DNA from: an uncultured Erysipelotrichaceae bacterium
GTDB taxonomy: Bacteria > Bacillota_I > Bacilli_A > Erysipelotrichales > Erysipelotrichaceae
Reading direction: 5' to 3'
DNA: 33,976 nucleotides
Assembly: GCA_947167125.1 (NCBI GenBank)
Contig: CAMVGT010000028.1
Span: forward strand, 1-33,976
Below, piece after piece: positions 1 to 33,976 of this stretch. The translations under genes were made by a program, and so were the position numbers. Under the pieces are notes generated by a model. The model saw only the letters and a program-made list of their open reading frames with translations, did not search any database and was not told where the DNA came from. Within the stretch, counting starts at the first letter, position 1. Every line of letters begins with the position of its first letter.

Positions 1-48
1 AAGCCAAATATGGTTAAAAGTTCGGATTTATCAAAGGTTCGGATAAAC
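1..48. repeat. 48-bp terminal inverted repeat, left copy
   Basis: Positions 1-48 are the exact reverse complement of 33929-33976, with no mismatch; the match stops at base 49. The repeat contains the heptamer TTCGGAT twice (21-27 and 38-44). No ORF covers it convincingly. It may be a dispersed intergenic repeat at which an assembly stopped, or the arm of an invertible segment; the sequence alone cannot decide. Confidence 0.9.
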
Positions 49-50
49 GC

Positions 51-77
51 AAAAAGGACATTTTACTGTCCTTTTTT
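51..77 (-). terminator. Rho-independent terminator of the ABC-F gene
   Basis: A 9-bp stem (52-60 pairs with 67-75, AAAAGGACA/TGTCCTTTT) with a 6-nt loop is followed by a T-run on the minus strand. It lies about 30 bp past the ABC-F stop codon. Confidence 0.85.
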
Positions 78-105
78 ACGCTGTGCATTATTTCAAAAAT
101 ACCGT

Positions 106-1662
106 TCAGGAATTTTCTGCGGACGGGTCATCCACCCGGTGCAGACCTGTTTCATTCAGCAGATATACTTCATCGGCGCACTGGCCGATATACAGACGGT
201 CATGACTGACACTGATCACACATCCCTTGAAGGATGCGATCATATCGCGGATGACCGGCGAAGAAAGCGGAGAAAAGTTGCGGGTGGGTTCATCCAGAAT
301 CAGCACATTGGCTTCATCCAGATTCATTTTCAATAACAGCACCTTTGCCTTCTGTCCGCCGGAAAGTTCTTTCATCGGATGTTCCATTTCATCCGTTGTA
401 TAGCGCATTGCGCCAAGATACTGCCTGGCTTTCGTGACATCATCCTTCTCTCTTCCCTTTGCCAGAAACTGCACAGGAGAAAGCGAAAGATCCAGAAGAT
501 CTTCATAATGCTGGGGCATATAGGCTGCCTTGATATCATTTCTAAGCAGCAGTTCTTCTGCAATCTTTCTTAACAGGGTTGTCTTGCCGCAGCCGTTGTT
601 TCCGATGATGCAGATGTGGGCAGGACCGCTTACATGCAGTTCAATATCCTTTGCCAGCAGCTTTCCTTCCGGCAGCCGCAGCTCTTCCATCTGCAGATCC
701 AGGATCCGCTTGCCGCCGGCAACGGCGCAGCGATCAGAAAAGCGGAAGCCGATCGCTTCTTCCTGTTCCGGGATTTCGGTCATATTCTCCCGCTCTTTTT
801 CAAAGCGCTTTTCCAATGCCTTGACGGCATGCATCTTCTTTTTTAACAGGAAACCGGAATGGGGATCCTGGCGGGAAACGGTATTGAGTTCATGATTGAC
901 CCGCTGCTGGATGCGCTGAAAGCGTTCCATCCTTTCCCTGTCCGCCCTTCTGTCCCATACCGCCTTCTGCATCTGCTTGTCAAACAGCTGTTCGCGCTGT
1001 TCCTTATAATCTTCATAGCTTAAGGAAGCCTGTGTGATTCTGCTCTGTGTCTTGCGCTTTAAAAGCTCCATATGGATGACACGGTTTGCGGTATTGGAAA
1101 TCAGAACTTCATCGTGGGAAATAAACAGAACAGCCTGCTCTGTTTTCTGAATCATCTCCTCCAGCCAGTTCAGTGCTTCCAGATCAAGATCATTGGACGG
1201 TTCATCCAGCAGAAGCACAGTGGGTCTTGCAAGCAGAATCCTTGCCATCTGAATCCGGATCTTTTCACCGCCGGATAGTGTTTTCATGATCTGGTCAGAA
1301 TAAAAGATTTCAGAAGGAATATGCAGGAAGAAGGCAAGATCATTCAGTTCCTTCGCACCGCACGCGCTGAACTGCTCTTCCTCCAGGAAATATTCATATA
1401 CCGTTCTGTTTTCATCCTCCTCAGGCAATTGCTGGGGAAGATAGCCGGTTGTTTCATGATCTTTGATACATGTGCCTTCGGCATCGGCGTAGGAGGAAAT
1501 CAGAAGCGGATCATGAATCCACTTCAGCAAAGTGGATTTTCCGTTTCCTTCCTCCCCGATTAAAACAGCCTTGTCTTCAGGCTGAAGCGTCATATTGAAA
1601 TGATCAGCCAGGACGCGCCCGTCCCGCCTGTATGTGATCGTCAGATTCTCTATTTTAAGCAT
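106..1662 (-). CDS. ABC-F family ATPase (ribosome-associated or antibiotic-resistance type)
   Basis: A soluble protein of 518 aa with two ATP-binding cassettes and no membrane segment, the hallmark of ABC-F proteins, which bind the ribosomal E site and either rescue stalled ribosomes or displace antibiotics. NBD1 has Walker A near residues 36-44 (GEEGNGKST), signature LSGGE at 129-133 and Walker B LLLLDEP at 149-155. A charged linker of about 110 residues (198-310) follows. NBD2 has Walker A at 354-362 and signature LSGGQ at 433-437. After the NBD2 Walker B the D-loop reads DEPTRNFSPLSSP instead of the usual DEPTNHLDL, so the second site is atypical. The start at 1662 is chosen because GAGG lies 6 nt upstream; a longer TTG-started reading to 1731 has no such support. 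Resistance and housekeeping roles cannot be separated by eye. Confidence 0.88.
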   Translation of the reverse strand: MLKIENLTITYRRDGRVLADHFNMTLQPEDKAVLIGEEGNGKSTLLKWIHDPLLISSYADAEGTCIKDHETTGYLPQQLPEEDENRTVYEYFLEEEQFSACGAKELNDLAFFLHIPSEIFYSDQIMKTLSGGEKIRIQMARILLARPTVLLLDEPSNDLDLEALNWLEEMIQKTEQAVLFISHDEVLISNTANRVIHMELLKRKTQSRITQASLSYEDYKEQREQLFDKQMQKAVWDRRADRERMERFQRIQQRVNHELNTVSRQDPHSGFLLKKKMHAVKALEKRFEKERENMTEIPEQEEAIGFRFSDRCAVAGGKRILDLQMEELRLPEGKLLAKDIELHVSGPAHICIIGNNGCGKTTLLRKIAEELLLRNDIKAAYMPQHYEDLLDLSLSPVQFLAKGREKDDVTKARQYLGAMRYTTDEMEHPMKELSGGQKAKVLLLKMNLDEANVLILDEPTRNFSPLSSPVIRDMIASFKGCVISVSHDRLYIGQCADEVYLLNETGLHRVDDPSAENS

Positions 1663-1794
1663 TGTATACCTCAATTCAGACAATATAAAAATGATATAAA
1701 GATGCGATGTATATTGCGTGCGGTTTTTCAATGCTCAGAGCTTCATCCTATCACTGTCCCCTGAATCAGGAGCCCTTTCTTCAAGCGGATTATA
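1663..1794 (-). promoter_or_regulatory. Candidate promoter and long leader of the ABC-F gene
   Basis: A TATAAT hexamer on the minus strand (1794 to 1789) lies about 127 nt upstream of the ABC-F start, implying a leader of roughly 120 nt. No good -35 is seen. The leader holds a tiny ATG-AAG-CTC-TGA reading frame near 1738-1749. Antibiotic-responsive ABC-F genes often use leader attenuation, but no clear terminator/antiterminator pair was found here. Confidence 0.35.
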
Positions 1795-1849
1795 CAGGAT
1801 ATTCCCGAAAGGTACATACATTTTGTGCAGTTTCGGGTAAAATTTCAGT

Positions 1850-2713
1850 ATGAAGCAGCGTTTAATCAGTTTATTCTGGATACTTGTCGATATGCCTTTT
1901 CAGGTGATTTTTGTATTGATTGCCTTATGCTCGCTGTTATTGACATGTGTCTGGTTTTTCCGTATCTCAACCCCTCTCCTGCTGGTGCCGATCTGGACTC
2001 TTGTGATTTATACAGCCATCATGACAATTTACTGGATCTGGCTGTTTGTGTCATCCAAACGGCTTCAGGAGGATCTTGAAGTCTTTGAAATCATGCAGAA
2101 AAAGAGCCTCGGGCTCTGTCTTTCAATGGAACTCAATCTGTTAATGTCCCTGTATTATGTCTATGTCGCAATCCGCTATCAGAACCAATGGTTCTATGAT
2201 TCGGCATTCTTCTATACATCATTGACCATTGCCCGCTTTGTCATGTTACGGAACTATCAGTTTGACAAGCCGTCAATGTACCAGCAGTACAAGCTTTACA
2301 TGATGATGGGATATCTGATGTTTGCGATGATGAGCGCGTTATTCTTTATGACCGTCATGATCGTCAATGAGCACTATATCGTTCATTATCCCGGCCATTC
2401 CCTTTATCTTGCGGCAGCTTTCTCGCTGTATCTGATCTTTTCGGCAGTCAACGGATACTTTCCCCACCGGCATTTCCATTCCCCGCTTCTTTCAGGAACG
2501 CAGATGATTTCCATCTCAGCCGCTCTGCTCGGCGTGCTCTCGCTGCAGACCGCATTCCTGCCGATGTTCACCGATTCTCTTGAACTGCAGAGAAATCTCA
2601 ATCTCGCAACAGGAGTGATTGTCTTCGGTATCATGATCGTCATGTCTCTGCACATGATTATCCGGGGCGGACGGAAGATGGACTATTATATGTCCCGCTT
2701 CAATGCGCGGTAA
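1850..2713 (+). CDS. Hypothetical polytopic membrane protein
   Basis: A 287-aa protein that is almost entirely hydrophobic, with about eight predicted membrane helices (roughly 5-35, 40-66, 85-107, 115-130, 150-172, 180-200, 217-240 and 252-272). It has no recognisable catalytic motif. A short histidine-rich stretch (YFPHRHFHS, about 203-211) lies between helices 6 and 7. I do not recognise the family. It is transcribed divergently from the ABC-F gene and convergently with the HAD gene, so it is a single-gene unit. There is no Shine-Dalgarno. TAAAAT at 1838-1843 ends only 6 nt before the ATG, so the mRNA may be leaderless. The coding potential is good because the frame is open across its full length with membrane-protein composition. 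Confidence 0.75.
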   Translation: MKQRLISLFWILVDMPFQVIFVLIALCSLLLTCVWFFRISTPLLLVPIWTLVIYTAIMTIYWIWLFVSSKRLQEDLEVFEIMQKKSLGLCLSMELNLLMSLYYVYVAIRYQNQWFYDSAFFYTSLTIARFVMLRNYQFDKPSMYQQYKLYMMMGYLMFAMMSALFFMTVMIVNEHYIVHYPGHSLYLAAAFSLYLIFSAVNGYFPHRHFHSPLLSGTQMISISAALLGVLSLQTAFLPMFTDSLELQRNLNLATGVIVFGIMIVMSLHMIIRGGRKMDYYMSRFNAR

Positions 2714-2740
2714 AAAAAAACCGGTCACTCAGACCAGTTT
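2712..2740 (-). terminator. Terminator overlapping the HAD stop codon
   Basis: On the minus strand, a 9-bp stem (2740-2732 with 2726-2718, one U-G pair) precedes nine T residues. The TGA stop of the HAD gene (2731-2729) lies in the 5-nt loop, so the terminator begins inside the coding region. Its plus-strand version has no good T-run. Confidence 0.82.
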
Positions 2741-3544
2741 CAATTCTTCAAGCACTCTTGCGACACCGTCTTCAATGCATGGCGGCGCAATCACATCTGC
2801 TACGCTTTTGACATCGTCCTTGCCGTTTTCCATCGCAACCGCAATGGCCGCCGGCTTCAGGAACGGTGTGTCATTTCCGGCATCGCCGAAGGCAATGACA
2901 TTTTCCCATTCCAGTCCATATTCTCTTAAGGCCGCTTCCACGGAAGTGGCTTTTGTGACTTTGCTGGAGAATACATCGAAACCGCCGCGGAAGCTCCAGG
3001 CAAACTGGAGATCCGGCACCATATCCACAAATGTTCTGATGGAACTGTCGGCACCGATCAAAAACGTGCCGAGCGGCAGTCCATGGGTCAGATGGTGCTT
3101 TCTTTCATAAGTATCATTGAGAACGGTGAGTTCATAGGGAGTGTCTTTCTGCACATAGCCTTCCACAAACTTTCTGTGATTGGCATAGGTGACGATTCTG
3201 TCCTCAAACTTGAAGCCAAGACCGATTCCCTTCTCCAGGCACAGCAGTGTGATGGTGTGCATCTGCGCTTCGCTCATCGGATGCTTCTCAACAATACTGC
3301 CGTCTCTTCTGTTGACGCAGGCGCCGTTGATGGTTCCGATCAGGTCCATCGGCAGATCATCGAACAGGCTCGGCTGCAGGAAAGTAAAGTGTCTCCCGGT
3401 GTTGATCATCACTTTCAGTCCTTTGTCCATTGCTTTATGGAAATCCTCTCTCAGACGCGGGCTGATGGCGTGCTGGCCGCCGGGAATGATGGTGCCGTCC
3501 ACATCGCAGACGATCAATTTGATTTTTTCGGTATTTACTGTCAT
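2729..3544 (-). CDS. Cof-type HAD-IIB family phosphatase
   Basis: A 271-aa protein matching the Cof/YidA branch of the haloacid dehalogenase superfamily, Mg-dependent phosphatases of sugar phosphates, pyridoxal phosphate or similar small metabolites. Motif I is DVDGT at 14-18 (nucleophile Asp14, acid/base Asp16), motif II is the Thr of NTGR near 49-52, motif III is the Lys of SSKVTKA near 195, and motif IV is GDAGND near 218-223. The C2-type cap lies between motifs II and III, as expected for class IIB. Substrate cannot be read from sequence. The start has no Shine-Dalgarno, but TGC-TATAAT ends 7 nt upstream, consistent with a leaderless transcript. The stop codon lies inside the terminator loop. 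Confidence 0.9.
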   Translation of the reverse strand: MTVNTEKIKLIVCDVDGTIIPGGQHAISPRLREDFHKAMDKGLKVMINTGRHFTFLQPSLFDDLPMDLIGTINGACVNRRDGSIVEKHPMSEAQMHTITLLCLEKGIGLGFKFEDRIVTYANHRKFVEGYVQKDTPYELTVLNDTYERKHHLTHGLPLGTFLIGADSSIRTFVDMVPDLQFAWSFRGGFDVFSSKVTKATSVEAALREYGLEWENVIAFGDAGNDTPFLKPAAIAVAMENGKDDVKSVADVIAPPCIEDGVARVLEELKLV

Positions 3545-3589
3545 CTTTGAAATTATAGCATAACGTGCTAAAATAATTCGTGCGCAAAT
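3545..3589. promoter_or_regulatory. Face-to-face promoters of tRNA-Arg and the HAD gene
   Basis: Only 45 bp separate the HAD start from the tRNA 5' end. For the tRNA (+): TTGAAA at 3547-3552, a 16-bp spacer, then TGC-TAAAAT with the hexamer at 3569-3574. For the HAD gene (-): TGC-TATAAT with the hexamer at 3557-3552. The tRNA -35 therefore overlaps the HAD -10, and the two polymerases cannot bind together. Confidence 0.6.
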
Positions 3590-3666
3590 GTGCTCATAGC
3601 TCAGCTGGATAGAGTACTAGCCTCCGAAGCTAGGGGTCAGGAGTTCGAATCTCCTTGAGCACGCCA
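3590..3666 (+). tRNA. tRNA-Arg (anticodon CCG)
   Basis: A full cloverleaf of 77 nt with encoded CCA. The acceptor stem GTGCTCA (3590-3596) pairs with TGAGCAC (3656-3662), the discriminator is G3663 and CCA is at 3664-3666. The anticodon stem is CTAGC/GCTAG with loop CTCCGAA, giving anticodon CCG, which reads CGG. The T arm is AGGAG-TTCGAAT-CTCCT. It stands alone, not in a tRNA cluster. Confidence 0.97.
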
Positions 3667-3668
3667 TG

Positions 3669-3696
3669 CAAAAACGCGGATCTGACCGCGTTTTTT
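3669..3696. terminator. Bidirectional terminator between tRNA-Arg and the dehydrogenase
   Basis: A strong stem (AAAAACGCGG/CCGCGTTTTT, loop ATCTGA at 3680-3685) with A and T runs on its two sides. It can end the tRNA transcript on the plus strand and the Ldh_2 gene, whose stop is at 3703, on the minus strand. Confidence 0.88.
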
Positions 3697-3702
3697 CTTT
3701 TC

Positions 3703-4812
3703 TCATTCAAACGGGAATCTGTAATCCAGAGAGAATCTGTCTCTCAATGCGATCAGTTCCTTCTGAATGGATTCTCCGACCGGAACGCCTTTGTCTTTTC
3801 TGTCATTCCATGCGATCCATTCCTTTTCACCTGCGGTGTAGATTCTCTCTTCACCCGGTGCTTTTTCGGAAGCTCTTAAATCACGCAGAATTCCGCCGGC
3901 TGTCTTTTCAAATGTATCAAGTCCCATGAAGAATTCGGGATTGATCACAAAGAAGAAGTGGCCGAGGTGATACATTGCGTTGTTTCCGTTTTCATCTTTT
4001 CCGGAAAGAGCCTTCATATAAGGTCCGCCGCATAATGCCGCGGAAAGGATTTCAACAATTGTGGTAAAGCCGTAGCCTTTATAGCCGCCGGTGGCTTCCC
4101 CTGCTCCGCCGATGGATAACAGTGCGCAGTTGCCAGCTCTCATCTGTCTGAGGATTTCTCCGGATTCAGTCATGGTGCCGCCGTCCTTTGTGATCACGAG
4201 GTTTGCAGGAGTTTCCTTGCCGCTTCTTTCATAATATTCAATCTTGCCGTTCTGGACGATCGAAGTCGCGCAGTCGAAGTTGAACGGGAATTCTTCATCT
4301 GTCGGCATTGTGAATGTTAACGGATTGGTTCCCATCATCGGTTCAACGCCGAATGTCGGTGCGACGGAAGGACGTGCGTTGGTTCCGGAGATACCGATCA
4401 TGCCTGCTTTTTCCGCCATTGTGGTCCAGTAGCCGGCAATGCCGTAGTGCGTGGAGTTGCAGATGGCGCCGCCTGCCATGCCGTAAACCTTTGCCTTTTC
4501 AATCAGGCGGTTCATCATATGCCATGAGGCAACCATGCCCATGCCGTTGTTGGCATCCATCACCAGGGTTGTCGGGGTTTCTTTGAGAATATCGATTTTT
4601 GTGACAGGAAGCAGTGTTCCGTTGTCAATGCGGTCCAGATAGATCGGCTTGAAACGGTTGCAGCCATGGCTTTCGATACCGCGTCTGTCGGATTCCAGCA
4701 GAACATCGGCACAGATTTCGGCATCTTTTTCCGGTACGCCGTATTTCATGAATACATCGATCATGAAGCGGTTCATCATATCCCAGGGGACATAGGGTCT
4801 TGTTTCTTCCAT
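3703..4812 (-). CDS. Malate/L-lactate dehydrogenase family (Ldh_2) oxidoreductase
   Basis: A 369-aa NAD(P)-dependent 2-hydroxyacid dehydrogenase of the Ldh_2 family (relatives include YlbC/AllD ureidoglycolate dehydrogenase, ComC sulfolactate dehydrogenase and malate dehydrogenase). It is not related to classical LDH or MDH. Family landmarks are the conserved histidine in RRGIESHG near residue 45, the STHYGIAGYW block near 120, GTNARPSVAPTFG near 145 with GTNPLTFTMP soon after, and the glycine-rich GGYKGYGF near 240. Length is normal. Substrate could be malate, lactate, sulfolactate or ureidoglycolate and is not set by context, since it is a single-gene unit divergent from the GntR operon. 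The start at 4812 is preferred because GGAGG (4824-4820) sits 7 nt upstream; the upstream ATG at 4827 overlaps that ribosome-binding site. Confidence 0.88.
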   Translation of the reverse strand: MEETRPYVPWDMMNRFMIDVFMKYGVPEKDAEICADVLLESDRRGIESHGCNRFKPIYLDRIDNGTLLPVTKIDILKETPTTLVMDANNGMGMVASWHMMNRLIEKAKVYGMAGGAICNSTHYGIAGYWTTMAEKAGMIGISGTNARPSVAPTFGVEPMMGTNPLTFTMPTDEEFPFNFDCATSIVQNGKIEYYERSGKETPANLVITKDGGTMTESGEILRQMRAGNCALLSIGGAGEATGGYKGYGFTTIVEILSAALCGGPYMKALSGKDENGNNAMYHLGHFFFVINPEFFMGLDTFEKTAGGILRDLRASEKAPGEERIYTAGEKEWIAWNDRKDKGVPVGESIQKELIALRDRFSLDYRFPFE

Positions 4813-4841
4813 GAGGGTTCCTCCCATTTCTCTATGAAGCC

Positions 4842-4850
4842 ATTATATCA
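4842..4850 (-). promoter_or_regulatory. Extended -10 promoter of the Ldh_2 gene
   Basis: TGA-TATAAT on the minus strand (4850 to 4842) lies 29 bp upstream of the start. A weak TTGGTC (4872-4867) is 19 bp further up. The leader would be about 25 nt and includes the strong GGAGG. Confidence 0.5.
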
Positions 4851-4878
4851 GTCCTGTAAAAAAAATGACCAAAACCTA

Positions 4879-4913
4879 TTGACCGGCGGTCAGACAGATA
4901 GTACACTTAGTAC
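4879..4913 (+). promoter_or_regulatory. Promoter and likely GntR operator of the ABC operon
   Basis: TTGACC (4879-4884), a 17-bp spacer and TACACT (4902-4907) form a good promoter. The dyad GTAC-N5-GTAC at 4901-4913 covers the -10 and start site, and a second, weaker GTA-N7-TAC dyad follows (4909-4921). YtrA-type GntR repressors typically bind such dyads in their own promoter, so autorepression is inferred. Confidence 0.6.
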
Positions 4914-4950
4914 AGTTAATACAGATTTAACACAGATGGAGGTACGGAAT

Positions 4951-5304
4951 ATGTTTCTGCTGAATCTTCAAAGCAAAGATCCGATCTATGAGCAGATACA
5001 GTCGCAGATTCTCCGGTTTATCGAAGCAGGCGTGCTGAGACCGGGAGACAGGCTCCCCTCAGTCCGTCAGCTGGCGCAGGAAAACGGAATCAATCCGAAC
5101 ACCGCGGCCAGAGCATATGCCCAGCTGGAAAGCAGCGGCTACGTGTACAACGTCCCGAAAAAAGGCGTGTATGTTGCCGAGATCGATATCGGGGCATCCA
5201 GGGAACAGCAGATCATATCTGTCATCCGTCCCCTGATCGCTTCCGGTATCACAAGAAAAGAGCTGAACGATGTGATTGAAAAGCTCTTTACGGAGGTGAG
5301 GTAA
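4951..5304 (+). CDS. GntR family transcriptional regulator, YtrA subfamily
   Basis: A 117-aa protein made of an N-terminal winged helix-turn-helix (about 10-75, with the signature GDRLPSVRQLAQENGINPNT) and a short C-terminal helical tail instead of a ligand-binding domain, which defines the YtrA branch. Such regulators usually repress the ABC transporter operon they head, often responding to cell-envelope stress. The start at 4951 has GGAGG 8 nt upstream (4938-4942); the long upstream extension of this frame overlaps the promoter and is not credible. The stop overlaps the ATPase start (TAATG), giving translational coupling. Confidence 0.93.
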   Translation: MFLLNLQSKDPIYEQIQSQILRFIEAGVLRPGDRLPSVRQLAQENGINPNTAARAYAQLESSGYVYNVPKKGVYVAEIDIGASREQQIISVIRPLIASGITRKELNDVIEKLFTEVR

Positions 5305-6188
5305 TGCTGAAAATCGAACATCTTGAGAAATCGTTCGGATCTGTTCAGGTGCTGAAGGATCTGAATCTTGAAATACCTGACGGCTCAGTCTTCGGACTGG
5401 TCGGAATCAACGGTGCCGGCAAGAGCACCCTTCTCAGAACAATTGCCGGTGTTTACGAACCCGACCGCGGAAATGTAAGTTTCAACGGAAATAATACTTT
5501 CAGGGATGAAACGGTACGCAAAGACATCGCATTCGTCGCGGATGAAGCATACTTCCCGATCGGTTCAACCATACGCTCTTTGAAAATGCTGTATGAATCC
5601 ATGTACGGATTTGATGAAGAAGCCTATCAGGAATATCTGAAACAGTTTGATCTCGATGAAAAGATGAGCGTTTCCAATCTTTCCAAAGGAATGAAGCGCA
5701 GGGTTTCCCTTCTCTTCGCCCTTTCGATCAGACCTAAGCTTCTGCTTCTGGATGAAGCCTACGACGGTCTTGAACCGCTGGCCAGACTCCGCTTCCGCCG
5801 CATTCTTTCTTCCCTGGTGGAAGAAGAAGGAATCACCGTGATCATCTCCTCCCACAGCTTAAGGGAACTGGAAGATATCTGCGATTCCTTCGGCATTCTT
5901 GAAGACGGTAAGATTCTGAGGACCGGCGACCTGCTGGAGGAAAAAGGAAATATTTCAAAATACCAGCTGGCATTTGCGGAAGAAAAGACAAAGGAAGATT
6001 TCAAAGATCTTGAAATTATGCATTACGAACAGGAAGGCCGGGTTTACCGCCTGGTCATCCGCGGGGACCAGGATGAAGTCATGGAAACCATCCGGCAGAT
6101 GAATCCGGTTCTGACGGATGTGCTGCCGGTCAGCTTTGAAGAACTGTTCATCTATGAACTTGAAAGCAGAGGTAACATCCATGAATAA
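5304..6188 (+). CDS. ABC transporter ATP-binding protein
   Basis: A 294-aa cytoplasmic ATPase subunit. Walker A GINGAGKST is at 34-42, the signature is the variant LSKGM at 126-130, Walker B LLLLDE is at 146-151, and the H-loop histidine in SSHS is near 184. A C-terminal extension of about 90 residues follows the NBD, as in drug or peptide efflux (ABC-2 partner) ATPases such as YtrB. It is the second gene of the gntR operon and overlaps the permease start by 8 nt (ATG at 6181, stop at 6186-6188). The pair probably exports an antimicrobial or lipid-like compound, or senses envelope stress; the substrate is unknown. Confidence 0.92.
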   Translation: MLKIEHLEKSFGSVQVLKDLNLEIPDGSVFGLVGINGAGKSTLLRTIAGVYEPDRGNVSFNGNNTFRDETVRKDIAFVADEAYFPIGSTIRSLKMLYESMYGFDEEAYQEYLKQFDLDEKMSVSNLSKGMKRRVSLLFALSIRPKLLLLDEAYDGLEPLARLRFRRILSSLVEEEGITVIISSHSLRELEDICDSFGILEDGKILRTGDLLEEKGNISKYQLAFAEEKTKEDFKDLEIMHYEQEGRVYRLVIRGDQDEVMETIRQMNPVLTDVLPVSFEELFIYELESRGNIHE

Positions 6189-7650
6189 GAATTATTTCGG
6201 ATGGCTGCTGAAGAACTACCGGATCAGCGCGCTGTTCTTCCTGATTCTCTTTGCGGGAATATCCGCAATCCCTCTGATTCCGGGCAGCGATGTGATTTCA
6301 TCCTACAGCCTGTCGATCGGAATCATGACTGTCTTCACACTGCTGATGACATTCCTTCTGCCGGTGCTTCTGTTCGCCTTCGTGCACAGACGCCGCAGTG
6401 CCGACCAGTTCTTCGCCCTGCCGATCAGCAGGACAAAACAGCTGATCACCATCCTGCTGTTCTGCTTCACGATGATCTTCGGCATCTTTGCCCTCACGGC
6501 CCTTGGACTCTGGCTCATCTATGCCGCAAGGTTCGTCCTCTTTACAAAAGTGCTCGGAGCCATTGCCATGGCAGCGCTCATGATCGCGGTGATGTTAATC
6601 ATCAATACCGCGTTCTACCTCTTCGCCAACAACGTCTTTGACGGAATCGTCATGATCGGTGCCTATACATGCATCCCGCTGCTGGTTCTCGGCGTCATCG
6701 AATCGTTCTCCATGAACATGGTGGCCGGAGAAAATATCTTCGCGGTTTCCGGAATTCCGATGTGGTTTTCCCCGCTGGCGATGTGCTGGCACAACCTCAG
6801 CGCACTGCTCAGTCCTTACAGCTATGCGGAAGACCAGTTCTACTGGCTGTATGCAATAGCGGCAGTTCTCTGGGCACTGGCCGGATGCGCGGCGCTGTAC
6901 TGGCATTTCATCAAAAGAAAAACAGAACGCGCCGAACAGCTCAGCGATCACCCCATGGCCTATCCGCTGATCATCAACCTGTATGCGGTCATGATTGTAA
7001 CAGCGATTGCCTTCGGCTATGTGATCGATTACGCAATCGGCTATATCACCCTCTATCTGCTGATTCTGTTTGCCTATGTGGCAGCACAGTTCATCTACCG
7101 CCGAAAGATCAGGCTGACACCGAAGATTTTCGCAGCCTATGCACTCATCACAGTTCTGGCACTTGGATGTGCATATGCCGCAAAAGCAACCGACGGCTTC
7201 AATCTGTCACAGAAATATACTTACAAAACCGGCGATCTCCTCATCTTCCGCTATGAAGCAGCGGTCAGACCGGATCGCATCGATCAGCCCGTTTCTTATG
7301 ATTCCGGTGAAGAATATGTCACCATTTACGCAGACGCTGAAATCCCGGTCAATGAGATCGACCGCGATCCTGAACTGACAGCTCTATTGGAAAAGCTGAG
7401 ACAGGAAGGCATCAGAAACTTCTATCAGGGCAAAAATGATTCCGGTGCACAGATCTATTTCCATAACAGCTACAGAAATGAAAGCGTACTGCGCAACACC
7501 TACTTCTACAGACTCAGCATGCCTGCGTCTATAGAAGATCTGAAAATGATTGATGACTCTGTCTGCGGCACTGTCACAGTACAGGTCTATGACGAATATG
7601 AAGTGAAAGAATATTCTCTGAATGAATATATGGGAAAGGAAGGAGAATGA
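6181..7650 (+). CDS. ABC transporter permease, ABC-2-like
   Basis: A 489-aa membrane protein with about nine predicted helices (near 17-36, 44-68, 86-114, 122-148, 157-176, 222-242, 262-283, 286-306 and 317-334). A C-terminal region of about 150 residues (340-489), rich in charged and aromatic residues, probably forms an extracytoplasmic domain. The loop after helix 2 carries HRRRSADQFFALPISRTK, which resembles the coupling-helix region common in such permeases. The start at 6181 is used because the upstream frame extension lies wholly inside the ATPase gene. It is coupled to the ATPase upstream and overlaps the entry region of the winged-helix gene downstream. With the ATPase it should form the membrane complex of the operon. 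Confidence 0.87.
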   Translation: MNKNYFGWLLKNYRISALFFLILFAGISAIPLIPGSDVISSYSLSIGIMTVFTLLMTFLLPVLLFAFVHRRRSADQFFALPISRTKQLITILLFCFTMIFGIFALTALGLWLIYAARFVLFTKVLGAIAMAALMIAVMLIINTAFYLFANNVFDGIVMIGAYTCIPLLVLGVIESFSMNMVAGENIFAVSGIPMWFSPLAMCWHNLSALLSPYSYAEDQFYWLYAIAAVLWALAGCAALYWHFIKRKTERAEQLSDHPMAYPLIINLYAVMIVTAIAFGYVIDYAIGYITLYLLILFAYVAAQFIYRRKIRLTPKIFAAYALITVLALGCAYAAKATDGFNLSQKYTYKTGDLLIFRYEAAVRPDRIDQPVSYDSGEEYVTIYADAEIPVNEIDRDPELTALLEKLRQEGIRNFYQGKNDSGAQIYFHNSYRNESVLRNTYFYRLSMPASIEDLKMIDDSVCGTVTVQVYDEYEVKEYSLNEYMGKEGE

Positions 7651-7651
7651 C

Positions 7652-7942
7652 ATGAAACCTTTGCTCAACAAAGAAACAAGGACGGTTGTGTCCAACGGAA
7701 AATCCTCACATCTGACACCGATTGAATGCGATATCCTGGCATATCTGATGGATCATCCCGATGAAATCAAGACTCCGGAAGAGATCTATGAAAACGTCTG
7801 GAATGACAATCCGTATGACTGCCATCTCGTCATCTCGGTCCACATGCGCCACATCCGTGAAAAGATTGAAGCCAATCCCTCCCGTCCGCAGCTGATCCGC
7901 GTCACAAGAGGAAAAGGCTATCATTTCCGTACATCTGAATAA
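7652..7942 (+). CDS. Stand-alone OmpR/PhoB-type winged-helix DNA-binding protein
   Basis: A 96-aa protein that consists only of a Trans_reg_C output domain. Recognisable features are LTPIECDILAYLMDHPDEIKT, EEIYENVWND, the recognition-helix block LVISVHMRHIREKIEANP and the wing RVTRGKGYHFR. No receiver domain or phosphoacceptor aspartate is present, so it is not a normal response regulator and no sensor kinase lies nearby. GGAAGGAG precedes the ATG at 7652 with 6 nt spacing; the ATG lies 1 nt after the permease stop. It is the last gene of the gntR-ABC operon, before a strong terminator, so it is co-expressed with the transporter. It may act as a second regulator of the operon or of envelope genes. 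Confidence 0.87.
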   Translation: MKPLLNKETRTVVSNGKSSHLTPIECDILAYLMDHPDEIKTPEEIYENVWNDNPYDCHLVISVHMRHIREKIEANPSRPQLIRVTRGKGYHFRTSE

Positions 7943-7951
7943 CTAATGAAT

Positions 7952-7987
7952 GAAGCCGGTGCTGCGCACACCGGCTTCACTTTTTTA
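7952..7987 (+). terminator. Terminator of the GntR-ABC operon
   Basis: A perfect 10-bp stem GAAGCCGGTG/CACCGGCTTC (7952-7961 and 7969-7978) with a 7-nt loop is followed by ACTTTTTT. It lies just after the stop codon of the winged-helix gene. On the minus strand the hairpin lacks a T-run, so it is less effective for the converging arcA gene. Confidence 0.92.
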
Positions 7988-8001
7988 TTTTGTTTGACAG
8001 C

Positions 8002-9222
8002 TTATTCACGGACCAGCGGCATGGACATGCATCTGGGGCCGCCTCTGCCTCTGGAAAGTTCATAGCTTGGGATCTCAATGACTTCAATGCCATGATCCCT
8101 AAGGATCTGATTTGTCACATCATTGCGGTTGTAGGCAATGACTTTTGAAGGCGCAATGGCCAGCGTGTTGGAACCGTCATTCCACTGCTCTCTGCGGGAG
8201 GCAATCACATCTTCCCCGCCGCAGGGGATCAGCTCGACATGGTCCTGCTTTGTATATTCCTGCAGAATTTCCTGCAGTGTTCCTTTGATTTCCTTGAAAT
8301 GAATGCCGCTTTCCGCCGGTGTGATATCAAAAACCGTCAGCGGGGCAAGAATGCCGGGATGAACGACATATTTCGCCGTATCCACCTGGGTGAAAACCGT
8401 ATCCAGATGCATGAATGCACGGGTGCTTGGAATCCGGAATGCCAGTACCGTATTGATCGGGCAGCTTTCATCTTCAAACAGCTGAGCAGCCAGATGTTCA
8501 ATCGCATCCGGGGAAGTCCTCTGTGAAATACCGACCGCAATCAGGGTTTCGGAAAGATTCAGGATATCCCCGCCTTCAATCGTGCCGTGCTCTTCCCTTG
8601 TATATTTCAGTTTGACATACGGCGCATAGTCCGGATGGCAGCGGAAAATATAATCGGCATAGATTGTTTCCCTTCTGCGCACGCTGTATTTCATGCTTGA
8701 AATCACAGCATCTTTTCCGACAGAGGCGAACGGATCGCGCTGGAAATAGAGATTGGGAATCGGATCGATAATCAGATCATCGGCAGGCGCAATGCGGTCC
8801 TGCAGGGAATATGCCCTGACCTCCCCCATTTCCTTGAGGGTGATGCCTTCCATCGTTTTTAAGACAAGGTCCCTGCCGTGGAAATGTTCAAGCAGATACT
8901 GCTTGAGCTTGTTCTTCCATTTTTCGGTCTTGATGTTTCCTTCATTCAGCCACTGATCAAGAAACGGATCGACAAGATCGGGACGCCGTTCAAACAGCTC
9001 ACTCATCAGATCTTCGAGATATACCGTTTCCGCCCCGTTTTCCCGGAGCGCTGCCGCAAAGGCGTCATGTTCCGCCTGGGCCTGTTTCAGAAACGGAATG
9101 TCGTCAAACAGCAGTTCGCCAAGACGGTCGGGAACCAGGTTGAGAAGTTCTCTGCCGGGCCTGTGCAGAAGGACTTTTTTCAGCGGTGCGGTTTCGGATG
9201 TGACGTGTATTCCTTTGATCAT
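8002..9222 (-). CDS. arcA: Arginine deiminase
   Basis: A 406-aa enzyme that hydrolyses L-arginine to L-citrulline and ammonia, the first step of the arginine deiminase pathway (energy and acid tolerance). All catalytic residues are visible: Asp163 in QRDPFA, Glu216 in IEGGD, His272 and Asp274 in MHLDTVFT, and nucleophile Cys398 in GGPRCMSMP near the C-terminus. Length is normal. The start at 9222 overlaps the stop of the upstream gene (ATGA), with AAAGGTG just before it; the longer reading to 9246 lies inside the upstream gene. Unlike typical arc operons, no carbamate kinase, ornithine transcarbamylase or arginine/ornithine antiporter is adjacent. The partner here is a TIGR00300 protein. Confidence 0.95.
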   Translation of the reverse strand: MIKGIHVTSETAPLKKVLLHRPGRELLNLVPDRLGELLFDDIPFLKQAQAEHDAFAAALRENGAETVYLEDLMSELFERRPDLVDPFLDQWLNEGNIKTEKWKNKLKQYLLEHFHGRDLVLKTMEGITLKEMGEVRAYSLQDRIAPADDLIIDPIPNLYFQRDPFASVGKDAVISSMKYSVRRRETIYADYIFRCHPDYAPYVKLKYTREEHGTIEGGDILNLSETLIAVGISQRTSPDAIEHLAAQLFEDESCPINTVLAFRIPSTRAFMHLDTVFTQVDTAKYVVHPGILAPLTVFDITPAESGIHFKEIKGTLQEILQEYTKQDHVELIPCGGEDVIASRREQWNDGSNTLAIAPSKVIAYNRNDVTNQILRDHGIEVIEIPSYELSRGRGGPRCMSMPLVRE

Positions 9223-10304
9223 TTCACACCTTTGTCCACCAGACATACAAAGTCCTGCACGTTTGTAACAAGAGTTACTGCGGACAGGCTGCCGCGGTCA
9301 TGAAGCTTGTTGGTCACAAATTCGGAAATATCAACGCAATAGAAGAATGTCGGTCTGACTTTTCCTTCTCTGACGCGGAAGGACGGAATCATATTGCCGG
9401 AGGCGATGGAATGCAGCTGGGTTGCTAAGCAGATAATTGTAGTCGCGTCCCTGAGCATGTCACGCATTGCGGACTGTCCTTCATAGGCATCGGCAATGAC
9501 TTCCGGAAGCGGTCCGTCATCGCGGATACTGGATGTCAGTACAAACGGGATATTGTTTTTGACAAGGCCGTAGATGATGCCGTTGTCGATTTTGTATTCT
9601 TCAATGAACTTCGGGATGGATCCGCATCTTCTGACTTTGTTGAGTACATCAAGATGATGGTAATGTCCCATCGGCGCTGATTTCTGTGTATAGATATCCT
9701 GGCCCAGCGAAGTGCCGAGCAGTCCTGCTTCAAGATCATGTGTCGCCAATGCGTTGCCGGCTAAAAGACCGTGAACATAGCCCTTGTCAGCCAGCGATTC
9801 CATCGCTTTGCGGGAATCATAGTCAAATGAACATGCAGGTCCCATGACAAAGACGATCTTGCCGTGTTCCTTTTCATATTCCAGAAGGTCATAGAGGTTC
9901 TGATAATCCCTGGCAAAAGCGGTCTCTCTGGAGCGGTTGCCGCGGAAGACAAACTGATCATCGATTTTATCTTCATCCGGGGTAAATCCGTTCACATGGA
10001 GATAGATGCCGTCTTCACACCGCTCGGTTCTTCCGGTGATGACAAGCTCTCCCTTTTTCACATTTCTCTGTTCCACGACAGCCAGCGTTCCGTCTTCTTT
10101 GAGAACAACACAGCTGTCCATGCGGCTTTCTTCCGCCAGTGTCCATTTTCCGTTTATTTTGAAATATTCCGGATAGATGGATGTGGAATGGAAATTGTCA
10201 GGTACGACACCGTCTCTTTCAGCCGGTTCGTATTTTGCGTCAGGCGCACTCTGAAAAATCGGCAGAGTAAAATCCGGCGCTTTGTATTCAGGCATGATAA
10301 ACAT
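9219..10304 (-). CDS. TIGR00300 / LOR-SDH domain protein, probable NAD-dependent ornithine cyclodeaminase
   Basis: A 361-aa protein that matches the TIGR00300 family from memory of its conserved blocks: LLAGNALATHDLEAGLLGTSLG near 181-202, HHLDVLNKVRRCGSIP near 215-231, PFVLTSSIRDDGPLPEV near 252-268, and LATQLHSIASGNMIPS near 292-307. The N-terminal third is the LOR/SDH-type domain. The same fold forms the C-terminal half of cyanobacterial AgrE/ArgZ, where it makes proline from ornithine, and an archaeal member is an ornithine cyclodeaminase. The activity here is inferred. AAGGAG (10320-10315) precedes the start. Its TGA overlaps the arcA ATG, so the two are translationally coupled, linking it to arginine catabolism. 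Confidence 0.85.
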   Translation of the reverse strand: MFIMPEYKAPDFTLPIFQSAPDAKYEPAERDGVVPDNFHSTSIYPEYFKINGKWTLAEESRMDSCVVLKEDGTLAVVEQRNVKKGELVITGRTERCEDGIYLHVNGFTPDEDKIDDQFVFRGNRSRETAFARDYQNLYDLLEYEKEHGKIVFVMGPACSFDYDSRKAMESLADKGYVHGLLAGNALATHDLEAGLLGTSLGQDIYTQKSAPMGHYHHLDVLNKVRRCGSIPKFIEEYKIDNGIIYGLVKNNIPFVLTSSIRDDGPLPEVIADAYEGQSAMRDMLRDATTIICLATQLHSIASGNMIPSFRVREGKVRPTFFYCVDISEFVTNKLHDRGSLSAVTLVTNVQDFVCLVDKGVK

Positions 10305-10314
10305 AATTCAGCTA

Positions 10315-10341
10315 CTCCTTTACTGCATATCCATTGTAACA
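10315..10341 (-). promoter_or_regulatory. Promoter and RBS of the TIGR00300-arcA operon
   Basis: TGT-TACAAT on the minus strand (10341 to 10333) is an extended -10; a poor GTTGCA lies 16 bp upstream. AAGGAG follows at 10320-10315. The leader is only about 20 nt. No ArgR-type operator pair was recognised. Confidence 0.5.
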
Positions 10342-10379
10342 GATCGGTGACAAATGCAACGATTGAAAAACGATGATTT

Positions 10380-10404
10380 GAAAAGAAGACCGTTTCCGGT
10401 CTTC
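10380..10404 (-). terminator. Terminator of the GTPase-DUF4230 operon
   Basis: An 8-bp stem GAAGACCG/CGGTCTTC (10404-10397 with 10392-10385) and a 4-nt loop precede TTTTC on the minus strand, 13 bp after the DUF4230 stop codon. Confidence 0.8.
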
Positions 10405-10416
10405 CTCAAAAGTATA

Positions 10417-11109
10417 TTAATTTCCCTGGTTCAGATTCATGTCGAGAACCGCGACAATCCGGTATTCGGGATTCAGCTGCGTCAGTACCGACTGGTACAT
10501 CGATTCAACCTGGCGCATTGCGGCAGAATCGGCAGCGGAAAGATACGGCGTTTTCCGCGCTTCCTCATACAGTGCTTCCTGCAGCTGCTTTTCGACCTCA
10601 TTCTGCTGTTCAGGCGTCAGTTTGATATCGCCCCAGCCGAAGATGTTCCGTTCGATGTCATCAAATGTGGTTTTGGAGAAATCAATGACCACATTTTTCA
10701 GCTCCGCCCGCGGAATTGTGACAGTGATGGTCTGCTGATTGCGGTCCACAATCACATCGCCGGCATCGATCTGCGACAGATCGACAATATATTCTGCTGT
10801 TGCGGAAAGATGAACAGTCTGCTTCTTCAGGAACCATTCGATATTCAGGAACATATCCTTGATATCAAGTGCTGCTTCAAGATCCTGCTCATAGACAATC
10901 AGCTGCTTCTGTGTCCTGTTTTCCGCTGCGATGATCTCCTGGATCTCTGTATAGGAATATCCCATCGGATCCTCTTCAGGATCCTTCCGGTTTGAACTGC
11001 ATGAGGTCTGCTGGCCGAACAGCAGAATCACAAATGCCGCGGCAGCCGCGATCAGACAGATTCTGATCCAGAATTCCCTGTTTTTGTAAATCGGTCTGTT
11101 TTCATTCAT
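10417..11109 (-). CDS. DUF4230 family single-pass membrane protein
   Basis: A 230-aa protein with a short basic cytoplasmic N-terminus, one membrane helix (about 15-33) and a mixed alpha/beta extracytoplasmic domain. The domain includes a region like QLIVYEQDLEAALDI, the strand block DAGDVIVDRNQQTITVTIPRA and a long C-terminal helix rich in Glu, Gln and Ala. This arrangement fits DUF4230, whose biochemical function is unknown. GGAGG lies 7 nt before the ATG. It starts 15 bp after the stop of the GTPase-nuclease gene and shares its transcript, but no functional link between a secreted-side domain and a ribosomal factor is evident. Confidence 0.8.
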   Translation of the reverse strand: MNENRPIYKNREFWIRICLIAAAAAFVILLFGQQTSCSSNRKDPEEDPMGYSYTEIQEIIAAENRTQKQLIVYEQDLEAALDIKDMFLNIEWFLKKQTVHLSATAEYIVDLSQIDAGDVIVDRNQQTITVTIPRAELKNVVIDFSKTTFDDIERNIFGWGDIKLTPEQQNEVEKQLQEALYEEARKTPYLSAADSAAMRQVESMYQSVLTQLNPEYRIVAVLDMNLNQGN

Positions 11110-11124
11110 GGAGATGCCTCCTTA

Positions 11125-13614
11125 TCACTGAAACTGTTTCTTTACCGCTTCCATGCGGGAATGCAGTTCCCTTGCGCTCATGCGCAGAGCCCCCTGGGCA
11201 AAGACCGCATTCTGGATGAGCGCGTCGGAAGTCGCGACGGTCAGCTCATAGGTATTTCTTAATTCATATGCGATCCGCTGGATATATTCATCGGCGGTTT
11301 CATTGGTGCGGGTATAAACGATTTCAACATCATTCTGCTTCAGCTTCGTGCCGGTATTGCCCTGCACGCGGTAGCCGTCAAACACAATGATCATATGGCA
11401 TTTCAGATATGCCTGATAGGCAAGCAGGTCATCGATCAGATATTCCCTGACCGTGGTGATATCATGATCGGCCAGATCATGATATTCATCCCAGGAATAA
11501 ATCATATTGTATCCATCGATGATCAGACATGCCGGAAGTTCTTTGCGGACAACCGGTTTCTGTTTCTTTTCTTCTTCCTTCGGCTTTGGCTTTCTGGTGT
11601 CATGTTTCTTTTCGTTGCGGTTGCGTCCGCCTGCCTGTTTCAGAACATCCAGCAGATCCTCTTCCGCTACTTTGTACGAGGAAGGACGCCATGAGGAAAC
11701 AGAATGTTCCTTCGGCGGCTGAACATGCATATATTCGTCCGCTTTGTCCCACGGTACATAGAAGCCGGAGCCATGGGCGCAGAATACCGATCCGGTCGGG
11801 TTGCGCAGATCCGCTTCCGGATCATAGCCGGTCGCTTCGACAATCGCGTCCTGTTCTTCGCAGATATCATATCCGTCCGGCACGCAGCTGAACCTTCCGG
11901 TCCCTCTGGTATAGGCGGTTACTTCCATCTGGTAATTCATCAATGTGCGCACCGGTCCCCTGCCGTTGATTGTCATGGTATCGCCATCGCTGTCTTCAAT
12001 CACGGTCTTTGCCTTCTTTGTTTCAAGATCATAAAGGGCTCTTGAAAGAACGGAAGAAGGAAGCGTCAAAGAGAAAGCATAATACGGCTCGAGCAGAATG
12101 CATTCTGTTTTCATTAATGCCTGACGGACGGCACGGCGTGCAGCCTGGCGGAAGTCGCCGCCTTCGGTATGCTTGAGATGGCCTTTTCCTGCAGTCAGGA
12201 CAATGCGCACATCATCAAGCTGCGAACCGGTTAATACACCTCTGTGCCTTGAGCGTTCGAGGATCGAAAGAATACTTCTCTGCCATGAGGAGGAAAGGAA
12301 ATCGGTCGGACATTCGCTGACCACTTCAATCCCGCTCCCCCTTTCCCTGGGTTCGAGGCGAACATGGACTTCGGCATAATGGCGCAGCGGTTCAAAATGA
12401 CCGGCGCCTTCGGTTTCTTCAGCAATCGTTTCATGGAAGATAATGCCGCCGGCTGAAAAACCGACATGAAGTCCGGAAAGCTCAAAGATTCTCTTTTGAA
12501 GAACCTCCATCTGCATTTCACCCATAATGGAAACTTTGATCTTGCCGGAAACAGAATCGGACGCAATGTGCAGCTGGGGATCTTCATCCGCAAGTCTGCG
12601 CACCGTTTCCGCCATGCTTAAAGCATCCGCTCCTTCCGGCAGAAGCAGTTCATATTCCATATACGGATCGAGCAGCGGCTGTTCGCCATCCTCTTCAAAT
12701 CCAAGTCCCTGTCCTGCTTCAATGGAAACAGGACCTTTGACAGCGACAATCATACCGGCTTCCGCTTCATCGACCATGCGGCAGCTTTTGCCCGAATAGA
12801 TGCGGATCTGATCCGCCTTTTCATCTTCCCGAAGCATCTGCTTTGCCTTTAATGTGCCGCCGGTAATCCGCATATGGGTCAGACGTGTATTTGTTTCATC
12901 TGCAGAAATCTTATAGACACGGGCTCCGAATTCTTGAGGATACACCCGCTCATCGGCATAGAAATCAATCATATCCAGCAGTTCTTCAACCCCGTCATTT
13001 TTCAGTGCGGAGCCAAAGAGCACCGGAAAACATCTGCGTGCTGTAATCGCTTCGCGGATCATTTCCGGCGGAATTGTTCCGTTTTCAAGATATTCGTTGA
13101 GCATGTCCTCGCTGACGGTTGCCAGCTGTTCCATGCCTTCTTCGGTATTCATTTCAAAGCAGTCGGCTGAACATTTCTTTTTCAGATCATTCAGAAGCTC
13201 TTCTTTTGTATGATGGGAAATATCCATCTTGTTTACAAAGATCACGGCCGGTACATGGTAATGTTCCAGGCACTTCCAGATCGTTTCAGTATGCGCCTGC
13301 ACGCCATCCTGCCCGCTGATCAGAATCACGGCAAGATCCAGAACCTGCAGCGTGCGTTCCATTTCGGCTGAAAAGTCGACATGGCCCGGGGTATCAATCA
13401 CAAAAACTTCGGTATCCTTCCATTTGAAATACGCCTCCTTGGCGTAGATGGTGATACCGCGGTTTCGTTCCTGTTCGTCATAATCCAGCACGGCGTCCTT
13501 ATGGTCGACGCGTCCGGCTCTGCGGATCGCGCCGCTTTTGAACAGCATGCTTTCAATACAGGTTGTTTTTCCGGCATCGACATGGGCGACGATGCCTGTC
13601 ACAATTCTTTTCAT
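11125..13614 (-). CDS. TetM/EF-G-like translational GTPase fused to a YacP/Rae1-type NYN ribonuclease domain
   Basis: An 829-aa fusion. Residues 1 to about 650 have the layout of ribosome-protection/EF-G GTPases: G1 AHVDAGKTT (10-18), G2 RGITI (52-56), G3 DTPGH (74-78), G4 NKMD (128-131), G5 GSALK (about 201-205), then beta-barrel, domain III (GEMQMEVLQKR), domain IV and domain V regions. A Lys/Glu-rich linker (about 662-690) leads to an NYN/PIN-like domain (about 692-829). That domain has LIIDGYNMIYSW, IVFDGYR, TADEYIQ, ATSDALIQ and GALRMSAREL, giving acidic residues near 700, 746, 775 and 797. The last block matches B. subtilis YacP/Rae1, which cuts mRNA in the ribosomal A site. The start is ATG 13614 (or GTG 13617). 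It has no Shine-Dalgarno, and TGA-TATAAT ends 7 nt upstream. It heads a two-gene operon with DUF4230. Some relatives are labelled tetracycline-resistance proteins; resistance is not implied. Confidence 0.9.
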   Translation of the reverse strand: MKRIVTGIVAHVDAGKTTCIESMLFKSGAIRRAGRVDHKDAVLDYDEQERNRGITIYAKEAYFKWKDTEVFVIDTPGHVDFSAEMERTLQVLDLAVILISGQDGVQAHTETIWKCLEHYHVPAVIFVNKMDISHHTKEELLNDLKKKCSADCFEMNTEEGMEQLATVSEDMLNEYLENGTIPPEMIREAITARRCFPVLFGSALKNDGVEELLDMIDFYADERVYPQEFGARVYKISADETNTRLTHMRITGGTLKAKQMLREDEKADQIRIYSGKSCRMVDEAEAGMIVAVKGPVSIEAGQGLGFEEDGEQPLLDPYMEYELLLPEGADALSMAETVRRLADEDPQLHIASDSVSGKIKVSIMGEMQMEVLQKRIFELSGLHVGFSAGGIIFHETIAEETEGAGHFEPLRHYAEVHVRLEPRERGSGIEVVSECPTDFLSSSWQRSILSILERSRHRGVLTGSQLDDVRIVLTAGKGHLKHTEGGDFRQAARRAVRQALMKTECILLEPYYAFSLTLPSSVLSRALYDLETKKAKTVIEDSDGDTMTINGRGPVRTLMNYQMEVTAYTRGTGRFSCVPDGYDICEEQDAIVEATGYDPEADLRNPTGSVFCAHGSGFYVPWDKADEYMHVQPPKEHSVSSWRPSSYKVAEEDLLDVLKQAGGRNRNEKKHDTRKPKPKEEEKKQKPVVRKELPACLIIDGYNMIYSWDEYHDLADHDITTVREYLIDDLLAYQAYLKCHMIIVFDGYRVQGNTGTKLKQNDVEIVYTRTNETADEYIQRIAYELRNTYELTVATSDALIQNAVFAQGALRMSARELHSRMEAVKKQFQ

Positions 13615-13630
13615 CACGATTATTATATCA
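13615..13630 (-). promoter_or_regulatory. Extended -10 promoter abutting the GTPase-nuclease start
   Basis: TGA-TATAAT on the minus strand (13630 to 13622) leaves 7 nt before the ATG. The -35 region falls in the terminator of the upstream operon and is a poor match. The expected start site is at or 1 nt before the ATG, giving a leaderless mRNA. Confidence 0.55.
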
Positions 13631-13641
13631 AAATCCCCTAT

Positions 13642-13667
13642 GAAAAAAGGATCCGAAGATCCTTTCA
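13642..13667 (-). terminator. Terminator of the lipase-rnz-dagK-peptidase operon, overlapping the stop codon
   Basis: The stem AAAGGATC/GATCCTTT (13665-13658 with 13653-13646) is closed by a TTCG tetraloop and followed by more T residues on the minus strand. The first stem base is the last base of the TGA stop (13667-13665) of the P1 peptidase gene. Confidence 0.88.
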
Positions 13668-14669
13668 GAGAAATTCACGCAGCGCATGAACAGGATTGCC
13701 CTGTGCGTCCTGACACGCTTCTGCTGCAATCAATGAATCCAGCACAGCTTCCTCCGTCGCTTCGCCAGCCAGACGGAAAGCAGGATCGAGCAGATGATCG
13801 GGCAGGATTTCATGGACGATCATGCCTTTGGCATGTTCCATTGTATTGGCAGTTGTAAAACCGATAACAACATCCCCGCTGCCGTGTCCCAGTCTTGATC
13901 CAAGCCGGATCAGACCGGTTTCGCATCGCTTCAGAATCCGCTTGAGCTGTCTGCTGTCTACCGGCAGATCAGTCGCAAGAATAATCATGATGGAACCTTT
14001 GTCTTCGCTTTCCTGCGCTTTGATCGCTTCCGCAATCCGTTTTCCGATGGGATCGCCGGCAATGGTCAGATCACGCATCGAACCGAAATTGGACTGCACG
14101 AGAATGCCGATTGTATAATCATTTCCCTTGATGCGGAAGGTTCTTGAAGCAGAACCGATGCCGCCTTTGAGCCCGAAGCAGACAGTTCCCCTTCCCGCTC
14201 CGACCGCACCGGTCTCAAATGTATCGGACGCGTTTTCAATTGCTTCGATCACATGGTCGCTGCGCACGGCAAGAGACGCGATGTCATTGATTTTCGAATC
14301 GTTGGTTTCTCCGCAGACCGGATTGAATGTGCGCACATTCAGATTTTCCGCCAGGGTATAGCGGACCAGACCTTCCAGACACTGTCCGACCGAAAGCGTA
14401 TTGGTCAGTGCAATCGGAGATTCAATGCAGCCGAGTTCCTCCAACTGCATCAGTCCGGCAGTCTTACCGAAACCGTTGATCACATGGACAGCCGCAACCG
14501 GTTTTTTATGATAGATGTCGTCGCACGGCACAACCACCGTCACGCCGGTATGGATTGTGTCATCATCCAGTGTGACATGGCCGGCTTTTACACCTTTGAC
14601 GTCGGTGATCAGATTCTTTTCACCGCGGGTTCCTTCCCCGTACTGTTCAAAAACTTCCTGCACTCTCAT
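13665..14669 (-). CDS. P1 family (DmpA-type) aminopeptidase
   Basis: A 334-aa Ntn-like hydrolase precursor of the DmpA/BapA family, which self-cleaves and then removes N-terminal residues or beta-amino acids from small peptides. The expected autoprocessing site is Gly225-Ser226 in DKGSIMIILATDLPVD, where Ser226 would become the nucleophile of the beta chain. Other family blocks are GVTVVVP near 42-48, NGFGKTAGL near 65-73, the ESPIALTNTLSVG loop near 83-95, NPVCGETND near 116-124, GAVGAGRGTVCFGLKGGIGSASR near 154-176 and VQSNFG near 191-196. It has no signal peptide and is cytoplasmic. It is the last gene of a four-gene operon and starts 1 nt after the dagK stop, with only a weak GGTGA ribosome-binding site, so it probably relies on coupling. 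Confidence 0.92.
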   Translation of the reverse strand: MRVQEVFEQYGEGTRGEKNLITDVKGVKAGHVTLDDDTIHTGVTVVVPCDDIYHKKPVAAVHVINGFGKTAGLMQLEELGCIESPIALTNTLSVGQCLEGLVRYTLAENLNVRTFNPVCGETNDSKINDIASLAVRSDHVIEAIENASDTFETGAVGAGRGTVCFGLKGGIGSASRTFRIKGNDYTIGILVQSNFGSMRDLTIAGDPIGKRIAEAIKAQESEDKGSIMIILATDLPVDSRQLKRILKRCETGLIRLGSRLGHGSGDVVIGFTTANTMEHAKGMIVHEILPDHLLDPAFRLAGEATEEAVLDSLIAAEACQDAQGNPVHALREFL

Positions 14670-14670
14670 A

Positions 14671-15621
14671 CTAAATCACCATCTTCATTTTCTGATCGCT
14701 GATACTGAGGGTAATATGATCGCTTCTGCCGATCACTTCCCCGTCTGTATGAACCCACATCGGCGCTTCCGCTTTGATTTCCGCCTTCACGCCGCGTCTG
14801 ATTGAAACACCTTTGAATTTCACATGTGCCCCGCTGTATGCATACGGGAAAATGCGGAAGAAATCAAATCGGCTTAATTGATTGCCGACACAGAAATCCA
14901 GCATTCCGTCATCTGAAACAGCGTCCGGCGCGAATCTGAATCCGCCGCCTTCATAGGCTGTATTCATGCCGGCTGTAAACAGAAGTTCTTCATATACTTC
15001 CGGATTGCCGTCAATCACCATTTCCGCTTTCACATTCTGATAGGTGAAGATCACCTTCAGGGCTTCCGCGATGTAGCTGAGCTTTCCCATATGTACCGCA
15101 TTAAGCACTTTCTTAATCTCGGAACGCTCGACATAGGCGCAGATCTCCGCGTCAAATCCGATTCCCGAACTGATGTTGAAACGCCGCAGCGGACTGAAGT
15201 CTTTTACCGGATTGCCCTGATCATCATACAGGGAATGCAGTGTCAGCTCTCCGACATCCAGTGTGCGCACAATATTTCCGGCAAGGACCTGCTCAATGCA
15301 TGTTTCAGGATCTTTGGGAAGATTCAGAGCCTTGGCAAGATCATTTCCCGATCCGCAGGAAAGAAATGCCGCTTTGGTTTTTTCAAAATCCTGAATGCCG
15401 TTGACCGCAAGGTTCATCGTCCCATCCCCGCCCAGGACAAGCAGAGTCACCTCTTCGCCTTTTGATGTGATATCCGAAACAATTTCCGTGATGGAGCGGG
15501 TTGGGGAAGAAAAGAAGATTTCACATTCCGCTCCTTTTTCCTTCAGAATTGTTTTGACAGTTTCCCATGTACGGATGGTTTTTCCGCCGGCACCTGCCGG
15601 ATTGACAACCGCTTTAATCAT
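14671..15621 (-). CDS. Diacylglycerol/lipid kinase family protein (YegS/DgkB-like)
   Basis: A 316-aa protein with the DAGK catalytic fold. NPAGAGGKT at 7-15 and the ATP-binding GGDGT at 64-68 are clear, followed by SCGSGNDLAKAL near 88-99, another family block. The C-terminal beta-sandwich half contains FNISSGIGFDAEIC, GGGFRFAPDAVSDDGMLDFCV and WVHTDGEVI, typical of YegS and DgkB. In Gram-positive bacteria DgkB recycles diacylglycerol released by lipoteichoic acid synthesis to phosphatidic acid. An LTA-synthase-like gene lies elsewhere in this window, but substrate is not proven. The ATG follows directly on the rnz stop (TAAATG), and GAGGA in the end of rnz serves as ribosome-binding site. 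Confidence 0.9.
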   Translation of the reverse strand: MIKAVVNPAGAGGKTIRTWETVKTILKEKGAECEIFFSSPTRSITEIVSDITSKGEEVTLLVLGGDGTMNLAVNGIQDFEKTKAAFLSCGSGNDLAKALNLPKDPETCIEQVLAGNIVRTLDVGELTLHSLYDDQGNPVKDFSPLRRFNISSGIGFDAEICAYVERSEIKKVLNAVHMGKLSYIAEALKVIFTYQNVKAEMVIDGNPEVYEELLFTAGMNTAYEGGGFRFAPDAVSDDGMLDFCVGNQLSRFDFFRIFPYAYSGAHVKFKGVSIRRGVKAEIKAEAPMWVHTDGEVIGRSDHITLSISDQKMKMVI

Positions 15622-16542
15622 TTACTGTTCCTCTTCATGTGCAAAGGCAAGATCAATCCTCTGCCCGTCTTTTGAAATGACGGTGCGCTCAAAGATTCCC
15701 CTGATTTCTTCTTCATATTCTTCCGGCTTATGTTCGCTGGGAGAATAATGAGTAAACCAGAGCTGCTTCACATCTGCCTTTTTCGCAAGAGCGGCAGACT
15801 CCTGCATCGTCATGTGTTTGTTTTTCTTTGCCTTTTCCAGACCCTCTTCGCTTCCGTACATGCCTTCCGCGATCAGCAAATCGGCATTCTCTGACATTTC
15901 GGCGATTCTTTCGGTCGGTCTGGTATCGGTCGCATAGACCATGCGGATGCCTTTTCTTTCTGCGCCGAGAACCATTTCCGGCTCATAGACTCTGCCGTTT
16001 GCTTCGACTGTCTGTCCCTTCTGCAGCAATCCCCAGTAGCGCTTTTCAATCCCGGCCGCTTCCGCTTTTGCCGGATCGAATCTGCGGGTGCGGTTCACCG
16101 TAACGGCATATCCGTATGCCGGCACGGAATGACGCAGCGGGAAGGATGTGAATGTCATATCCCCGACCTGAAACGACTGTTCCTTTTCCGAGATCTGCTG
16201 GTAATAGATTTCAAAAGGAACATAGCGGGCGATTAACATCACGCCTTTGAGAAATTCTTCAATTCCTTTGGGACCGATGATCATGATCGGTTCGGTCCGA
16301 TCGGCCTTCGCCATCGACAGCAGCAGTCCGGGCAGACCGGCTGTATGATCGGCGTGATAATGTGTAAAAAAGATTGCGTCAATATGTTTGCAGGAAATGC
16401 CCTGTTCATGAATGGCGATCTGCGTTCCTTCCCCGCAGTCGATCAGGGCCGCTTTTCCTTCGCACCGCAGCCAGCAGGATGTCAGCCAGCGGTCAGGCAG
16501 CGGAACGGTTCCGCCGGTCCCGAGAAGACATACTTCAAGCAT
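15622..16542 (-). CDS. rnz: Ribonuclease Z
   Basis: A 306-aa metallo-beta-lactamase-fold nuclease that removes the 3' trailer of tRNA precursors. The zinc motif THYHADHTAGLPGLL (His61, His63, Asp65, His66) is intact. The further ligands are His138 in PLRHSVPAYGY, Asp in YATDTRP near 205 and His in WFTHYSP near 266. Length is typical of the short bacterial form. The tRNA-Arg in this window encodes its own CCA, so RNase Z would mainly serve CCA-less tRNAs or have other roles. AGAAGG lies just upstream of the ATG. The gene starts 15 bp after the DUF2974 stop. Confidence 0.94.
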   Translation of the reverse strand: MLEVCLLGTGGTVPLPDRWLTSCWLRCEGKAALIDCGEGTQIAIHEQGISCKHIDAIFFTHYHADHTAGLPGLLLSMAKADRTEPIMIIGPKGIEEFLKGVMLIARYVPFEIYYQQISEKEQSFQVGDMTFTSFPLRHSVPAYGYAVTVNRTRRFDPAKAEAAGIEKRYWGLLQKGQTVEANGRVYEPEMVLGAERKGIRMVYATDTRPTERIAEMSENADLLIAEGMYGSEEGLEKAKKNKHMTMQESAALAKKADVKQLWFTHYSPSEHKPEEYEEEIRGIFERTVISKDGQRIDLAFAHEEEQ

Positions 16543-16557
16543 ACCGTTACCTTCTTT

Positions 16558-17619
16558 CTAGCTGTCGGCTCTGATCATGAGCCTTGCAAGATCGCCTGCC
16601 ACATCGCGTGTTTCCTGCGAAGTGTTGGCAAGCGCCTCAAGCACCTTGAGGAATCCTTTTCCCGAAATATCATTCACGCTCTTTGCGCCGCCGGCGCCAA
16701 GGGCATCAAACAGTTCGGAAATAAACAGTTTCCTTCTTTCAATCGTTTCATTGATGGCCCATCTCATGATCGTCTCCATGATTTTATCGGAAATGACGCT
16801 GTTGGCAGGAGCTGTAAGGATCTTCGGCCCATCCAGCTGCCAGTTGATCAGATCATGTTCCATGAGTGCGGTGCCCATGCATTCAACGATCACTGTATCT
16901 TCAAATTCCACTTCATAAATCTTCGAGATGACGCAGAACTCGGGAACCAGCTTTGTGGTGATACCGCGGAACCAGTCAAGACGGCTTACATCAAAGACAT
17001 CCGGCGCAAAGCCCGGCGCGTCCATGATCCATACATGTTCAATCTGCGGACGTTTCTCCGCTTCCAGGCCAGCCAATGCATACATCGCAAGATTGCCGCC
17101 TTTGGAATGGCCGCCGATATGATAAAGAATTCCTTTCTTCATCGAGCGGTTGAGATATTCTCTTGCATACCATTGCGCCTTGGTGAGTGTAAAGGCGATC
17201 ATAAAATCCTCCTGCCATCCGGCAAGGGAATCATCGGTGCCGCGGTATGCGATATAGGCTCTGCCTTCATCATATTCAAAATGGACAGCGGAGAACTGGG
17301 TGCTTGTTGCCTCATCAAAAATACTGACATAATTCTGAATCTTCACATCCCCGAACCGCTTTGACTGATATGCAAGACGGAAAAACTCTTCCTGTCCGCC
17401 ATTCAGTGTTTTCAGTTCATAGGTTCCGTTTTCTTCAATGATTTCCCCTGCCCGCCGCAGTGTCATCGGTTCTTCCGTCACCGAATCCAGTCCGGCATGA
17501 GAGAATTCGACATAGCAGAGCTCATTGAAAATCACCGCATCAATCACATTCAGCGGATCTTTTGAAAACGGGATGTCCCCGCGCCATAAAAGATAGTCTT
17601 CAACATTCATATTTCTCAT
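16558..17619 (-). CDS. DUF2974 (Mbeg1-like) alpha/beta hydrolase, lipase-like
   Basis: A 353-aa protein with an alpha/beta-hydrolase core. The nucleophile elbow GGHSKGG lies at about 169-175 (Ser172), just after ILYHI, in the style of DUF2974 proteins annotated as putative lipases. AYIAYRGTDDSLAGWQEDF near 121-139 is the family's oxyanion-hole region, and a candidate acid/His pair lies downstream (MDAPGF; MEHDLINWQLDG). No signal peptide is seen. It heads the operon with rnz, dagK and the P1 peptidase. A lipase that releases diacylglycerol upstream of a lipid kinase is a plausible pairing, but this is inference. The start at 17619 is chosen because TGC-TATCAT ends 6 nt upstream; there is no Shine-Dalgarno. 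Confidence 0.85.
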   Translation of the reverse strand: MRNMNVEDYLLWRGDIPFSKDPLNVIDAVIFNELCYVEFSHAGLDSVTEEPMTLRRAGEIIEENGTYELKTLNGGQEEFFRLAYQSKRFGDVKIQNYVSIFDEATSTQFSAVHFEYDEGRAYIAYRGTDDSLAGWQEDFMIAFTLTKAQWYAREYLNRSMKKGILYHIGGHSKGGNLAMYALAGLEAEKRPQIEHVWIMDAPGFAPDVFDVSRLDWFRGITTKLVPEFCVISKIYEVEFEDTVIVECMGTALMEHDLINWQLDGPKILTAPANSVISDKIMETIMRWAINETIERRKLFISELFDALGAGGAKSVNDISGKGFLKVLEALANTSQETRDVAGDLARLMIRADS

Positions 17620-17634
17620 ATCGTTATGATAGCA
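17620..17634 (-). promoter_or_regulatory. Extended -10 promoter abutting the DUF2974 start
   Basis: TGC-TATCAT on the minus strand (17634 to 17626) leaves exactly 6 nt before ATG 17619, which puts the expected transcription start on the A of the ATG. No Shine-Dalgarno is present. Confidence 0.5.
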
Positions 17635-17654
17635 GATTCCTTCCCTCATAGACG

Positions 17655-17679
17655 AAAAAAAGGGAGCGCGGCGCTCCCT
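17655..17679 (-). terminator. Terminator of the pyrophosphatase gene
   Basis: A GC-rich stem GGGAGC/GCTCCC (17678-17673 with 17667-17662) with a 5-nt loop is followed by seven T residues on the minus strand. It lies 13 bp past the stop codon and just upstream of the DUF2974 promoter. Confidence 0.92.
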
Positions 17680-17691
17680 GTGAATGATGAA

Positions 17692-19326
17692 TTAAAGATT
17701 CTTGATGAGTTCGCTCAGCTTTGGCATCAGCTGCTGCTTGCGGGAAATGATCTTCGGATCAAATCCGGAATGATCATCGAATACGGTTTCCACAACATCC
17801 TTCATGATGTAGGAAAGCGGACCGTAGAAGATGAACTGGGAACCTTCGCCCATGACATCCGTAAACAGCATGACCAAGAGATCCAGTTTGTTGGCATCCT
17901 GTTCCTTCTCCATATTCGCCTTGAATTCGGGAAGGATCTTCTGCACTTCCTCAATATGGCCGTAGTTTGTCTGGCCGATCGCGAAGCGGTATTTGCCGAT
18001 TTCGTAATTCTTGAGGTCGCGGTTGAGGATTTCATGCGGTGTTGACGCATGCAGGGCAACAGAAGCGCCGAGCATCTCTCTTGCATAAGCCTGCACATCA
18101 TCAATGCCGGCAATCTGCGCAAGGTAGGCAACCGTATCCCTGTCCTCCTGGGTTGTGGTCGCGGATTTGAAATTCAATGTGTCGGAAAGAATCGCAGACA
18201 TCATGATGCCGGCAATGTGCGGTTCCGGCGTCAGGCCTGCTTCCTTAAACAGTCCGGTCACGATCGTGCATGTGCATCCGCATCTGTGGTTGCGGTATTC
18301 AATCGGCAGGTCGGTTGTGACATTTCCGATATGATGGTGGTCCACAATCGCCACGATCTGTGCAGCGTCAAGATGTCCGATCGACTGGTTGACGGCACTG
18401 TGGTCGGTCAGGGCGATCTTTCTTCTCTGGTAATTTCTTGTATGGTAGCGGGCAATCGCGCCGGCGATCTTTCCTTCGCTGTTGAGAACCGGGAAGGAAC
18501 GGACTCTGGAGTTGAACATTTTCGCAGCGACATCATCGATATATTCGTTTTCGGAGAATGTCATGACATCCCTGGTCATGATCTGATCGACGGAATAGCT
18601 TTCGGTAATGACTCTTGCGACATGCATGGTGTTGTGCGGGGTTGCGATAATGGCGCAGCCCTTCTCTTTGGCAAGCGCGATCACTTCATCGCTGACCTGC
18701 TCTCCGCATGTGATGACAAGCACCTTCACTCCTTTTTCGATGAGTGTTTTATGCTTGTCTTCCCCAGAGGATAACAATGCAATGCTGTCCTGCAGGTTGT
18801 AGCGGTTATCATCCAGCTCTTCCAGCGTGATGACAAACACGATGCCGTTATGCTTCACATTTTCCGGACGGTAGAGAATTCTGCCGCCGATGGTTCTTGC
18901 GATGTTGGGAAGCGAGGCCGTCGACATGAGGGTGTTCAGGTCGGTATCCGGATGGATTCTGACACGCGAAAGGTCGCTGGTTGTGACAATGCCGGCAAGC
19001 GTTCCGTCTTCATTGCCGACAAACAGAATTCTGTTCTGTTCCGCCAGCATGACGTGCCAGGCATGATGAACGGTTTCATCCGGGCGGATCATCGAAGGCT
19101 TGTCGAGATCCATTTCACCTAAGGTTACCCGCGCATCGGTTAACAGCAGCGGGTTTTCCAGATTGAAGCGCTTGAGAATGAATTTGGTTTCTTCGTTCAA
19201 AGGACCCTGCCGGCAGGCAATCGCCGGTTTTCCGGTCCGGTTCAGTAAATTCGCATAGGACATCGCCGAGCAGATGGCGTCGCTGTCGGGGTGGCGGTGT
19301 CCGGTTACATAAATATGATTGTCCAT
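17692..19326 (-). CDS. Manganese-dependent inorganic pyrophosphatase with CBS and DRTGG regulatory domains
   Basis: A 543-aa family II pyrophosphatase that hydrolyses PPi to phosphate in the cytoplasm. The N-terminal DHH half opens with the metal motif GHRHPDSDA at 9-17. A regulatory insert follows, with a first CBS segment (about 60-120), a DRTGG-like segment (about 125-225) and a second CBS segment (about 230-300). The catalytic half resumes with IVAIVDHHHIGNV, the CGCTCTIV block and ILSDTLNFKSATTT, and the DHHA2-type C-terminus ends with SRKQQLMP. CBS-PPases of clostridia are inhibited by AMP/ADP and activated by ATP or diadenosine polyphosphates, so activity here probably follows energy charge. 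AGGAG lies 8 nt before the ATG at 19326. It is a single-gene unit. Confidence 0.94.
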   Translation of the reverse strand: MDNHIYVTGHRHPDSDAICSAMSYANLLNRTGKPAIACRQGPLNEETKFILKRFNLENPLLLTDARVTLGEMDLDKPSMIRPDETVHHAWHVMLAEQNRILFVGNEDGTLAGIVTTSDLSRVRIHPDTDLNTLMSTASLPNIARTIGGRILYRPENVKHNGIVFVITLEELDDNRYNLQDSIALLSSGEDKHKTLIEKGVKVLVITCGEQVSDEVIALAKEKGCAIIATPHNTMHVARVITESYSVDQIMTRDVMTFSENEYIDDVAAKMFNSRVRSFPVLNSEGKIAGAIARYHTRNYQRRKIALTDHSAVNQSIGHLDAAQIVAIVDHHHIGNVTTDLPIEYRNHRCGCTCTIVTGLFKEAGLTPEPHIAGIMMSAILSDTLNFKSATTTQEDRDTVAYLAQIAGIDDVQAYAREMLGASVALHASTPHEILNRDLKNYEIGKYRFAIGQTNYGHIEEVQKILPEFKANMEKEQDANKLDLLVMLFTDVMGEGSQFIFYGPLSYIMKDVVETVFDDHSGFDPKIISRKQQLMPKLSELIKNL

Positions 19327-19355
19327 GTTTTTCTCTCCTGGATGCAGCATTTCGA

Positions 19356-19394
19356 ACAGCAGCTCACTGCTGTCCCTGTATTTCTATCATAGCA
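19356..19394 (-). promoter_or_regulatory. Promoter and leader hairpin of the pyrophosphatase gene
   Basis: TGC-TATGAT on the minus strand (19394 to 19386) starts a leader of about 53 nt. The leader contains a 7-bp hairpin ACAGCAG/CTGCTGT with a 4-nt loop (19373-19356). No T-run follows the hairpin, so it is not a terminator; it may stabilise the mRNA. Confidence 0.5.
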
Positions 19395-19460
19395 GAATGT
19401 TGTGAAAAGAGAGACGTCAGGTTGCCAAAAAGGTGATCGCAGTCTCTGCTCAGTTCATAA

Positions 19461-19491
19461 GAAAAACCGGCATGCGCTGCGCATCCCGGTT
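19461..19491 (-). terminator. Terminator of the patatin-dut-map operon
   Basis: The minus strand forms AACCGG/CCGGTT (19491-19486 with 19470-19465), extended inward by ATGCG/CGCAT across one G-G mismatch, then TTTTTC. It lies 8 bp after the map stop codon. Confidence 0.85.
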
Positions 19492-19498
19492 CATATCA

Positions 19499-20353
19499 TC
19501 AATAGGTCAGGATCTCATTTCCGGTTTCGGTGATGAGAATGGTATGTTCCCATTGGGCGCTGTCGCTGCCGTCCTTGGTGGAAATGGTCCAGTCATTATA
19601 AGGATCAATGACAACCGCCGCCTTGCCGAGGTTGATCATCGGTTCGATTGTGATCACCATGCCCGGCACAAGAACCATGCCGCGGCCTTTTGTGCCGACG
19701 TGGGCGACAAACGGATCTTCATGGAAGTCGCATCCGACGCCATGACCGCCGAGTTCCCTGACAACACTGTATCCCTGCTTATGGGCAAACTTCGCGATGG
19801 CCGCTCCGATATCGCCGACATGAGCCCAGGGCTGGGCTGCCGCAATGCCGATTTCCAGCGCTTTCTTTGTGTCTTCAACCAGTTTTCTTCTGACATCCGA
19901 CACATTGCCGATCATGAACATTCTGCTCGCGTCGGCATAATATCCGTCAACGATTGTTGTCGCGTCGACATTGATGATATCGCCGTCATGAATCTTTCTC
20001 AGTTTGGAAGGAATGCCATGGCATACTTCATCATTGACCGATGTGCATACGCTCTTGGGATAGCCTTCAAATCCATAGGGAGCGCATATGCCGCCGTGGG
20101 CATGTGTATATTCCACGACAATGTCGTCGATCTCCTGCGTTGTCATGCCGGCATGGATCCGCTTTGCGACTTCATCGAGAACGCCGGTATTGACCACACC
20201 TGCCCTGCGGATGCCTTCGATCATGGTCGGCCGCTTGATCAGTCTGTCTTCCGGAACATCCTGCCTTCTGTGACGCAGTTCTTCCATCTTCGCATAAATA
20301 TGCGCGGGAATGGGTTCCCGTTCATCAATCTCATCCCAGAGTTTTTCGTCCAT
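19499..20353 (-). CDS. map: Methionine aminopeptidase, type I
   Basis: A 284-aa enzyme that removes the initiator methionine from new proteins. The five metal ligands are present: Asp130 (INVDATT), Asp141 (YYADASR), His204 (LGGHGVG), Glu237 (TIEPMI) and Glu269 (QWEHT). The conserved His112 (VCHGIP) is also seen. The N-terminus carries about 35 extra residues before the catalytic domain (KRPTMIEGIRRAG), longer than E. coli Map and without the cysteines of a zinc-binding SEC-C motif. The start at 20353 has AGGAAAG upstream; the longer reading runs into dut in another frame. It is the last gene of the operon and begins 13 bp after the dut stop. Map is usually next to adk or secY, so this context is unusual and suggests a second, dispersed copy. 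Confidence 0.94.
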   Translation of the reverse strand: MDEKLWDEIDEREPIPAHIYAKMEELRHRRQDVPEDRLIKRPTMIEGIRRAGVVNTGVLDEVAKRIHAGMTTQEIDDIVVEYTHAHGGICAPYGFEGYPKSVCTSVNDEVCHGIPSKLRKIHDGDIINVDATTIVDGYYADASRMFMIGNVSDVRRKLVEDTKKALEIGIAAAQPWAHVGDIGAAIAKFAHKQGYSVVRELGGHGVGCDFHEDPFVAHVGTKGRGMVLVPGMVITIEPMINLGKAAVVIDPYNDWTISTKDGSDSAQWEHTILITETGNEILTY

Positions 20354-20366
20354 ACTTTCCTGCTTT

Positions 20367-20879
20367 CTATCGTGTGGTGCTGCCGATGCCGCCGGTGCGC
20401 TGTGCATCCGCTTCATCATCTTCGGTAATACCGAAGGGCACAAAGATTCCCTGTACCATTCCCTGTCCCGCTTCAACGGTCAGTGTTCTGCCGTCTCTTG
20501 AATCATTGATCAGCTTACACATGATGTGGCCTTCATTGACCGCTTCATAATAGTCTGAATCAATGACGCCGCATGTGTTGTCCAGCTGCATCCGGTATTT
20601 GAAACCGAGCGAGCTGCGCGGGAACAGCAGCAGCACAAATTCGTTCTTTATTTTAGCACGGATTCCGGTCGGAATCAGAATTTGCGAACCGGCTTTCATT
20701 TCAATCCGCACCGGTGCCGTAAAATCATAGCCTGCCGAACCCTTTGTGGCTCTTTGGGGCAGTTTCAGATCATCATAAATCTCTCTGACTGTTTCATCTG
20801 CTGTATCGGGAAATGCTTTTTTCCAGTCTTTTTCAAACTGTTCAAAACTGACTTTTTCAAACTTTGCGATTTTCTGCAT
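20367..20879 (-). CDS. dut: dUTP diphosphatase
   Basis: A 170-aa trimeric-type dUTPase that hydrolyses dUTP to dUMP and PPi, keeping uracil out of DNA and feeding dTMP synthesis. The five motifs appear in order: I SAGYDF (48-53), II PRSSLG (87-92), III GVIDSDYYE (104-112, catalytic Asp107), IV GQGMVQGIFVP (138-148, diverged from the usual QRIAQL), and V RTGGIGSTT (161-169, the flexible C-terminal arm). About 40 residues precede the core and include a helical FEKVSFEQFEKDWKKAF segment, an N-terminal extension common in Bacillota homologues. GGAGG lies 6 nt before the ATG, which starts 1 nt after the patatin stop. Motif IV divergence does not remove the catalytic Asp. Confidence 0.92.
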   Translation of the reverse strand: MQKIAKFEKVSFEQFEKDWKKAFPDTADETVREIYDDLKLPQRATKGSAGYDFTAPVRIEMKAGSQILIPTGIRAKIKNEFVLLLFPRSSLGFKYRMQLDNTCGVIDSDYYEAVNEGHIMCKLINDSRDGRTLTVEAGQGMVQGIFVPFGITEDDEADAQRTGGIGSTTR

Positions 20880-20880
20880 A

Positions 20881-22170
20881 TCATACCTCCGCCAGCTGCC
20901 GCATGGCCATGACAACCGCTTCCGCAAGCGCCTGCTCAAACGGATAGACACTCAGAATCAGAGCGTCTGAGAATACTTTGTGATCGGGATAGAGCACCGC
21001 GTGGAGCAGTTTGGAAACGATTCCCTTCTGATCCAGTGTACGGATGTAGGAAGCGATATCAAGAACCCCCTGCGGGATGTAGGCGTAATCCTCTTCCACG
21101 CATTCGGCAAACTGTGAGAGAACCTGTTTCTGCGCTTCTGAAACGGTCCATACCTTTTCACAATCCAGACCGCACATATCCATCAGCACATCCACCATGC
21201 CGAAGAAGTACTGTTCTTTTGTCAGATGGCTGACATGAAGCTGGTTCCGCAGCCTTTCCGAAATCGCGTCGCTTGCCGCAAAGCGTTCGTTGAACTGGCT
21301 TGCCAGCTTGATCTTTGTTTCAAGCATCATCAGACTGATATACCATTCATCAAAATACTGGTCCAGATCAAACGGTTCAAATGTATAGCGCTCACCCTTG
21401 TAAACGCCGTAGACTTTCATCGTGTCATTGAATCCCAGCACCCTGGCATGTCTCATTTTTTCATGATCGAAATCCAGGAACTGGAACAGTTCTTCATGGG
21501 GATGGATATAGCGGATCATGTAGCGGTCCAGATATTCCGGATGATGCGGGTTCAGTGAAAGATCAATCGCGATCACTTCACGAGCTCCCTTGCGCAGTGC
21601 GTAATCAACCGGGAAGTTGTCAAAATAGCCGCCGTCCACATATTCAACGCCATCAATCACCTTCATCGGGAAAACCGGATAAGCCGCCGCCGAAGCGATC
21701 AGCCAGTCGCCGCCGTTTTCCTTCATCATCTCTTTGGAAACATACACCGGCTCATGTCCTTTTGCGGTGGCGGTGATACAGCCGAAATCGATATCGCTGG
21801 CAAAGAACTTTTCGGGAATATAGTATTTTTCGACCATCTGCTCAAACGGACGGATGTCAACGCCGTGCTGCTGAACCCAGGCACGGAAAGAAGGAATCAG
21901 CTGTTCCCTTTCCTTAAACAGATGGGCAAGATTCATGTCGCTCGGCACAAAGCCGTTGATAAACTGATCTGGTGCGATGTTTTCATACATCTCAATCATA
22001 TTTTCGAAGTCATGCTGGACCAGCATCGCCGCATTGAGCGCGCCGACGCTGGTGCCGGTGATCAGATCATAATCATCTTCACCGATCTGCCGCAGTGCTT
22101 CGATACAGCCGGCCTGATAGATTCCGCGGGTTCCGCCGCCGGCCAGTACAAGTGCTTTTTTCTTTTTCAC
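20881..22170 (-). CDS. Patatin-like phospholipase
   Basis: A 429-aa cytoplasmic protein with the patatin fold. The oxyanion loop is GGGTRG at 11-16, the nucleophile elbow GTSVG has Ser41, and the partner is Asp179 in VDGGYFDNFP. Together they form the Ser-Asp dyad of serine lipases that release fatty acids from membrane lipids. The last 200 residues are helical and match the C-terminal extension common in the RssA/YjjU type of Bacillota. The start codon is GTG at 22170, preceded by GGAGG at 7 nt. An ATG further upstream is not usable in this frame. It heads the operon with dut and map, a grouping with no obvious pathway logic. Confidence 0.92.
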   Translation of the reverse strand: MKKKKALVLAGGGTRGIYQAGCIEALRQIGEDDYDLITGTSVGALNAAMLVQHDFENMIEMYENIAPDQFINGFVPSDMNLAHLFKEREQLIPSFRAWVQQHGVDIRPFEQMVEKYYIPEKFFASDIDFGCITATAKGHEPVYVSKEMMKENGGDWLIASAAAYPVFPMKVIDGVEYVDGGYFDNFPVDYALRKGAREVIAIDLSLNPHHPEYLDRYMIRYIHPHEELFQFLDFDHEKMRHARVLGFNDTMKVYGVYKGERYTFEPFDLDQYFDEWYISLMMLETKIKLASQFNERFAASDAISERLRNQLHVSHLTKEQYFFGMVDVLMDMCGLDCEKVWTVSEAQKQVLSQFAECVEEDYAYIPQGVLDIASYIRTLDQKGIVSKLLHAVLYPDHKVFSDALILSVYPFEQALAEAVVMAMRQLAEV

Positions 22171-22191
22171 GGGAATACCTCCCTCTGCATT

Positions 22192-22219
22192 ATGATAGTC
22201 ATTTTTCCTTTCAAAGCAA
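22192..22219 (-). promoter_or_regulatory. Promoter of the patatin-dut-map operon
   Basis: TTGCTT (22219-22214), a 16-bp spacer and TATCAT (22197-22192) lie on the minus strand. The leader would be about 15 nt and contains the GGAGG. Confidence 0.45.
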
Positions 22220-22370
22220 CTGACAGTGCCACGTACACATCGATTTTGTTCAGGATCCTTTCCGGTATCTCTGTTTTAATGTGCATGCATGAAGAACCGC
22301 GCTGTATTTTATCAATGCACAAACGCCTTTCTTCGATAAAAGAGGACAGAACGATTGCCTGAATTTGCGG

Positions 22371-22395
22371 TATAATGGACTCTGATTTACGGAGG
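22371..22395 (+). promoter_or_regulatory. -10 and RBS of ddl
   Basis: TATAAT at 22371-22376 is followed by GGAGG at 22391-22395, 7 nt before the ATG. No convincing -35 is present, and no regulatory element is recognised in the rest of the 232-bp divergent gap (22171-22402). Confidence 0.55.
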
Positions 22396-22402
22396 TCATT
22401 CA

Positions 22403-23632
22403 ATGAAACTCAATGTAGCGGTTTTCTTCGGCGGCGAATCCGTCGAACATGAAGTATCCGTCATCTCCGCCCACCAGGCGATGGATGCGCTGGATCATTC
22501 GAAATACAATGTCATTCCCATCTATATTTCCAAAGACAGAAGACTCTTCACGGCTGAAGGCATGGGCGATATCCATTTCTTCACCGGCAGAAAGCTTGAC
22601 GCGGTGATTGCCGACAGCACGGAAATCTATCTGGTCCGTGAAAACAACAGCGCTGTGATCAAGCCGGTCAAGACAAAGATGTTCGGTGCCAAAGAACTCG
22701 GCACAATCGATATTGCGATTCCTGTCATGCACGGCACAAACGGCGAAGACGGAACCATCCAGGGCTATCTGGAAATGCTGAAGATTCCGTATGCCGGATG
22801 CGATCTCTTCGGCGCGGCGGTAGGTCAGGACAAGGTCCTGATGAAGCATATCCTTGCGGACGCGGGTCTGCCGATGGCCAACTGGTTCTGGGTCTATGGA
22901 AATGAAATCGATGACCACGAAGAAGAAGTTCTCGCAAAAGTTCATAAGCTCATCTACCCGGTCATCCTGAAACCGGCAAGAACCGGCTCTTCCGTCGGTA
23001 TCTCCATCGCCCATAACGATGAAGAATATCTGGAATGCTTCGCTGACGCAAGACAGTATGATGAAAAGGTCATTACCGAAAAAGTAATCCGTCCGATGCG
23101 TGAAATCAACTGCTCCGTTCTCGGCGACGGATACAGCTGCGAAACCAGCGTTCTTGAAGAAGTCAGCTCCGTATCCAAAGACGAGCTGCTGAACTTCAAG
23201 GATAAATATCAGGGCGGCGGAAAAGCTGCCAAGGGTGTCAAGTCCTCCGGCTCCAAGGGTGCCGGCATGGCTTCCACCGCAAGAATTGTCCCCGCTCCCC
23301 TTACCAAAGCGGAAACCGATCATATCTACGATCTGGCAAAGAAAACATTCCGCGCGCTCGGCGCTGCCGGCGTATGCCGCATTGACTTCATGATGGACGC
23401 GGACACCAAGCATGTCTATGTCAATGAAATCAATACCATCCCGGGCTCCCTTGCCTTCTATCTCTGGACCGCAAAAGGCGTCAGCTTCACAGAGCTGATG
23501 GACAGACTCGTCGCCCTTGCCCGCGACAGGGAAAGAAGACGTTCGAGAATGACAACCTCCTTTGACACCGACCTGCTGCTCAACTACCAGGCAGGCGGCG
23601 GAGCCAAAGGCGCAAAAGGCGCAAAAGGCTGA
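22403..23632 (+). CDS. ddl: D-alanine--D-alanine ligase
   Basis: A 409-aa ATP-grasp enzyme that joins two D-alanines for peptidoglycan precursors. The N-terminal GGESVEHEVSVISA (10-23, Glu15) binds the first D-Ala. The ATP-grasp blocks include VILKPARTGSSVGI near 191-204, and RIDFMMDAD with NEINTIPGS carries the Mg ligands near 328-355. Between FKDKYQ and the conserved RIVPA is a Gly/Lys/Ser-rich insert (about 273-293), longer than in E. coli DdlB. The protein ends in a low-complexity tail of three Ala-Lys-Gly units after a Gly run. Both extras are basic and likely flexible. It is a single-gene unit closed by a strong terminator. Confidence 0.95.
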   Translation: MKLNVAVFFGGESVEHEVSVISAHQAMDALDHSKYNVIPIYISKDRRLFTAEGMGDIHFFTGRKLDAVIADSTEIYLVRENNSAVIKPVKTKMFGAKELGTIDIAIPVMHGTNGEDGTIQGYLEMLKIPYAGCDLFGAAVGQDKVLMKHILADAGLPMANWFWVYGNEIDDHEEEVLAKVHKLIYPVILKPARTGSSVGISIAHNDEEYLECFADARQYDEKVITEKVIRPMREINCSVLGDGYSCETSVLEEVSSVSKDELLNFKDKYQGGGKAAKGVKSSGSKGAGMASTARIVPAPLTKAETDHIYDLAKKTFRALGAAGVCRIDFMMDADTKHVYVNEINTIPGSLAFYLWTAKGVSFTELMDRLVALARDRERRRSRMTTSFDTDLLLNYQAGGGAKGAKGAKG

Positions 23633-23647
23633 TTTATCAACCGCATG

Positions 23648-23674
23648 AAACCGCATGGATTGTGCGGTTTTTTC
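23648..23674 (+). terminator. Terminator of ddl
   Basis: The stem AAACCGCA/TGCGGTTT (23648-23655 and 23663-23670) with a 7-nt loop is followed by further T residues. It lies 16 bp after the ddl stop. Confidence 0.88.
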
Positions 23675-23688
23675 TTTTTCCTTATGTG

Positions 23689-23697
23689 TGCTATACT
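23689..23697 (+). promoter_or_regulatory. Extended -10 promoter of acpS-deoD
   Basis: TGC-TATACT at 23689-23697 is a strong extended -10. The leader to the acpS start is about 86 nt. It contains a weak AT-rich hairpin (AAAAACA/TGTTTTT near 23731-23751) whose role is unclear. Confidence 0.5.
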
Positions 23698-23789
23698 TTG
23701 AAAAGAAGCACAGCGTCCTGATATCATCTGAAAAACACAATGCATGTTTTTTTATGAACGCGGGGCCCGATGGGAAGAATGAGGATGAA

Positions 23790-24119
23790 ATGGTCGGCAT
23801 TGATGTAGTGGATCTTTCAAGAATCGATCCGGATAATGAAAGTCTCATGAAGAAAATTCTGACGGAAGAGGAATATGCCGTCTTCTCTTCCTTAAAGAAT
23901 CAGAAACGGAAAACCGAATATGCCGGCGGAAGGTTCGCGGTCAAGGAAGCGATTTTCAAGGCGACCCAGGACCGTAACTGGCTCTCATACTCCGTTCTCA
24001 ATGATCATTCCGGAAAACCGTATATCAAAGATCATCCGGAAATACAGGTTTCCATTACGCATGACGGCGGAATCGCCGCAGCTGCCGTATTCATTCTGTC
24101 AGAACAGCTTTCAGAATAA
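23790..24119 (+). CDS. acpS: Holo-[acyl-carrier-protein] synthase
   Basis: A 109-aa phosphopantetheinyl transferase that activates apo-ACP with the 4'-phosphopantetheine of CoA for fatty acid synthesis. Family motifs are GIDVVDLSRID at 3-13 (Mg ligand Asp), RFAVKEAIFKA near 46-56 (Glu ligand and Lys), and SITHDGGIAAA near 91-101. Length is normal for the small AcpS type, slightly short. The start at 23790 is chosen because MVGIDVVD is the usual N-terminus and GAGG lies 5 nt upstream; the same frame is open for 45 more codons, but these look non-coding. It precedes deoD by 23 bp on the same strand. Confidence 0.92.
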   Translation: MVGIDVVDLSRIDPDNESLMKKILTEEEYAVFSSLKNQKRKTEYAGGRFAVKEAIFKATQDRNWLSYSVLNDHSGKPYIKDHPEIQVSITHDGGIAAAAVFILSEQLSE

Positions 24120-24142
24120 TCAAAGACAAGGAGGTTTACTGC

Positions 24143-24850
24143 ATGTCTACAGCTCATAACAGCGCTTCAAAAGAACAGATCGCCAAAAGCGTACTGATGC
24201 CGGGCGATCCCCTGCGTGCAAAATTCATCGCCGAAACATTCCTCGAAAATCCGGTTCTGGTCAATCCGGTCAGAGGAGTCAACGGCTATACCGGAACCTA
24301 CAAGGGTGTGCCGGTAACTGTCATGGCTTCAGGAATGGGAATGCCTTCCATCGGCATCTATTCCTATGAACTCTTCAAATTCTATGATGTTGAAAACATC
24401 ATCCGCGTCGGATCCGCCGGTGCCTACGTCGCGGATCTGCATATCCGCGATGTCGTCATCGTTGACAGCGCATGGAGCGAAAGCACCTTCGCGAAGATTC
24501 AGAACGGCGAAACAGCCGATGTTATCTATCCTTCCGAAGCACTCAACAAAAAGCTTGAAGACGCGGCTGAAAAGCTCGGCATCCCGTATCATCTGGCAAG
24601 AACCCACAGCTCCGATGTTTTCTATCATGAAGGAGATGATTACTACAAAGCGGTTGAGGAGAATCACTGCGGATGCGTGGAAATGGAAAGCTTCGCTTTA
24701 TTCCATAACGCAAAAGTCACCGGACGCAACGCCGCCTGCATTCTGACGATCTCCGACAGCTTTGTTTCAAAAGAGGAAACAACACCGGAAGAAAGACAGA
24801 ATTCCTTCACCGCAATGATGAAAATCGCGCTTGAAGCCGCGATCGCATAA
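24143..24850 (+). CDS. deoD: Purine nucleoside phosphorylase, DeoD type
   Basis: A 235-aa cytoplasmic enzyme that splits purine (deoxy)nucleosides with phosphate to base and (deoxy)ribose-1-phosphate in purine salvage. Motifs are MPGDPLRAKFIAETFL near 19-34, ASGMGMPSIGIYSYEL near 62-77 (phosphate site), IRVGSAGAY near 86-94, VEMESFALF near 178-186 (ribose site, Glu180) and TISDSF near 201-206 (catalytic Asp204). This is the hexameric DeoD family rather than the trimeric PunA type. GGAGG lies 8 nt before the ATG. It is cotranscribed with acpS. Confidence 0.95.
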   Translation: MSTAHNSASKEQIAKSVLMPGDPLRAKFIAETFLENPVLVNPVRGVNGYTGTYKGVPVTVMASGMGMPSIGIYSYELFKFYDVENIIRVGSAGAYVADLHIRDVVIVDSAWSESTFAKIQNGETADVIYPSEALNKKLEDAAEKLGIPYHLARTHSSDVFYHEGDDYYKAVEENHCGCVEMESFALFHNAKVTGRNAACILTISDSFVSKEETTPEERQNSFTAMMKIALEAAIA

Positions 24851-24852
24851 TC

Positions 24853-24882
24853 AAAAAAGAAGGTTCTACGCAGAGCCTTCTT
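24853..24882 (-). terminator. Terminator overlapping the LTA-synthase-like stop codon
   Basis: On the minus strand AAGAAGG pairs with CCTTCTT (24882-24876 with 24863-24857), with an inner TCT/AGA extension, followed by TTTT. The TAG stop (24868-24866) of the LTA-synthase-like gene is in the inner part of this hairpin. On the plus strand a T-run is missing, so deoD termination here would be weak. Confidence 0.82.
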
Positions 24883-26851
24883 CTGTTTCTGTATCAGTTT
24901 CCGCCGCTTCTTCGGCTTCTTTCGAAGGGGCGGCATTTTCATATACCGGATCGGTCACAAATTCACGCTTTGCGAAATAATCGGAACGGTAGATCATCTT
25001 TGAAATGTTGATCATGTTCTGGATTTCCCGCTGAATGGAATTGACGAAGGAATCTTCCGCCCGGCCGGTGAATGTGCCGTCTTCCATATACCAGATGCCG
25101 TGATCGCTGATCCAGTCGCCTTCCGGCATATAGACGATTTTTTCCTGCTCGCTGAAATAGTCATTTCCGAAATAGATTCTCGGATCATAATTCAGATTGA
25201 ACAGATTCAGAACAGTCGGAAGAATATCGAAGGTGCTGTTGACGCCCTTGAATTCCTGCGGTTTTTCGCCATGGCAGTAGATCACCCACTGTCCCCTGTC
25301 GATATTCAGCGCATCCAGACGGTCATAGTCGGTATGGGAATATTCGGCAATTGTTTCTTCGCTCATCTCAAACGGATGATGGTCATTGAAGAACAGGATC
25401 ACCGTATCATCCAGTTTTCCTTTTTCTTCCAGGGCGTTCAGCAGATATTCCATGGCCGCGTCAAAGTCCATCGATTTGGAAAGATAGCTTTTGACATCGT
25501 CCGGATATTCCGGATGGACCTTATTGATTTCTTCGAGATACCGCACGCCGAGATCGGAATATTTCTGATAGGGATAATGCATGGCGGATGTAACAATCGT
25601 TGTCATGAATTTTTCCTGATCAATGAATTCATCCACTGCCAGTTCCATGAGTTCAAGATCGGACTGCCATCCGGTCAGTGTCTTGATATCCAGGTCATCA
25701 TAATTCTTGTAAACCTGACAGCCTTCATTGGCATAGTAGGTTCTTCTTTCATAATACTGATCCCACCAGTTGTGATAGGCGGATGTGGTATAGCCGGCAT
25801 TGGCAAACTGCCGGAAAACGCCGTTGGGGAACGCGTTGTCCTTATATTCATTTTCCGTACAGATGGAATTGTCCGGAATCAATGAGACTTCGGTAATAAA
25901 TCCGGTATCGCCGGTCGTGCAGTTGTAGCGCGGGGTATAGTGATTGGAGAAGTTCCATCCTTCCTTCATCATTCTGCATAAGGTCGGTGTCAGTTCTTCA
26001 TCAAATGCCATATAATCGAGTGATTCAACCAGGATATAGACGAAATTCTTTCCTTCAAAATATCCGGTCTTTTCATTGAACTTCGCAAGCGGACGGTTCA
26101 TGAGGTAGGTATCGATCGTGCTCATGACTTCATCTTCTTCCGCTTCCATCGTTTCAATCCATTTCGAATCATCAATTTTCCGCACCATCGGATCTTCGGT
26201 TTCTTCTTCCGTCTGTGTATCATCGATCACGATGTTGTCGGTATTGCGCAGTCCGGTTGTCATATCTCTGAGCAGGAATCGTGCAAGGCCGAATTCCATG
26301 ATGCCTTTTGAAATAAAGGAAGGATCATTGTACAGAGAAGAAAGATCTGCCGCATAGACCGTCGCCACCCCGGCTGTATTGACAAGCAAGCCGAGCACCA
26401 GCAGAACGACGATGCCGAAGCGGTTTGTTTCCTTGACTGCCTTTATTTTGAATGACCAGAATGTCACTGCCAGCGGTGCTAAGAAGATCAGAAGCCACTG
26501 CGGCTGGATGCAGTTGAGAAAGGGAACCACAAATTCTGAAACCTTTGTCCCCTGCCCTGCGCTTTTTAAAGAAATATAATGTCCGAGCAGGCCGTTATAG
26601 CCAAGCTGGAATACAGCATAAACCGGCAGGAACCAGTTCAGCACCGCTACCACGGTTTTTCCGATACGCAGCGGCAGCAGCGAACAGACTGCGGAAACAA
26701 TCAATGCATAGGCATAGGCGAATAATGTGATCCGGATAAAAGAAAGATCAAAAAGGACGGGATAGCTGAAAATGCGGAACAGCATTTCCGTGCAAACCGC
26801 CACAATAAAGCATTTCAGTGCTGACTGTATAAAAAATCCCTTACGGTCCAT
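24866..26851 (-). CDS. LTA synthase family protein (sulfatase-type phosphoglycerol transferase)
   Basis: A 661-aa membrane enzyme with about five N-terminal helices (near 7-30, 40-62, 66-90, 118-136 and 145-168) and an extracellular sulfatase-fold domain (about 265-600). Such enzymes polymerise glycerol phosphate from phosphatidylglycerol onto a glycolipid anchor to build lipoteichoic acid. The metal site begins with LVESLDYM (Glu276), and the catalytic Thr is predicted as Thr313 in CTTGDTGF, where S. aureus LtaS has KTSDSEF. NDHHPF near 480 supplies the later metal ligands. The C-terminus is highly acidic. The different motif may mark a subfamily with another acceptor. The start at 26851 has no Shine-Dalgarno; its extended -10 is 19 nt upstream. 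Single-gene unit. Confidence 0.9.
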   Translation of the reverse strand: MDRKGFFIQSALKCFIVAVCTEMLFRIFSYPVLFDLSFIRITLFAYAYALIVSAVCSLLPLRIGKTVVAVLNWFLPVYAVFQLGYNGLLGHYISLKSAGQGTKVSEFVVPFLNCIQPQWLLIFLAPLAVTFWSFKIKAVKETNRFGIVVLLVLGLLVNTAGVATVYAADLSSLYNDPSFISKGIMEFGLARFLLRDMTTGLRNTDNIVIDDTQTEEETEDPMVRKIDDSKWIETMEAEEDEVMSTIDTYLMNRPLAKFNEKTGYFEGKNFVYILVESLDYMAFDEELTPTLCRMMKEGWNFSNHYTPRYNCTTGDTGFITEVSLIPDNSICTENEYKDNAFPNGVFRQFANAGYTTSAYHNWWDQYYERRTYYANEGCQVYKNYDDLDIKTLTGWQSDLELMELAVDEFIDQEKFMTTIVTSAMHYPYQKYSDLGVRYLEEINKVHPEYPDDVKSYLSKSMDFDAAMEYLLNALEEKGKLDDTVILFFNDHHPFEMSEETIAEYSHTDYDRLDALNIDRGQWVIYCHGEKPQEFKGVNSTFDILPTVLNLFNLNYDPRIYFGNDYFSEQEKIVYMPEGDWISDHGIWYMEDGTFTGRAEDSFVNSIQREIQNMINISKMIYRSDYFAKREFVTDPVYENAAPSKEAEEAAETDTETEEGSA

Positions 26852-26870
26852 AGTTTTTTACAACAGCAGT

Positions 26871-26879
26871 ATTTTAGCA
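26871..26879 (-). promoter_or_regulatory. Extended -10 promoter of the LTA-synthase-like gene
   Basis: TGC-TAAAAT on the minus strand (26879 to 26871) implies a leader of only about 13 nt without any purine-rich ribosome-binding site. Confidence 0.45.
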
Positions 26880-26922
26880 TAAGAGATTATAATCACCATC
26901 AAATTCACATAAAATTCAGATT

Positions 26923-26953
26923 AAAAAATGAACTGCGCGCGCAGTTCATTTTC
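26923..26953 (-). terminator. Terminator of the HAD-thioredoxin operon
   Basis: A 28-bp perfect palindrome at 26925-26952 forms a 12-bp stem with a GCGC loop and continues into T residues on the minus strand. It begins directly at the TGA stop codon of the thioredoxin-like gene. Confidence 0.88.
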
Positions 26954-27491
26954 ACTTCATTGCCTGAAAGCCCTGACGGTAGATTTCTCTCAGTTCTTCC
27001 TTCTCCTCTTGGCTCATTTCCCGCTCATAGGCGATATGCCCTTCCAGGCTGCCGCTGTGCTCAAAAACGGTTTTGCCGTCGCGGATGAAGAATACATGCG
27101 GGGTGTAGAGATGCAGGATGCCGTTGTCATCATAATCGAGATATTCCCCGAACCGTTCCGTGAAAAGATCATAATCATCAATGTCGATATTGCTCTGCCA
27201 GGAAGGATCCTTTCTGGTATCGACATATCCGACTGTAAGACCTGCCTCTTTTGCGGTTTCATTGAGAATGGGAAGAACGGCAATGCACCAGGGGCATTTG
27301 GCAAAGCCGAAGTAGACAGCGAAGGTTTTGCCTTTATCCATCGCTTCTGCGGCATCTTTGACGCTCATGTCATAAAAGACATGTTCCGTATCTTCAAAGC
27401 CTTCGTATCCGCTCATATCGCTTTTCACTGAAGGACTTCCGCATCCGGCCAGAAAGCACAATGCCGCAAGCGCAGTCAGAAGCTTTCTCAT
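26952..27491 (-). CDS. Thioredoxin-like lipoprotein with CPWC motif
   Basis: A 179-aa secreted lipoprotein. The signal peptide has the lipobox LAGC, with lipidated Cys17 and GSPS after it. The mature domain has a thioredoxin-like fold with FAVYFGFAKCPWCIAVLPIL near 57-76, where CPWC is the redox pair. FIRDGKTVFEHSG near 135-147 matches the strand following the cis-Pro (TPHVFFI). It resembles bacteriocin-transport accessory (PedC/Bta-type) thioredoxins, but no bacteriocin genes are near. It likely acts in extracytoplasmic disulfide exchange. Its ATG overlaps the TGA of the upstream HAD gene (ATGA), so they are translationally coupled; the SD-like AAGGA is unusually close (3 nt). Confidence 0.88.
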   Translation of the reverse strand: MRKLLTALAALCFLAGCGSPSVKSDMSGYEGFEDTEHVFYDMSVKDAAEAMDKGKTFAVYFGFAKCPWCIAVLPILNETAKEAGLTVGYVDTRKDPSWQSNIDIDDYDLFTERFGEYLDYDDNGILHLYTPHVFFIRDGKTVFEHSGSLEGHIAYEREMSQEEKEELREIYRQGFQAMK

Positions 27492-28135
27492 TCTTCCTTC
27501 AGCCCCTCAATTGCCGCAAGCAGACTTTCATAGACGCCGCCGGTCGCCATCGCGCGGATTTCATCGGTCGGCTGCGACATATCGGGAATCATGATTGTTC
27601 TGCATCCGGCTCTGTATCCGGCTGTAACGCCGTTGAACGCATCCTCAAAGACATAGCAGTCCTTCGGATCCAGTTCCAGCATGGCAGCGGCTTTTAAGAA
27701 GATGTCAGGAGCAGGTTTGCCGTTGGGCATGCCAATACCGCTGACAACAGCACTGATATATTTTTCGGTATTGGTGTTTTTCAGATTCCGTCTGATGACT
27801 TCTTCTGCGGAAGAGGAAGCGACAGCCATCTTTACGCCGTTGGCTTCAAAGAAATCAAGGATTTCATGGATACCCGGTTTTTCGGGAGTGAATTCGATCA
27901 GATCATCGTGAACTCTCTGCTTTACCTTTGAAGAAACAACAGAGCCGTCCGCAACGCCGTAGTATTTTTCACAGACCTCATCCATCAGTCTTCCGGATGT
28001 GCCGCAGATTGCATATTTGAATTCATCCGCCAGTTTGATTCCCATTTCATCAGCGATCAGATTCCAGTTTTTCTGCCAGATCTGTTCCGTATCGAACATG
28101 AGTCCGTCCATATCAAAAATCGCGCCTTTCAGCAT
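27488..28135 (-). CDS. HAD-IA family phosphatase/phosphomutase (beta-phosphoglucomutase-like)
   Basis: A 215-aa protein of HAD subfamily IA. Motif I is FDMDGLMFDT at 7-16 (nucleophile Asp8, general acid Asp10). A helical C1 cap follows. Motif II is ASSS near 105-108, motif III is the Lys of NGKPAPDIF near 138-146, and motif IV is VFEDAFNGVTAG near 160-171. The DGL variant of motif I and the ED of motif IV are shared by beta-phosphoglucomutases and sugar-phosphate phosphatases, so the substrate is not fixed. GGAGG lies 8 nt before the ATG at 28135. It is the first gene of a pair with the thioredoxin-like lipoprotein. Confidence 0.92.
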   Translation of the reverse strand: MLKGAIFDMDGLMFDTEQIWQKNWNLIADEMGIKLADEFKYAICGTSGRLMDEVCEKYYGVADGSVVSSKVKQRVHDDLIEFTPEKPGIHEILDFFEANGVKMAVASSSAEEVIRRNLKNTNTEKYISAVVSGIGMPNGKPAPDIFLKAAAMLELDPKDCYVFEDAFNGVTAGYRAGCRTIMIPDMSQPTDEIRAMATGGVYESLLAAIEGLKEE

Positions 28136-28162
28136 TGAGATATCCTCCTTTTTCACAAAATA

Positions 28163-28171
28163 ATCATAGCA
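28163..28171 (-). promoter_or_regulatory. Extended -10 promoter of the HAD-thioredoxin operon
   Basis: TGC-TATGAT on the minus strand (28171 to 28163) lies 27 bp upstream of the start. No convincing -35 was found. Confidence 0.45.
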
Positions 28172-28188
28172 TGAATTGCCTGTAAGCC

Positions 28189-28217
28189 TTGAGGGATTCA
28201 GTCAATTAAAGTATTAT
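28189..28217 (+). promoter_or_regulatory. Promoter of pfkA
   Basis: TTGAGG (28189-28194), a 17-bp spacer and TATTAT (28212-28217) form a standard sigma-A promoter. The leader of about 38 nt has AAGGAGG 10 nt before the ATG. Confidence 0.6.
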
Positions 28218-28261
28218 ATTTTTAAGGTAAACAGACATAAGTCTAAGGAGGAATACACATA

Positions 28262-29338
28262 ATGTTAAGGATTGGTATGCTGACAAGCGGCGGCGACTGC
28301 CAGGCACTCAATGCCGCAATGAGAGGCGTGTACAAATCAATCATGAACAACGCAACGGAGCCGGTTGAATTCTACGGCTTCCTGAACGGCTACCAGGGAT
28401 TGATGTACGGCAGATTCAAGCTGCTGACAGACCGTGACTTCACAGGTCTGATGACAAAGGGCGGTACATTCTTAGGTACCAGCCGTACACCGTTCAAGGA
28501 AATCCGCGAACCGGATAAAGACGGCAACGACAAAGTCGCTCTGATGAAGCAGACATATTACAAGCTCATGCTTGACTGCCTGGTTATGCTCGGCGGCAAC
28601 GGATCCACAAAGACTGCAAACCTTCTTTCCGAAGAAGGCCTCAATGTTGTAACACTGCCGAAGACCATCGATAATGACCTGTACGGAACCGACATGACAT
28701 TCGGCTTCCAGTCCGCAGTAGACATCGCGACAAGAGCGATCGATGAAATTCATACAACCGCAAGTTCCCACAACCGTGTCTTCATCGTTGAAGTCATGGG
28801 CCATAAGGTAGGCTGGCTGCCGCTGAATGCCGGTATGGCAGGCGGCGCAGACATCATCCTGCTGCCGGAAATCCCTTATGACATCAAAAAGGTCGCAGAC
28901 GCGATTGAACAGAGAGCCAAGACAGGCCATCAGTTCACCATCATCGCTGTCGCGGAAGGCGCAATCTCCAAAGAGGATGCCGCCCTCTCCAAGAAGGAAT
29001 ATAAGAAGAAGCTGGCCAAGTCCAAGTATCCTTCCGTATCCTATGAAATCGCAGCTGAAATCCAGAAGCTGACAGGACGTGAAGTCCGTGTCACCGTTCC
29101 GGGACATACACAGCGCGGCGGCGCACCGTGTGCTTATGACAGAGTCTTCGCAAGCCGTCTTGGCGCGGAAGCAGGCAAGCTGATCCTCAAGAAGCAGTAC
29201 GGCTTCATGGTCGGATACAAGAACCGTGAAATGGTCAAGGTTCCGCTGAAGGAAGTAGCAGGCAAGCTCAAGGTCATCGACCCGAAATCCGAAATCATCA
29301 AGGAAGCCAAGATGCTCGGCATCTGCTTCGGCGACTGA
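28262..29338 (+). CDS. pfkA: 6-phosphofructokinase
   Basis: A 358-aa kinase that phosphorylates fructose 6-phosphate, the committed step of glycolysis. Motifs are TSGGDCQALNAAMRG at 8-22, GGNGSTKTA at 111-119, PKTIDND at 133-139 (catalytic Asp137), and the substrate-binding blocks EVMGHKVGWLPL and PGHTQRGG. Gly114 occupies the position that distinguishes ATP enzymes (Gly) from PPi enzymes (Asp). Lys134 is the residue usually seen in PPi-type enzymes. Asn113 replaces the Mg-ATP-binding Asp103 of E. coli PfkA. This combination fits the clostridial/actinobacterial mixed-substrate group, and ATP is the more likely donor. Single-gene unit with its own promoter and terminator. Confidence 0.92.
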   Translation: MLRIGMLTSGGDCQALNAAMRGVYKSIMNNATEPVEFYGFLNGYQGLMYGRFKLLTDRDFTGLMTKGGTFLGTSRTPFKEIREPDKDGNDKVALMKQTYYKLMLDCLVMLGGNGSTKTANLLSEEGLNVVTLPKTIDNDLYGTDMTFGFQSAVDIATRAIDEIHTTASSHNRVFIVEVMGHKVGWLPLNAGMAGGADIILLPEIPYDIKKVADAIEQRAKTGHQFTIIAVAEGAISKEDAALSKKEYKKKLAKSKYPSVSYEIAAEIQKLTGREVRVTVPGHTQRGGAPCAYDRVFASRLGAEAGKLILKKQYGFMVGYKNREMVKVPLKEVAGKLKVIDPKSEIIKEAKMLGICFGD

Positions 29339-29347
29339 TCATATTCA

Positions 29348-29376
29348 TAACCGGAGAGACAATCTCCGGTTTTTCT
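29348..29376 (+). terminator. Terminator of pfkA
   Basis: The stem ACCGGAGA/TCTCCGGT (29350-29357 and 29363-29370) with loop GACAA is followed by TTTTC. It lies 11 bp after the stop codon. Confidence 0.9.
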
Positions 29377-29382
29377 TTGATC

Positions 29383-29421
29383 AAAAAAGACCATGAAGTT
29401 TTCATCTCATGGTCATTTTTT
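29383..29421 (-). terminator. Terminator of the MFS/CCG-like operon
   Basis: GACCATGA/TCATGGTC (29414-29407 with 29396-29389) with a 10-nt loop is followed by TTTTTT on the minus strand. T residues on the other flank make it usable in both directions, backing up the pfkA terminator. Confidence 0.82.
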
Positions 29422-30062
29422 TAAAGATTTGCGCTGAGCAGTTCAATCATATGAACCGCATGTCCGCCGCCCAGCTTAACTCCCCTTTCGCAGCCATTGC
29501 AGTAAACCGCGATTTCATCGGTTTTATAATAGGAAACCCATTCCTCCATCTTTTTCTTCTGTTCTTCTGCAGGCAGAAGATGACGCATGGATTCAAGGCG
29601 TTCACTCAGGTTTGGGACAAGAGCGGGCAGATCAGGCGCGATTGGGTTGTTCAGCCAGACGCCGCAGAATTCTGTTTTCTCACGGCAGCTGTCCATTTCT
29701 ACAATTTCGATATGCATCCGTCTCAGGCATTCACGGATGGAATCCAGCAGCACCGGGTTATGTTTGGTGCGGAAACAGTCCTGCACTGTCATCACCCTGC
29801 CGCTGTGATCGGGGAAATCAAAACCCGTACGCAGCAGATATTCATAAATACTTGTGATCTTTGCCTGCGGAACACGTTCACGAAGAACCATATCGCATAG
29901 CGTGCATGTCTGGATGATTTCATCGTCATCGCATACAAAGCTGAGATTCTTTCTGCAGCATTCAATCACGCCGACGGATTGTTTTGCGATATAATCCTGC
30001 ATTTTTGAAACTGCTTCCGGATGGTTTCTGCGCACATCGCAGCCCGGCAGATAGTAAATCAT
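29421..30062 (-). CDS. Cysteine-rich CCG/HdrB-like putative Fe-S or redox protein
   Basis: A 213-aa cytoplasmic protein with 12 cysteines (8, 35, 36, 44, 53, 56, 96, 112, 126, 133, 188 and 191). The pattern YLPGC...ECC...CTLC...QDCFRTKH...CREKTEFCG...YCNGCERG is like two degenerate CCG half-motifs of the heterodisulfide-reductase subunit B/LutA/GlpC family, which bind noncubane iron-sulfur clusters or do thiol redox chemistry. The canonical CX(n)CCG is not exact (ECCRK replaces CCG), so family membership is provisional. No membrane helix or signal peptide is present. AAGGA lies 7 nt before the ATG, and the gene starts 11 bp after the MFS stop, forming a two-gene operon. A redox or thiol substrate carried by the transporter would fit but is a guess. 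Confidence 0.72.
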   Translation of the reverse strand: MIYYLPGCDVRRNHPEAVSKMQDYIAKQSVGVIECCRKNLSFVCDDDEIIQTCTLCDMVLRERVPQAKITSIYEYLLRTGFDFPDHSGRVMTVQDCFRTKHNPVLLDSIRECLRRMHIEIVEMDSCREKTEFCGVWLNNPIAPDLPALVPNLSERLESMRHLLPAEEQKKKMEEWVSYYKTDEIAVYCNGCERGVKLGGGHAVHMIELLSANL

Positions 30063-30073
30063 AAAAATTCCTT

Positions 30074-31237
30074 TCAGCTCTTTTTGAAAGAGCGGATCAG
30101 CGGTACCAGTGACATCACAACCGGAATGATCATGATGCCCATACCGAGAAGCGCAACGGATCTTGCGCCGAAGCGGTCCATCATCATGCCGCTGTAAAGC
30201 AGAGCGATGATACCGGCAAAGCTTCCGTACATCGCATCAGACAGCGAATGCGCTGTATTCTTGAGCGGTCCGGTGACATTCTTTTCGGTGATCTCACGCA
30301 TTGTCGGCAGCATCAGTCCATAGCTGATATTGTTGAAGACGGTACCGAGAATGACCATTGCCGGAGAAACGGCAAGATATGTCAATGCCATTGTAATCAA
30401 TACACAGACACACATCAGGAACAAACGCAGACCTGAAGGGATTCTGCGCAGGCTTCCGGTCATGAAAATCAGTACTGCCTGCATCATAACACCGATAAAG
30501 GCATCCATGCCAAGCGAAGATACATCTCCCCCTACACTCTGCAGAATAATCGTTTTCAGGTTATTGAAAGGCGAAACGGCAAGACCGGTCAGAAACAGAA
30601 TCGCTGCCAGGAATACATACGGACCGATTTTCAGCAGTTCCTTCGGATTGGAAGATTCCTTCTTCCCTCTTTCTTCATACGGAAGTTCAGATGTGATAAC
30701 CGCAAGCAGAATCACAAGAGCGGAACAGGCGACACCCATAACCGGCATTGCGATAAAGCCGAACCGGTTGATCAGCCGCCCTGCCCCAAGCATCATGACC
30801 GCATAGCCGACTGAGCCGAGCGATCTTGCCTTGCCGTAAACGGAAGCGTCGCGCTGAAAGCTTCTCAGCATCCAGGAATCAAGATTTGATCCAAGCGGCG
30901 CAAGCAGAAATCCGAACAGCGGATACATCGCCGCACCGATCCAGACATTTTTGGAAGCCGCGAAGAAGATCAGAACAGAAACCGCAAAAGCGGCTGTAAA
31001 TTCAAACAGGAATACTTTTTTATTTGTTTTCTTACGGTCGCATAAGCCGCCCCAGAAAAACGCGCCGGCAAACGAGCATACCATATAGAGCGCCAGCATG
31101 ATGGAAAGCGCGGTTCCGCTGAGTCCGCAATCGAGCAGATAGGTCGAAGCGTAACCGGCAAAGGAAGCGACAAACGCCCAGTAGAGCGCGTCGAGTACCG
31201 CAAATTTGAGGAAGGTTTTCAGATCGGTTGTATACAT
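30074..31237 (-). CDS. Major facilitator superfamily transporter
   Basis: A 387-aa integral membrane protein with 12 predicted helices. The MFS loop 2-3 signature is present in WGGLCDRKKTNKK near 61-73, and its echo between helices 8 and 9 is weaker (GSLRRIPSG). The central cytoplasmic loop (about 185-205) is charged (YEERGKKESSNPKE). The overall form is like MFS_1/LacY-like permeases; the substrate is not apparent. The start at 31237 is chosen because GGAGG lies 7 nt upstream, whereas the ATG at 31243 is only 1 nt from it. It is the first gene of the operon with the cysteine-rich protein. Confidence 0.9.
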   Translation of the reverse strand: MYTTDLKTFLKFAVLDALYWAFVASFAGYASTYLLDCGLSGTALSIMLALYMVCSFAGAFFWGGLCDRKKTNKKVFLFEFTAAFAVSVLIFFAASKNVWIGAAMYPLFGFLLAPLGSNLDSWMLRSFQRDASVYGKARSLGSVGYAVMMLGAGRLINRFGFIAMPVMGVACSALVILLAVITSELPYEERGKKESSNPKELLKIGPYVFLAAILFLTGLAVSPFNNLKTIILQSVGGDVSSLGMDAFIGVMMQAVLIFMTGSLRRIPSGLRLFLMCVCVLITMALTYLAVSPAMVILGTVFNNISYGLMLPTMREITEKNVTGPLKNTAHSLSDAMYGSFAGIIALLYSGMMMDRFGARSVALLGMGIMIIPVVMSLVPLIRSFKKS

Positions 31238-31256
31238 ATGCATGCCTCCGCACCGT

Positions 31257-31285
31257 ATATTACACTGCCCTGCAGCGATATTCAA
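31257..31285 (-). promoter_or_regulatory. Promoter of the MFS operon
   Basis: TTGAAT (31285-31280), a 17-bp spacer and TAATAT (31262-31257) lie on the minus strand, about 19 bp upstream of the MFS start and just before the GGAGG. Confidence 0.6.
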
Positions 31286-31576
31286 ACAGGATGAATCTTA
31301 AAATCATGACGCCGCTGCTTACAGACTTTTCTGATGCATGTTTCCTGCGGATTTGAAATCATAAACAAAAGATAAATCCTGCCGATTGCCGGATGTTTAA
31401 ATTTCTTCCGTATTCTGTTACTGCAGTCAGACAGGAAAAACAGGATTGCAGGGTGTGTGTGACTGCAGGTGAAATCAGAATGCAAATCTGAAAAACTTAT
31501 CGCTTTAATCAGTTAAAACGCAAAAAAATCATGCATAATTTCTGTATAATACCTATGTCAGCAGAGGAGGCTGTAT
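31286..31576. other. Intergenic region upstream of nfnAB with inverted repeat
   Basis: No credible gene is seen in this stretch, which with the MFS leader makes the longest gap in the window. It holds a 9-bp perfect inverted repeat CTGCAGTCA (31421-31429) and TGACTGCAG (31460-31468) that continues across a mismatch for 3 more pairs, with a purine-rich loop. TATAAT at 31545-31550 is the likely -10 of nfnAB, and GAGGAGG lies just before the ATG at 31577. The repeat has no T-run and is about 75 bp above the promoter, so it could be an activator site. Confidence 0.5.
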
Positions 31577-32449
31577 ATGTTCACAATTTTGAAAAAAGAA
31601 ATTCTGGCACCGAACATCTATCTCATGGATGTCGACACGCCCAGAGTCGCAAAGAACGCTCTGCCCGGTCAGTTCCTGATCGTAAGATGCGATGAGGACG
31701 GCGAGCGGATTCCTCTCACAATCTGTGATTATGATTCCGAAGCGGGAACTGTCCAGATTGTATTCCAGGCCATCGGCGCGGATACCCGCAGAATGGCAAG
31801 ACTGGAAGTCGGCGACAGCTTCGAAGATGTTGTAGGACCTCTTGGAAGACCCAGTGATCTGACAGAGATGCCTTTGGATGAATTAAAGAAAATGAAGATC
31901 TGCTTCATTGCCGGCGGTGTCGGTACAGCGCCTGTCTACTGCCAGCTGAAATGGCTGAAGAAAAACGGCGTTGAAGTTGACTGCATCCAGGGTGCCCGTA
32001 CAAAGGACATCATCATTCTGGAAGATGAAATGAAGGCAGTTTCCAACCTGCACATCTGCACGGATGACGGTTCCTACGGAATCAAGGGAAATGTCTGTGT
32101 TGCCCTGCAGCAGCTGATTGATGAAGGCAGAGAGTTTGACAGAGTTGTCGCGATCGGCCCGATGATTATGATGAAATTTGTCTGCCAGCTGACCGAAAAG
32201 CTCGGCATTGAAACCATCGTTTCCATGAACCCGATCATGGTTGACGGAACCGGCATGTGCGGCGCCTGCCGTCTGGTAGTCGGCGATGAAGTGAAATTCG
32301 CATGCGTCGACGGACCGGAATTCGACGGTCATAAAGTTGACTTCGATCAGGCAATGCAGAGAATGAAACTTTACAAGAGCGAAGAAGGAAGACTTCTTCT
32401 TGCAGAACAGGAAGCAGAAACGCATCACGGCGGATGCGGAAACTGCTGA
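31577..32449 (+). CDS. nfnA: NfnA-type FAD/NAD-binding subunit (small subunit of ferredoxin:NADP+ transhydrogenase)
   Basis: A 290-aa ferredoxin-NADP reductase-like subunit also annotated as SudB or dihydroorotate-dehydrogenase-like electron transfer subunit. The FAD site is RIPLTICDYD near 44-53, the NAD site is AGGVGTAPVY near 112-121, and the 2Fe-2S site is DGTGMCGACR with Cys228, Cys231, Cys243 and Asp223. Asp plus three Cys is the ligand set known for NfnA. The last residues HHGGCGNC could bind metal. NfnAB couples NADH and reduced ferredoxin to form NADPH by electron bifurcation in fermenting anaerobes. GAGGAGG precedes the ATG. NfnB follows after 18 bp in the same operon. Confidence 0.92.
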   Translation: MFTILKKEILAPNIYLMDVDTPRVAKNALPGQFLIVRCDEDGERIPLTICDYDSEAGTVQIVFQAIGADTRRMARLEVGDSFEDVVGPLGRPSDLTEMPLDELKKMKICFIAGGVGTAPVYCQLKWLKKNGVEVDCIQGARTKDIIILEDEMKAVSNLHICTDDGSYGIKGNVCVALQQLIDEGREFDRVVAIGPMIMMKFVCQLTEKLGIETIVSMNPIMVDGTGMCGACRLVVGDEVKFACVDGPEFDGHKVDFDQAMQRMKLYKSEEGRLLLAEQEAETHHGGCGNC

Positions 32450-32467
32450 GGCTTCAGGAGAACGTAT

Positions 32468-33859
32468 ATGACAGTTGATATGTGGAAAAAAGTTCCTGTC
32501 CGTGAACAGGATCCGAAAGTAAGAGCGACAAACTTCAATGAAGTATGCCTCGGCTATAACAAAGAAGAAGCGGAAGCGGAAGCGCAGAGATGCCTCAACT
32601 GCAAAAATCCGTTCTGTGTCCAGGGATGCCCTGTTTCCATCAACATCCCTGCATTCATCCAGAAAGTCAAGGAAGGCGATGTTCCGGGTGCCTATGAAAT
32701 CATCAGCCAGTCCAGTGCCCTTCCCGCTGTCTGCGGCCGTGTATGCCCGCAGGAATCCCAGTGCGAAGGAAAATGCGTCAGAGGAATGCGCGGCGAAGCC
32801 GTTTCCATCGGCAAGCTGGAGCGCTATGTCGCTGACACCGCCCGTGAAATGGGCATCAAGCCGGCTGTGACAGCTGAGAAAAAAGGAAAGAAAGTCGCCG
32901 TCATCGGTTCCGGTCCTGCCGGACTGACCTGCGCAGGCGATCTTGCAAGAATGGGCTATGATGTCACAATCTTTGAAGCGCTGCATAAAGCCGGCGGCGT
33001 TCTGGTATACGGCATTCCTGAATTCCGTCTGCCCAAGGACGCGGTTGTCGAAAAGGAAATCGAAAATGTCAAAGCGCTCGGCGTGAAGATTGAAACAGAC
33101 GTTGTCATCGGCAAATCCGTCACCATCGATTCCCTGATGAAGGACGAAGGCTATGAAGCAGTCTTCATCGGCTCCGGTGCCGGTCTGCCCCGCTTCATGC
33201 ATATCCCGGGCGAACAGGCAATGGGCGTCTTCTCCGCCAATGAATATCTCACCCGCTCCAATCTGATGAAGGCGTTCCGCGAAGATTCCAGAACCCCGAT
33301 CATGAGAGCGAAGAAGACTGTTGTTGTCGGCGGCGGAAACGTCGCGATGGACGCGGCGAGAACCGCTCTGCGTCTTGGATCGGAAGTCCATATTGTCTAC
33401 AGAAGAAGCGAAGAAGAGCTTCCGGCAAGAAAAGAAGAAGTCGAACATGCAAAGCAGGAAGGAATCATCTTCGACCTGCTGACCAACCCGGTTGAAATCC
33501 ATGCCGATGAAAACGGCTGGGTCAAGGGCATCACATGTATCCGCATGGAACTCGGCGAACCGGACGCTTCCGGCAGAAGAAGCCCGATTCCCGTGGAAGG
33601 CTCTGAATTCTATATCGAATGCGACGCCGTCATTATGTCGCTGGGCACTTCCCCCAACCCGTTAATCTCCTCGACAACAGAAGGCCTCGATATCAACCGC
33701 AGAAAGTGCATCGTCGCCGATGAGGAAAACGGACAGACATCCAAGCAGGGTGTCTTCGCAGGCGGTGACGCGGTTACCGGCGCAGCGACTGTCATCCTGG
33801 CAATGGGTGCCGGAAAAGCAGCCGCAAAAGGAATCGACGAATACCTCTCCAATCTGTAA
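32468..33859 (+). CDS. nfnB: NfnB-type NADPH/FAD subunit (GltD-like; often annotated gltA)
   Basis: A 463-aa flavoprotein that resembles the small subunit of glutamate synthase. The N-terminal Fe-S domain holds CLNCKNPFCVQGC (Cys42, 45, 50, 54) and CGRVCPQESQCEGKC (Cys89, 93, 99, 103) for two 4Fe-4S clusters. FAD is bound by VAVIGSGPAGL near 143-153. The NADPH domain has VVVGGGNVAMDAARTALRLG near 287-306 and RRSEEELPAR near 313-322, and the closing FAD motif is GVFAGGDAVTGAATVILAMGAGK near 424-446. Because NfnA is directly upstream and no large glutamate-synthase subunit is present, the transhydrogenase assignment is preferred over glutamate synthase. AGGAG lies 7 nt before the ATG. Confidence 0.92.
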   Translation: MTVDMWKKVPVREQDPKVRATNFNEVCLGYNKEEAEAEAQRCLNCKNPFCVQGCPVSINIPAFIQKVKEGDVPGAYEIISQSSALPAVCGRVCPQESQCEGKCVRGMRGEAVSIGKLERYVADTAREMGIKPAVTAEKKGKKVAVIGSGPAGLTCAGDLARMGYDVTIFEALHKAGGVLVYGIPEFRLPKDAVVEKEIENVKALGVKIETDVVIGKSVTIDSLMKDEGYEAVFIGSGAGLPRFMHIPGEQAMGVFSANEYLTRSNLMKAFREDSRTPIMRAKKTVVVGGGNVAMDAARTALRLGSEVHIVYRRSEEELPARKEEVEHAKQEGIIFDLLTNPVEIHADENGWVKGITCIRMELGEPDASGRRSPIPVEGSEFYIECDAVIMSLGTSPNPLISSTTEGLDINRRKCIVADEENGQTSKQGVFAGGDAVTGAATVILAMGAGKAAAKGIDEYLSNL

Positions 33860-33871
33860 TCTCCATCACAG

Positions 33872-33897
33872 GCAGGGTTCAATACCCTGCTTTTTTT
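33872..33897 (+). terminator. Terminator of nfnAB
   Basis: The stem GCAGGGT/ACCCTGC (33872-33878 and 33884-33890) with loop TCAAT is followed by seven T residues. It lies 12 bp after the stop codon. Confidence 0.93.
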
Positions 33898-33902
33898 CAT
33901 GA

Positions 33903-33926
33903 AAAAATCCGAACGTTCGGATTTTT
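33903..33926. repeat. 24-bp perfect palindrome built from the TTCGGAT motif
   Basis: Positions 33903-33926 equal their own reverse complement (five A, TCCGAAC, GTTCGGA, five T). The core heptamer is the one repeated inside the adjacent 48-bp terminal repeat. It could be a second terminator in either direction or part of the repeat family. Confidence 0.7.
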
Positions 33927-33928
33927 CT

Positions 33929-33976
33929 GTTTATCCGAACCTTTGATAAATCCGAACTTTTAACCATATTTGGCTT
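33929..33976. repeat. 48-bp terminal inverted repeat, right copy
   Basis: The exact reverse complement of 1-48. It lies outside the nfnB terminator and reaches the last base of the window. Together with the palindrome next to it, four copies of the TCCGAA core occur within about 50 bp here. Confidence 0.9.

Follow-up and report, generated by a model that had tools for sequence, protein, structure and literature searches.

Does a protein that joins an EF-G/TetM-like GTPase to a YacP/Rae1-type endoribonuclease confer tetracycline resistance, or does it act in mRNA decay or ribosome rescue? The question is raised by one gene on a contig of an uncultured Erysipelotrichaceae bacterium, of which 33,976 nucleotides were analysed (CAMVGT010000028.1 in GCA_947167125.1; hereafter, the window). 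In public records, such fusions are named TetM-family (TetM/TetW/TetO/TetS), NYN domain-containing, GTP-binding, or translation factor GTPase family proteins, the last being a name that an initial annotation of the window had anticipated. The available part of Atkinson 2015 describes Tet proteins from ten Clostridiales that carry a YacP-like NYN domain and proposes a new resistance mechanism for them (PMC4342817). The window protein has the same architecture as described there and, by this comparison of architecture, is most likely a member of this group. The initial annotation knew of no assigned function. This stands as far as functional studies are concerned, of which none was found in the literature searched (covering the core Rae1 literature in part), but it overlooks the mechanism proposed in 2015.

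The initial annotation had also described one protein at 11125-13614 with a complete GTPase, a charged linker, and a YacP/Rae1 NYN domain. The reading frame and the Pfam matches confirm this, and the coordinates match the reading with an ATG start. The gene and its parts are as follows:

11125..13614, minus strand: fused gene for an EF-G/TetM-like translational GTPase, a linker, and a YacP/Rae1 NYN endoribonuclease; 829 aa, from an ATG to a TGA stop codon
11719..13614, minus strand: GTPase part with domains G, II, III, IV, and V and a conserved C-terminal extension; matches profile A1 with 1017 bits
11530..11700, minus strand: flexible Lys/Glu-rich linker, residues ~640-696; delimited by length, charge, low conservation, and pLDDT < 50 over most of it
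11128..11526, minus strand: NYN_YacP (Rae1-type) domain, residues 698-830; four invariant Asp, 12 residues past the SAREL motif

ORF analysis of the window gives a single uninterrupted reading frame on the minus strand. The ORF tool places the start at a GTG at 13617, but homologues start with MK, which favours the ATG at 13614. Residue numbers are given here with the GTG at 13617 counted as 1. By eye, a terminator-like hairpin at ~13615-13680 (minus strand) closes the upstream S58 peptidase gene and is followed by TATAAT 7 bases before the ATG of the fusion. No clear ribosome-binding site was seen by eye near this ATG, and the mRNA could be nearly leaderless.

Pfam assigns GTP_EFTU to residues 5-221 (E 1e-52), EF-G_D2 to 230-302, EFG_III to 328-383, EFG_IV to 392-504, EFG_C to 508-589, and NYN_YacP to 698-829 (E 1e-41; 142.9 bits vs a curated cut-off of 24.6). 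This check had been proposed with the initial annotation; all matches exceed the curated cut-offs, those of domains II and III by a small margin. By sequence, the best match in the PDB is TetM (3j9y, E 6e-71), and Rae1/YacP (5mq9) is matched with E 4e-25. The G motifs of the GTPase are conserved in the alignment of relatives. In the aligned sequences, the linker (640-695) is 53-66 residues long, with a median of 39% charged residues and a majority identity of 40% vs 57-73% for the domains; in the predicted model it is largely unstructured (pLDDT < 50 at 636-652 and 663-688). Among six relatives, dN/dS is low in both parts (GTPase 0.09-0.12, NYN 0.08-0.27; dS near saturation). The fold comparison of the whole model covers residues 1-599, and the NYN fold is supported by the sequence and by the confident part of the full model; the NYN domain folded alone without an alignment reached a poor pLDDT of 55 and was left out.

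A frameshift or a false join of two genes was considered and rejected. GTP_EFTU and NYN_YacP were both listed in the best 120 of 7,976 relatives and, in a second search, in the best 120 of 7,995 scored relatives, and at 36/36 NYN_YacP places of the own class (294 genomes), the GTPase lies in the same or an overlapping frame. The overlapping case is G260, a genome of the same genus (L222 5943-8515), in which the GTPase and the NYN domain occupy two frames of 712 and 160 aa; this state is compatible with an error in the sequence, with a gene that is broken, and with one that is truly split.

If the fusion performs the work of Rae1, how is it distributed relative to the stand-alone enzyme? Our samples comprised 243 Clostridia genomes and 294 genomes of the own class (537 in total), with NYN_YacP counted above the Pfam cut-off and the GTPase identified by profile A1. 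In Clostridia, NYN_YacP is found in 164 genomes, fused in 88 and stand-alone (160-216 aa) in 76; the other 79 are without YacP. No Clostridia genome carries the fusion together with a stand-alone Rae1, vs 27.5 expected (hypergeometric 1e-19, relatedness uncorrected). In the own class, NYN_YacP exceeds the cut-off in 36/294 genomes, is fused in all 36, and is never accompanied by a stand-alone copy. The initial annotation had asked whether genomes with the fusion lack a separate yacP, and they do (both forms in 0/88 and 0/36). The fusion is hence the sole YacP/Rae1 form in 124/537 genomes (88/243 + 36/294). Because no sampled genome has both the fusion and a separate nuclease, the fusion looks like a housekeeping factor of mRNA decay or ribosome rescue and not like a tetracycline resistance protein; resistance does not predict exclusion with Rae1.

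These counts rest on frame sizes as follows. Among the 88 fused Clostridia, 82 have frames of at least 841 aa, and the six shorter NYN frames (295-734 aa) lie at contig edges, contain stops, or are directly beside the GTPase. The GTPase was present in 20/20 fetched large frames and in 0/20 small ones from Clostridia. In the own class, 34 frames have 823-1109 aa, one of 615 aa contains the GTPase (G108), and one place is the overlapping pair of G260. Two large fragments on two contigs of G035 (own genus) were counted as one fusion. Apparent second NYN_YacP copies in G594, G644, and G673 are partial matches of ~21 bits, below the cut-off, and were counted as none.

The place that a separate yacP would occupy can be read from the stand-alone loci, with RlmB, SigH, and CysS identified by NCBIfam. 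Within 6 kb of stand-alone yacP, rlmB is found in 19/20, the sigma gene in 18/20, and cysS in 14/20 fetched loci; a further neighbour, which matches no NCBIfam model, looks to us like mrnC. The YacP of the fusion is neither a small separate gene nor next to rlmB and sigH, and around rlmB no yacP frame was found in the 22 fused genomes (in two of them, 55 and 267 bases of contig follow rlmB). With yacP in between, the gap from rlmB to the sigma gene measures 539-668 nt in 16/20 stand-alone loci. In fused genomes (10 loci, one weak), it is 55-284 nt in eight and ~580 nt in two. In one fusion-carrying genome, G505 (L248, ~2224-2800, gap 577 nt), this gap holds a decayed yacP with stops (36.6 bits, E 2e-6, vs 24.6 for the best of 200 shuffles). 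It is a single case among the 22 fused loci; at the others, no match rose well above the shuffles, and the runner-up, L263, with 25.4 vs 24.6, was left uncounted. At L245 (G658, 919-1500), an equally long gap contains no recognisable yacP relic. These loci are most simply explained by a takeover by the fusion, with decay of the stand-alone gene.

The neighbourhood of rlmB, a 23S methylase gene, could also mean that the protein is not an mRNA nuclease but serves rRNA or tRNA maturation or quality control on the ribosome. Such a role is an older proposal for NYN domains, cited in the available text of PMC4342817, and the portion of PMC6613710 at hand places yacO/rae1 mutants in one pathway in B. 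subtilis. The same portion, together with those of PMC12320835 and PMC10100781, describes mRNA in the A site as the target of B. subtilis Rae1, whose catalytic residues are retained in the fused domain. We consider a role in rRNA or tRNA maturation highly improbable.

The exclusion is not the effect of a single lineage, since the RlmB tree (41 rows) contains several changes between the fused and stand-alone states (five; bootstrap 4-7, at least two forced); for example, the fused G502 groups with the stand-alone G529 and G573 (97/92). The NYN tree is not cleanly split by state (three changes, two forced), with the fused L219 and L221 among stand-alone rows and the stand-alone L104 among fused rows. 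It is less clean than the GTPase tree (65 rows), in which the subfamily of the fusion (100/99), the fused clade (100/99), and a separate TetM-like clade (98/94) are resolved. Inside the fused clade, beside five fused rows (96/86), are three unfused proteins, one from L. salivarius and two from viral-contig records, which group together (100/98). This nesting indicates that the nuclease was gained once and lost once. The unfused clostridial GTPases form the neighbouring group of the fused clade (89/66, weak). These phylogenies support one fusion, several exchanges between Rae1 and the fusion, and one later loss of the nuclease.

The nuclease domain shares with Rae1/YacP of Bacillus subtilis (PDB 5mq8/5mq9) the NYN_YacP domain, with 42% identity (55/130 aligned), and all four acidic residues. 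D701, D747, D776, and D798 correspond to D7, D53, D81, and D104 of Rae1 and are Asp in 59/59 aligned sequences, as the initial annotation had read from one sequence. Neither a missing YacP/NYN match nor the loss of acidic residues in homologues nor a frameshift join, which it had named as grounds against itself, was found.

The two differ in context and at the C-terminus: Rae1 stands alone and ends in a basic tail, and its relatives are encoded beside rlmB and sigH, whereas the fused domain lies behind a GTPase, is encoded elsewhere, and lacks this tail. Stand-alone Rae1 extends ~45 residues past the SAREL motif with a mean net charge of +3.2 (n = 39). Fused copies extend 10-50 residues, with a mean charge of -1.1 in Clostridia (n = 42) and +0.2 in the own class and related loci (n = 64); many of them, including most clostridial ones, retain 30-50 residues there, only with less charge. 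In the window protein, 12 residues remain, and the basic Arg165-Arg166 tail is absent. Rae1 ends with FEKLRR up to R166; the equivalent position is basic in 30/39 stand-alone vs 3/106 fused copies, and two adjacent basic residues near the end of the tail occur in 32/39 vs 10/106. According to the available text of PMC6613710, R166P in Rae1 was among the efp suppressors of a forward screen in B. subtilis and was read by its authors as a loss of function. We infer that Rae1 docks to the ribosome by its basic tail, a part now played by the GTPase in the fusion, as the lost or less charged tails of fused copies suggest.

A TetM/EF-G-like factor fills the A-site space with domain IV. The tip of this domain in the fusion is formed by two loops:

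12142..12189, minus strand: domain IV tip loop III, residues 477-492 (GKGHLKHTEGGDFRQA), unlike the TetM tip
12367..12408, minus strand: domain IV tip loop I, residues 404-417 (GAGHFEPLRHYAEV), near-invariant in relatives, whether fused or not

With few exceptions among 62 fused and 19 unfused relatives, the tip follows the consensus G-x-G-H-[FY]-E-P-L-[RK]-H-Y-A-E-V and G-[KR]-x-H-x-K-H-T-x-G-G-D-F-R, and the majority conservation of loop I is 95% vs 66% overall. Where the fusion has GHLKHTEGGDF, TetM has YYSPVSTPADF. Ten TetM-like proteins differ from the subfamily tip, and only 3/10 have Pro where TetM has Ser-Pro-Val; hence, the Ser-Pro-Val tip defines TetM/TetO and not all ribosomal protection proteins. 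The fusion scores below the NCBIfam cut-offs for Tet proteins (tet_protect 385 vs 775; tet_protect_M_W 271 vs 1100) and for EF-G (TIGR00484 271.5 vs 659.4), and its own genome encodes two further EF-G-type proteins of 698 aa each. The five-domain EF-G-like build is thus shared with TetM/TetO, but the tip loops, family scores, and clade differ. By sequence, the GTPase of the fusion is a subfamily of its own and not TetM.

Unfused members of this subfamily (645-729 aa in Clostridia; 644 aa on a Ligilactobacillus salivarius plasmid) have no nuclease but share loop I, most of loop III, and the C-terminal extension with the fusion and match profile A1 with 692-884 bits. The L. salivarius protein is without the tip residues H480 and K482 and, being nested in the fused clade, has probably lost its nuclease. 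At its locus (L088 5529-7920), the tip-altered GTPase adjoins rpsN for the 30S protein S14.

Could the protein still be a tetracycline ribosomal protection protein whose nuclease adds a new resistance route, as Atkinson 2015 suggested? TetM is its best PDB match, public entries carry Tet names, the idea is in print (PMC4342817, available part), two fused copies are on large plasmid records, and the same window encodes an ABC-F protein whose best NCBIfam model, matched below its cut-off, is ribosomal protection-like. The scores far below the Tet cut-offs and the replaced TetM tip loop speak against it, as does the genomic setting. One fusion copy is present in 51/52 relatives with a match (60 searched; the remaining one has two fragments), the 20 neighbouring frames scanned (mostly metabolic, two without any family) contain no mobile-element genes, and the nuclease is found on 0/49 viral-contig loci. 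Moreover, of the ten Clostridia genomes with a protein that is TetM-like by score, three also carry the fusion, as does G094 of the own class. We regard the added resistance route as very improbable, and tetracycline resistance as the main role is unlikely. The initial annotation had likewise argued against simple tetracycline protection, and the mRNA decay or rescue that it proposed instead is a better fit than resistance.

No gene neighbourhood shared by the fusions was found across 20 clostridial loci; genes for an S58 peptidase, a lipid kinase, and a DUF4230 protein stay with the fusion in 6/20 own-side loci. The DUF4230 gene of the window (10417-11109, minus strand) is directly downstream of the fusion and is kept there in close relatives only. 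At 8002-10304 (minus strand), an arginine deiminase gene adjoins a gene for an ArgZ-like arginine dihydrolase C-terminal domain. The ABC-F-type double ATPase (106-1731, minus strand, 541 aa) is ~9 kb from the fusion; its best NCBIfam model is a ribosomal protection-like ABC-F, matched below the cut-off (286.5 vs 380 bits), and it is possibly a second ribosome-acting factor. The 12 NYN matches in phage records are all from unannotated records and may be host DNA.

The unfused proteins bear on a further reading, in which the halves work separately, the GTPase as a factor for recycling or for translation under stress, the nuclease as an ordinary Rae1 riding along, with GTP not gating the cut. The subfamily GTPase is absent from 64/76 Clostridia genomes with stand-alone Rae1, so Rae1 does not need one. 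Unfused, it occurs in 17 Clostridia genomes (12/76 with stand-alone Rae1, 5/79 without YacP) and in two of the own class; its link with stand-alone Rae1 is not significant (12/76 vs 5/79, p 0.07, 243 Clostridia). Seven genomes have it without a YacP match (G648, G508, G535, G511, and G549 in Clostridia; G078 and G097 in the own class), which indicates a role of its own, and since the L. salivarius-type branch kept it after losing the nuclease, it has value alone. As 79/243 Clostridia lack YacP in either form, the function is dispensable. Hence, the halves may be only loosely coupled, and the long, poorly conserved linker agrees with this. However, the altered tails of fused copies suggest that docking passed to the GTPase, and fused and separate forms were swapped more than once. 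Separately working halves therefore appear doubtful to us.

We consider it probable that the fusion is a housekeeping, GTPase-borne Rae1 that took over the job of Rae1 and docks by its GTPase instead of a tail. Ribosome binding, A-site cutting, the order of GTPase and nuclease, and rescue are conditional steps of this proposal. The EF-G/TetM-like GTPase would bind the ribosomal factor site, where its near-invariant domain IV loops would probe an A site without an elongating tRNA. Upon GTP hydrolysis and release, domain IV would withdraw, and the nuclease, on its flexible tether of ~55 residues, would move into the A site thus freed and cleave the mRNA. As the A site cannot hold domain IV and the nuclease at once, sequential action is proposed, the hand-over being a guess. 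The GTPase would stand in for the basic tail (Arg165-Arg166) apparently required by stand-alone Rae1, and tmRNA, which is present in the fusion's own genome, might then rescue the ribosome.

In eukaryotic no-go decay, the Hbs1 GTPase acts with separate endonucleases, and bacterial RelE and SmrB work on stalled ribosomes or in the A site. These are unrelated or separate proteins, whereas the fusion would have both activities on one chain. More tentatively, and with somewhat less confidence than doubt, the fusion may be a GTP-gated A-site mRNA endonuclease: the GTPase would inspect the A site by its own tip signature and, on ribosomes without a productive cycle, GTP hydrolysis would hand the A site to the nuclease. 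It would then be a single-protein bacterial counterpart of no-go decay that has traded places with free Rae1 on more than one occasion in Bacillota. The observation behind the initial annotation is confirmed, and its interpretation is partly supported; the GTP-driven delivery of the nuclease to stalled or drug-bound ribosomes, which it suggested, stays at the level of a proposal.

The fusion architecture was known; new within the literature searched are the proposed replacement of Rae1 by a GTPase-borne form and the evidence from exclusion, the relic, the tip loops, and the tail. The available text of Atkinson 2015 files the fusions under Tet proteins and antibiotic resistance, whereas the present data favour Rae1 replacement and extend the fusions described there to Erysipelotrichaceae and relatives, in which the fusion is the only YacP sampled. 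As some records name it a tetracycline resistance protein, resistome counts may be inflated. If our reading is true, the fusion would show an A-site nuclease put under the control of a GTPase, provide a natural docking module with which to study Rae1, and suggest what the basic tail of Rae1 is for. The choice of ribosomes for Rae1 cutting would become testable by comparing the free with the GTPase-borne enzyme.
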